From Umbelopsis isabellina (lineage: Eukaryota > Mucoromycota > Umbelopsidomycetes > Umbelopsidales > Umbelopsidaceae), in NCBI GenBank assembly GCA_016758905.1, contig JAEPQZ010000005.1, positions 1,479,624 through 1,543,623 on the forward strand: 64,000 nucleotides of DNA. Direction: 5' to 3'. Every line of letters starts with the position of its first letter. Positions within the stretch are counted from its first letter, which is position 1. The notes beneath the pieces are model-generated. The model worked only from the letters and a program-made list of their open reading frames with translations, did no database searches and had not been told where the DNA came from. Positions 1 to 64,000 of the stretch are shown here, piece by piece. Position numbers and translations under genes: made by a program.

Positions 1-212
1 CCTTCCCTGTTCTCAGAGCTGATGCTACCATCGATAATAAGCCCGACCATACTCCCGTTTCAGACGACGATAAGGCCCTATGGGCTCTTTATGATGCCGA
101 AAAGTATGATACCGGATGCGTAGGATTGCAAATCCTTGCTCGTAGATACCAAGATGAAAAGGTTTTGAAAATGGCCAGTGTTATTTCTGAGGCTTTGGAG
201 CATGCTCAGTAA
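1..212 (+). CDS. Amidase (acetamidase/fatty acid amide hydrolase-like), C-terminal end only
   Basis: The window opens inside this gene. The readable frame starts at base 3 and gives 69 residues ending in TAA. It contains the motif C-V-G-L-Q-I-L-A-R-R followed by DEKVLKMASVI, the usual closing block of fungal amidase-signature enzymes such as acetamidase and general amidases, which hydrolyse carboxamides with a Ser-Ser-Lys triad. The triad itself lies upstream of the window and cannot be checked. Family assignment rests on this tail alone; substrate is unknown. Confidence 0.7.
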   Translation, partial: FPVLRADATIDNKPDHTPVSDDDKALWALYDAEKYDTGCVGLQILARRYQDEKVLKMASVISEALEHAQ

Positions 213-1130
213 AAGCTAAACCATGACGCACAGATCCGCAAACTGTTTTTGTCTAATAGTAGCCATATGATACCAATCGAGATGCATTTCCAATAAAGTA
301 GTAATTGCAGTAAAATCGGGTGTACAAAGGTGTCGGATGAGCCAATATTGCTGTAAAGGGCCGTATAGATAAGCTGGTTTTGGCAATAATCATATCATAT
401 CGGTTGATCCGTTCAATATCAGGCACCCATTGCAGACCGTTTATACCATGACTATCTGTTGCAAACAGCATTGTAGAGTGATATTCCTTTCAGCTTCTTA
501 ACAACATGGTTGACAGGCACCATTGTCAATTTAGCACCCGCCATTGATGCACAACGGACACAGCATGTTGGGAATGGTTGGACTAGGGTTTTTGCGCGAA
601 ATTCGCTGCTGCCTCAATGAGCAGTCACATTTCCAATGGCTAAAATTGCTCGTAGATTAGGTACGCTTGAGCGATATTTGCTTCTATATGTGGTACAAAC
701 TCTCTTTTAATTCTCCCTTTCTTGAATGATTGTAAGATTTCCGTTACTATCGTCCACAGTCAACTACAAAGCCCGACTTGTCACAATATTATGTAGCGCA
801 AGTCCCATCAATATCATTAAAGAATAAAAATTATAGGGATGGATAATGTGTATAAGCATAATTATAATAAGATATATTGTATGTGCATCGTTTTTTTTAT
901 CTATCACTTACCGTAAAATCACTTTGCTTGTCTATTGGAAAGCTGACAAAAGTGTACCGTGGAAATGAGGCATTTACGTTTTATTTGCTATTCCGAAAAA
1001 GATATTGATTTCGAATATATATGCTCATTTATTTGATCTGACAGTTGGAGTACAGCTTGTATCCGGCAGTCGCTTAATTGCATCTCTTTGACTACATCCC
1101 CCATCTGTTCTAAAAAGATAGATAACAAAG
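213..1130. other. Intergenic, amidase to P-type ATPase
   Basis: AT-rich DNA between two plus-strand genes. It should hold the amidase 3' end and the ATPase promoter. The 72-codon minus-strand frame at 253-471 has no domain and looks like chance. I see no repeat or RNA gene. Confidence 0.5.
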
Positions 1131-4100
1131 ATGGCAACTGACAGTGAAAAGCGCCCCCAGCTTACATTTAATGATGAGGTTCGTCGATCGGGTAATACTG
1201 AGACTACTCATCACCATATTCCTGTTGAATTCCGGACCTTGTCCATCCATGTGACGGACTCCATGAAAGTCCCCAACGAGAAATCAAAGAAGAAAGACAA
1301 CAAGGATGTCGACGACTCGGAATACTTTGCTGCCATGGACTTCCATACATTGACCCCTGATGAAGTTACTCAGCGCTTCAATAGCTCAGAATCCCTCGGT
1401 TTGGATCCCTCAGCCGCCGAAACTCGATTGAGTCGTAATGGACAGAATGTTTTGGAGCAAAAGCGACCAAACTACTTTAAAAAAGTCTTTTGGTACGTCT
1501 TTGGTGGCTTCTGCTCTGTCCTTTGGATTGGTGTTATTACTTTCTTCCTGTGCTGGATGCCTCTCAGTACCCCTCCTATCGCTCCAGGTGGCAGCCCCAG
1601 TGTTGTCAATCTTGCTTTGGCCATTCTAGTCGTAAGTTTGATATATGAATTTGCTTCTATCCAGGCAATCACTAAATGTGCAAATAGATGATCGTAATCA
1701 CTCTTCAAGCTTCTTTCTCGGCTTTCCAAGACTGGTCTACTTCACGTGTCATGAAATCTATTTTGAATTTGCTTCCTTCTGACTGCATTGTTATACGTAA
1801 CGGTGTTCCTACTCAGATAACTGCTAACAAGCTTGTCGTTGGTGACATTGTAAAGATCAATTTGGGTAACAAAGTGCCTGCTGACCTTCGTCTTATTCAA
1901 GTTTCAAATGACCTCAAATTCGATCGTGCGGTTTTGACCGGAGAAAGCGAAGCCGTCGATGGAACTACTGCCTGCACTGACGACAATCTCTTGGAATCTA
2001 AGAACATTGCTCTTATGGGTACACACGTTGTTAATGGCAATGGTCTTGGAATTGTTATTCTTACAGGTAAGATAGCTTGATTCTTATAGATAATTAATTT
2101 ACATTGGCTAATGTATATTTTAGGTAACAACACTGTTATGGGAAGAATCAACAGGCTAACTTCATCCTCCAAGGAGAAGGTCACTTTGATTCAGAAAGAG
2201 ATCTCTCGTTTCGTTCGCATTATTGTTATTCTCACTATCATCTTGGTTCTGATTCTACTTATTGAATGGCTTGCATTCTTGCATCCCAAGCATCCCGACT
2301 TCCAAAACATTGTCGCTCTTTTGATGAACCTCATGGGTTGCGTTGTTGCTTTCATTCCCGAAGGAATGCCTGTCGGTGTTGCCATGACACTAATGATGAT
2401 TGCCAGACGAATGAAGAAGAATAATATCTTGCCAAAGGCCCTCACTACTGTTGAAACCCTTGGATGTGTCACTGTTGTCTGCTCTGATAAGACTGGTACC
2501 CTGACTCAAAACAAGATGTTTGTCACCTCCGTTGGATTTGCCGACACTGAATGTACTCCGGAAGAGTGCAAAGATACCATGACAAACTCTCCTGATGTCC
2601 CTCCTGCCACTGCCTATAAACAATTGCATCTTGCTGCTACTCTTTGTAATAATGCTGCATACGATCAGTCCACTCTCGATCTCCCAATTGCCGAACGCAA
2701 AGTTAATGGAGACGCCACTGACTCCGCCATCCTCCGCTTTGGATCCGAGCTCGGAAATGCTGAAGAAGACCTTGCCCATTTCAACAGAACCTTTGAAATC
2801 CCATTCAACTCCAAGAACAAATGGATGCTTACCATGTACCAAACCGGCGAAAAGCCTGAGGTCATGGAGCGTGTCTACGGCAGCAGCAAGCAATCTCTTA
2901 TGTTCGTCAAAGGAGCTCCTGATGTTCTACTCTCAAAATGTACAAATGTTCTCTCTGCCGAGAAAAATACCGTCAATCCTCTTGGTCAAGATACCATTAA
3001 TCAGCTTAATACTCTGCAAGAGAACTGGGCAAACAAGGGACAACGTGTACTAATGATTTGCCGCCGCTTCTATACTCCTGAAAGTGCTTTGGATTCCAAC
3101 GAGTTTCAAGACGAAATGATCAATGCTGTGCAAGACTTGACTATTATTGGTCTGGTTGGAATCATGGATCCCCCACGCCCCGAGATTCTGCAAACCGTTG
3201 CTGATGTTCGTCGGTCTGGCTCTCGCTTCTTTATGATTACTGGTGATTTTGGTCTCACTGCTGCAGCTATTGCTCGCGATATTGGAATCTTCACTACCAC
3301 CCGTGCCCCGGATACCTACGCTGATGTTGTTAAGGCTGACATCTCAGAGGACAAGTTCAACGGTGTGACTAGTTTGCTCTTGACCGGAACTGACCTCCAA
3401 AAGTTTGGTGATATCGAATGGGACAATGTCTGCAAATACGAAGAGATTGTCTTTGCCAGAACCACTCCTGAACACAAGTTGAGAATCGTCAAGGAACTGC
3501 AGAAGCGCGACAACATTGTGGCTGTTACTGGCGACGGTGTCAATGATGCACCTGCTTTGAAGGCTGCTGATGTTGGTGTAGCTGTTGTAAGTGGTAGCGA
3601 TGTTGCCATTGAAGCTGCTGATCTGGTTCTTATGGGAGGTTTTGATTCTATTACTGAAGCCATTCGCCTTGGTCGCCTTGTATTCCAAAATCTGCAAAAA
3701 GTCATTGGTTATCTTCTTCCTGCTGGATCATGGTCGGAAATTTGGCCAGTGTTGATCAATGCTTTCTTTGGTACTCCTCTGCCTCTCAGCTCCTTCCTTA
3801 TGATTATAATTTGCTGCTTTACCGATCTCTTCCCTTGCTTGGCCCTTATTATGGAACAAGAAGAGTTTGACCTCCTATCACAAAAGCCCCGTAACCCCAA
3901 AACAGACCATCTCATTAATGCCAAGATATATCTTCAATCTTATATGTAAGCATGCCATCCATCATCTGACGATCCTTTTTATTATCTTTGACTAACAGCC
4001 CTTTGTAAATTCATAGTTTCATGGGCTCTATGCAAACAATTTGCTCTGAGGGCATGTTCTTTTATTATATGAAATCTGCTACAGGACTCGGCTGGTTCGA

Positions 4101-4548
4101 CTTCATGGGCACCTACAGCAGCGGACCTTGGGGAACTCCGGAGAACCCGACATGGGGAACTGACCCTTCAGGAAATCCTCTCAGCCCTGATGATTTTACC
4201 GTGATCAACTACAAGGGCCAGTGTGTCACATTTGTGACCCTATTGATATTACAATGGGGAAACATCCTTTCCATTCGCAACCGCAAGCTGTCAATTCTTC
4301 AAGCTGATCCATTCCGCGCTAAGCGTCGCAATCTCTGGCTTTTCCTTGGCATGCTTTGTTCACTTATCGTGGCCATCATTGTCACCGAAGTGCCATGGAT
4401 TCAAACTACTCTGTTGACTGGGTCTGTACCTATTAAGCACTGGTTGCTTCCTATCCCCTTGGCTGTAGGCATTCTTATGATGGATGAAATCCGCAAACTT
4501 CTCGTGCGCAGCTTCCCTAACAGCATCATTGCTAAACTAGCTTGGTAG
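1131..4548 (+). CDS. P-type cation ATPase, subfamily P2C (Na+/K+-ATPase alpha-like)
   Basis: Four exons: 1131-1631, 1688-2066, 2124-3945, 4017-4548, all phases closing, 1077 residues. Family role: ATP-driven transport of Na+/K+ (or H+/K+) across the plasma membrane through a phospho-aspartate intermediate. Seen: an N-terminal cation-ATPase domain (around 55-125), the P2C-like stretch FQDWSTSRVM, the actuator loop LTGESEAVDG, the ion-site helix PEGMP (E373), the phosphorylation motif DKTGTLT (D415), the hinge TGDGVNDAP and a C-terminal block of several membrane helices. Length matches animal alpha subunits (about 1020) plus a longer N-tail. No beta subunit is encoded nearby. Fungal members are known from early-diverging lineages; in Dikarya ENA-type (P2D) pumps dominate. 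Ion specificity is inferred, not shown. Confidence 0.88.
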
Positions 4549-5112
4549 TCTGATGTCCTAATAATTATTCTGCAACTTTCTTCATACAAATTTTATCCAC
4601 CTCCGAATAGACCGTAAACCAATTGTAATAAATTCATTATGCATTAATTTGTTTGTGTTAAAACTGGGTCCCGCATTGGTTAATTGGTTATGATCTGGGC
4701 ACAGAAAAATTTGTCACAAGCCGTAAATGTCAAACAATTTTTAACATTTTATTAATCGTGGCGGTGCAACCATTACGCGGACCACATCATCAACCCCACA
4801 AATCGGGAAATTAGAACGTCTGCTTCAAAAAAAATAGATATCAAAATAACAATTGAATGAAGGTCCTTCTTCGAAAACAACTACAGAGGAATGTGCTAGG
4901 GCATCTTTAATCAGAAAAATATTAAAAGTTTGTTGTTGCTCAATATGGAATAAAGGAATTGTCCAATTTACAAATCAACATTCTTGACTGATGGCTTATC
5001 GGCAAATAGGCCTCGCAATTGTTACGAATGCAAACGTAACTTTGACACGTCTGATCATTGCATTGCAGCCTTTGTTTCTCATTACGAGATACTAACAGAT
5101 CACCCTAATCAT

Positions 5113-5120
5113 TATAAAAG
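5113..5120 (+). promoter_or_regulatory. TATA box of the ferric reductase gene
   Basis: TATAAAAG 48-55 bp before the proposed ATG at 5168. The rest of 4549-5112 is plain AT-rich intergenic DNA with no other feature that I can see. Confidence 0.45.
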
Positions 5121-5167
5121 GTATCTGATCCTTATCTTTACTTGTCCAGATATTGTAAATTATCATC

Positions 5168-7114
5168 ATGTATGAAAACCCACTTGACACAGGCACTCAA
5201 AATTCCCTCTTTGTAAGCACTATCTTTTTCATCATCCGTTCAACTGATAAATTATTCGACCATTATCAGCGTTAACAAGCTGCTCACAGACTGCATGCTC
5301 GTATTGGATCACTCTCGCAGGGGTGTTTTTTGTTTTTTCAGCATTTCATCGATATAAGCAATTCCAGCAACAGGCGAGGCAGAACCACAATAAAACCGCT
5401 ACAAACCCGGTGCCAATAGTCCATCGAACGCCAGTGTGGAGACGTTGGTTGAATCACTCTATTCGTATTCCAAAGTTGTCCTCAAACATTAATATCAAAA
5501 GTATACTCTACATAAGTGTGCTACTAGCGCTCAATGTCATATTCATCCTCTTCAGTCCGACACCAGCTGTTCATCCCACCTCAACATTACAGCATAATCT
5601 GATAATTGCTAATATCCGCTGCGCCCACATGGCACTGGCCAACATTGGTGTAGCCTTGCTGCTGATTACTCGCAATTCTATTCTCAAACTCGTTTCAGGG
5701 AAGTCTTTCGACGAACTGTTGCCCCTTCATAGATGGCATGGTCTGCTTGGGCTAGGCGAAATTTGTTTCCATGCTGCTGTACAGATGTAAGTTAAAACGC
5801 TGGTGAACAATGCATTGCGATTATTTTTCTAACCTGTCAAAAATAGTAAGGTGGCTATGGAGGAAATGACACCTGGTAGCACTAGTCTTCCAAAAGACCA
5901 GGAGCACATCAGTGGATTTACTGCTTTCATTGGCCTGTTGATAGTGTTTATGAGCTCAATGGAGGTTATTCGTCGCAACTCTTTCCCACTGTTTTATCTT
6001 TCACATATAACTGGAGTACTCTTGTTCATCGGTGCTGGATTTGCTCATCAATATTCCGTTATCGTACTCATCAGTCCACCGCTGTTTTTCTATTTCATCG
6101 ACAGAGTCACGAGAAGCATAAGGTCATGGGGAGTCAAAACTCAAACTGTGGCAGTCACTGTGGCTAACCAGCAAGATATCACCAAGGTGGTGTTCACAAA
6201 GGGCGACGTTCCTCATAAAGTTCATCCAGGTCAATTCGTATTCCTATCCGTGAATGATGGCACGTTTGCTAGTAAATTCGGCAACTTTTTCGACTGGCAT
6301 CCTTTCACAATTTCTGAAGTGCTTTCCAGCAAACAATCAGAATGCGTGGAACAGAAACAAGTAGATACTGCAGAAAGAACGAGGAGTATGGACCTCGAGA
6401 GATCAGTCTCCATCCCCGTTGAACAACAAGCCAATAATGAACCGCTCAGAGCTTCAATATATATGAAACAGCAAGGAAGGTTCACTAACAAAATTCACTC
6501 TCAAGTTATGAAGAGCGAAAAAATGCTACATGTGAACGTAGACGGGCCTTATGGCTCCTCAAATCTTGCTCTGGAAAGACATGATGTAGTGGCTTTTTTC
6601 GAAGCCGGCATTGGCATTACGCCCTCTTTGACTATGCTCCGTGACCTCGCAGAAAAATGTACTACAGATCCTTTGTCAGTGCAGACAACCCATATTTACT
6701 TTGTCTGGGTCACAACCAATATGAGTAAGTAGTTGCTTTTTTTTTGTGAAGTTATTGATTATTGAGTTGTGTTCTCATCATTTTCAACTCTTTGCAGATA
6801 GCGCAAATGTGTTTTTGCCACAGCTGATGGAGTCGCTCAAAATCGCAAGTAGTGCTGTTTCACCCCCTCATATCGAATTCGACATTTACCTCACAAGGTG
6901 CTCTGCGGAAACATCATATATTCCACCCTTTGAAAACATGAAAATTAGCTTTGGCCGGCCAGTTGTGCAAGATATCATATCCGCCATAGACACAAAGCAC
7001 TCGCAGTCCAGCATTGCTCTTCAGACTTGCGGACCCAATTTGTTTATGAGACAAGCGGCAAATGTTGCGAACAGAAAAGGTTGGATAGTTCGAAGAGAGA
7101 CTTTTGAATTCTAA
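5168..7114 (+). CDS. Ferric-chelate reductase / NADPH oxidase superfamily transmembrane protein
   Basis: Exons 5168-5212, 5290-5786, 5847-6724 and 6798-7114 give 578 residues. The short first exon is placed by the TATA box and by phase; its 3' splice choice (5289) is the only one avoiding a stop. Family role: electrons pass from NADPH through FAD and two hemes across the membrane, reducing Fe3+ or Cu2+ outside the cell (or oxygen, in NOX enzymes). Seen: haem-ligand helices with LHRWHGLLG...H and SHITG...FAHQ, the FAD motif HPFTIS, and the NADPH-binding GPYGSS followed by a glycine loop (AGIGITPS). An acidic, Ser/Arg-rich insert sits between the FAD motif and the NADPH region. No EF hands are present, which favours ferric reductase over calcium-regulated NOX. 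Substrate is inferred. Confidence 0.85.
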
Positions 7115-7922
7115 AGAAAAAAATGGTAGACTACGATGTGACATGTATATAGACGCAATAAAATATTTCTATTAGTTAGTGTAATAAGTTGACAATTGGC
7201 CTAAGCAACTGAAGAACTATCAGGAGTTACAAACAATAGAAATGATGACTTTTTGCTGATTCTGCGCCACCTATTTTGCATGACCAATCCTACGCAGTTG
7301 AATATGCCGCGAGTACGGACATAGCTCTCAATGCCGCAGCTGCCAAAAGGCGCAAAAATCGTGGGGTACGAGGCAGTTGGAGGATGTGATTGGCTGAGAA
7401 ACTAATGTGGCAGTGTTAATCAAAGACGTACCCGTGAAGATTAAGGAGGAGATCATCCTTTGCTGACAACAATACTGAGCGTTCAGTAATGTTTACACAT
7501 ACCTTATGATTGTTGAATTGTTTAAATTACAAGCTGGGCATTATCTTAAAGGTGTCTGCATATATCTTTGACGACTAATCTGACAATTAATTGTGGTCAA
7601 GGTTACGTGTGCAGATCAAATCTGATTTGATGAAGCGCGTGTCAAGGCAAGTTTGATCAATCGTGCATCATGTTGAAGCAGAGATATGTTCCTGTACAAC
7701 ATCAGACGAGTGGCACAGTACAAACAACAGTTTCTGAAATTTCTCGAACTGGATGAGCGCCACATGCACCATCAATTCTGAATAATGTTTTGTCAATTTA
7801 CCAGGTATAATAGTCACGCCGCAGTCGCGAAATGCGGTCTCGGGTTACACAATTTTTTTGCCTTGGCCAAATTGGCATGCTTGGCGGAGTCGCCATGGCA
7901 GCTCTTGGGTGATCATCAAAAG
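7115..7922. other. Intergenic, ferric reductase to small basic gene
   Basis: No convincing coding frame. GC is higher in 7800-7920 just before the TATA box of the next small gene, as expected for a promoter. Confidence 0.4.
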
Positions 7923-7931
7923 TATATATAA
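7923..7931 (+). promoter_or_regulatory. TATA box of the 59-aa gene
   Basis: TATATATAA about 65 bp before the ATG at 7994, followed by an A-rich leader. Same spacing as the TATA boxes of other genes in this window. Confidence 0.45.
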
Positions 7932-7993
7932 TAGCTAGAACCCCTAACAACATGTCCATCATTCAAAAAAACAGATCATAAAACCATCCAAAG

Positions 7994-8173
7994 ATGCCTT
8001 TCTTCAAGAAATCAAAGCAAGTCAAGCCTAGCTCAAAATCACAAGACACCAACCAGTCGCAATCAAGCTCTCAGGGCAAGGACATTAGCAAAAGCAAATC
8101 CGAGCACAAGCAAAAGAAATTGGTTCTTTCTCAACCCAGCCCTCTGACTGGTGGTGGCTTCTCAAGGATGTAG
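7994..8173 (+). CDS. Small basic hydrophilic protein, 59 residues, unknown
   Basis: Uninterrupted frame starting MPFFKKSKQ and ending GGGFSRM. It is Lys/Ser/Gln-rich with no cysteine, no membrane helix and no signal peptide, and is probably disordered. Support for reality: a TATA box at the right distance, an A-rich leader with an AAAG before ATG, and a codon mix like that of neighbours. The FFKK start and the terminal Gly/Arg patch look deliberate rather than random. I do not recognise a family and assign no function. It could be a stress- or development-linked small protein, but that is a guess. It is isolated, with 0.8 kb and 2 kb of non-coding DNA on either side. Confidence 0.5.
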   Translation: MPFFKKSKQVKPSSKSQDTNQSQSSSQGKDISKSKSEHKQKKLVLSQPSPLTGGGFSRM

Positions 8174-9216
8174 ACGAAGTACATGAAATATGGATGCAAG
8201 CAAGCTTGTTTCCCGCAATCGATAAAATGTCAATAACTCAGTCCTTCTGTAACATATCATCCACGAAAGCATATATACCTAAACAATCCAATACCCAATC
8301 ATAGCACACGAGAATCAATTTTTTATATTTTCAATAAATGAGAAAAATAACCATATAACTGAACCACACATCATGGCAATATATTTTGATGAAAAGGCTT
8401 TTGGGAAATAATATTTGATGTGTATAGCATGTTACGCGTACTTAAAATGCTTAGGAGGTATGCGGGCTCACTTACATGTACCACCTATTATGCAGTTGGT
8501 GATGACATATTGTCAATTGAGTGACTCATTGAGATGGTTTTGGGATTGCCGATACTCATACAAGATTTGAGCCTATGGCACTAAATAACAAATTTGCTAT
8601 TTTTCGTTCCTGTCAGGGCGACTTTTGAAGTATATGCACAAGTGCAAATATGCCGCCGATCTTTTCATAACTAAACATTGATGCGTTGTAAATTTTCCTT
8701 GCGCATCTAACACCTTCAAAATCGGGATGCTTCTGTGAAAACATTTGCACTCCATGTAATCCAAATATTCATGTGTGATAACATGGGAACTGAAACCCAG
8801 TAGTGAGATTCAGCAGCCAATTAGATCAAATAGCTGATCCGAAAACCATTCACGTGACTAAATTTCATTCATGATGGACCCATCAGTGCCGATTTGTGCG
8901 GTCCCCGAAGGCTAGAATATTAGGACTGGAATACCTAAATAGACAATATGAAACAAGGTCAAAGCTTCAAAGTATTAGAGCACATTCAATCTTATCTTGA
9001 TATGAATATACCAAATTAGATTATTGAACAGCATGGTTAACTAATAACTCTAGTGCATACGCTCAACTGCTGTGGCACAGCCCGCACATCTGGAGGTAGC
9101 CTTCCATGGTGATCTCAGGCTTTGCATATCAACCTTGTTTATTTTTGTATCCATGTGCTGCTTACTAGGCCATGTTTATCATGCGTAAGTATTGCCAAGA
9201 CTTATGAGTTAAAGTT

Positions 9217-9256
9217 ATGTTGATTCTAAATAAGTCATGTTGATTCTAAATAAGTC
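9217..9256. repeat. Two perfect tandem copies of a 20-bp unit
   Basis: Unit ATGTTGATTCTAAATAAGTC occurs twice back to back, at 9217-9236 and 9237-9256. Likely a replication-slippage duplication. Confidence 0.8.
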
Positions 9257-9800
9257 GTCATAATCCGGATACCATGAATATATCTCAATTGGTATTAATA
9301 GAAATTGCATATTGGCTCATTTTCTTTTGTAGTGGCTGGATGTAGAGACTATCATCATCTTAGTTTAATCTCCTGAATTTTAAAATTGGTCGCGTCACTG
9401 TGCCCATGTACTGTGAATATCTTCCTGACCCCGACTGATCCACTGCAGCTATCGACCCCGCATAATTGTAGAGCATCAGTGTATCTACAGCTAAACAGCG
9501 CGTGCATTTTAATATGCTAGCTTTCTTGTGTAAGCGTGAGCCTGTATGAGTGAATTCAAAGTGAGGCTTGTGAGACTTTGTAAGACTCTTAGTTTGTTAT
9601 GTGACTGCTGGAATTAAGCGACATGACCAAATATGGGAATTGGTTGGTCGACGGCCCAAAATAACATCCCAAACAGCAGATGAAACAACGTAAAAAGCGT
9701 CAATTTCGGTATACTTTGTTTAGAGATAATTGCACATGCGCAATAAAGTAGTAGCAAATCACTCTAATGCACTAAAGTATGAAGCTTATTGCTCTTGGAA

Positions 9801-9812
9801 CCCCCCCCCCCC
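9801..9812. repeat. Poly-C homopolymer, 12 bases
   Basis: Twelve consecutive C in otherwise AT-rich DNA. Length may be unreliable in sequencing. Confidence 0.7.
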
Positions 9813-10157
9813 GCTAGTAGCTTGAGATCTTCGCGAGGACTGGGAACAGGACGCGCTAAAAGTTATTTGTTGCAGAAAATAGAAGCAAGGAAATGAATGA
9901 TGTACAGGTATATTGTATTTTCTCCAATGTGACGATTGTTATTAAGCACAGCCAAAAAGAGTCTAGAAGAGTGCCAAGAATGATGTCAAGCTAGGCGAGT
10001 TCCGATCGTCCATTGACAATATCCCCTTAGAAACAGTTCGCTGGATATAAGCAGTCACTTAGTAATGATTTGGCAAGTTTGTTAGCACCGGTTCCCCGAT
10101 CCAGTATGATGGAAAGTCACTGAGTTAATAGCCTTCATCTTGGTAGGCATTGTTTGA

Positions 10158-10164
10158 TATAAAA
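10158..10164 (+). promoter_or_regulatory. TATA box of the GPI-protein gene
   Basis: TATAAAA about 100 bp before the ATG at 10259. A pyrimidine-rich leader with a short CA repeat follows. Confidence 0.5.
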
Positions 10165-10258
10165 GGAGCAGCATCATTTGTGCAAAAAGGCTCTTCAGTC
10201 TTATCGCTCTCTCCTTTATTCCCTTTATACCTACACACACACACAACACATTAACACA

Positions 10259-11479
10259 ATGAAATCTGCACTTTTCGTCTCAATTGTCGGTTCTGTCATG
10301 TCCCTTGCTGCCGCTCAAGGTGCTGCTCCTGCTGGCGGAGCTCCCGCTGGTGGAGCTGCTCCTGCAGTTGGCTCTGCTGGCTCTTCCGGAAGCCCCTCTG
10401 GCTCTGCTCCCTCTGCTGGAGCCTCTGGCGCCTCTGGCCAACCTGTCACCATCACTGCTCCTTTGACTGGTGCCACATGGAAGGCAGGCAAGAACGAGAC
10501 CATCTCATGGGTCAACGCCGCTTCTGATGTCCTCAGCCAAATTCAATTGATGCAAGGTTCATCCACTGCTCTCCAACCTGTCCAGGTTTTGGATACCAAC
10601 GTCAACACCAAGCAAGGTGGCGTCAATGTCACTATTCCCAAGAACATTACCAGCGGTAATGACTACTCTTTGGCCCTTGGCACTCCTCCCCAGGTTGCCT
10701 ACATTGGACCATTCTCTATTGAAGGTGGAAAGGGATCCGCCTCAGGAGCATCTGGATCTGCTGGCGGTGCTGCTCCCAGCGGTGCTGCTCCCAGCGGTGC
10801 TGCTCCCAGCGGTGCCGCTCCTGGTGGTGCCGCTCCTGGTGGATCTGCTGGTGGTGCCGGTGCCGCTCCCGGCGGTGGTGCTCCTGGCGGCTCTTCCTCT
10901 GGTGCATCCTCTGGTGCCGCCCCTCAAAAGCGTCAAGATGCCGGCTCCGCTGGATCTGATTCCACTGACGGAAGCAGCTCTGGTGCATCAGGTTCATCTG
11001 ATGGATCCTCTACTGATGGATCCTCTGCTGATGGATCTTCTGCTGACGGATCTTCTGACGGCAGCTCTGGAGCTTCTGGAGCTGATGCTTCCGGCGCTGA
11101 CTCCGGTTCTGCTGCCAGTGCTTCCATGCCCGGTGGTGCTAGCGCTTCAGGTGCCTCTGGTGGTGCTGGTGGTGCTTCTGGAGCTTCTGGAGCTGCTGGC
11201 GGCGCTTCTGCTACTGGCGGTGCTGCCTCTGGAGCTGCCACTGGAGCTGCCGCTTCAGGTGGTGCTGCTAGCGCCTCTATGCCTGGCATGGCTAGCGCTT
11301 CCGGTGCCTCTGCCATGTCTTCTGGTCCCTCTGGAGCCATGTCTTCTGGTGCTGCTAGCGGCTCTGCTTCCTCATCTTCTCCTAGCAGCAGCTCATCATC
11401 TAGCACTTCTGGTGCCGGTAAGGTCGCCGCTGGTGCTCTCGCCGTCGCTGCCCCCGTCGCTGCCCTCATCGCTTTCTAG
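10259..11479 (+). CDS. GPI-anchored cell-wall protein with Kre9/Knh1-like domain and Ala/Gly/Ser repeats
   Basis: Single exon, 406 residues. The start at MKSALF is preferred over an in-frame ATG 27 codons upstream because it begins a clean signal peptide ending near AAAQ (1-20). Residues about 61-154 match the Ser-Thr-rich GPI-anchored family beta-sandwich (ITAPLTGATWKAG ... NDYSLAL ... GPFSI). The remaining 250 residues are low-complexity Ala/Gly/Ser/Asp, including AAPSG and DGSS repeats, rich in O-glycosylation sites. A dibasic PQKRQD near residue 225 looks like a Kex2 cleavage site. The hydrophobic tail after a Ser-Gly-Ala stretch fits a GPI-attachment signal. Expected in the cell wall or outer plasma membrane. 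Codon use is strongly biased to C/T-ending codons, suggesting high expression. Long frames in the other phases over this gene are composition artefacts. Confidence 0.88.
   Translation: MKSALFVSIVGSVMSLAAAQGAAPAGGAPAGGAAPAVGSAGSSGSPSGSAPSAGASGASGQPVTITAPLTGATWKAGKNETISWVNAASDVLSQIQLMQGSSTALQPVQVLDTNVNTKQGGVNVTIPKNITSGNDYSLALGTPPQVAYIGPFSIEGGKGSASGASGSAGGAAPSGAAPSGAAPSGAAPGGAAPGGSAGGAGAAPGGGAPGGSSSGASSGAAPQKRQDAGSAGSDSTDGSSSGASGSSDGSSTDGSSADGSSADGSSDGSSGASGADASGADSGSAASASMPGGASASGASGGAGGASGASGAAGGASATGGAASGAATGAAASGGAASASMPGMASASGASAMSSGPSGAMSSGAASGSASSSSPSSSSSSSTSGAGKVAAGALAVAAPVAALIAF
10766..10840 (+). repeat. 15-bp coding minisatellite, five units
   Basis: Three identical GGTGCTGCTCCCAGC units followed by two GGTGCCGCTCCTGGT units, encoding G-A-A-P-S/G repeats in the wall protein stalk. 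Copy number probably varies between strains. Confidence 0.85.
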
Positions 11480-12304
11480 ACATCTCCCTCCATTTCTTTA
11501 TCATAGAACTTAGATTACTTAGCTATGATTGTATATTCCTCTGATTGAAACACATTCTATCAATCATTGTATATTCATGATGTATTTTCGAGTTATTCAA
11601 TAACAAAAAAGGCTTTTAATAGCTTCAAAATTTAAAACATAGTTGCTCTACTTTGTGTGGTTCCTTGGACCGTCCCAAAAAATTAGTTGTTTAAATAAGC
11701 ACTTAAGACGCAGGGTCAAACGTAATTAATTGATCAGCAAACGAGTAGCGTATCTGTGTGTACACAATACCTAGGGATCCGAAATCAGGCCCGGCAAGTC
11801 AAATGCAATCTCTGTCTAATCGTCATGTCTAATCATTAGGCACAAATCGCCAATGTTTACTATTTCTCTCTACTTGGGATCTATTCAACCAGATTTAAGA
11901 TCAACAAAGATCTCGTATGATCAAGAGACAACCAACTCTGCTACTTCCTACCACCCCCTCCAACTTTATATCCATTATTTATAATATCGTAAAATGTCCC
12001 AACAGAGGTTGTAAAGGGGATAACAGCTATCAGCCTGACGGCTAAGCAGTATCCACCTTGTTGCCCATAAAGAGCCGGGAACGAGATTACTCTTGCAAAG
12101 CTAACCATTTCAAAGGTCATATTGTGTACCCCGAAAAACTGTGACCAGCCCAATCTACTACTTCAATGCTCTTCAACCTCTGGTTTGGCAACGATAGCGA
12201 GCACGAAGAAATCAGGTACTGTATAAAACTTTGCGAAGGGTAAAAGACAAGCATTTGAACAATAAGAAAATTTTTATATCTGAAAATTTAGGGGACTGTT
12301 AAGT
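11480..12304. other. Intergenic between convergent genes
   Basis: Holds the 3' ends of the GPI-protein gene (plus) and ARP2 (minus). A 70-codon frame at 11941-12153 has no domain. No repeat or RNA gene seen. Confidence 0.4.
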
Positions 12305-14138
12305 TTAACCGCTGGAGCCTACAATACCAAGCTTCTCCAATGATCGAACGCCTTGTTCGGCCCACTCCTCCTTTGTGATCCACCACGAATCCTTGTCCTT
12401 CATGATATCAGCAAGGACAGCTCCTCCGAGGAACACCCTAAGTAATTAAGTGACAATGTTAGTAAATTGTGCGAGTTTGTTGTACCTAGACTAAATGCAA
12501 TTTATACGTACATATGTTTGCGTCTTGGAGGATCTTCAATGCGTATCTTAAATTTCTGCAATACCATGTATTTAATATGATGACATTTTTCATGTATTCA
12601 GTTACTGCATTTCACACTCACATTAAGTCTGCTTGCATCGCCACCAAGAACATTAGCCAAGTACAATTGCTTCACTTCCTTCTCGAGACGACTGGGCAAA
12701 CCAGGGTACATAGTTGAGCCACCGGACAAAACAATGTGCTTGTAAAGCTCGGAGCGAATATCAATATCGGCGGCTTGAATGGTGTTAAAGAGCATTTCTA
12801 AAGGGGAGGTATTTGTCAGTACATTGAATATTTGTGGATGCATACATTGTGTATGATAATGAATGCGGCTTACCGGCAACACCAGGAGCTTCCACATCAA
12901 CCAAATGAGGTTGGAACATGCACTCTGGTGCTTCAAATCTCTCTGAACCGACCTTGATGACACGGCCATCAGGAAGCTCATATTCCTCCACCAGTACAGT
13001 GGTTTCGTTACCCAATTTCGTGTCAAGCTCAAGGTCGTAACTATAAAAAAAAGGAAATACAAGCAAGTAAGCAATATGTAATTGCGGCTGGCTATGAATT
13101 TGAATGGCTCTTTAGAGCTGGGCTTTTACCTGACATAGCACAATTTCTCCTTGATTTGGCGAACAGTCTCGAAATCGGCTGTTCGGTTGAATGCGTAACC
13201 GCGATTAAGAAGAAGTTTAATAAGGTGTCTCGTTATATGACGACCAGCAACATCGAGACGGCGTGTCAAGTTTTGAGGAGCAAAACCTTGATACACTGGA
13301 ACCTGTTGAACCAAGTTAGTTCACTAATGCACGTCTATATAGATCGATCAGTCTCAAACTAGTGTACGTACAATGTGGGTTACACCGTCTCCAGAATCAA
13401 CAACGACACCAGAGAGAAGACCTGTAACAAATGTTTAGTTAGATTCCATCGGCTTATCTCAAATGGTTGTATTTGGTGCCATGCCGGCCAGGGTTTGACT
13501 GCAACGTTTCGGAAAGGCACACATCTTCAAGACCAAAAATCTCTTACCTTGGGCATACAGAGTCAACACAGCTTGGATAGCAACATAGACACCTTGGAAG
13601 CCATACTCCTCAAACATGACTTCAACCATCTTTTCACGATTGGCGCGTGGGTTCATGGGAGCTTCGGTGAGCAAGATTTTGGAGTCTCTAGGATCGATCT
13701 GAAGCTTCTCATCGAACGTGTAGTTCCATAAATGACGCATATCTTCCCAGTTTCTTATAATTCCGTTCTCCATAGGGTATGACATTTGCAAAATGTTGCG
13801 AAGTTCAGCAGCTTCATCACCAATCATGAGGTCTTTGACTTCGATATTGCCGACTTTCTCCTCTGCACGGAGAATGGGTCGACCAACCACGGATGGGAAC
13901 ACATGTTCAGGAAAATTCGAACCGGCGTAGCCGCATTTTACAAACTATAACATAGACGTTGAGAAAGTGCTCGTTAGTGATGGCGTTCGCAGCGCGAGTA
14001 GCAGAACCCAGCGGGGCTGCATCTCATGTGCCAACAATGATGTTTCATGGCAATGGATACAAGCTCCTTGGTATGACATTGTAGGAGCAAACTTACTCCC
14101 GTTCCGTTGTCCACTACAAGAGTTTTGGATGCATTCAT
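12305..14138 (-). CDS. ARP2: Actin-related protein 2 (Arp2/3 complex)
   Basis: Eight exons on the minus strand: 14097-14138, 13548-13944, 13372-13421, 13130-13302, 12874-13040, 12622-12797, 12512-12555, 12305-12437. Phases all close, 393 residues, the family's usual length (about 390). Role: with Arp3 it forms the pointed-end-like dimer of the Arp2/3 complex that nucleates branched actin, needed for endocytic patches. Seen: start [19 protein letters not shown]-site blocks [11 protein letters not shown] and [11 protein letters not shown], and Arp2-type [21 protein letters not shown]. The latter separates it from conventional actin and Arp3. Starts about 240 bp downstream of the U11-48K-like gene on the same strand. 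Confidence 0.95.
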
Positions 14139-14376
14139 AGTTGGAGAAATGGACAGAACAAGTTGAAAGCAAGATTCGGAAATGCAGTGATGAGTAGACG
14201 GGGATAGCGGAGTACGGAAGAGGCAGGTCAGACAGGACGTCATTACAATTTCACGTCTTGGCTTTTGCCCGACGCGGTGCAAAGCCCAAACCACTGTGAG
14301 CACCTCCAGCCAAGCAAGTGTATGCGTATTATATTAATGCTCTTATAGTATAAGATATACAAGTATAGGGTATAAG

Positions 14377-15321
14377 CTACTTTCGAGAACCATGGCTCAA
14401 AAGTTCAAGGTCTTTCATATATCCTTCCACGAGATCATGCTGTATCTATCCTCATATTGATATTTAGTCACCATACCTTTACCCGTGGCTCTAGTAAGCT
14501 ACTTACATCGATGGCCTTGCTTCGAACATTTTTGGTTCGCCAAGTCTTCCTTCGTCGTTTGTAATCTCTTTCCTCCGCTAGGATTTCTTGCCTTGATTTT
14601 TGTGCTCGCCTATCTCTTTCTGATGTACAATATATAAGATAAAGCTTTAGAATTAAATGCCGAACCCAAAGGCACCAGCCTACCTCTCCTTTGCTTCTCA
14701 TGCTCTACAAGATCCGGGATAGCTGTATTTGAGGGTTCGTTGTTATCTGATCTTCTGGTTTGAGCCAGTTGGTCATATGTCGCATTGTCATGTAGTTGTT
14801 GTAAATTCGCTCGCGTCCTCTCTTTCCACAAAGCTTAAGACACAGACTTGTTCATGAACAAAAGCAATCTTTAAGTTTAGACAAGAAATTGCACTTACCA
14901 TGGTCAGCCACAAATGAAATAACTCGAGATGAATGCGTATAGAACGGCAATGAACTTGTGGGAGTCTATCAGTGGTGAGTTAGCTGATGGATAAAGCTTT
15001 CTAATCTCAATCCACGCCTACCTGATATTTAGCCTGAGTATCGACCATGCGAATCTGCTGACAAGTTTCACAATGACTTTTCAATGATGTAGATGGAACT
15101 ATATGACTCCTATTGAACGGACACGTTCTAACAGTGGAATTGTTCTGTGTGATGGTTGAGTATATATCTTGCTAATTGAAAGCAGCTTTGGAGCTATTTA
15201 CCTTGTACCATGTTAACAATGTATCTCTATCCAGTTCTAGCTCAGTAAGCAGGTGATCAATTTGCTGTGATATTTCTTTACCGTCTTGTCGTAAAGTGTT
15301 CAAGACAGCAGCCGTATCCAT
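14377..15321 (-). CDS. U11/U12 snRNP 48 kDa-like protein (U11-48K, SNRNP48 homologue)
   Basis: Six exons: 15202-15321, 15022-15144, 14899-14965, 14684-14833, 14507-14619, 14377-14439; 211 residues, all phases closing. Residues about 48-69 form a CHHC zinc finger, C-x5-H-x9-H-x3-C, the signature that in human U11-48K contacts the U12-type 5' splice site. The C-terminal block ILAEERDYKRRRKTWRTKNV matches the conserved U11-48K core, which excludes the other CHHC families (TRM13, gametocyte-specific factors). The protein is shorter than the human one (339) and lacks the long Arg/Ser tail. Inferred role: component of the minor spliceosome's U11/U12 di-snRNP in the nucleus. The final exon is placed by phase and by a typical acidic/hydrophobic end. 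It shares its promoter region with ATP1. Confidence 0.83.
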
Positions 15322-16072
15322 GACAAATTACACGCTGAAAGGCACCAGCCAAGCAGGAAAAATTGGCATAGACAAGTAAGCCACTCTTAGTCACGTGCCA
15401 GTCAGTTGATTGGCCACATCCATTGAGCATATTGAGTGCATGCTAGGTACACTCACCAAAGTAATATTTTTGTCAAGGTGCAGTGTGGCTAATTACGACT
15501 GAGCGTATTAATTCACATCAGGGAATAGATGTAAATGTTGCGTGGTTGTCTACTTTCAATCCGCCAGAATAATATTAATATATGATGTGTGTAACATAGA
15601 CAAGTTTTGATCCTCAATGATATCCTTTGCTAAGCACTAGCATTTTGCATAGCTTTACAAATTTTGATAAGCCTACTTCAATTGCCAGTATCAATTAAAC
15701 AACATATAGGTATTTTTTTCAGAATGCGCATCAATGTGCAATAACATACAACAAACCCCCGTTTTTAGTAAACTTAAAGTCCCTACTCTGGCACAGAATT
15801 CCTAGTAATGATAACAATGATGCTCACTATATTTCTGCAGTTCAGTAAATATGGCTGATGTAGCTATGTTAAAAAAAAAATGCTGGAGTAGCGCTGCTAG
15901 GCTTGTCAATGAGCTTAGCGGTTAGGCTTTAGTGACGTCAGCAGATTTTTTTTCACCCATTGTTTAGCAACATGTCGACGTCACCCACCTCCGGGGCCGT
16001 TGACGGTTGGATACAATTTTTTGTTTTGGGTAGACTTCCAGTTCCCTCTTCTTCTATAACAAACAACTTGAA
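15322..16072. other. Divergent promoter region of U11-48K-like gene and ATP1
   Basis: 750 bp between two divergent starts. No coding frame. Carries a perfect CRE palindrome and a second CRE-like site close to ATP1. Confidence 0.45.
15933..15940. promoter_or_regulatory. CRE palindrome TGACGTCA upstream of ATP1
   Basis: Perfect 8-bp ATF/CREB-type site 133-140 bp before the ATP1 ATG. A half-matching GACGTCAC lies at 15977-15984. bZIP binding is inferred from the motif only. Confidence 0.45.
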
Positions 16073-18024
16073 ATGTTGAGAACTGTCGCTCGTTCTGCCC
16101 TTGCGGCCTCTGTCCGTAGAGCTGCTGCTCCTGCTGTGAGTAATCTCCCTTTAGCGAATCCTCGTCCCTCTAGCCCATGCTTGCCACCGTCGACAACGCC
16201 CCTTTTGTTTCATCATCAAATTACACAATTGACATGTTTGCAACAATTGAGCATCAATCTCGCGTACTGATATTCAACACACCTATACACCAAGCTGCAC
16301 CGTTCAAACAACACCTATCGACCGCAATGCTGAGCTATTTTTTGAGAACCTCCATCCACAATCTGTTATTCACATAATTGACTTTGAGCCATTTCCACTA
16401 ACTATTTCATACTCTTTCATTCCCCTTTTTTCCTATCCTGCAGGCTCGTCTCAACCTTGGCGCTGCTTCCATGGCTGTCCGCAACTACGCCTCTGCCAAG
16501 CCCCAGACTTCTGAGGTCTCTTCCATCCTCGAGCAACGCATCCTCGGTGCCTCTGGAGATGTTGACATCCAGGAGACTGGACGCGTCTTGTCCATTGGTG
16601 ACGGTATTGCCCGTGTCTATGGTTTGAAGAACTGCCAAGCCGAAGAGATGGTTGAATTCTCCAGCGGTCTCAAGGGTATGGCTCTTAACTTGGAACCCGA
16701 CAACGTTGGTATTGTCGTTTTCGGTAACGATCGTTTGATCAAGGAAGGTGACACCGTCAAGCGTACTGGTGCCATTGTCGACGTTCCCGTCGGCCCTGGT
16801 CTTCTCGGTCGTGTTGTCGATGCTCTTGGTAATCCCATTGACGGTAAGGGCCCTCTTGATAGCATTGGCCGTACCCGTGTCCAAGTCAAGGCTCCTGGTA
16901 TTTTGCCCCGTCACTCCGTCAGAGAGCCTATGCAGACTGGTATCAAGTCTGTCGACTCTATGGTTCCCATCGGTCGTGGTCAACGTGAGTTGATTATTGG
17001 TGATCGTCAAACTGGTAAGACCGCTGTCGCTCTTGATACCATTCTTAACCAAAAGAACTGGAACTTCGGTTCTGATGAGGCCAAGAAGTTGTACTGTGTG
17101 TACGTTGCCGTTGGTCAAAAGCGTTCCACCGTTGCTCAACTTGTCACCACTCTTGAGAACGCTGGTGCCATGAAGTACTCCATCATTGTTGCTGCCACCG
17201 CTTCCGAGGCTGCTCCCCTTCAATACCTTGCTCCTTTCTCTGGTGCTGCCATTGGTGAATGGTTCCGTGATAACGGCCGTCACTCTTTGATCATCTATGA
17301 CGATTTGTCCAAGCAAGCTGTTGCTTACCGTCAAATGTCTCTTTTGCTTCGTCGTCCTCCCGGTCGTGAGGCCTACCCCGGTGACGTTTTCTACCTTCAC
17401 TCTCGTCTTCTCGAGCGTGCTGCCAAGATGAACAAGGACTTCGGTTACGGTTCCATGACTGCCCTTCCCATCATTGAGACCCAGGGTGGTGATGTGTCTG
17501 CTTACATTCCTACCAACGTCATTTCCATCACTGACGGTCAAATTTTCTTGGAAGCCGAACTTTTCTTCAAGGGTATCCGTCCCGCTATTAACGTCGGTCT
17601 TTCCGTCTCCCGTGTCGGTTCCGCTGCCCAGACCAAGGCCATGAAGCAAGTTGCTGGTTCCCTCAAGCTTTTCCTTGCCCAATACCGTGAAGTTGCTGCT
17701 TTCGCCCAATTCGGTTCCGATTTGGATGCCTCCACTCAATTCTTGTTGAACCGTGGTGCTCGTCTTACCGAACTTCTCAAGCAACCCCAATACAGCCCTC
17801 TCTCCATTGAGAGCCAGGTTCCTATTGTCTTTGCTGGTGTCAACGGTTACCTTGACAAGCTCCCCGTCGGCAAGATCGTCGAATGGGAAAAGGACTTTGT
17901 CCAATACGTCAAGGCCAACCACAACGATGTCCTCGAGGAGATCCGCAACAAGGGTGTTCTCTCCAAGGAGCTCGAGAACAAGCTCCGTGAGGTCTGCGAC
18001 GCTCATGTCAAGTCTTTCATGTAA
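16073..18024 (+). CDS. ATP1: Mitochondrial ATP synthase F1 subunit alpha
   Basis: Two exons, 16073-16135 and 16444-18024, 547 residues. The first exon encodes an Arg/Ala-rich mitochondrial presequence ([16 protein letters not shown]). Alpha forms the alternating alpha3beta3 head of F1 and binds non-catalytic nucleotide. Seen: RILGASG start of the mature chain, P-loop GDRQTGKTA, the F1 signature region [14 protein letters not shown] and the usual C-terminal helical domain. Codon use is the most biased of the window, almost all C- or T-ending, typical of a very highly expressed gene. The 308-bp first intron is the longest among the housekeeping genes here. A 584-codon frame on the opposite strand is a shadow of this bias. 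Confidence 0.98.
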
Positions 18025-18425
18025 AAGGATATAAAAGATTTTACAAATTTCCCCTACAATTTCTACATATAAAATCAAAAAAGAATCCCGAGTTTTTAAA
18101 AGGAAACAACACATTGCAGCAGTGAGCAGACTATAAAACAGAAAACCATAAAAGATAGATGAGCTTTTCATCTTTATTTTATTTTTTTTCTTCTCTTACA
18201 AATATATAAAAGCGCCAATGCCAACTTATAAAGACCCATTTTGGTGGTTGTTTTTTGTCGATGCCTTTGGTGCACACTACCACCACAGAATTGTTTTTTC
18301 ATGTTGTGATAATGCTGATACAGGTCACACTGCACGTTTGGCCAGTGGCATAATTTAATTCGAAAAAGAAAATATGTGAGAGATCGATTAGGTATATGAA
18401 AATGGTATGGTGGTCTTCTAAATGC
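18025..18425. other. Intergenic between convergent ATP1 and MVP1
   Basis: AT-rich 3' flanking DNA of two converging genes with poly-T and poly-A runs consistent with 3'-end formation on both strands. No frame. Confidence 0.4.
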
Positions 18426-21091
18426 CTACTGCACATCAGCGGGCATCTGGTAGACAGGCTCTTCGAGGTGCTTCCAGTTATTCAACGCAAGCTGAGAAAA
18501 CTTGATCTGGTCGTTCACAAAATTTTGATACATGACCGACACAAACCCTTGCTGCTTGTGGAGATATTCTAGCTCCTTGTACATGCAATATTGAATATAT
18601 ATCTGGCGTCGAGTCTGGTACTGGAGATCCTCGCGATCCTAAATCAAGTAAAGAGTAAGTTGCCTGCCACAAAGCTTATCATTTCAAAGCTTTTCCGTTG
18701 GACACCTACCGTTTTGAGTGCGGCGTCAATACGCTCAACCTCGTGCTCCAACCCTGGCACCCCACGGTTCTGGTTAACTTTGGTTTGATTCATGGCGATG
18801 CGTTTGTTGAGTCCATCAATCTGGTTGACCGCTAGTTTTTCTTTGCGATCCAGCAGTTCCTATAAAGGGTCGATGTCAATACTGTCCTTTCCTTACTCAC
18901 TGTATGCCATGTACGCTACGAAATTTACCTTGAATGATACCAAAAGATCTCGATGACGCTTCAGATTCTCCAAAATACCGTTGGTGGCTGACACACACTA
19001 TAGGATAACAACACAATTTAGCATATATCAGATATCAGATATCAAACTGATCTGCCAGAAGAAAAGCCAATACCTTGTCGTCAACGATGTTGCTGGCCTT
19101 TTGAATATGTTCCGCTACTGCCAAGCAGCCGTGAGCCACTCGGCCACATTCCTCGCAGTTCTCTAAATAACAATGCTGAGATGTCTCAGACAAGGATCGT
19201 AAGGAGTCGCTGTATCGGATATAGTCGTTAGCCTGCGCTTCACTGCGCTTAATCATGCGTTCCACCGTAAAGCACATATTGCGGTAGTGTTCGATGGACG
19301 AATTCATGGTGCCGCCGACCTTGGTCAACCGTTCGACCAGATCAAGTGGCACCTGAGGCTCGATGTCCATAACATTCGGATTAATTCGTATGAATTCCTC
19401 ATCCGTGGAAGGAGGGTGTTGTCGTCGCCAAGCCAGTAATTCCGATGGCTCGGACAAAAACTTTTCGACCACCTCGTCCTGGCTCAACGTCGGATGGCAT
19501 ACCAAAAAGTTGACAAATCGCGTCAAACCTTTACGACGCTTGTCCAAAAACACTGCATCCATACCACCCAGTTTCTTAGGTGGAAGGTTGGGCAGTATGC
19601 GGAAAGGATACCGCTTCAGCAAGGTTTCCCAAAGCCACCAAAAATCGCTATACCTCCGTAACACCACCGAAGACCGTTGTTGACTTTCTACCACATAGTT
19701 TGTATGTTTAAATAAAAATCCCTCTTTTTCCGGAGCGACATTTACTTTCACAAGGTCTCGGTCGAGGAACCACTGATAATTGTCAGTCGATCCTCTAGTT
19801 CTGGGTCTCGCTGCCGATGGAGACACCACGGGCCGAACTACGTTGGGACTTGGTGCAGGTGAAGATGGACTTGGGCTCGATTTAGGTGATGGTGGTTCCA
19901 TGGCTGGAGTTGAAACTGGAGCTGGAGCTGGAGCTCGCGCAGGTGCAGGTGCAGGTGCAGGTGAAGGTGCAGGTGGAGGTGGAGGTGTTGTAGGTTTTTT
20001 GGTCTGTGCCGGTTCAGGCGGTGGTACTGGTTTTGGTTTCACTGGTGCGCGCTGCGGTTTGGTAGGGGCTGGCTCCTTTGGCTCCACTCGTACAGGGTCT
20101 GGCTTGTCATTCACGACTGGACGCTGATAACTAGGGGATGGATCCAGTCCATTGGAATGAGCTTGTACTGGAACCACTGTCTTCCAAGGGTCTTCCTCTG
20201 CAGTTGTTATATCAGGCTGTGAGTCACTACCCGGTTGTTGCTTTATAATCAAATCTTCCAGTCCGTAAAGTATGGGCAATGGTAAATCTATTACATATTA
20301 ACAAGGGTAAACTTTCAATTCATATGACTTCACCAATGCAAAAAGAAACGTGACTTTTACCATTTCGATGTCGTGATAGGCTGTGAATAGACACATCTGA
20401 AAGATTAAGGATTTAATATAATGAGAAACGCAGCGAATTTTCTTGATCGTATGACACATTACCAACGTTCTTTTGAGATAACGCCAATAAAGCAATGGCA
20501 GCATTAAACTCGCTTTTTGTGACATATGACGCATCTCTCGGAACCACGAGGCCAATGATCTGAAAACAACACCTGTCAACCTCGAATGCTGGGGACATTT
20601 TGAAGGCTTTGGTAGATGGACTCACCTTGTCAACCATGTATGGATTTATTCCACCGAGAGAAAGCACACGATTCAAAGCTTGCAAAGTTACCTTTCCGTC
20701 TGAGGGATTAGCATGTGCAAAGGCAGTTTCGTAGATAGTCGGTAGCTGTACACCAGCTTATATATAAACGTTAGAATCCATTCGAGGCACACGGTCAGCA
20801 CTTGCACCATAGCTTACCCAGAGCACTCGAAGCGGTTGCGCTGTTAGCCATAATTTCATCCACGTCTAATAGGCGGTCAGGACTCGTTCGATTCATAGCG
20901 GCCTGTCTGCTCAAGCTCCGAGCCATATCGGCCACAGGATCTACCGTGATTGCACTTGCCCACGGATCGTCGTCGTCATCGAACTGTGAGGAGTACATGG
21001 ACGCTGTCATAGGCGCAGACGGAGTTAACAGCGTTTTGGGAGGGTCGGATCCAAAGTAAAAGGCATTGCCAGCGTCGTCTTCCTCTAGCAT
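18426..21091 (-). CDS. MVP1: Sorting nexin MVP1 / SNX8-type
   Basis: Eight exons: 20818-21091, 20626-20756, 20463-20559, 20361-20396, 19074-20287, 18929-18997, 18710-18859, 18426-18638; 727 residues. Domain order: acidic N-terminal region, an EH-like helical domain (LPTIYETAFAHA ... ALNRVLSLGG ... SEFNAAIALLALSQ), a long Pro/Ala-rich linker, a PX domain with RRYSDFWWL and PNLPPKK for PI3P binding, then a BAR-like coiled-coil C-terminus. This matches fungal Mvp1, which bends endosomal membrane and supports retromer-independent recycling and vacuolar sorting. The linker is encoded by GCAGGT-like hexamer runs and probably expands. The two small exons (97 and 36 nt) fall in the EH-to-linker junction. 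It shares a divergent promoter with PCNA. Confidence 0.92.
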
Positions 21092-21347
21092 GGTGAAGTC
21101 CAGTAAGCTTTCAAGTCAAGGGAATTCAGCTGCCGAGTAAGCTGATGAACTGGGATGATGTGTGAAAGAAGGTTATAAACTTTCCAATATGTGTGCTCAA
21201 AGGCCTTTTGTATCGCAACACTTTGAACTGAGTTTGTCTCGCCAAACTGAATAGGATTTCAATGGCCGCCCAGCTGTAGAAGAGTCGACGTCATCAAAAG
21301 ATCTCAAATTTGCAGCAGGCTTTTTTGGCGACAATTTTTTTACTGCG

Positions 21348-21353
21348 ACGCGT
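21348..21353. promoter_or_regulatory. MluI cell-cycle box ACGCGT (distal copy)
   Basis: ACGCGT, 137-142 bp before the PCNA ATG. MBF-type factors bind this hexamer in G1/S promoters of fungi, including the PCNA gene of budding yeast. Two copies 20 bp apart make chance unlikely. Confidence 0.65.
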
Positions 21354-21367
21354 CTGAAAAACCGACA

Positions 21368-21373
21368 ACGCGT
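21368..21373. promoter_or_regulatory. MluI cell-cycle box ACGCGT (proximal copy)
   Basis: Second ACGCGT, 117-122 bp before the PCNA ATG, spaced two helical turns (20 bp) from the first. Confidence 0.65.
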
Positions 21374-21489
21374 CTTCTTTTTTACTTAAAAGTCTCTTAT
21401 AATCTCGGTAAGCTTGCAACACTGTTCATTAACTCTTGATCATCCCCAACGTACAGCCTCAATAACTCCATTCTCCCCACTGAAGCACA

Positions 21490-22476
<987 letters not shown>

Positions 22477-23182
22477 GATCTAAGCGTACAGCAAAAGCAT
22501 TTTTACCCTTTTTCATTGACAGTTACTTTCTCGCCTCTGTTGCTATATTCTTTTTTGACTTTTACCTTTTTTTCCCTTATATCTCGCTTTCCATGTTGTA
22601 CACAGCCGACTGTTAAGTGCAAAAGGAGCAAACCTTTTCTTATTTCCCGCTCCCTGTAATCTCATGTAGAAGCATACAAAAAAAATACCATAAAATTTGG
22701 CGCAAACACTATATTACATGATTTATATGTGCATAATTAATCATGGGTATATTATTGAGCTACCACGCTGTAGGTGCGCTCTCCTCTTCCGTGATGATGG
22801 TGGCATTGCTATCAGACTAAGGAAGAGCTGAAAAACATGTTGTCCGTGCGTGTATGCACTGAAATGGGCAACGACAAGTCCAAAGAACTAGTAAGTTTGT
22901 ATTTGTACAGGAATAGGTTTATTTATGATTATAGAGCCTAAGTGCGCCATGTTTAATGTATAGGATGTTGAGCAGAATGATTTTAAGTGATGCATATGTG
23001 AAAATATGTAAAGATATGGTAAAATGGTAGTGAATGCGACTATAAACAGTATGAATGCTTTGCGTTGTTTTGATTTCGAAAAGTGGTTTTGAGGCAACAT
23101 GCTGAGGGTATAACTTCAAATAATGCTTTTGGAGATAGTGGGAATAAGCCGAAACTTGTGATCATGCAGTTTTAACCACCTT
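22477..23182. other. Intergenic between convergent PCNA and arrestin-like gene
   Basis: 3' flanks of two converging genes. Short minus-strand frames at 22888-23119 are low-complexity and overlap one another; I do not support them. Confidence 0.4.
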
Positions 23183-24184
23183 TCAAACGACTTGATAGTC
23201 AGGTAGTCGACATTCATCGTATTCTGGTAGGCAGTCCTCGTATTCTATTCTTGGTACAAAAGATGGGACGGTGTTGCGAGTGGATGGGGTACCAGGCTTC
23301 GCCTTCTTGTAAGGCTTGAGTTCAGTAGGTGTATGAATGCCAGGACCCATAGTACCGATCGTAATTGGGACTTTGAGTTGGACGGCGCAGCCTAAAAATT
23401 TGCTTCTCTTGAGGCTGATTTCAAGCGTATAAGACATGGCCATGCAGTCACTGTAGTCAATGGATGGTGTGAGGATTTCTGGGAGTTCAAAGTACGTAGT
23501 GCCTCTGACAACAGGTTCGTGGAATTTGGTTTCTGTCTGGAACACGTATTCATCTATGTGATTAATTGTGCCTTCAACGCCATAGCTCAAGCGTCGTCGC
23601 AGCTTGACGGTTATGGCTGATATACCATGTTGACTGCTGTCATATGATATGGGGATTTCGTCAGATGGCACATAAGAAAGACTAGGTAACGTGACAGAGC
23701 AGTTTTGAGAAGTGATGGTGTGATGGGACTTGAGAGGATTGGTCTCAATGTACGGGATATAGCGAACTTGGCGCTCACAATATTGACGTGGTTGATCTGT
23801 CACTTGCAATATGGCAACCAAGCGGAACGAACATTTGCACATTGAATGCTCAAAAGAAGGGGGATAATTGATCATAGGAAATTGAATTGCAAATGGATAT
23901 TGGTGTGTTCCTGCCGCGATTTCACTAGGTCCTTCTTTTCCAACCAACATTGTGCGGACAGCAAAAAATGGATTTTGCTCCAAGAACACCCCAGACATGG
24001 CAGCGATGTCAGGTCGGATGTTTTCAGCTCCTATGAAGAGCATTTTAAGTGTTGCTTTTTGAAGCGGTGTCTCAGTCTTTATCGTCACATCGCCTTCGAA
24101 TATAGAGCCAGGAGCATAGACAGCTTCGCCATTCATCATCAACCCGAATTCGGGATAGAGATCAATCTTAATTTCAGATTGCAT
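23183..24184 (-). CDS. Arrestin-domain protein (alpha-arrestin-like)
   Basis: Single exon of 333 residues. N-terminal beta-sandwich opens with KIDLYPEFGLMMNGEAVYAPGSIFEGDVTI, a typical Arrestin_N start, followed by an Arrestin_C-like half (GISAITVKLRRRLSYGVEG ... LEISLKRSKFLGCAVQLKVPITIG). The tail carries LPEY and LPDY, close to the PY motifs by which alpha-arrestins recruit Rsp5/Nedd4-type ubiquitin ligases. Inferred role: adaptor for ubiquitin-dependent endocytosis of plasma-membrane transporters or receptors. It is shorter than yeast ART proteins but close to animal ARRDC length. The lack of introns is unusual in this gene-dense, intron-rich stretch. Confidence 0.82.
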   Translation of the reverse strand: MQSEIKIDLYPEFGLMMNGEAVYAPGSIFEGDVTIKTETPLQKATLKMLFIGAENIRPDIAAMSGVFLEQNPFFAVRTMLVGKEGPSEIAAGTHQYPFAIQFPMINYPPSFEHSMCKCSFRLVAILQVTDQPRQYCERQVRYIPYIETNPLKSHHTITSQNCSVTLPSLSYVPSDEIPISYDSSQHGISAITVKLRRRLSYGVEGTINHIDEYVFQTETKFHEPVVRGTTYFELPEILTPSIDYSDCMAMSYTLEISLKRSKFLGCAVQLKVPITIGTMGPGIHTPTELKPYKKAKPGTPSTRNTVPSFVPRIEYEDCLPEYDECRLPDYQVV

Positions 24185-24255
24185 TGTTTATAGAACAAGA
24201 AGTTTGAATCGTAAAATATGATGCGAGTGAGGGGGATGTTGCAGGGAATAGTCGC

Positions 24256-24263
24256 TTTATATA
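24256..24263 (-). promoter_or_regulatory. TATA box of the arrestin-like gene
   Basis: TATATAAA on the minus strand, about 75 bp before the ATG at 24184. Confidence 0.4.
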
Positions 24264-25157
24264 TAGCATTAGCTCATAAAAATTTTAAACACACAAATAA
24301 ATTGATTGCCGCAGTGATGGGCAGTATGAGTGTAAAATATTGTAGAACCACCATGCGCATGTGTAACGTACAGGATGCCAATTTTCAAACATTGGCAGTC
24401 GCTTGGCACTTCTTGGCTGCGGTACGTGACCGCAGTAGCTTTGGGACTGGGTGACCTCATCTTACTGAAAGCCACGTTTGGAAGATCAACTGTGGTGACA
24501 CACACTCATTTGGCTCAGCGAGTTCTCCACAGAACTCTTCGAAAATGTGTGCCTTCTGTTTAGAACCCTCTGCCCTTCCTCATGGGATTTGGCTTATTTG
24601 ATGTTATCTGCATGACTTTGTTATTCCACCTGTTGCCATCTAGAGCACATCTTTTGACCTGTATCCTCCTCCTCCTTTCCGCCACCATAAACTTTTCAGG
24701 GCGGTAGGCGATATTTAATCTCCTGCATGACTGTTTTCTTAATTGTCTCTCAGCGACGTATCTTTGCTTTTACCCCAGCGCCCTTCGGATACTTGCTAGG
24801 ACCAATCTATTTGAGCAAACCGATATCATCTGCTGGTAGTTCTCTATTGTTACTCTGAATCTGTATTGACTTTACTATGCGATCTGGTTTTTACAGATCT
24901 GCTGATTGTGATAATCAATTAGTTGATGATTCACTTTTGTCTGTAGTACAAACCATTGGGCGGCCAGATTGGCATGAGGTCGATCACGTTTGAAAAAAGT
25001 TTACCCTAGCTTTGGCCATTATATAATGAAGAAACTCAAAAATCAATCAAATCCGATATTACATTAAGAAACATGTAATAATCACTAAAGACTACATGAT
25101 AATTAAATGCCAATGTCAGCAACCTGTATTCTAGTTAAACACTGGATACATTATTGG
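24264..25157. other. Intergenic upstream of arrestin-like gene
   Basis: No supported gene. Contains a CT-rich patch near 24665-24700 and otherwise AT-rich DNA. Small plus-strand frames at 24218-24563 show no domain. Confidence 0.35.
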
Positions 25158-25700
25158 CTAAAGGAATAGGGACAGGATAGTCGAACGTGTCAATATGACA
25201 GAGCAGCCCCGGCACCTGAAAAATGTTTCTCCTGACAGTCCCAAAAAGGACGCCACCGAGATATCGGCAATCCTGCAATGAAGCACAATATCGCCTTCAA
25301 TGACATATGTCTGTGCTGAAACACAATACTTGGCAACATTTGGTCTGGTGATCGTGTTCCTGTAAGAATAATTTAGCGCTTACAGGCAGCATACAACAAT
25401 CCTTTTCATTTACAGATAATCAAGGGATCTCCCTACTGCATGATCTCAGACCTGAATATTTTGATCAAGGAGCTCAACATCAAATGCGGTTGATACAGGT
25501 ATTAAATAATTCAACGCCAAAATTATGCCGCGCCGAGTCGCTTCCTGAAAAGTATTAAGCGGGAAGGGTGATAGCTTTATTTGTATCATAGTTTTGGCGA
25601 CATCACGAACATACGGATACTTTATAGATTTTGAGGTACCATCACATATAGCCATACTGTAGGTACAACGAAGTTTTGAACTCGATAATGATACATCCAT
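25158..25700 (-). pseudogene. Broken or mis-spliced reading frame of unknown family
   Basis: Two protein-like blocks on the minus strand, 83 codons (25452-25700, starting MDVSLSSSK and ending LLDQNIQ) and about 67 codons (25158-25359, with RPNVAKYCVSAQTYVIEGD and a Cys-rich RCRGC end). Both look like real globular protein, but the natural junction (GT after the first block, CTTACAG before the second) puts them in different frames. A weaker AAG acceptor at 25329-25331 would restore a 139-residue protein. I do not recognise the family. The start lies only 63 bp from the stop of the neighbouring SDR gene, leaving little room for a promoter. Either a decayed gene fragment or a short gene with an unusual splice. 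Confidence 0.3.
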
Positions 25701-25763
25701 GTCACTGCTACATTAAAACAAACATAAATATATATGGAGCCGTTGGTTTTCATTCAGTAACCA

Positions 25764-26713
25764 TTACTTTGCGGTGTAACCGCAATCAATCCTGTGCTCA
25801 GTTCCTGTCATGCCGTTAGCCGCTTCAGAGCATAAGAATGCACATAATGCCGCAACTTCGGATGATTCTAAAAATCGCTTGATGGCAGCATCACCAAGTA
25901 AAACCTTATCTTTAACGTCATCTTCCGACATGTTATATTGTTCGGCTTGTTCTTTGGTTTGTTCTTCAACTAATGGGGTCCGAACGTGGAATGGGCAAAT
26001 GCAGTTGACTGTAACTCCATGTTCGCCAGCTTCGACAGCCGTCCCTTTCGTTAGACCAAGTAAACCATGTTTGATAGTAGTGTAGGCAATTTTCCCAGGA
26101 GCAGCTACTAGTGAATGAATAGAGCCGATATTGAGGATTCTGCCTTTTTAAGAAAACATTTTATGTTAAGTGTGTCTTTTAGCTTGACAGTACTAATTTC
26201 GCAAACGCAACTTACCCCACTTTGCTTCATACATTGACGGGAGGAACTCGCGAGTCAGCACAAAAGGCGAAATTAACATCAATTCGTTCATGAACCTGAA
26301 GGTCTCATCAGACATTTCTTCGATAGAAGCGATGATCTGAGTACCCGCATTGTTGACCAAGATATGCACCTGTGAAAACCAATTTTCTTAGTGCCATGTT
26401 TGACAATGGTAATAGCATTGATGAAATAAGTACAAACCACTCCAAATTGATCCAAAACCTTTTTGGCAAACTTTAATGTTTCGTCGGCTTTGGATAGATC
26501 AACTTTCATGAACACTGCTTGGGCTTTGTTCCCCTTTTCTGCGGTTGATTCAAGTTCTTTGACGAAGGCATTTCCCGACTCCTCATTAGTATCACATACA
26601 ACAATTGTGCATCCAAGAGCAAACAGCTTTATACAGCATGCTTTCCCAATTCCCGAAGCCCCTCCTGTAACGACAGCAACTCGATCTGCGAGGTATAAGA
26701 TAGATGAAGACAT
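25764..26713 (-). CDS. Short-chain dehydrogenase, 3-hydroxybutyrate dehydrogenase-like (copy 1)
   Basis: Three exons: 26438-26713, 26216-26369, 25764-26143; 269 residues. Classical SDR: NAD-binding TGGASGIG near the start, NNAG, catalytic Ser in NIGSIHSL and Tyr-x3-Lys in AYTTIKHG. The stretch TPLVEEQTKEQAEQYNMSEDDV and the end TGTEHRIDCGYTAK match the D-3-hydroxybutyrate dehydrogenase family, which interconverts 3-hydroxybutyrate and acetoacetate with NAD. No mitochondrial presequence is evident. The third exon starts after an AAG rather than CAG/TAG, inferred from phase and from copy 2. Substrate is inferred from family resemblance only. Confidence 0.87.
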
Positions 26714-27603
26714 TACAGCAAAGCAGTTGGAAAAGCTGGTTATTTATTTACATTATAAGTTTGGGTAACCTTGGTGTCATAATTCTTAACATGATGCAAG
26801 CCAATGTCACTTTACTGAACTCTTGAGGTCCAAAGCATGCAGTTGCCTACAGGGAGATTTGCATTTTGTCTGTCAATTAGCTGTAGGAGAGCTCGTGGGT
26901 TATTTGCAATTGGCCCACATTTCATTAAATTTGGCTAGGTTCGCCAATCATGAATAATGCTCTATTAAAAGTTACAGATCAAATGGGCATCGTAGGACGA
27001 GCGAAAGACAATGTAACCTGAAAGAAACCATTTATTATTATGATATGAATTGTTGGGTTCACTACAACGCTTTCGAGGATTGTAGTATTACTTTGGCTTG
27101 AGTTGGCTATCATATTGAGGCTCTATATTTCAATCCGTATTATTACCTTTATTAAAACTGTCGTTACCATGATCAATTGATACATGCTAGAAGTGATATC
27201 ATCATTCGATTATTTCAACAATCAAGCATGATTGATATCATTTAGAACAAAAAAAAACCCTTCCAAATTCTTATTGATGTGCATAAGAGATATGTCTTGA
27301 TCCATACTAAAAATTGTGCCATGTCATACTTCTGTTCTAGCTTCATTCTTGACAATACTTAAAAACTTGATTTACTGAATTTGCATATCTCATGGGGATG
27401 CTGTCAATGCATACAACACAATGATATATTCTAATTGCTCAATAATGAAACAAAACTGATGCATTAGGTACAGGTGTATTAGAAGAAATCTTCCAAAAAA
27501 AAAAGAAAAAGAGAACCACATTTGTTTCCAGTTTTTTTACTATAAACAAAAAATCAAATAAGAGATATATATATTATCAAAGGTAATGCAACAAATAGTA
27601 GAA
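26714..27603. other. Intergenic between the two SDR copies
   Basis: AT-rich, no frame worth keeping. Serves as promoter for copy 1 and 3' flank for copy 2. An A-run of 10 lies near 27498. Confidence 0.4.
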
Positions 27604-28537
27604 CTATTGTGCAGTCCAACCACAATCTATTTTCTGCTCACTGCCTGTAATGCCGCTAGCAGCATTAGAGCACAAGAATGCACAGAGTTCAGCAATTTCC
27701 GATGGCTCTAAGAATCGCTTGATTGCGGCATCGCGCAGTAGAATTTTTTTACCAACTTCTTCCTCGGACATTCCATAAAAATTTGCCTGTTCTTTGAGCT
27801 GTTTTTCCACCAGTAGTGTTCGCACGTGGAATGGGCAAATGCAATTGGCTGTGACTCCGTGCTTACCAGCTTCGACAGCGGTACCTTTGGTCAGGCCCAG
27901 CAGAGCATGCTTGATAGAAATATAGGCAATTTTACCGGGAGAGGCCACTAGCGAATGAATAGAACCGATATTGATGATGCGTCCTGTTTGGATCAGAGTT
28001 AAAATGTAAACGCTTTAGCAACAGAGCCTCATTATAATAATTACCCCACTTTGCCTTGTACATAGTTGGAATGAAAGCTTGGGTGAGCAACAGAGGAGAG
28101 ACGAGCATCAACTCATTCATGTACCTAAAATTGTCTAACGAGAACTCTTCCAAAGAAGCAATGATCTGACATCCTGCATTGTTGATCAGGATATGTACCT
28201 ATATAAAAAAAGGTTCAGACACTATATGGTGGAGGCTTTCAGTTTTATCATAGAGACATACACAGCCGAACTTTTCCAAAACCGTCTTCGCAAACTCTTT
28301 TGTTTCATGCCATTTTGATAAATCAACATTCATATATACTACATCGGCTTCGTTACTGACATCAGCGTTTGATGTAAGCTCGTGAACTATGGTGTCTCCT
28401 TTTTCCTGGCTAAGATCAGCTATGATCACTGTACTTCCAAGTGCAAAAAGCTTTCTGACGCATGCTTCACCAATTCCAGAAGCGCCACCGGTAACAACTG
28501 ATATGCGACCAGCCAAGCTATATTCGAAGGAAGACAT
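27604..28537 (-). CDS. Short-chain dehydrogenase, 3-hydroxybutyrate dehydrogenase-like (copy 2)
   Basis: Three exons: 28262-28537, 28045-28198, 27604-27983; 269 residues. Exon lengths (276, 154, 380) and phases are identical to those of copy 1 downstream, so the pair arose by tandem duplication. Intact SDR features: TGGASGIG, NNAG, NIGSIHSL and AYISIKHA. Differences concentrate in the region 45-75 and in the substrate lid (LLVEKQLKEQANFYGMSEEEV), which may mean altered substrate or regulation. Both copies look functional. The first donor is GTATGT where copy 1 uses a weak GTTTGT. Confidence 0.87.
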
Positions 28538-29548
28538 TGTAGTATTTAATTGATGAGAATTGGTTTAGGCACTTCAACTTATATATCATACTAATCGTTA
28601 CTTTATGATGACAGTTAGCACTAAACGCACGCCGCAGGTCATCATTCGTGTATTCAAATTGTGCAGTTACAATGTAGGTCGATGTTCCTTTTATTACATG
28701 GAGAGCATTTCTCAAACGCATATCCGTGCACGCATATTCTGTTTCCAATCAACCCACATCTATGACCCTTAAAAACGTGTTTAATCTTCCATATGTATAA
28801 TGATGGATGATTTTTTTCCTCCTTTAGCCCATGAATTTTAATTGTCTTGATTTACATCATCCCAAGTTCGGGCATATATCCGAAAAATAGAAATTATTTC
28901 TGCATTGACTTCGATCGATGCTGTGAAGAAATTTAGGCAAAATCGATCATGCAATGCGCCATCATGTAGGATTAGATCAATCTAGATTTATGCTATCATC
29001 TTTAATTCGGCAAATAGGTAAGAGTAAGATGCTTTTTCTTTTCATAAAACTAAGAACCCCATAACAATTTCTGAAGTCAATTGATATTTGTAATTCTATG
29101 CTACCAAATATATCTATATTCTTTATACCTCATTTGCTGTCATAGTTTACTAATCACTTGGATACTATATTGTTTAAAAAATTGAGATATATTCAGGATA
29201 CATCTACCCATTAAAGTACGAACTGACTGCGGCTTGGCATAACGTTCAAAAAGAAATGCATCGAAATTGACAAAGAGTGAGTTGCAGAGTTTGTAAAAAT
29301 TAGTTGGGTACGGTATGATAAATCTGCGGTACAACCGTTAATTATGTAGAAATGCATACCATTAAGCAAGCTGCCGATGCATAGTGCTGCTTTTATTAGT
29401 TATTATTGCGCGGTGTTCATTGATGCTAAGACTCATGAGAAACAAAACACTTTAGTGAAATCCTCTTTAAGGTGTTTTCAGAAACAATTTATTATTGATG
29501 AATATCAATCCAGCATGCTTACTAAGTCGTTATTGTGTTTAAATGGAA
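28538..29548. other. Intergenic upstream of SDR copy 2
   Basis: 1 kb of AT-rich DNA between the SDR start and the lipase 3' end. Small frames at 29140-29604 have no protein-like composition. Confidence 0.4.
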
Positions 29549-30972
29549 CTAAGAGATTGAGGTTGGCCCTACTGGTCTTCCCAAAAGGCTTTGCAAGCCA
29601 TTAAAGATAATTGACCCAAAGGTAACAAGAGCGCCAGAATCGAGTATAGACGTGGCTGTTGTTCTGGTCGTGCAACCAGGAGTTACAGCTGTTCCATTGA
29701 GACGAGCAACCAGCCAATTGAAAGCGTCAGCCGCCCCAGTAATGGCAAGAATGATGTGATCGGATATTTCATCTTGAGTGAATGTAATGGTGCTTCCCTC
29801 GGAACAGTACTTTTTAACAACAGCCAGAGCAGGAGCAAATGGAACCACTTCATCGTGAACTGCATGGTACATCCACAGAGGTATTTTTGGTTGATAACTT
29901 CCCATATGACTAGCGTTGATGGCCTGGATAGCTACTGGGGCATTCATAACGTTTGGATTTGAGAAGTAGCTAAATATATTTTGGTTCGCAAATTGCTGCA
30001 AATCAGCTGCAGCGCATTGCTTAGAAGCATTATTGAAAGCTGCGGCTTTAGAGGGAATCAATTGAGATTGAATGTAAGTATTCAAGTCAGGATATTGTTG
30101 TGCAAGTCCCAGAATACCAGCAGGAATAAGTCCAGCAAATAGTCCACCATTGACAGCATTAACAGTTGCATTTACGTCAGCTGGTGTGCCGCCCATAGCT
30201 GCCCCAAGAAGTTTCAAGTCGGGAGCATAGGTGGGTTGAAGTTCTGCAGCCCATCCAGTGGCCAAAGCACCACCAGAGTAACCCCACATTACAACACCAG
30301 CACTAGATTTTAGACCGCTTGTGCTAGTAGAGGACAAAACAGCGCGGATGGAATCCAAGACACCTTGACCAGATGTCAAGCCACATGTGAAGACACTGTT
30401 AGGACCTTCATAATCGGCGGTGGCAACATACCAACCACGATTAAGAGCTGCGTCCATCATCAGAACATCCAAGACACTTGCTGTGCCACTGCCATTGCTT
30501 TGCAACTCATAAGAGGGTGCGCATTGCTGACTTGCGCTATCTTCGGCAATTTGGTATTGCAAGAGTTTTGTTGGGTCAGCGTTATGTGGCTCTATCAACG
30601 TAGTGACAGTAGCTATCGCATTTCCAAGTGCATCTGTGGTGCGGTAAAGGAATTGCCAAGCACCAGCAACGTTTTCAGTGAAAGACGAAAGGCCAACCAA
30701 AGGGCTGGGCATAACCCTTGTCTTCAGAATGGTTCCTGGCGCAGAACTCTGGAAACCAGAAGGTGGGGTATAGAAGGGATCGTCTTGCGGTGGTGGCTCC
30801 GATCGACGAACGGGAACTGCCTTAGCTGAACCAGCAGCTGAGAGAAGCACAGTAACAAAAGTCAAGGCATAGACAATGCGACCAAAGGACAAGGTATGCT
30901 AAAAATCATTTGCGTCAGTATTCACCTAAATCACATCATCAGCGTGAAGCCGTTACTCATTTATCATACCAT
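29549..30972 (-). CDS. Secreted lipase, LIP family (Candida lipase/CALA-like)
   Basis: Main exon 29549-30898 (449 codons plus stop), preceded by a proposed 3-nt coding exon 30970-30972 consisting of the ATG alone, then a 71-nt GTATGA...TAG intron; 450 residues. The main frame has no ATG before its signal peptide (SFGRIVYALTFVTVLLSAAGSAKA), and a stop lies directly upstream, so an upstream start is needed; the TATA box at 31029 fits it. Alpha/beta hydrolase: nucleophile elbow GYSGG, Asp in YHAVHDEVVP, His in EISDHII. Family enzymes hydrolyse long-chain triacylglycerols outside the cell. Two Cys pairs and several N-glycosylation sites fit secretion. An alternative is non-AUG initiation at TTG 30892. 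Confidence 0.85.
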
Positions 30973-31028
30973 GTTGAAGGTGTGTAAAATCACAAAGCAC
31001 AGTTTACAACAATACTCGGTCTTATATA

Positions 31029-31036
31029 CTTTTATA
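31029..31036 (-). promoter_or_regulatory. TATA box of the lipase gene
   Basis: TATAAAAG on the minus strand, 57-64 bp before the proposed ATG at 30972. It supports the split start of the lipase. Confidence 0.45.
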
Positions 31037-32446
31037 AACAATTGTGGTGGTGATGTACACATGGTGGCCATATTACCTTTGTTAGTTGGAAAACCTGAAA
31101 AAGGTAACCTACAGTGCTATGTTAAGGAAAGTAAGCCATCTCCGCCATTTTCAAATTTGTGATATTTCTAGAAGACTATCAACCTGATGATAATTGACAT
31201 GTAATGTTCGGTTCAAAAATCGCTGGTGAGTTCGTTTGCTCGCCCATGCCTCTAAAATTCCACTGACTATGTATCGACATCTCCCGTTCGTGGGAAAGGC
31301 TTGTACTCATCTTCTAGTCTTGGGAGGACAAATGAAAAAGCTCCTTCCATAAAGGATATCAGTTTATGGGAAGGACCTGAATTTAATAAAAATCTTTTTT
31401 AGTTCGGGCGAGAAAGCACGGTGTTACAATGTACTACGGCACATGGCAACATTTCTAAGGAAATGAACTCATCTGGTACCACAGAGATCGTTAATATATC
31501 TCAAAAGGATATCTGCTTACTCATCTAAATAACAGAAACGAGTGCAATTATAATGAAAAGGACACTTATTGCAAAAATGTAATATCCTTTGTCTGTAATA
31601 AGGATAGACTGCTCTGATCAGAAACATGCACTGACCAATCTGCATGCATAACATACATGAAGCTACATCAAGTTTTTAGTAATACCAGCTTACAGATTGC
31701 GCGTGGCCATCATCTTACTTTTTGGTAACTACTTTTCTCATAGCCATGCCAAGTGTCATCTCTCAGTGTATTATTAGATTACACCAATTTCGTAAAAACC
31801 TTGGCCGCATTTTCATATTAGCATAGTGGAAGTGCAAATGCAAATGCGCATGCAAATAGTTAGGCTTTATTTTGGTGAGTGGCGGTCAGCTGTAACGCTA
31901 CACGCCGTGACTTGATATGGTTCATCAATTTCCACTTTAGTCGATTTTATTATAGCATCTGCATAGAGCGTTTTAGCAAAGCTATAGGTAGATCACTCAA
32001 CCTGACTTTTGCGTAGGTGGCTACACTACTCAAAAGGTGTAACCATGATGCATTTAATGAAAAAGTCATGTGAGAGCTTTTGGTTGATGCACCCGTCGTC
32101 AAAGCATAAGCTATGTATGCTATGGGTCAAAAAGTAGAGAAATGACCGATATCTCTGGACTCTTGAACGCAGAATGGTAACACTCAATTTGCCAGAAAGA
32201 ATATCTAAAAGAAAGAGTGAGATAATGGGCTGGACGTAGTAGCACAGCAAAGTCGTTAGCCAACCCCATAGTTGAACAAATTGAACCGCTTTTGCTTCTC
32301 AGGGGTGTGTTATCCACAGATGTGAGTGGGGCATAACCATGGGTTTGTACAGATGCATATGTAAAATATCACTGTTTACGAGTAAATGTTTTAATTGACT
32401 GTATATACATATGATTTACGACAATGTAAGAGTGTGTATTGGGTAA
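31037..32446. other. 1.4-kb intergenic region, lipase promoter to SRS2 3' end
   Basis: No supported gene. Contains an AAATGCAAATGCGCATGCAAAT stretch near 31835-31858 (short palindromic/octamer-like repeats) of unknown meaning. Confidence 0.4.
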
Positions 32447-35400
32447 TTAGTTGGATATAATATACATGTCGACGGTGCCAACCTTTTTCTTGTAAAGCAC
32501 ATTCTGGTCCACCAGCTTTTGCAACTCATCTCTAACTCGAAACTCGATATCCATTTTGGTAACGGCCATGTTTTTCTGTATTGCTCTCTTCACAACTATA
32601 TTGGTAGCTAGTTCTTCGGTTAGTTCTCCCCTTTCATTTGGTATCACTTTCAGACAGTCAATAATGATGCGTGACAGATCGTTCTCAAACCGCTTCAGGT
32701 CTAGATCTTCGGAACCCTTGTTAAGGTAACGTCGCCATATAGATTGATATCCGCTCGATTCAGATGCTTTTTTACCCATATCAGATGATATTGGCTCTTC
32801 ATCAACTTCTTGCTTCACCTTTTTACGTTTGCTTACGCCATTCTCGCCATCCGGCCGCTTGCTGCTAAGCATCAAATGCGTAGAGTCTGACCGAATCGCT
32901 CCTCGTTGCATGGCAGCTTCGTTCTTGCCGTAGTTGCCGTTTAAACGTACCTCAAACGGCTCCAACTTAATGTTTGGCTCTGTTGAAGGCTGTTGTAATG
33001 ATTTGTGCACTTCATGAGGCATAAAAAACTTCTTGTTGTTGCTCTCTTTCTTTACGACAGCTTCTAGCGGAGGTTCATTAATTTGTGAAGCCGGCATGAA
33101 GCCACCTAATGCTGATACTGTCTTCCTATTGTTTGAACCCGAAGGCTGATCTTGAGCTCTGGACCGAACGTTTTTTGCAGATCGAAATCCACCATACGTA
33201 GTAGAACTCTGCATACCAAAGGTAGCTTTGGCCGACGGAAATGCAGTCCAGCTACCAGTGCCGTTGGTCTGTTGCGCAGCAGAACGTGGAGTTGGCGAAT
33301 GTAATCCTTGAATGGTGCCAAAGTCATGGCGCATTGCCGTTATATAATTTCCGTCGCTCTTTAAGTTTTTATCTCCTTCAGGCAAAGAGCGGTCGAGCAA
33401 TGTACTCAACCACTCTCTTTCAGTCTGATTTAAGTCTGGATATTTGTTGTCATCAAAAAGATCAACAGGCATATTCTCAAGGAAGCGAGTTGATGTACAG
33501 TCCCTCATATCGTTGATATCTGCTCAACATGTTAGCCACAAGCGTTCAAGAACATTAAAGCAGATTTTAAAGAGACTTACTGGGTTGAGCCCTTAATGCG
33601 ACTGAAGTACAGTATAAGAAACACTGAGCGCGAGTCATACCCACGTATAACAATCTACAGTCTTCATGTATAGCCGCAGCAGTGGTGCTTCTCCATGAAG
33701 GAATAAGACCTTCTTCGCAGGCAGTGCAAAATACACATGGCCATTCTAAGCCCTTGGCAGAATGATACGTGGAGATAGTAACACATCTTTTCTCGTTTCC
33801 ATTTTCATCCTCATTGTACCCCTGGCTGTCCAAGCATGCTGACTCGAGAAAATCCAGTAAAGCGTCACGTTCGACTACATCTTGGAAAATATCGGCTTCA
33901 CTGGTACTGACAAATCTATTTGCATAGGTCATCAGTTCTTCCACATTTTCCCAATGGTCTTCCCACTGGTTTCCCGCTTTTGGAAAATGTATTTTGTATA
34001 AGTAATTTTTGTAATTAGTTGTTTCAACGATGGTTTCGATCATGACGCCAATGGATCCCTATATTCATAGTATCACAAGTCAACATGACAATAACTACCA
34101 AATTTTTAGTGTCTCCTCAATTCTCTTACCTTAGCCTCGGCAATGACTTGAAGTGATTTCAGCAGCTCCAAAAAACTCTTTATATTTTCTAAGGTTTGCC
34201 CATTTAACGCTCGAGTAATTGTGGGGTTATTTCTGCCACTATTGTTTTCGCTGGTGATTTCGGTCAGTGCTTGCATCATTGTCCAATTGTTGTCGTTGGC
34301 GACCTTTCGAATTCTTGCCAGAGTGGCATCTCCAACACCACGTTTAGGAACATTGATAGCTCGTACAAATGCATCATTATCTTTTGGGTTGACTATCAAC
34401 CGAAGGTATGCCAAAATGTCCTTTATCTCTGCTCTGTCAAAGAAGCGTGTGCCACCCCGCTGTGATAGTCATGTAGTTAAATACCATGTCGAGCTTTGAT
34501 ACTGAAGGAGGAAAAATTAGAAACTCACCATGCGATAAGGGATTTGAAACTTGGATAACGCTTGTTCAAAACTGCGAGATTGTCGATTATTGCGCACCAA
34601 GATAACAAAATCATCGTTGTGAAGCAATCCATGGGTATACTTTTGAACTCGTATTATTTCCTGTGCAACTTCGAAAGCTTCCTCCTCTGGAGTCTGAAAC
34701 TTTAACCAGGACATTGGTTGACCCTTGCAATTATCAGTAATCAGATTTTTGGGTATACGTGATGAATCTGTTGAATTTGAAATTGCTCAAAAACGGGTTC
34801 ATGTTTCGTTCTTCATTGGTTTCTCTAGTTTACCATTATTAATGACGATGCTTGCTGCTTGTAAGATTGAGAGAGTGCTACGATAGTTTTGTTCTAAGCA
34901 TATGGTGGTTACATTTTTGTAGTCGGTATGCATTTTGTTGAAGTTGGTGACATCCGCATTTCTGAAACCATAGATACTCTGATCCGGATCTCCCACTATC
35001 GTCAGTGACTTTTGATAATCCATCACCAGCTTTATCAAATCGTACTGAACAGCATTGGTGTCCTGGTACTATAAGACGCACAAATAGTTAGGCAACACCC
35101 CATTGGTATTTCCAAAAAGGGATCATTTCACCAACCTCGTCGACTAGAATATACCGCAAAAAAGATGCAACATCGGGGTGTTTTTCAAATAGACGACATC
35201 CTTCTAATAACAAGTCATCAAAATCCTAACTTGTCATTAGCTAAAGATGATTTTTGTAAGACATATGACAACATCCAACTCTTTTACCAGTGCGTTATTT
35301 TGTAGCAGTCTCTTTTGATAAGCACTATAATGAGGAATGTGGAGCGGTGAGACTCAGTTCACCAATACATTTTAAACAATTCTATGACATACCTGAAGAC

Positions 35401-36151
35401 AAGGCATACATTTCTCCGTTCCTGAAGGTATTTCGCCTCGTATGCTTGATGTGTCATGCCTTGGCACTTTGCACTCGAGATTTGCCCTCGCAGATAGGCT
35501 GACAACCTCAATAGTTAATGACATTATCATCCAATCATTCTAATTCCCCGCCATTAAAAAAAGGGATGTACATACATGCATTATCGTTGATATTCAATTC
35601 CTTTGCAATTTCCTTTACGATTTTTTGTCTGCAAAATGTAGTTTAGAAAGGTGGATCGGAAATAGTATGAACTAGATGTTTGTCAATCTTACGAGTCCTC
35701 ACTGTCAGCTATTGTAAAGTTGTTGGGAATTCCGATTCTTGAGCCATGGCGACGTAAAAAATTGGCGCAAAATGAATGGAAAGTACCCATCAAGAGCTGT
35801 TTGCTGGTATCTCCTAGAAAATCTTCAGATGACAGCCGCGCTCTCATTTCGTTAGCTGCTTTGTTGGTGAATGTGACGACTAGGATATTGCGAGGATTGA
35901 TGCCTTTCTCTTTTACAAACCATGCAACACGAGCGGTCAACACTGCAGTGACGATATAGATAAAAAAAAAAGACAGATAGAAACCATATTTTAACAAAAG
36001 TGTTGTCATAGGACTGTTTTGAGACGTATACGGTGTACCAACCTCTTGTCTTTCCGGATCCTGGACCAGCCAGGATCTGTAGAATCCGATCTGGTGAAGT
36101 AGTGGCATTGCGCTGAACACTGTTCATGGAATCCAAGACATTTTGTAGCAT
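32447..36151 (-). CDS. SRS2: ATP-dependent 3'-5' DNA helicase, UvrD/Srs2 type
   Basis: Eleven exons: 36043-36151, 35693-35942, 35576-35628, 35393-35498, 35288-35324, 35136-35225, 34834-35068, 34529-34767, 34130-34459, 33581-34058, 32447-33519. Sum is exactly 3000 nt, 999 residues. Superfamily 1A motifs in order: Q motif NSVQRNA, Walker A GPGSGKT (29-35), FTNKAANEMR, GTFHSFCANFLRR, DFDDLL, VDEYQDTN, GDPDQSIYGFR, LEQNYRS, GGTRFFDRAEIKD, TYHSAKGLEW, LLYVGMTRA. In yeast Srs2 strips Rad51 from DNA and acts at forks through SUMO-PCNA. The last exon (357 codons) is a divergent Ser/Lys-rich tail ending in a small helical, possibly winged-helix region; I see no clear PIP box. Exons as small as 37 nt were placed by motif and phase. 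Confidence 0.93.
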
Positions 36152-36661
36152 GCTGGTAGAGCAAACAACACAGAAACTTTGAACCTGAAGAAGACTGGCA
36201 CAGCCGAACATGCCATATGCGGAAAAAATCAAAGGTCACGTGTAAGCCATGAGAGCGATCGCTTTAAAGCCGAGACGAAGGAACCAGCGAAATTGGACCG
36301 TACAACGATCATACAGAGACCCAGTATTATGGAACCTGTATAAAATGTCAATATCTCCAAATTTCTGTTACATGTTTCTCAAAATGCTCGGCTGATCGAT
36401 AAAGCTAAGTTCACAGTAACAGCACCCATCGATGTCGACAATGCCTTGCGAAAAGATCGCTACTGCAAGGCACGAGAGCATGTACAGAGTATCCAATGCT
36501 GGAACACAAACAGGGTTTTTGGGGTGGGAAAAGGTAAGGGTCTAACCTGTCTCGTGTAATCTTTTTAATTATCCATTCGTTGCGCAAGGACTTTGTACTA
36601 CATTCCTTCAACTATTTAATGAGACCCTGGAAAACAAGCTTTATGGCCTCCGAATACCAAC
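36152..36661. other. Divergent promoter region, SRS2 and GH3 gene
   Basis: 510 bp between two divergent starts; no frame or repeat. A TATTTAA at about 36613 could serve the GH3 gene. Confidence 0.35.
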
Positions 36662-37843
36662 ATGAAAGCCGCATCTACGATTCTCGGTGCAGTTGCCGTA
36701 TGCTTATCTCTTCTCTCTACAGCTTCAGCTAGGCCTGAGCACGGGCATCAGTCTGGCCACGGTCATAAGCCTGAGCATGGGCATGGAAATGGACATGGAA
36801 ATGGACATGGAAATGGACATGGACACCAAAAGGTATCGGCCTCTGTGGAAGCTGGTTACCATGTCATCTTTTCCTACAATGGTGCCACTCCCCCTGCGGC
36901 ATTGAATACCTTGATTTCAGAGGGTCTTGTTGGAGGCGTTATCTTGTTTGGCGGTAACGTCAACAGCAACCTTCCTTCGTATATTGAGGGCTGGCAAGCT
37001 ACGTATAAGAACAGTTCAGCGTATGTGGGATCTCCTCTCCTTATCATGACCGACCAAGAGGGCGGTCTTGTGAAGCGACTTCCTGGCGGTCCGACCCTGT
37101 CAGAAAAGAAGGTTGGCAATTCATCCGATTTCCAATCGGTTGCGTCTCAAGCTGGATCTCAGGCTGCTGCTGCCCTCGGCGCATACAATATGAACACAAA
37201 TTTGGCCCCTGTCCTTGACGTCTTCCGCGTTCCCGGTGACTTTGACGACCAGTACCAGCGATCATACAGTAGCAACGCCACTGTGGCGGGCATTTGTGGA
37301 ACAGCGTTTATCAAAGCTCAGCAAGGTGCCGGATATATTGCAACTTCCAAGCATTTCCCCGGGTTGGGAGGAGCTAGCGCCTCGGAGAACACTGATCTCC
37401 AGCCAGTCACCATTAACTTTACTTTAAGCGAGTTGAGAGCTGTGGATGAACTTCCTTATGTATCTGCTATCGCTGCCGGTCTCGATATGGTGATGCCATC
37501 ATGGGCACTCTACCCCGCTTTGGATGCCAAATATCCTTCGGGCCTGAGTTCTAAGTGGCTACAAGGCGAGCTGCGTCAGCGTTTGGGCTTCAAGGGCGTT
37601 ACCATCAGCGACGCAATCGAAGCCGGTGCCTTGAAGGCATTTGGAACAAATAGCACACGCGCCATCAGAGCTGTGCAAGCTGGTATGGATGTGGTTCTCG
37701 CCTCTGCTCAAGACTATACACAGGGCCAGACCGTTGTCACTGACCTGGCAGCCGCCTTAAAGAATGGTACTATCAACGCAAGTAGCTTTAGCGAATCCAC
37801 TGCACGTATTCTTGCCCTGCGCTCCAAGCTCGCAAAGGCTTGA
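36662..37843 (+). CDS. Secreted glycoside hydrolase family 3 protein (NagZ-like)
   Basis: Single exon, 393 residues, signal peptide about 1-23 (ending TASARP). Residues 24-58 form a His/Gly-rich segment (GHGNGHGNGHGNGHGH) that could bind metal. The rest is a GH3 TIM barrel: DQEGG substrate loop, SKHFPGLGG, and the nucleophile in VTISDAIEAGAL. Only the first GH3 domain is present, as in beta-N-acetylhexosaminidases of the NagZ type, rather than the multi-domain beta-glucosidases. The usual KHFPGHGD His-Asp dyad is changed to KHFPGLGGA, so the general acid may differ or activity may be reduced. Likely extracellular; substrate (GlcNAc or glucose linkages) unknown. Confidence 0.83.
   Translation: MKAASTILGAVAVCLSLLSTASARPEHGHQSGHGHKPEHGHGNGHGNGHGNGHGHQKVSASVEAGYHVIFSYNGATPPAALNTLISEGLVGGVILFGGNVNSNLPSYIEGWQATYKNSSAYVGSPLLIMTDQEGGLVKRLPGGPTLSEKKVGNSSDFQSVASQAGSQAAAALGAYNMNTNLAPVLDVFRVPGDFDDQYQRSYSSNATVAGICGTAFIKAQQGAGYIATSKHFPGLGGASASENTDLQPVTINFTLSELRAVDELPYVSAIAAGLDMVMPSWALYPALDAKYPSGLSSKWLQGELRQRLGFKGVTISDAIEAGALKAFGTNSTRAIRAVQAGMDVVLASAQDYTQGQTVVTDLAAALKNGTINASSFSESTARILALRSKLAKA
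36782..36817 (+). repeat. 12-bp coding repeat, three perfect units
   Basis: CATGGAAATGGA repeated three times, encoding the Gly-His-Gly-Asn segment of the GH3 protein. Copy number probably varies. Confidence 0.85.
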
Positions 37844-38086
37844 GCCTAGTAATGCTCATCAAGATTAATTTATAGCAGTAAAATCAGACTCTGTAATACA
37901 GTGTTTTTCGTGTATGTATAAGTAATTATGACCCACAAACATAAAAAGAAACCGACTCAAATTATCACATTTACAAATGAGCACACACTTTCTGCAATGG
38001 TCAGTGTGCAGAAAGTGACCCTATTTACATTTATTTGTTGAATATTCATAGTCACTAGCGTGATGGGGTATCCACCATCATCCAGT

Positions 38087-38785
38087 TTAGTGGTCCTTTC
38101 CGCTGATCTTGTTGTCATAGTCTCTGTACAGACCTTTGGTTTGCTCAACATCTTGAGCATTCTTGAAGATGTCCTCAACAGCACTCTCTTCCTCGAGTTG
38201 CTCGTTGATGAACCATTGCAAGAAGTTGTCAGTGGTAAAGTCTTCTTCGCGGCGAGCCTGGGCCATCAGTCTATGGAAACGCTTGGAATTTTCGCGCTCA
38301 GCATTCAATGCGAACTCCCTGCCAACCAAACAGTTAGCACGTCCATTTACCACGTTTTAGCCATCCACACCTCATAAACACACACACACTTACCAAGCTT
38401 GACTAGGGGTTTGAAATTCATACTTTTGGCTTTCTAGATTTTTAACCAAAGCTCCCTTTGCTCTACGCTTGACAATATGGTCAAAGATCTTAAGTGCATG
38501 GGTACGTTCCTCATCACTGTGGGTTCGGCACCAATCAGCACTGCCAGGAAGCTCGAGGTCATGGAACCACAAGGACATGGAGAGATACAAGTTGGAAGCA
38601 TTGAGTTCCTCGTTGGCTTGGTTGATAAGGCCATCGAGCATGGAGTCGCTAATTTTCATGGCAGAGGACATAGTGGCTAGTCTTGAGATAGAGTGGGGAG
38701 TGTATAAGCTGTTAATGTAAGGCTTGGAGCAAGGTTTTAGAAGAGGTCTAAGAGCTCTTTGTGTTGAATAACGCAAAAATGTCAT
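38087..38785 (-). CDS. Ferritin, bacterial FtnA-like, with putative mitochondrial presequence
   Basis: Two exons, 38394-38785 and 38087-38318, 207 residues. Role: 24-mer cage that oxidises Fe2+ and stores it as mineral. Residues about 50-200 form the ferritin fold with di-iron ligands visible in NEELNASNLY, DEERTHALK (E-x2-H), NAEREN and QWFINEQLEEE. The pattern FLQWFINEQLEEE and the overall spacing match bacterial non-haem ferritin rather than animal H-chains. The first 40 residues are Arg/Ser/Leu-rich with no acidic residue, like a mitochondrial targeting sequence; translation from the internal ATG (MSSAMKISD) could yield a cytosolic form. Most Dikarya lack ferritin, while Mucoromycota have it. 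Confidence 0.9.
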
Positions 38786-39083
38786 GTTTATGAGAGAAAA
38801 GATCGAGGGATATTATATGTTTTTCAACAGAGGGGAAATAACGTGATAACGTCGGCATGACGTGATGATGAGATGGGACATGCAATTTTTGTAAAACTTG
38901 AACAATCATCGAATCGGAGGTTTACCGATCAAACATAAGCTTCAAAAAAGGCCACGTAATGATCGTAGACAACGAGCATCGCGCGGTAATAATACTCACA
39001 TCAAAAATAATGCAAAGCTTTTAGTGTAAAAAAAAAAAAAAAATAATCATTGGTTTTGATGAGAATCTATGTATATATATAGT

Positions 39084-39590
39084 CTATTGAGTCTTTTGGT
39101 TGGTAAGACCCGTGACTTGGCGGTTGTCGCGACCAATCTTGAATGCCCAACCGTAGATTCCGGCGCCAGCAGCAGCCATAGTGACAAGCAGTGCAAGCTT
39201 GAGCACAATGGCATCAAGACCGCAGAAAAACCAGGCCAATGCTGAGCTTCCGCCAATAATGGCTTGCAACAAGAACAAAGCAGATACAAGGCCACTACCA
39301 GCCACAGCCAATGGAGTGACATTCAATTTTTCGATATCGGGGATGCCAAGTACTCGGGCATCGAAAGTGAAGATGGCGGAAGCAACCGCAGCCAAACTGA
39401 CAGAGTAGATGACATTGAAGATCAGGCGGATGAATGAGATGAAAGCACGCGTGGAGACCTGTTGGGCATCAAATGGCGAGAACCATCCTAGGATGATGTA
39501 AGACACGAGAAATGCACCAAATGCTACAACAAATTTCTCTTCTCGAGCGAGAATTCGCAAGCGTAATTGCAAAGATTGATCCTGAGCCAT
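39084..39590 (-). CDS. Small integral membrane protein with four predicted helices, unknown
   Basis: Single exon, 168 residues from MAQDQSLQLRLR. An in-frame ATG 28 codons upstream exists, but the added residues are unlike a conserved protein and I prefer the inner start. Four hydrophobic segments are visible: FVVAFGAFLVSYIILGWF, AFISFIRLIFNVIYSVSLAAVASAIF, LAVAGSGLVSALFLLQAIIGGSSALAWFF and a last one around KLALLVTMAAAGAGIYGWAF. The C-tail is short and polar. I do not recognise the family. It could be an ER or vacuolar membrane protein; nothing in the context decides this. Confidence 0.7.
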   Translation of the reverse strand: MAQDQSLQLRLRILAREEKFVVAFGAFLVSYIILGWFSPFDAQQVSTRAFISFIRLIFNVIYSVSLAAVASAIFTFDARVLGIPDIEKLNVTPLAVAGSGLVSALFLLQAIIGGSSALAWFFCGLDAIVLKLALLVTMAAAGAGIYGWAFKIGRDNRQVTGLTNQKTQ

Positions 39591-39974
39591 TGGTATTGAT
39601 GCTATAGATGATGTTTTGAAGCGAGATGTCAACCAGAGCGGGCTACCAATTGTGTACTCTCCTTTTTCAGCCACTGACTGACAGCTGCACCCCTAACCCG
39701 GATACCAACCACAACCCAGCCAATCCATTACCAGTAATGGTTTTCTTTAATGTAGTATTGTTTATAAAGAAAGAAAATGTGAGAGTGAGAGTTTACAAAT
39801 GAATGAAAGTGACAAGACGAGCTTATTAGGAAAGAGGAAAATGCCCAAGTTGTAGAAAAAAAATGGGACATTTTGCCCGTTATGGAGGTTTTTGTACTTG
39901 CCATATTGACAACAGATATAGATGCATTTAACGAAGACCAGAAAAAGAAACCGCGTTTGTCAAGAGATATATCT

Positions 39975-42202
<2,228 letters not shown>

Positions 42203-42986
42203 AGAGAAAGGAAAAGAAAAGATAGAATGATATGAAGAAAGTCTCAGATTCCATATTCCAATTAGAAATTTATAGCGTTGGGCCAGTGACTGCCGGGAGG
42301 AGTTTATTATTTGTTTGTGATGGACACTGACATAATTCAACGACAGCCCTCGAAAAAAAATAATGAAAGGCGATAAACTGGCCAATACAAAGGTGGTGGT
42401 TGGATCAAACACTTATGTAAGTGTTCGGAGACCCCACTGGTTTAATGCAACTTGCAAGGTGGAGACATACGAAATCCGCATCAAGCATTTTCCCGCGAGC
42501 CGGGAAGTTCCGGTAAGTATAGAATGACGGTTGACAGCGCTGCAATCGAAAAAATGGGTCCAAATTTGACACTAAAGATGTATAGGCGATCAAAACATTT
42601 TGAAAAAAGTATATGTTGTATATATTTTACATGATGTAAGGAAATAATGGAGGAAGGAGGTTTGATCTCGGTTTTGTTACTGTAGCAAGGTTTATGTGGG
42701 GTGAAGCTTAACGTCATGAAATGGCCGTCACGTATTCCTCCTTGACAAAGAATCGGCGTGGAATTCCAGGTAATCGGGTCGACTTTGACAAGCGGCTAAA
42801 CGTAATAACTTGCAAAAGCATATGGGACACACCACCTTACGAATCTCCACTCGGAGGTCCCCGCATCATTTTTATCCCCAGATCCCCACTTAATTAGTAT
42901 CACCTCTTTGTCTATTAGCCCAAAGAAAATAAAACGGCAACGTAACGTTATGGAAAAAATTACATAAAATTGGTATATATAACGGC
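42203..42986. other. Intergenic, ACH1 promoter and RUD3 3' flank
   Basis: No supported gene on either strand. A short CCGCGAG/GCCGGGAAGTTCCGG patch at 42490-42512 is locally GC-rich. Confidence 0.4.
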
Positions 42987-45832
42987 TTATGCTGGTCGAT
43001 GATTTTCCATGTTATCTATGGAAGCTCTCGGTGTAGAAGCACTAGATAATGACTGTCGAGATCCTGTTCCCCGGTTGGCCTCCTTGAGCAAGAACGAGAT
43101 CCAGGCATCGGTAAATGATTCTTTCTCCTCTGGTTGCTCCATACCACCCGTGGGGCTCATCCATCCTTGTGGACTAGGCGTGTGCCCCGTAGAAGGTCGA
43201 CCGCTCCCTGGTCGTATCAATCCAATTTGTGCTTTTTGTTCATCAGATAGCTGAAGGACACTTGCAATCACATTCAAGATATCATAGCGTTTGCGATCTC
43301 CTCTAGGAGCCACCAAAAATCCAACAAACAGATTTGTAATTAATTGTCTAGAGGAACGGACGGTTAGTCTTTTGATTGGCGTGGCAAAGACGAAATGAAT
43401 CCCGCAATACATACCTATCAACACTCGTATCACTCACTCCTTCCTTGATACGTTTCATAGCTTCTACCAAGTGTTCATTGAGAATAATAGCCTCATGGCG
43501 TAGTTTGCCAATCAGCAGGTTCTTCTCTTTGATTTCTTGCTCATACTTTTGAGATTTCTCCACATCGCGGTGATACTGCTGGAGTTCGTTCTCAGCCACC
43601 GTGGCTCGCTCCTGATACTCAGCTAGAGATGTTTTGGCCGTCTCCAACTGATGTTCCATCCTCTCAACAGCACTCTTAATCTCCAGCTCTTTACCTGCAC
43701 AAAAGAAGTCAGTGGTGTATACACAACTAACTCTATGCCAGCGTATGGATAACTTACTGATTTGGAATTCTTCCAACACGGCTTGCAGGTTGGCCAGACT
43801 TGTACGTTCGCTCTCTCGTTGCTCAGTCTGAGCTCTATGTTCTTCATTGGCGTGCTCCAAGTCTTTCATAGCATTTCTCAATTGTTCGGCTATTTGGACC
43901 CTCTGAGTGCTCTCCTCCATAGCTCGTAATTCCCATTCTTCACGCTCGCTTTGCAAAGTCTCTACACGATGCTTGAGGTGGCCTAATTCTTTTTCTAAAC
44001 AGCCAATCTCCTTGGATGCTTCTTGGTCCCTGGCACCGAGCTGATTTCGCAACTGCGTGTTTTCACCCTGTAGGCTCTCGCACTCGCGACGAAGATCTTC
44101 ACATGCTTCATTGAGCTCATTGTTGTGCTCACGCAGCTTTTTGTTTTCCTCCTGATTGGCTTGCAGCCTAGGTCCCAGGGCATTTTTCATAGCCGACAGC
44201 TTTTCAAGCAATGAATTGTGCTCCTTTTCTAGATGCGATTTGCTGTTCTGAATTTGCAGAAGATTGGCTTCTAACTCTTGTATAGATTTTCGAGCTGTGT
44301 CTCGTTCGCCCGTGACAGACTCCAGGCGACCATTTAGATCATCCAACGTCAGTTTCATTTGTTCAGAAGCTTCGGAGCCCTCAGTAGCAGCACTCAGCCG
44401 TTCCTGCAGCGAGTCCTTGTCTGACTGGAGCTGTTCTCGCTCATCGTTTAGCTGATTTATTTGCAGCTGAAGAGATGTGACTTGTCGCTTCAACTCGCTT
44501 TGAGCAGTTGAAGATGAAGTCTCAGCAGCTCGAATGGATTCCTTGTCCTTCTCTCGTTGTTGCTGGACCGATTCACGCAGATCCTCTATAGCTTTTGATA
44601 GTGAGATGGGTAAGGTGTTATCTAAAGTAAAGCTGTCATCATCTTCAGCGTTCATAAGTGTCGATAAAAGATTGACGACATGAGACGCAATGTCATCTGT
44701 TGCTTTTCTTGCAGATTCTAGTATAACAATGGAGAGTTAGTGCTGTAGCCATGGGAGTATTTTGAGATATAGCCCTGATGCAACTGGTTGAAGAACATAC
44801 CTTTTACTTCATCGCGTAATACTTTGATGGTCTCTTCCAGCTCTTTGAGATGCTCGGCGTATCGTTCATTAGCAGCATCGTCTACTGTACTATGAGCCGA
44901 GCCATTCGCAGTATCATCTAGGTGGGCCTTTGCACCATCTTCTACAAGTTTCTCTAGCTCTTTAATTTTGGCTAACAGGGGAGTAGTGGGTAAATCAATT
45001 TCGTTGGCAACGACGGATTTGTTTGAATTGGCCAAAGTGTCCAACGCCTGCACCAAATCCATCAACTCTCGTTCACGAACTTGGAAGCTTTCTTTGATGT
45101 CCTCCGAATGATCGTCGGTGTCTCCATTAGACTGGCGGACCACGCTTTCAGACTTTAGCTTTTCTATAACGGCTAGTAGAGTACGCACAGCCTCATCAGA
45201 AGCATGCTTCTCTGCTTTCAACTGATCCAACTCGTCCTGAAATGCTTTTATTTCACTGTCTCGTACAGCCTGTAGTTCCTCCTGTTGTTGCTTGATCTGT
45301 TGATCTTCCTGTGCTTTCTGTTGTGCGACTTCCGCATCTTGATCGGCGGCTCTGTTCCGAAGCGCCTCGTTCTCTTCCTCAACTTTTTTCTGTCGTTGCT
45401 CACTGTCTTCCAGAGAAGCTTTGAGTACAGTCATGTGGTTTTCCAAATCCTTCAGACGTTGTTCAGACTGTTTAAGCTGGTCTTCCATATGTTTGTGCTC
45501 ATCTACCTTGGCATTACTAGCTGCTGCTGCTTCTTGCTGCTGTTTTGTCAATCGAGCATTCTCCTGAGCTAAGGTCTTTAGATGACTACCGGCCTGAGTG
45601 AGTTTCTTCTCCAGGTCAAGTGCACGTCTGGCAGCCGTGCTCTGATCGGCCAATGCTGACAGGCGAGCTTCCAGTGTCAAGCGTGAACGTTCCCATTCTT
45701 TTTCTTTGGCTTGAAATGAAGCTCTTAGCTGTTCAACTGTGTCTAGATAGATGCAATATTTTGATTAGCGCAGGCATTGACACTGGCCATCTCCAGTATT
45801 CACTTTCAGTTACCCTCATTGTTCGAGGCCAT
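42987..45832 (-). CDS. RUD3: Golgin with C-terminal GRAB (GRIP-related Arf-binding) domain, Rud3/GMAP-210-like
   Basis: Five exons: 45814-45832, 44801-45742, 43758-44717, 43415-43694, 42987-43347; 853 residues. Almost the whole protein is coiled coil (Glu/Gln/Lys/Leu heptads from about 20 to 700). The conserved end has IGKLRHEAIILNEHLVEAMKRIKEG followed by VDRQLITNLFVGFLVAPRGDRKRYDILNVIASVLQLSDEQK, the GRAB domain that binds Arf1-GTP and places Rud3 on the cis-Golgi. Ser/Pro-rich tail after it. The 19-nt first exon (MASNNE) is placed by phase. The third intron (43695-43757) is 63 nt, in frame and stop-free, so its retention would insert 21 residues. Confidence 0.9.
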
Positions 45833-46022
45833 TGATGGTTGTGCTGCTGGCAAGACAAGATACAAAAAGCAGGTCACGAATTGAAAGTGAAGGGATTTTT
45901 TATTTCTTTTCTTTTCGGTCCACAGAGAAATTGGAACAAAGACATTCTTTTTCGCTGGAGTCTGTCAGTCTCCAACATGAGGAACCCACCAATTAACTCT
46001 ATTATTACAAAATCAATCCTAT

Positions 46023-47992
46023 TTAGAGGCACTTGCTCTCGACAATGGAAGCGCCGTGCTCTTCGTATTCCGCCTTGGATATCCAAAGTTGATGGAAAGT
46101 TCCGAGTGATGCTAGAATGGATCCTCCCAACCAGCTACTGCATCGACGATCAACTGATGTGCCTGATGCGTGGATCTTAATTTTACTCTGCAATGTAGGG
46201 CGTTAGGCGCTGATTATTGTACATAGTTGTCGTGCAAGAAGCTCTCTGTACTTACACCTGGCGCCAGTCCGGGCAGCTCATAGTTGAGTCGCTCAACAAA
46301 TCCAGGGAACAAAGAGTTGCCACCAGTAACGACCACGTTGTTGAACAATAGTGGGCGAAGATCGATATCGCAACTACAGATACTGTTAAATATGAGCTGA
46401 TGGATGCCAAGGCTTGCATCGATTTGCTGTTGTGTGAATGTAGAACCAAACGACCCTTCAGTACCAGGCTACAGGAACATAGTATTGAGTGCTTAGAAGC
46501 AAAAAACAAGAACAACCCACATGAATCAGCCCATTATCACTTACCTTGGTCAAATAAGATCTTGGTTGGAATAATAATTCGGTAGGTTTGAATCGTTCGA
46601 CACCAGCGCTGCAGTTGAAGCCATCTGAGAATTCGAAAGGCTTTTGTGGACGGGCTGCCAACAAGCTATTGCGTATAAATAAGATATTAGGAGTCTTTTT
46701 CTTTTTCAAAACGTCAGTCAAATTGGCAGCTTACTCTTCATCATATGGTGATTCCGCCACTTGACAAATTGTTTCCTTGTACTCATGGACAACTCGCTGT
46801 ATCATTCAAAGATGAGTTCCATTGAAAAGACAGAAGTCATTTATGTAAAAATCACAACTTACGTCCTGCTGATACTTGTGGAAGCTATCAGTTGTATTGG
46901 GGCGATCTCTTGATCTGAATTTGGGAGGCTGACTAGCGTCAACGGTTTCCTTATCAGCAACGAGGTACTGAGGTGTGATTGTGTAGTCGAACATGGTCTT
47001 TAACTCTTCCATGATCTGATTGGTGACTACATTACCACCTATTGGTTGCCTCAAAATGCCTATAATGATTGCATGAGATGATGTTTCTGTGGCCACCAAT
47101 CACAGCTGCTAATGTTTACCTCTTTTCAAGATTAATCCATCATAAACAGGGACAGCGCTAGTGATGCTGCCGCCAGTATCCAGAACCAGTGCTGTAGCTC
47201 TGCCAACGGAAAATCTGCAAAAAAACAAAAAAAAAAAAAGGGATTGAGTTGTCTTATTTTCTAACAAACAGGCACAGTTGAAAGCAGATAGTTACGCAGT
47301 CATAACAGCATCCTTGGCAAGATAAAAGGCAGGGAAATTGAACTGTTCAAAGGCCAACTCGAGCAATTTCTCGCGTTTCTCACTTGGGTTCCATGCAGGT
47401 TCTGTGCACAAAAGTGGGTGTTCGGTTGGATCGATGCCTAACCGGTTGTTGAAAGCTGCTTTCCATATTTCTTCATAACCATCCCAATCTTCCACTATAG
47501 ATGAATCAAGTCAATATGATGTGTAACTGGCGCGCGTGACAAGATTGTAAAAATAACTTGCCTAGTCCATCCTTCATAGGATTTCTGATCTCCATATTTT
47601 GTCTCCATGTATTTGCTTCTCCATCGCCGATATAATATTTTCGTTGCTTCTTTGGCACTGAAGCTGGGGTTGCGGCATCTTCGGCTTTGGCAGCAGCGTC
47701 GCCATTGGGCGTACGAGCGTCTGACATTTCTGTGTCTGGATCTTCGGGTTTAGGCTGATCTGCTGTAGATTGAGTCTCTACTTCTGCGCTTTCACTCTCG
47801 ATGACTCCATAGGAGGTTGGGAATATGGCTTTTGGCGTGTCTTCACCGGCGTAGCCTGCACGAGTCCAGGTGCTACCGACATCAATAACCAATGCATTCA
47901 CTTCGTCTATAGAAGGGTGATTAGCAATTCCAAACGGCACACAGTTTTAAACAGCTCTTGCTACTGCACTTACCACCGCCGTAAGTTACCAT
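46023..47992 (-). CDS. ARP4: Actin-related protein 4 (INO80/SWR1/NuA4 subunit)
   Basis: Nine exons: 47974-47992, 47562-47906, 47296-47494, 47120-47214, 46863-47059, 46735-46796, 46545-46665, 46256-46468, 46023-46187; 471 residues (yeast Arp4 489). Role: nuclear actin partner in chromatin remodelling and histone acetyltransferase complexes. Seen: [32 protein letters not shown], the acidic Ala/Glu-rich insertion typical of Arp4 after the first strand pair, [28 protein letters not shown] and the highly typical end [22 protein letters not shown]. The second intron uses a GC donor (GCAAGT at 47556-47561), required by phase and by the conserved sequence across the junction. Two actin-related genes in one 36-kb stretch (ARP2, ARP4) is coincidental as far as I can tell. 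Confidence 0.94.
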
Positions 47993-48543
47993 GTGGTCTA
48001 ATTACAATTCTAGTTTTGGATCTTAATGTCAATGATACAGCGCGTGCTTTTGGACTGGCGTTGTTTTGAGCACGTGACTTAAGCTATACAAACTCACGTT
48101 ATAAAAAGGGAGGTTGAGCTTTTGACACAGAAGCTCCGCCATTCAATTGACTGCTTCACAACGAACATTGCCTCTTTCACCAGGGCACGTGCATAATATT
48201 GGTATGCTATTGCCAGTAAATATAATAACAGAACCTTCTATGCCGTTTGCATATATTTGTAACATTAATCGTTTGAGTCATATTTGAATAAGGGCATATG
48301 AGCATAATTAACACAGTATGAAGGTTATAGAGTCTCTATTATAGGGCGAAGGTATAATATAAGCTCTCCCTGTTTTAATTGCATTGCACATGTTCATCGT
48401 TATAGCAGCTAGTGACTCTGTAAATCGTTGGTAACTCTGTGAAAAACCACCATCTCATTTTACTGATAAAATTAAGGCGATTTCCTAGTTTCAGTCACAG
48501 CAAGACTCACAGACACCTTAAGCTTCTCTACGCGACAACACCC
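47993..48543. other. Divergent promoter region, ARP4 and MIM2-like gene
   Basis: 550 bp between divergent starts; no coding frame. Sites CACGTGAC at 48070-48077 and GCACGTGC at 48185-48192 contain E-box cores CACGTG. Confidence 0.4.
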
Positions 48544-48913
48544 ATGTCAGAGCCCACGGATCTCTATAGCGGCTTACAAGAAGCGCTCCGAAACCAGGAG
48601 TTATACAGACAAGACGATCTAGATGACATTGATGAGGGCAACGACGCAGATTACTTGGATGAAGAATCTGAAAGCTCGTATGATGCTGACTTGGAATGGG
48701 AAGAGAGCAAGGAACAAATTCACTTGCTATTGTCAATGGTCATCTTTCCGTTCGTTGGCAAGTGGCTCGGTCGAAAATTTTCATTTTGGGGTAAGTTATA
48801 GCATTGTGTGAGCGAGATTGTTGGTTTGGAGAATACTAACGCTATAGTACCTAGTTTGGTCAAAATATCTACACAACTACTATGTTGAAGGTGTACGACG
48901 TATCGCAGCCTAA
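48544..48913 (+). CDS. MIM2-like mitochondrial outer-membrane import protein
   Basis: Two exons, 48544-48790 and 48855-48913, 101 residues. N-terminal half is strongly acidic (DDLDDIDEGNDADYLDEESE), then WEESKEQIHLLLSMVIFPFVGKWLGRKFSFWVWSKYL, a single membrane helix flanked by basic residues. The pattern W-E-E-S-x-E-Q followed by FPF-x-GKWLGRK resembles fungal Mim2, partner of Mim1 in inserting alpha-helical proteins into the mitochondrial outer membrane. The second acceptor (CTAG at 48851-48854) is chosen over the one 6 nt earlier because it keeps an aromatic helix continuation and a longer end. Assignment is from memory of the family pattern and is moderate. Confidence 0.6.
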
Positions 48914-49803
48914 TTTGGCGTATAGAATCTTTTCATTATGGTCAATTTGACCTGTTGTAAATAGACCACACTATCTATTCCCATGTAGTAAGAAAGTTTT
49001 GTAAACCAGTATGTATATGTTTTTGCTGCAGTGTGAAAGACATGTTCTCGAGCAAGTGAGTTGTGGTCTGAAGTGAGTCAGCTTGAGGTGTACGGGCCTC
49101 ATGTTCAAAACCGTGCGAGTGAATGAATTGCAGTAAAAGCTGTGATCTAAATGATTTAAAGTAAAATCACAATCACTACGAAACCATAGGTACAGCTAGT
49201 CCGATACAGTGCTATAGCGTCTTATCTCTTAACATGGACCCGTTAATCATGAACATAAAATGCTTTCATAATCCTGTAATTTTTGAGGCTACATGGTTCG
49301 ATGAGGCGTGTGCTACTTTTTAAGATTGTAAGCTAACTGATAAAAATGGCTTTGGGACTGGGTACCCTGACTGTGAGTATTTGCAGTTCTTGCGAGTGTA
49401 ACGTTTGGACGTCTTTTCATTTGCGCAGAATTTACTCAGGAACATCACGAGGGTTTCCTTTGCAAGGTTCCTCGCATGTTGCGATAGATACTTTGCCCGA
49501 ATAACATAACAATAATTCTACACATATCTTAACATATTTTCAATAGAACACTGTCAAACCGCAATGATACGGGAATTACCATACCATTTCTCCCAGAGAT
49601 ATGCCGGTTATCGAGCTTTCTGTAGCATATATTAACCCATTTCAGGAAAATGTAACACACTGCAATAAATCGTGATATCCATACTGCAGGCCGGTTGTAT
49701 CAGGGTATTAACATCAGTCAATAAAGGCAATAGTTTCCACAGTTAGCCTTTTCTGATAATTTTTAGCAAATTTAGATTAGTGTATGGCCCTGCATTAATT
49801 TGT
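48914..49803. other. Intergenic upstream of phosphatase copy 1
   Basis: No gene supported on either strand; AT-rich with no repeat. Confidence 0.4.
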
Positions 49804-49810
49804 TATATAA
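49804..49810 (+). promoter_or_regulatory. TATA box of acid phosphatase copy 1
   Basis: TATATAA, 59-65 bp before the ATG at 49869. Copy 2 has a TATA box at nearly the same distance. Confidence 0.5.
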
Positions 49811-49868
49811 GAAACATTGTAAAATTCGCAGCAGTTAGGAGCAAGAGTTAATACCAAGTCTTATCAAT

Positions 49869-50973
49869 ATGGTCCTGTTCAAATCCGTCGTTGCCGTTTG
49901 TCTGGCTACCGCCGCCCTCACTGTGGCCGCCCCAGCTTCTGATGCCCATAGCCACCACCATAAAAAGCATGTGGTGCCTGGAAAATACTTTGATCATTTC
50001 ATGGTCATTCTTTTAGAGAATGAGAACTACAAAGTCAGTGGCAAATTGCTAGATCAGTTATTTGTGCCAATTATTTTTCTATTGTATTAATTGATTTCAT
50101 GATTTAGGATGCTGTTGCTGATCCTTATCTTGGTAATTTGGCCAAAGCGCACAAGGGCAACTTATTGACAGACTACTATGCGCTCACACACCCCAGTCAG
50201 CCTAATTACATTGGTATCATTGGTGGATCTCTTTTTGGATTCGATGATGATGATCCGAAAACCATTAATGTAAGATTTTCACTTCATACTAGCTGAAATT
50301 CTTGATCAATGTAGCCATACTGACATTGTTAATAGGAAAAATCTATTGTCGATATCCTGGAGCCAAAAGGTCTGACTTGGAGAGAGTATGCCGAAGATTA
50401 TACGCCAGGACCCGGCGGCGCATGTAACACCAACACTTCGCTTGGCGATGGCATCTACATGCGTAAACATAATCCATTTATCAGCTACTCTACCGTCGCC
50501 AACAATATTACTCGTTGCCAGAACGTGGTACCAGCTACTCAGCTCTACAAAGACATCGCCGATGGTAATCTGCCACAATTCTCGTTCTACACGTGAGTAC
50601 TTATGTCTGTTTAAGCGTTTTATTCTGCTTCCCATCATAACAATCATCATGTAGCCCAAATATGAATGACGATGGCCATGACACCAATCTCACAACTGCC
50701 TCAAAATGGGTGCAAAGCTTCATTGAGCCTTTGATGAAGGAGCCAAAGTTCTTGCAAAACACCGCCGTCATGATTACATGGGATGAGGCCAGAGTCTACA
50801 CCATTCCCAACCAAGTCTGGTCTGTAATAATCGGTGATGCGGTCAAGCCATTAGCAAAAAACTCTGATAACACTCGCTACGACCATTATTCTATTCTGGC
50901 TACCATTGAAGATAACTGGGATCTCGATAATCTAGGTCAGAACGATGTCAACGCCACTGTTTTCCATTGGTAG
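49869..50973 (+). CDS. Secreted acid phosphatase, phosphoesterase family (copy 1)
   Basis: Four exons: 49869-50033, 50108-50269, 50336-50592, 50655-50973; 300 residues with signal peptide (about 1-20) and a His-rich patch (HSHHHKKH) after it. Phosphoesterase-family metal-binding signatures: HFMVILLENENY, HPSQPNYIGIIGGS, NMNDDGHDT and ITWDEA. Related fungal enzymes are phosphate-repressible acid phosphatases or phospholipase C-like proteins acting outside the cell. N-glycosylation sites are present. I do not see a perfect CACGTG Pho4-type site in the 300 bp upstream, so phosphate control cannot be claimed. First intron has a GTCAGT donor. Confidence 0.88.
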
Positions 50974-52195
50974 AGATTTTCACTCCTTTCACTGTCGTAT
51001 TCTCTCTTTTTAATAATGAAAACCCGTTAAGCCACATGCAATAGTGCTTCTCGATGGCCCGTCATAATGGTTTTTACAAATCTACAAAGAAATATTGCTG
51101 TGTTGCAGGGGCCAGTATTTCAATATTTTCTCAAATTTTTTTAATCAGTTTGTTTTGCCATACACTGTATTAATAAAGCTTGCAAGTAAAAGCTTCAGTC
51201 ATGATAGAGGCAGATATGTGATATGCATCATTATCTGAAACCTTACGGGTTGGTTTCCCGTCGCCATCATTATGGTTGTACAGATTTAATATTATTGACC
51301 TTGAGAAACCCCAGTACCAGTGCCCTGGCTATATCACACTGTAGCCAGAGTATTCGGTATTCTGTACCACCTAGCTACCACACATGCAAATTCAAAAATT
51401 CCCATATCTAAAATGCTCTTTTCATACCTGAGAACTGCAGTGGCGCAAATAGTATCGAGATATGATTTTAGGCTGAAGGTGAGCAAATCTTTTAGCCAAT
51501 TATGGAATCATAAAGTGATCAGAAATTTGCGGAGCAGGAACACAGCGCTCAATGTTTAGGGAATTAATTTACAGCCAATCAAATTGAGCTTACCATACAC
51601 GAGGCACAGACCATGCAATTTCACTGCTCAAGAAAGTGTTTTGATCCAAAGTTAAGCTTTCTGCACCAGGTCCCACATGTTATATTACACCTTAATACTT
51701 AGTCTCGTGCTTCACATACCAATAATGACCTCCTCGTGTGGTCCGGAACTCCAATCCAAAAAAAAAAACGTTTGTGGGTTATATTAACGCTGGGTACTCT
51801 GTAAGGTTACAACGTGCAATGCTCTCTCACCTTACTGGGCAACTACTACACGTATCTGATTTTCATATACAGAGCTCATGACGTTGGTATCACCAGGTGC
51901 TCGTAAGCAAGATGATGGTCGATCAGTTAGCGTTGCTGGCATCACAATGGCAGATCTAAGATATTCTCGAAAGAAAAAATGTTAAACCAACGTATGATAC
52001 ACAAATATCGCACTGCTCAACGGTCATCAATGGTCACCAAGGTCATGCAAGTGTTTGAGGTTTTTTCAAATTAACTGCTTTTGGGAATAATACTCAGATT
52101 CATCTCCCCATCCGATGTCTTTTGTTTAGTGCTATTATATACGGAATTCACGGTAGCACGGATACAGACCTGAGGGGGACCGAGACAAATATTCG
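50974..52195. other. Intergenic between phosphatase copies
   Basis: 1.2 kb, no gene supported. Short plus-strand frames at 51223-51559 overlap and lack any domain. Confidence 0.4.
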
Positions 52196-52204
52196 TATAA
52201 ATAA
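52196..52204 (+). promoter_or_regulatory. TATA box of acid phosphatase copy 2
   Basis: TATAAATAA, 46-54 bp before the ATG at 52250. Confidence 0.5.
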
Positions 52205-52249
52205 GGATATTTTTCACCCCAATGATATTCCTTCATTCAAACAATAATT

Positions 52250-53388
52250 ATGGTCTCCTGGAAGTTTGTAACCGGTGTCATTGCTGCTGCTGCTGCCGTC
52301 GTCTCTGCCGCTCCTCTGGAGAAGCGCATTGTTAGCGGTAAAAACTTTGACCACTTCATGGTCATTGTTTTGGAGAATGAGGATTACGCCGTAAGACTTG
52401 GTGCCTTTATTTTGAATGGTTTTCCAATTTCTAATCCCTCTTCTTTTTTTTAGGCCGTCATGGCTGATTCTTACTTCAGCACTGTCGCTGCCAAGCACAA
52501 TGGTAACCTTCTTACCAACTACCAAGCTATCACTCACCCTAGTCAGCCCAACTACATTGCCATGATTGGTGGATCCACCCTCGGATTCAGCAGGTTAGAA
52601 TTATTCATCATCAAATCAAATTTCTTCGTGACATCAACTAATCCTAAATCGACACAGTGATAACCCTGGAACCACCAGCGTGAGTTTTGGAACACATCCA
52701 GGAAGTGGAAAGCGTACTACAAGTTCTAACTTATATTGTTTCTAGTCCAAGAGCATCGTTGATATCTTGGAGCCTGCCGGTATCACGTGGAAGGAGTATG
52801 CTGAGAACTATACTCAAGGATCCAATGGTGCCTGCAATACTGCTACCTCTCTAAGTAACAGCTTGTACATGCGCAAGCACAACCCGTTTATCAGTTTCAC
52901 TACTGTTACCAGCAACGCCAGTCGCTGTAAGAACATTGTTCCTGCTACCCAGTTGCAGACTGATATCAACAGCGGCTCTGTTCCCCAGTTCATGTTCTAT
53001 ACGTGAGTAGGCGAAATTCCTTAATATTAGTACATACGCATTCACTGATTTTTTTTTTCCCCTCAACAGCCCTAACATGAACGACGATGGTCACGACACC
53101 AGCCTTTCCACTGCTTCCAAGTGGACCAAGGGTTTCCTCGAGCCTTTGTTGTCTAACACTGCATTCAACAAGAATCTTGCCGTTTTGATTACCTGGGATG
53201 AGACCAAGGATTACGATATCCCCAACCAAGTCTGGTCTGTTTTGGTCGGTTCCAGTGTCAAAGCTCTTGCTAACAACACTGATAACACTGCATACAACCA
53301 TTACTCTATCTTAGCTACCGTTGAAGAGAACTGGAGTCTCGGAAACCTTGGCCAGGGTGATGTTTCCGCTACCCCCTTCAATATTTAA
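52250..53388 (+). CDS. Secreted acid phosphatase, phosphoesterase family (copy 2)
   Basis: Five exons: 52250-52390, 52454-52593, 52658-52679, 52746-53002, 53070-53388; 292 residues, signal peptide then KR dibasic site (PLEKRIVSG). Motifs as in copy 1: HFMVIVLENEDY, HPSQPNYIAMIGGS, NMNDDGHDT, ITWDET. The last two exons have the same lengths (257 and 319) as in copy 1, showing tandem duplication. Copy 2 has one extra intron that creates a 22-nt exon (DNPGTTS region) within what is one exon in copy 1, and lacks the His-rich patch. Codon bias is stronger than in copy 1, suggesting higher expression. Confidence 0.88.
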
Positions 53389-53849
53389 ATGATTTTAGCA
53401 TTAGAAAATAAATTTACAAAATATGCATGTATGGTATTTATATATGTTTCACTGATAACTTAATGACTATACAAATGAAAACGGCATCTATATCAACGAT
53501 TCTATGCATTGGTTGCATTGATTGAGAAGGATATTAAGCGACTTTTTCAACTTTTGTACTATAAGTACTATCAAAAAATCAAGTGAGCTAGACACAGGCG
53601 GCTCAATAACTTATCCATTGTAATACAAGTGCTATGAGAGAAGGTACACCAGTATGATTTATTGCTTGGCTACTGCTTTTTGTGAACAACTATATACATG
53701 CAGACTTTCGAGGAGGAGATGAATATGATAGATACTTTTAACGAACACCATATGCTGATATTGAACGAAATGCTATAAGGCTGATTATATGCTATCCGTA
53801 TCATGAGTTTTCAGGCTTCAATGTGTGGCAGACGAAGCGGTATTGACCA
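53389..53849. other. Intergenic between convergent genes
   Basis: 3' flanks of phosphatase copy 2 and the DUF6729-like gene. Nothing else seen. Confidence 0.4.
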
Positions 53850-55954
53850 TCAAGGCGTCTTCTTTACATCAGATGCGGACGCCACCTGAGTGAAGCGTAA
53901 AGGCCGACGTTTGCTAGGAACTGGATACGTCAATCTCGGTATTTGTATTTTGTCTGATGAAGTTGGTAACAGGGGCTTTTGAGCCAGAGGTTGCAAGGAT
54001 TTAGTAACACCTGCAGGAATCTCAGAGGACCGACTAGATGTATCACTAGTTTCGGGCACTGAGATAGGTATATCGCTAGTGGGCACAGGGCTGGGTATGT
54101 CATTAGTTTCTTGTACTGGGCTAGGCGGGCTATGAATGACAGGCGCAGGGGGCTCTGAAGATGCATTGTTTGCTGAGGGATGAGGATGTTCGTTGTCAGA
54201 AGTATCAAAACTGGCCTGCTGCTCGTTCTCAGTTTCTAGAGTATTGTTTGTTGTTGCCGTATCTGATACAGCCAAATCCTCTGCCGGTAATGACTCGGAT
54301 ACGTCTTCACTGTCTTTAGAAAATTTGCAGCGTTTGCTTTGCGCTCTTCCAGGACACACTTGACTATTGCACGTTTTACAGGTTCGTGGCCGTCGATGCC
54401 TTCCAATAGCCGTTATTCGACGCTTGATGCCAGGTATGGGCATACGCATCATCATTGAAGGCGCACCAAGAGCAGGATGCTTATTTATGTCTCTTCTAGC
54501 TGGGAGGATGGGCCGCATAGCCGGAGCAGTTGGTTTTTGAAGCGGTGCAATCCTCATGGGCATTGGAGGTGGTGGAATAAACTGAGCAGTTCGAGAAGTA
54601 GGAATATATATGGGTATAAATTGAGGAGTAGATCTTGAGAAGTTTGGTAATATCGGCTGAATTTTGACTTTGAGTTCTTGTGGTTGTGGGACATCTTTTG
54701 TAGCTGCGGCGCGGATTTTTTTCTGGCTATTTGTCGCGGTCAACTTTGAACTTCCAGAATTGTCGGAAGTAAGTCCGTGAGGCTTCGTGATCATCAGATT
54801 TTTTTGACACTGCACTCTTAGACGGTTCAGTCTAGCATTGTGAATTTCCTTCAGGTATCGAGTAAATCCTTTGGGGCTCATGATATTCATCAATGGCCGC
54901 ATCACATCCACCAGGGTCTTTGATATAGCACTTCTGTGAGTCATGTATGCCGGAAATGCTTCCTGAAGATGCATTGGCAACTGCTTCAGTATATTGATGT
55001 CATGCGCATTAAGTGTGACTGGACAGCGCGCGCATCGAAACCTTGTCGACATGATAAAAAATGATCTAGCATTACACGCAAAATCTGTTAATGAAGTATT
55101 CTGTCTGCCCGTAACATTTTCAGTGTACTCACCTGTCTACATCCAATACACCTCGTGCATGCGGTGACTTGTTCCACCCTTGTGAGCTCAGTTGACTCTT
55201 ACATTTTGGACATGTCAGAGCAACAGGCTGTAATAGATTTGGTGCCCAGATGAAAAGGCGTGGTTTGAGTAAAATGTTTGAATCGGCCGAGGATTGCAAT
55301 GGGAAGACAGGATCCGGTGGTTCTATCCAACATGTGCCACGTTCATACTCCATTATTTTTTTATCGACAGTGAAGCGTTTCTGAATAATTTCAAAATATT
55401 CTGCAAGATGTGAGGGTGGCATGTCTTTGTGATTTTCCCTATCCTCTTCGTGCTCTTCTTCGTCGTCATCACTTTTGTCTCTATGGTTGTCTTCAATTTG
55501 ATTCTCACCAAATGTTAAATACGCTAAGAAAGCCTGTTTTAGATAGGAAATTCCATTTAAATTTGTAACTTATTTTGAGAAAGCTACCTTGTTCCGAGTG
55601 TCTCAATGAAGTGCCTAAGCAGCATGATCTTTTCAAATAACTCCATGTTGCTTTGTCAAGGTCGATAGCGTTATATTCTCCATCTCTTTTGTTTTTGTTG
55701 TTACGGTTATCACCCGTATATCCATCAAATCCTTGTGCTTGAGATGAATTCAAAACAGGCTCGTTCTCGTCAAGAGGCTCGTCAAATACAGCTTTTACAC
55801 CACTGCGAGTGCCATTAGTTGCCTTAACTGTTTTCGGATTTTTAGCATCAGCATCAAAACGTACAAGAGCCGTTGAGTTACTATCCATACCTGTATTAGA
55901 GATCGCAGGGGTGGTCTTAACATCCTCCATGTGACCTTGGTCGTCAGGTTCCAT
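53850..55954 (-). CDS. DUF6729-like Cys-rich protein of unknown function
   Basis: Three exons: 55588-55954, 55133-55523, 53850-55065; 657 residues. A natural-looking first acceptor (AACAG) gives an early stop; the next TTAG keeps the frame. Order: disordered acidic start; a domain with PPSHLAEYFEII, GTCWIEPPDPVFP, FIWAPNLL, CPKCKSQL, RGVLDVDR and RFRCARCPVTLNAHDINILKQLP, a layout I associate with DUF6729; a basic middle; a knuckle with C-K-T-C-x4-C-P-G-R-x6-C; a long Ser/Pro/Thr tail. Paired cysteines suggest two zinc sites and nucleic-acid binding. I recall such proteins as expanded in Mucoromycota and sometimes near mobile elements, but no transposase, terminal repeat or target duplication is visible here. 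Function unknown. Confidence 0.68.
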
Positions 55955-56582
55955 GAATTGAGCAGGGAATGTGGAGATGTTTGCTAATATCTGGTAAGGG
56001 GTACGATACTAAAGCAACCGGTCCAAATCGAATGATGATTGGTCGCCAGACATTTAACCTAATTTCATTGGCTCATTCTTAGTAGCTGCATGATTATTGG
56101 TTACACTTGGGTGGGGTAACATTCCTCAGCATTTGCTTTCCACACATCAGTTATGTCCTGTGGCGTGTACCAGAATAGTTTATTCTTATTTTAATGGGGA
56201 AATCATGGTAGATCAAATGAACAATGAAGTCTGGTTGGGGGTATGAACAATTATTAAATATATTAATGATTTTGCTTGCATAAGTAATGTAACTGGACGA
56301 CTGATGACTAGCAAAACTGAACTCCATATTATTGAGAGTCATCATTAGGCATCGTTCACCACATATTCCATGCTCACCACACCCGTTCATGTTCTCAACG
56401 CTTTTGTCATATGCAGCTTGATGGAAAACCGGGATACAGAAATACTTTTGCTGCCAATCAGAGTGCTCAAAAAGGGTAAAGCACCAAAATGCTGTAAGAT
56501 TGCGTGATCCTCTAAAGTTATATATTTGAAAATATCTTCCTCACATTCTTCTCTTGTTCTCAATTGATCTCCCAAAACAGAC
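55955..56582. other. Divergent promoter region, DUF6729-like gene and permease
   Basis: 630 bp between divergent starts. CCAAT-type motifs (ATTGG) recur near 56038-56100 but no TATA is clear. Confidence 0.4.
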
Positions 56583-58667
56583 ATGAATATAGACGACAAG
56601 AATATTGCTTCTACGAAAGAAGATGTTTATGATTGTCAGTCAAGCAGCTCTGTGATAGAAGCTGGCGGGATTGTGGAAAGCAGCCCGCTCAAGCGCGATC
56701 TCAAATCAAGGCATATCATCATGATCTCCATAGGAGGAGTTATTGGACAAGGTCTTTTTCTGTCCTCAGGAGGAGCATTGGCAGCCGCTGGTCCAGCCGG
56801 TCTTCTCATTGCATATTTCCTCATTGGGTTCATCGTTTTCTGGGTGACATTTGCATTAGGTATGCCGGCAGAATAATGATTTTCGTCGAAGAAAAAAAAA
56901 CCGGCTGACACCTGCATGACTGACAATCCGTTGCTACAACATAGGTGAGATGGCAGCGTATATCCCTGTGTCGGGATCATTTACAATCTACTGCCGCCGA
57001 TTCATCGACAAGAGCTATGGTGCTATGGTGGGATATAATTACGTCGCTACTTGGTGTTTGATTACGGCAGCCGAATTCGTTGCCATTCCCCTTGTATTGG
57101 AATACTGGACTACAGTGGTTCCAAGCTGGGCTTGGTCTCTGATGTGTTTATTGATAGTATTTGTAATCAATCTGTACGGCATCCGGGGTTTCGGCGAGGT
57201 AGAATATGTCTTATCTCTGGTGAGTGTGCGCTAGTTTGATAAGTCAGCTCCGACCGACAACCCTGTTACTTACCAGAGCTGTAGATCAAAATCCTTGCCG
57301 TGATAGTGTACATTATTGTTGGCGTTTTCATTTCGGGCGGTGTCATTGGTGGCCAAAAGTATGGCTTCACCTATTGGAACAGTCCTGGTGCTTTTACGCC
57401 TGAGAGATCCCATATTTTAAACGCCATTGTATTAGCATCGTTGACTATGCAGGGAACAGGTAATCATACGCAAAATTTCCAATTTGTTTCGTGTTACGTA
57501 AACTAAACCTACTGCCTTTACGAACAAAAAGAAATCGTTGGCGTCAGCGCGGCTGAAACTGAAAATCCTTCTAAGGTCAGTATGCAATAGCCTACTTCAC
57601 CGGGATTTTGACAAAATATCTGATACATGAGGTTTAGAATATTCCTACCGCTATTCGCAACGTCTTCTGGCGTATTCTTGTATTTTATCTTGGATCAGGT
57701 AAGTCAGACATGCTGTATACTCAAGAACCTGGCGCAGGAATCATTTCTGATTATCCCTGCTTATAGCTTTTGTAGCCGGCATGGTACTTCCTTATGACGA
57801 TCCAAACCTATTGACTCAGGGCCAAAAGAGTGTATCAATATCTCCCTTCACTCTAGTCTTCAAGAAGGGTGGCTTAGATGTGCTGGCGCATGTGATTAAC
57901 GGAGTCATCTTGTGTACTATATTATCTTGTGCAAATAGTGGTCTGTACGTCTCAACCAGAACTCTATACGCTCTTTCCAATGAAGGATTGGCTCATAAAA
58001 AGTTGTGTAAGTGACAATCAGAAAATATACCTTTCTGCACTTGATATTATTTAGCTGACACATTCTCAATACAAACAGCGTATGTCAATGCAAGAGGTGT
58101 TCCAATCTTTGCACTCACAGCTTGCGCCGCTGTGAGTTTAATAAGTTTTCTGACAACTTTTATTCCGGGCAATGCCTTGTTCTTATGTTTATCTTCTATT
58201 TCTGGTGTTGCTGGCTTTGTGACATGGTAAGATGAGCAAATGGGCATTCTTTATGAATTGGATATAACTAAGATGAGTAAATGTCTAGGGGCTCTATATC
58301 GTTAGCACGGTTTCGCATGCGACGAGCATTTACTATACAAGGTAGATCATTGAGTGATCTGCCATATGTGGCTCCAGGATACCCCTATTTTGATATTTTT
58401 GCTATATTTGCCTGTGCTGTTTTGGCACTTTTAGGCGGCTGGTCATCATTCTCCCCTGCAGATCCAATTGGGTTAGTTGGTAACTACGCTGGATTGATTA
58501 TTGCGTTTGGTGGATTCCTCATTACCAAACTGTGGACTAAAAGTAAAATGGTTCCACTGACTGAGATTGATCTGGACACTGGTCGGTCTGTACAAAGTGA
58601 AGATGACGACAAGGAAGTCGAGGTCAAAAGTGTGTGGTGGAAGCGAGCTATAGCCTATATTATATAA
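56583..58667 (+). CDS. Amino acid permease, APC superfamily (yeast AAP type)
   Basis: Eight exons: 56583-56859, 56945-57219, 57285-57459, 57532-57575, 57638-57698, 57767-58006, 58079-58226, 58289-58667; 532 residues, about 12 membrane helices. Helix 1 has the substrate motif GGVIGQGLFLSSGGAL, followed by AGPAGLLIAYFLIG and GEMAAYIPVSGSF. The AAP family signature region (YGIRGFGEVEYVLSL) and EIVGVSAAETENPSKNIP are intact. These carriers import amino acids with protons at the plasma membrane. The N-tail has Lys residues and a Ser-rich patch suited to ubiquitin-based turnover by arrestin adaptors; an arrestin-like gene lies in the same window but a link is only conjecture. Specificity not deducible. 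Confidence 0.92.
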
Positions 58668-58895
58668 CAGCAGAGGCGATATCATATTTGTGATATTCGA
58701 ACAATAAAATCTTGTAAGATAAATTCAGTGCAAGTATCCTAGATAAGTGTCTTGTCCATCTTGGATGGTAATCCTTATTGCTTGACTCTTGATCTCTTCA
58801 ACAAACCAAATGTTTAGACATACTAATATTTTAGAATTTTTTAAAGATATTACTGTACTATTACAAGCTCGTAAGAGCCACTGTTACCCCAGAAA

Positions 58896-60197
58896 CTAAT
58901 CATGAGCATTTCCCGTAAGATAAAACATCGCATTCAACCCTTTCATAAATACTTTTCCGATGGAATAGTTCCAGCCTAGCTGGTGATTACGCCAACTCAT
59001 TTGCAATGACTCTTTGACTTCTTTAGAGCCGCGTTTCCACATAATATTTTCGTACTCAACAACCTTAGAGGACCAGTCATCAGAAGCGGTAGACAAAGAT
59101 TTGGCGAGATCAATAGAATCTTTCAGTGCAGTGTTTCCTCCCATACCCTTGTTGGTTGTCATGGCTACATACCGCAAGTTTGGATTAAGAGCTGTTCGTG
59201 GCCTCAGGTATTCTTCTACAAAATATCAAAACTCACCATGTGCAGCATCACCTAACAGGGTCAAACGTTTGTGAGGAATTCTAGATAGTGGGCTCTTTGC
59301 CTGGTATGCAGTTGTCCTCGTTTTGTAGAAACCTTTGAAGATGACATCTTCCTCCGCCAAACCATCAGCTATGGCAGCAGCTTCGGGATGAAAGTGATCG
59401 TGCACTAACTTCTTGGCGTGTGCTAAGGCTTCTTTCCTCCCTTCAGGAAGTTCACTACTCAAAATGCTTTCAGGGAATGATAGCCCAAAAAACAAAATCG
59501 GTTTGTCGCCTCTGAGAGGATTGCATAAGCCGATTAGGATGCTATAACCGGAAGGGGATAGCAATCGAATCATGGAAAATTTGAGAAATTTCGCCAAGGT
59601 AGGACTGCGTTCCGGAATGTAATTATGGAAAAGTGTGCCAAAGGAGATGATGCCCGTTGGTTCGTACTGTATACTAGGTACGAGCTGCGCACGGACTTTG
59701 GACCAACAGCCATCAGCGCCAACCATAAAGTCGGCTTCAACTTTTGATCCATCTTCAAAGAAGATTTCTACCTTGTCCCCCTTTTCTTCGTATTTGACAA
59801 AATTCTTGCCATATTCAATTTTTACACCTTTGGTCATTGCACTTCGCAGCTCAGCGCGATCCACAATGGCAGTGGCATTTTTTGACCCTGAATATCCTGG
59901 TTTTAAAGGACCACCAATTCGCAAGACCTCATGCAATTGTTCGTCCAGAACTGTGAAACCGTGTACCGTGTTACGAGCAAAGATTTCTTCTATCCCAGAT
60001 ATTTTGGCTTCCTTGAGAGATTCTTGGCCCCATTGGTTGATGCCAATGTGGAATCCTTGAGATTTTAGATCCTGATCTTGGGACTTTTCGTAAATAGTAA
60101 CTTGTAGAGACGGCTTGTAATTTTTGAGAGCCTGAGCGAGATTTAGACCACCGAGCCCGCTACCTATGATGGCAATAGTTTGGAGTGGGGGTGACAT
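58896..60197 (-). CDS. FAD-dependent monooxygenase (group A, aromatic hydroxylase-like)
   Basis: Two exons, 59237-60197 and 58896-59164, 409 residues. Rossmann GxGxxG motif at the start (IGSGLGGLNLAQAL), the mid-chain DG motif (VGADGCWSKVRAQL) and the FAD-contacting GDAAH motif split by the intron. These define class A flavoprotein monooxygenases, which hydroxylate or epoxidise small, often aromatic substrates with NAD(P)H. The C-terminal region (MFYLTGNAHD) is short and without a membrane anchor. No neighbouring polyketide, terpene or peptide synthase suggests a cluster, so a role in catabolism or detoxification is as likely as in secondary metabolism. Confidence 0.88.
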
Positions 60198-61120
60198 TAT
60201 CAGTTTTCGAATACGTTTCTTTGATTTGTATGTCAGAAGTCATTTATATTAATTTCAGGCCCGTAGAAGATCAGAATCTTTTTGACTCAAATCAGTTTCC
60301 GCAATTCCCCCGCACTCCTCGGCTTGGCAGAATTTCTTGGCCAGCGCGAGAGACCATATCTCATGTGCTGATATTTGAAAACAACTATATAAAAAATATA
60401 TAGAAATTCTTGAGCGACAATTGATTGTAAACGTGTTTTTGTCTGAGCATTTTCATAGACAAAGAGAAATGCCTACTTCAATATTGATTCGCAGTTTATA
60501 TGAGTGCTTTTGTTACCACAGAGTTCCCGTTAAAAAAGGTGGAACAGCGTGATTTCAGTGTTCACAGTTCTCATATGTCAATATTTTGCCTGTATGAGCA
60601 AAATTAACGATATGATATATTATCTTTACAAGAGCGTAATCCCAGTATCGTTCACAGTTTTAGTAAAACTTTGTAGTAGGTTGATCACCTCTAAGCGAGC
60701 TGATTGGCTGGATCAATATAACTGCTGCGTCTGCAATTCGAGAATGTGCCAATGAGATGGTAACAGCGATTGTCATCATAAGTGACTGACTAATGCGGAA
60801 AGTTGATGTGCATCTGGGTTATTGCCCATCAGCCCAAAGATCGTAGTAATTAACCTGTGTGAAATGTTGATGTTATAAAATGCTCAACGACCAAGTATTG
60901 TATGTGATGTATAAAAATACAAGCGCACGTTATATTACGCATAACTACCAAGTTATACTATCAAATTACTTTGCAACTTTGTCAATATTGAGCATGCGAC
61001 GCCACCTTCAGACGCAACACACGCGTAAAGTTTTACAACCCAGGAAAGTGATGCACAAGTTAACGTCAGTTATGCCTTGTCACTAACCTTAGAATTGATA
61101 CAGTTGAGATCTTGACCATT
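60198..61120. other. Intergenic between monooxygenase and zinc-finger gene
   Basis: AT-rich, no supported coding frame. Short frames at 60549-61086 lack domains, though RRHLQTQHTRK at about 60995-61030 vaguely resembles a decayed zinc-finger end and could be an upstream exon remnant. Confidence 0.35.
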
Positions 61121-61888
61121 ATGCACTTAAACGAAGGTTCATTTATATGCAAGTGCGAGAAAACGGACCAAAGTGCAAGTTCTATTCAACGACATGCAAA
61201 GTCTTGCAGGGGACGACGACAAGGCGGTGAGGTGGCGCAAGTAGCAAGAAGAGAGACAGCAGCTGACCAAGTTGTTAATGTCATGGAGCCATTCGAAGCG
61301 GAACGCGGTTTGACGGACTTTCACGAAGACTTGGACTTTATCAAGATCAATATACATTGGAAGGCAGCCATTTGCATCATATGTCAGATATGTGTCGGCA
61401 GGAAGCAGCTTTTAAATCACTGTGTTCGCAGGCATAAGAAGCGACTTTCGGCTAGGCCAGAAGCGATTGTCGCGTGGGTCAGGGGTAGCTCAGAGCTACC
61501 GCCAGTAGAAGGAAAAGCAGAGCTTTTGAGAGTAATTCTCGGCATACCGGTATACCATGGATGGCGATGCAAGTGCTGTGTGTACTATTGCCAAAGTGTC
61601 CGTATCATGGAACGACATCAAAGCGAGCAACACCAGGATGAGATTCTAGATGTGGTGGACAGGGCAGAACCATGTCGGGTACAACGACTCTATAGAGGCT
61701 TGGGCAGCAAGTACTTTGGTGTTTCTGATGTGGACGACAACGGTGAGAATGAGGAAATGCAGAATGTCGCAGCGACGATGCTGGATGAACCCAGTACTGG
61801 CGGTACTGTGGATATCAAGGCTATTGTCAGTGATAGGTTGCCCGAAAGCCAGCTGCTTGAATACCGGAGCAGGTGTATGATATCCTAA
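61121..61888 (+). CDS. Zinc-finger protein, OrsD/DUF3505-like, beside telomere-like repeats
   Basis: Single exon, 255 residues from ATG 61121 (an earlier TTG is in frame). Three finger-like units: C-K-C-x11-H-x4-C near residue 10-30, C-I-I-C-x11-H-x4-H about 85-105, and C-K-C-C-x12-H-x4-H about 150-170. The middle one sits in the context INIHWKAAICIICQICVGRKQLLNHCVRRHKK, similar to the OrsD/DUF3505 type of paired finger found in many fungal subtelomeric genes and beside telomere-linked RecQ helicases. No helicase is visible here. The C-terminal third is acidic and without a domain. Codon use is more even than in the housekeeping genes. Could be a stand-alone gene or the 5' part of a truncated larger one. 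Confidence 0.55.
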   Translation: MHLNEGSFICKCEKTDQSASSIQRHAKSCRGRRQGGEVAQVARRETAADQVVNVMEPFEAERGLTDFHEDLDFIKINIHWKAAICIICQICVGRKQLLNHCVRRHKKRLSARPEAIVAWVRGSSELPPVEGKAELLRVILGIPVYHGWRCKCCVYYCQSVRIMERHQSEQHQDEILDVVDRAEPCRVQRLYRGLGSKYFGVSDVDDNGENEEMQNVAATMLDEPSTGGTVDIKAIVSDRLPESQLLEYRSRCMIS

Positions 61889-62026
61889 CTCTGTACTGTA
61901 TCAACACTGCAACCTGGTAAAACAAATGCTTATCGTTCCTATACAAATCTAGTTGACTTCACTCCGATTTCCAATATGATCTTCATGGAAGTTGGGAAAT
62001 GGAAGATGAAAGATGGGAGTTGATAG

Positions 62027-62047
62027 CCTAAACCCTAAACACTAAAG
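62027..62047. repeat. Telomere-like CCCTAAA repeats, inverted relative to the main array
   Basis: CCTAAACCCTAAACACTAAAG: about two and a half copies of the C-rich heptamer, opposite in orientation to the TTTAGGG array at 63773-63880. Confidence 0.7.
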
Positions 62048-63772
62048 ATCAAAAAAAGCATTAAGATTCCAAAAAGAAGATGCAGAGTATAAGATATAAG
62101 AACAAGACATCAGAATACTACATATAAGATGAATCGTTAAACAGAAGCATAACTTATGGAATACATGAATCACAAAAACACAACATACCACAAGGAAACT
62201 AACGAATAAAAAAATACAGACCACAAACTATAGAAGACAACTTTAGGATAGGACATTAAGAACGAACAATCAAAAATCTAGGATTTAGGAGATAGGGATT
62301 AAGGTTTAGAATTTAAGGAGTAACATTTAGACTTTAGACTCAAGGATATAGATTATAGGATTTCTCAATATAGGGGTTTAATAGTTAAAATATAATGCAG
62401 GATTTAGAAGTTAACATATAGCATTTAGACTTTACGACTTAAAATTCAGGATTAATAATATAAGATTTGAAGGTTTACAATGTTAGATATAGGATTTAAA
62501 ATTCAGGATATAAAATTGAGAATATACAATATAGAAATAGAAATTAGACATTAGAACTTAGAGTATAGAATATACAATTTAGAATTCAAACAAAGAGATC
62601 GAGGACCAAAGAATTTAGAAGATAACATTAGAATTTAGGCCTTATAATATACGATTGACAATTTAAGACATAGACCATAAGAATCTTAACATTTAGAACA
62701 TAATAGCTGGATTATAGACATTGGAGTCAGGACATAGGATATAACATGTAGGAATTAGGGGAAGGACGAATAGGATTTAGTTTATACAAGATAACTATAG
62801 GGAAACATAGATTTCAGACATAGAATTTAGGGAACGGACTTAATTTTTTAGGGTTTAGGACCTAGGCCTTCAGAAGATACAATGTTTTAGGGGTGCAGGA
62901 GTGTAGGCTTTAGGGTCAGGACTTTGGATATAAGAAATAGGATTTATAATATAGGATGTAAAAAGGCAAGGTTTAGGGTTGAAGATTTAGGAACCAGGAT
63001 TTAAGATTTAGGATATAAGATATAAACACTAAGATTTAAATATAGGCTTTAGGATATAAGGTATAGGAGATATGATACAGACTTTAAGTGACATAAGGGT
63101 AGGCCTTACAATATACAATTTTAGACTATAGACATTACGGCTTTACCATATAGGATGTAAGGCCGAGAAGGTAGAATTTAGGCGGTAGGAGATAGGATAT
63201 ACGATATAGGATTGAGGATTTAAGATTAAGATATAACATCTAGGGATTAAAATTTAAGAGTTTAAGATTTAGAATTAAAAAAAAAATAAAAAATTAAAAA
63301 TTTAGGATTTAGGATTTAAAATAAAACTGTAGAAATAGGAGGTAGGATTTATAATTGAGAGATTAATATTTAGAATTTAGGATATAAGGTTTAGAATTTA
63401 TAGTTGAGAATATACGATGTAGGGTTTACAATACAGGGTTTAAAGTTTAGGATTGAAAATATAGAATATACGAGTTAGAATTTAAGGTTTAAGATATAAA
63501 CATTAGGATTTAGAATATAGGATACAAATCATTATAATATAAAAAATAGAGGTTTATGACATAGGATACAAACTTTAAGATATAGGGCTTAGGATTTAGA
63601 GCTTTAAGCAATAGAATTTAGGGTTTAAGATTTAGGAGATACAATTTAAGATTTAGGATTTAGGATTTAGGATTCAAGATCTAGACTTTAGACTTTAGGG
63701 ATTTAGGGTTTAGGATATAAGGTTTTAGGCTTTAAGGTTTAGGATTTAGGGTTTAAGGTTTAGCGTTGAGGA
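62048..63772. repeat. Decayed telomere-like tract keeping a 7-nt register
   Basis: About 1.7 kb of purine- and AT-rich, C-poor sequence built of heptamers such as GATTTAG, AATTTAG, GATATAA, GGTTTAG, AATATAG. Reading in steps of seven from about 63340 to 63530, nearly every unit fits (G/A)(G/A)(T/A)TTAG with no indel; the same holds in 62495-62770 with more change. Most differences from GGTTTAG are G to A or T to A. Similarity to the perfect unit rises from left to right. Boundaries on the left are approximate; the register is clear from about 62250. Confidence 0.8.
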
Positions 63773-63880
63773 TTTAGGGTTTAGGGTTTAGGGTTTAGGA
63801 CTTAGGGTTTAGGGTTTAGGGTTTAGGGTTTAGGGTTTAGGGTTTAGGGTTTAGGGTTTAGGGTTTAGGGTTTAGGGTTT
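63773..63880 (+). repeat. TTTAGGG telomere-type array
   Basis: About 15 nearly perfect tandem TTTAGGG units with one variant near 63797-63803. It is G-rich on the plus strand, so a chromosome end would have lain to the right, but 120 bp of non-repeat DNA follow. TTTAGGG is the plant-type unit; most fungi use TTAGGG. Confidence 0.93.
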
Positions 63881-64000
63881 CACTCGGTCAAATAGTGGTA
63901 AAGAAATAACCTTTTATCCATGAATTATTTCGTAATGAAAGCGTGTTATTAAACCATTTGCATGCTGTAGATACATCATCTTTGCCGTCATTGTCAAATT
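63881..64000. other. Non-repeat DNA distal to the telomere-like array
   Basis: Ordinary AT-rich sequence with no frame. It shows that the array is internal in this assembly: either interstitial telomere DNA, an inserted element boundary, or a join in the assembly. Confidence 0.6.

What the first reader, a model, noticed from the sequence alone, without database searches (positions are those of the whole stretch)
62048..63880. Telomere-like tract that decays in base identity but not in 7-nt phase
From right to left the perfect TTTAGGG array fades over 1.7 kb into sequence that looks random but is still divisible into heptamers with almost no indels. Changes are mostly G to A on the plus strand, i.e. 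C to T on the C-rich strand, plus T to A. This is what is expected if turnover renews only the distal end while proximal repeats accumulate substitutions, possibly by cytosine deamination. A gradient of this length with intact phase is striking and could date the array.
Basis: partly seen in the sequence, partly recalled or inferred. Interest (0 to 1): 0.75.

Follow-up and report, generated by a model that had tools for sequence, protein, structure and literature searches.

The report
Worn fungal telomere repeat array
A stretch of old chromosome-end repeats in what looks like a fungal genome has been worn by point mutations while largely keeping its seven-letter rhythm; similar worn arrays are described in plants, so it is ordinary in kind, though its uneven mutation pattern and abrupt edge deserve a note.

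Summary
The tract is real but differs from the description. A 7-nt register anchored on TTTAGGG is well supported from about 62250/62277 to 63880. The first 200 bases (62048-62276) are marginal. Identity to TTTAGGG is flat at about 0.60 for some 1.25 kb and rises to 1.00 only over the last ~0.35 kb, so the fade is short and most of the tract shows no gradient. The register is kept far better than in shuffled sequence, but not without indels. Changes go mostly to A: 344 of 436 G changes are G>A, 131 of 244 T changes are T>A, 90 of these at the second T. Position 4 (A) is the steadiest, also when masked from the alignment. Plateau units are not more like their neighbours, so spread by unit amplification is not seen. 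At 63881 the array meets non-telomeric DNA; a 20-nt inverted CCTAAACCCTAAACACTAAA lies at 62027-62046. Best reading: a proximal or former telomere whose inner part left telomerase upkeep as one old cohort, with turnover limited to the distal few hundred bases, later joined to other DNA. Organisation, model and the TATAGGG variant are published for Arabidopsis. New member of a known kind; deamination would explain G>A only.

The parts
62027..62046 (-). Short inverted telomeric piece CCTAAACCCTAAACACTAAA (20 nt, one mismatch), opposite in orientation to the main array
   Evidence: Exact 13-nt match and a second with 1 mismatch on the minus strand; pairs I2 (88%) and I5-I13 (95%) complementary to the distal array; C-orientation model 5.2 nats, G-orientation -8.4
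62048..62276 (+). A-rich stretch with marginal heptamer signal; may or may not be array
   Evidence: Profile z 4.9 (62048-62250) but lag-7 z 1.5 and identity at aligner noise
62277..63523 (+). Plateau: degenerate TTTAGGG units at about 60% identity without clear trend; right limit approximate
   Evidence: Model fits, shuffles, lag-7
63524..63807 (+). Ramp: variant units rising toward canonical; limits approximate
   Evidence: Ramp length 0.36 kb from the edge
63808..63880 (+). Perfect TTTAGGG units
   Evidence: 0 changes
63881..64000 (.). Non-telomeric DNA to the window end
   Evidence: Sequence; no heptamer signal, z -0.6
61112..61888 (+). ORF with OrsD domain, 138 bases before the inverted piece; neighbour only, no link shown
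   Evidence: Pfam PF12013 E 3.9e-08

Best explanation
A proximal (subtelomeric) or former telomere of a fungus with TTTAGGG telomeres. Units beyond the reach of telomerase are copied as ordinary DNA and collect point substitutions. The flat 1.25 kb is one cohort of about the same age, for example one long regrowth after a deep truncation; afterwards only the distal ~0.35 kb turned over, which gives the short ramp up to perfect repeats. The perfect end was later joined to non-telomeric DNA (insertion, subtelomeric fragment or rearrangement), recently relative to the plateau, or it was renewed until then. Shown: register, orientation, plateau plus ramp, bias toward A, lack of neighbour similarity, abrupt right edge in this sequence. 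Inferred: telomerase history, single-cohort origin, cause of the bias, nature of the right-hand DNA.
For: One head-to-tail orientation with identity rising to perfect repeats at the right. Plateau units are no more like neighbours than like any other (z -1.0 to 1.8 at unit lags 1-8; 190 units in 62251-63700; 114 distinct heptamers, 114.3 expected under column independence). G>A is 39-62% and T2>A 10-15% of changes in each of the five zones with at least 42 changes. Perfect block: 0 changes, relative age at most 0.042 of the plateau if column rates are equal. Arabidopsis arrays run degenerate, variant, canonical in one orientation, with variant arrays up to 3,384 bp, TATAGGG runs and non-telomeric fragments inside arrays (PMC11406999, passages and section 6). 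Umbelopsis nana ends carry AAACCCT (PMC13042297).
Against: The plateau is not fully uniform: a five-block fit splits it into 0.56 (62319-62846) and 0.64 (62847-63693), though BIC does not favour the split, and the rank trend is p 0.24 to 63573 but p 0.009 to 63700. Changes per unit are more variable than under independence (variance 1.64 against 1.24). A4 is steadier than simple strand-symmetric decay predicts. Homogenised runs, reported as common in Arabidopsis, are not seen. Whether a chromosome end is near is unknown, and so is the telomere motif of this genome's true ends.
Confidence: 0.6

Rival explanations
1. The plateau was synthesised degenerate: telomerase or a variant template RNA misincorporated A at inner positions, while A4 had to stay correct for re-alignment.
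For: Flat profile, no neighbour similarity, kept register, steady A4 with column masked, A as main product.
Against: About 2.7 changes per unit would be extreme for telomerase; G5, which I recall as part of the usual alignment region, is conserved in only 0.57 of units; the distal ramp shows the same kinds of change at lower density, which suits ageing.
Confidence: 0.08
2. C-strand deamination or another hypermutation (RIP-like) acted on the array.
For: G>A is 344 of 436 G changes. G6 changes go with G7 changes: odds ratio 5.1, p 0.0008, one of 21 column pairs tested, uncorrected.
Against: With G/A states only the G6-G7 link is weaker (3.4, p 0.017) and G5-G6 and G5-G7 show none. CCCTAAA has no CpA, the usual RIP target (recalled). 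T2>A and G>C are not deamination products. The perfect end was spared.
Confidence: 0.13
3. Ancient fusion or break repair put telomeric repeats inside the chromosome and all decay came after.
For: Non-telomeric DNA follows at 63881; an inverted CCCTAAA piece lies at the left.
Against: One internalisation predicts equal age throughout, but the right-hand ~0.35 kb is younger. CCCTAAA then TTTAGGG is the reverse of a head-to-head fusion.
Confidence: 0.12
4. Sequencing or assembly artefact, such as nanopore miscalling or a chimeric join at 63880.
For: Nanopore reads turn TTAGGG into TTAAAA, and similar errors are reported on TTTAGGG (PMC9414165, passages).
Against: The reported errors are uniform repeats; here 186 plateau units comprise 111 different heptamers and 2 read TTTAAAA. 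A chimeric join at 63880 alone cannot be excluded.
Confidence: 0.05
5. An unrelated heptamer minisatellite that merely resembles a telomere.
For: Bacterial heptamer arrays with variable positions exist, for example L043 607-1077.
Against: Continuous register into perfect TTTAGGG, a motif reported for fungal telomeres.
Confidence: 0.02

Closest known systems
[quoted passage not shown] PMC8860613, passages)
   Same: TTTAGGG heptamer; degenerate then variant then canonical in one orientation; kilobase scale; TATAGGG units; non-telomeric fragments can sit inside the array
   Different: Here probably a fungus; no homogenised runs seen; 1.25-kb flat part; nearness to a chromosome end unknown
Umbelopsis nana AAACCCT telomeres (PMC13042297, passages and section 12)
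   Same: Same motif; reported GC 44.16%, and 54 of 64 one-kb pieces of the window lie at 0.38-0.47
   Different: The parts I read describe peaks at contig ends and do not mention worn arrays
TTTAGGG single-base variants in Arabidopsis by TelFinder (PMC10100673, passages and section 9)
   Same: T>A giving TATAGGG is among the prevalent changes at right ends
   Different: It also names TTAAGGG and TTTATGG; here T3>A (13) and G5>T (11) are rare
Interstitial telomeric sequences (PMC6410037, passages)
   Same: Degenerate telomere-like block with non-telomeric DNA on both sides
   Different: Perfect distal edge with a short ramp; origin not established

Membership tests
Proximal degenerate telomeric array (Arabidopsis type) | Units derive from the telomere heptamer in one head-to-tail register | tested here: met
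   62277-63880; 62048-62276 marginal
Proximal degenerate telomeric array (Arabidopsis type) | Order degenerate, variant, canonical toward the distal side | tested here: met
Proximal degenerate telomeric array (Arabidopsis type) | Lies next to a chromosome end | not testable with these tools
   Window ends 120 bases past the array; no whole genome held
Proximal degenerate telomeric array (Arabidopsis type) | Local homogenisation or higher-order repeats (frequent there, not defining) | tested here: not met
   No unit-level neighbour similarity; longest run of identical neighbours left of 63700 is 3; tandem repeat finder does list a few weak 14-, 21- and 40-43-base periods
Umbelopsis telomere | Heptamer AAACCCT / TTTAGGG | tested here: met
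Umbelopsis telomere | Genome belongs to Umbelopsis | not testable with these tools
   Genus inferred from motif and GC. Pfam hits Mim2, Kre9_KNH, OrsD and secretory lipase are fungal-type by recall
RIP product | C>T mainly at CpA | tested here: not met
   The unit has no CpA; the C after A and before C (G7) is most changed, 167 to A of 258
Head-to-head telomere fusion | TTTAGGG array followed by CCCTAAA array | tested here: not met
   Order is CCCTAAA (62027) then TTTAGGG; no minus-strand match right of 62046 at up to 2 mismatches; only 120 bases of right flank are held

The most novel reading that the evidence does not exclude
The plateau was written degenerate in one episode by a low-fidelity telomere synthesis that favours A at inner positions and must keep A4, and the TATAGGG variants seen both in plants and here reflect the same synthesis bias rather than later mutation.
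Probability: 0.06. Interest if true: 0.75.

Novelty: new member of a known kind. Interest (0 to 1): 0.25.

Why it matters
It extends the plant picture of worn telomere-adjacent repeats to what is probably a fungus with plant-type telomeres. If other ends of the same genome show a flat worn part, a short ramp and the same T2>A and A4 pattern, such arrays could test whether variants come from later mutation or from telomerase.

Tried and rejected
Long smooth gradient: rejected. A staircase of age blocks: I first favoured it (three- and four-block BIC 2272.5 and 2270.0 against 2280.8 for exponential with floor on the whole tract, one- and two-block fits being worse, 2401.9 and 2305.9). The control showed that the left block is at aligner noise, and without it smooth plateau-plus-ramp models win, so I withdrew the staircase, the relative age of 2.2 for the left block, and the toy truncation model as support (median of 4 steps in 300 runs with arbitrary settings). 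I lowered the main confidence from 0.62 to 0.60 and moved one point each to degenerate synthesis and deamination for that reason. Spread by unit amplification: not seen, although 3 of 28 single-column lag tests had |z| above 2 and one of 49 next-unit tests had p below 0.01. RIP: rejected on context. Nanopore miscalling: unlikely. Rfam: 0 matches at gathering thresholds. One search ranked the best lag-7 stretch of each of 136 loci and showed the first 60 letters of 40; 4 of these were runs of N; I saw none that I would call the same, a weak check. Papers seen only as listings: the others; no report of worn arrays in Umbelopsis appeared there, which is weak evidence.

Limits: unmasked counts rest on a Viterbi alignment with a chosen profile, which by itself gives A at column 4 in 0.835 of units in shuffled plateau sequence (observed 0.965, shuffle maximum 0.889), and lifts identity to 0.49 in shuffles. 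Masked-column counts avoid this but include phase slips.

Full report
Setting. The window holds split, eukaryote-type genes. Pfam families such as Mim2, Kre9_KNH, OrsD and secretory lipase point to a fungus, by recalled family ranges. GC is 0.38-0.47 in 54 of 64 one-kb pieces. No whole genome is held. A perfect TTTAGGG array ends at 63880 and is followed by 120 bases of non-telomeric DNA, where the window stops. Umbelopsis nana has this heptamer at both ends of 16 of 18 contigs (PMC13042297, passages and section 12); Penicillium polonicum is another fungus reported with TTTAGGG (PMC10100673). Umbelopsis is an inference, not a test.

Register. Lag-7 identity exceeds dinucleotide shuffles in 200-base windows from 62248 to 63847 (z 2.3 to 12.1) and is weak at 62048-62247 (z 1.5). 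Free heptamer fits in separate blocks converge on the same unit. In 62277-63693 aligned identity is 0.611 against 0.490 in shuffles, and inserted positions are 1.8 per 100 bases against 7.4. For 62048-62276 identity (0.371) is not above noise (shuffle maximum 0.387; elsewhere in the window mean 0.417), so that stretch may not be array, although its profile score is high (z 4.9). Over 62048-63880 the alignment has 260 units, 36 inserted bases and 23 deleted positions.

Shape. Of 1797 aligned bases 693 differ from TTTAGGG. From 62277 on, the best models are a flat 0.60 with a ramp over the last 0.36 kb (BIC 1953.7) and an exponential with scale 0.15 kb to a floor of 0.59 (1954.0). Step models reach 1966.8, and a linear trend 2014.3. 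Slope in 62277-63693 is 0.056 +- 0.031 per kb; in 62251-63573 it is 0.039 +- 0.034. The plateau is not saturated: with each column masked in turn, T1, T2, T3, A4, G5, G6 and G7 are kept at 0.67, 0.51, 0.74, 0.88, 0.53, 0.50 and 0.14 in 62251-63700, so six of seven columns are far from base composition.

Spectrum. Unmasked, 62048-63880: G to A 344, C 71, T 21; T to A 131, C 65, G 48; A changed 13 of 258. Masked, 62251-63700: G to A 290, C 54, T 30; T to A 125, C 45, G 49; A changed 25 of 205 (summed by me). T2 gives 90 of 131 (unmasked) or 70 of 125 (masked) T>A and differs from T1 and T3 (p 1e-10 and 0.0004). G7 is hit most, then G6 and G5. The unmasked stability of A4 is partly made by the aligner (0.835 in shuffles); masked, 25 of 205 changed against 68 of 203 (T1) and 53 of 203 (T3), p 3e-7 and 4e-4. 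Strand-symmetric decay without context effects does not predict this. Deamination of the C strand would explain G>A only.

Independence. In 190 units of 62251-63700, whole-unit similarity to neighbours is no higher than chance and the number of distinct heptamers equals expectation, but changes per unit are overdispersed (variance 1.64 against 1.24) and columns 1-2, 5-6 and 6-7 are linked at uncorrected p 0.03, 0.03 and 0.0008. With G and A states only, 6-7 remains at p 0.017 and 5-6 vanishes.

Edges. CCTAAACCCTAAACACTAAA at 62027-62046 is inverted relative to the array. The order CCCTAAA then TTTAGGG is the reverse of a head-to-head fusion. I have no firm explanation: a telobox-like element, a fold-back remnant or the end of an inserted piece are possible.

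Mechanism. I favour decay after loss of telomerase upkeep, with one old cohort (the plateau) and turnover limited to the last ~0.35 kb (the ramp). The perfect block has no changes; at plateau rates its age is at most 0.042 of the plateau's, so the join to other DNA is recent in relative terms, or the end was renewed until then. The published Arabidopsis model is the same in outline and names template variants and reverse-transcription errors as minor possibilities (PMC11406999 section 9). T>A giving TATAGGG is prevalent at Arabidopsis right ends (PMC10100673 section 9), and a run of 15 TATAGGG units is reported.

Verdict. Unexplained: why A4 is steady and why T2 so often becomes A.

Noticed in passing
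L128 11282-11386; L133 10178-10275; L134 2026-2130; also L129, L130, L131, L136: Seven of nine viral contigs found with perfect TTTAGGG repeats share flanks around the array (TTCTATCC on the left, TTTATTTGACC on the right) but have 4 to 15 uninterrupted copies. L133 encodes a terminase large subunit and a portal protein, so at least this one is a tailed phage.
   Followed up: partly
L043 607-1077: A contig titled Blastocatellia bacterium has a 470-base heptamer array with constant AGGA and variable other positions, a look-alike of the plateau.
   Followed up: no
window 61112-61888: OrsD-domain ORF ends 138 bases before the inverted piece; it may be a subtelomeric or mobile gene.
   Followed up: no
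window 53850-55569 (minus): Two adjacent ORFs match successive parts of DUF6729, probably one gene split by an intron.
   Followed up: no
window 50641-50973 and 53011-53388: Two phosphoesterase-domain ORFs look alike by eye, probably a local gene duplication.
   Followed up: no
window 62021-62046 and 63857-63882: Inverted pair, 26 nt, 88% complementary, reaching past the telomeric letters by six bases on the left and two on the right (TGA ... TCA), like short terminal inverted repeats; could be chance, no target duplication seen by eye.
   Followed up: partly
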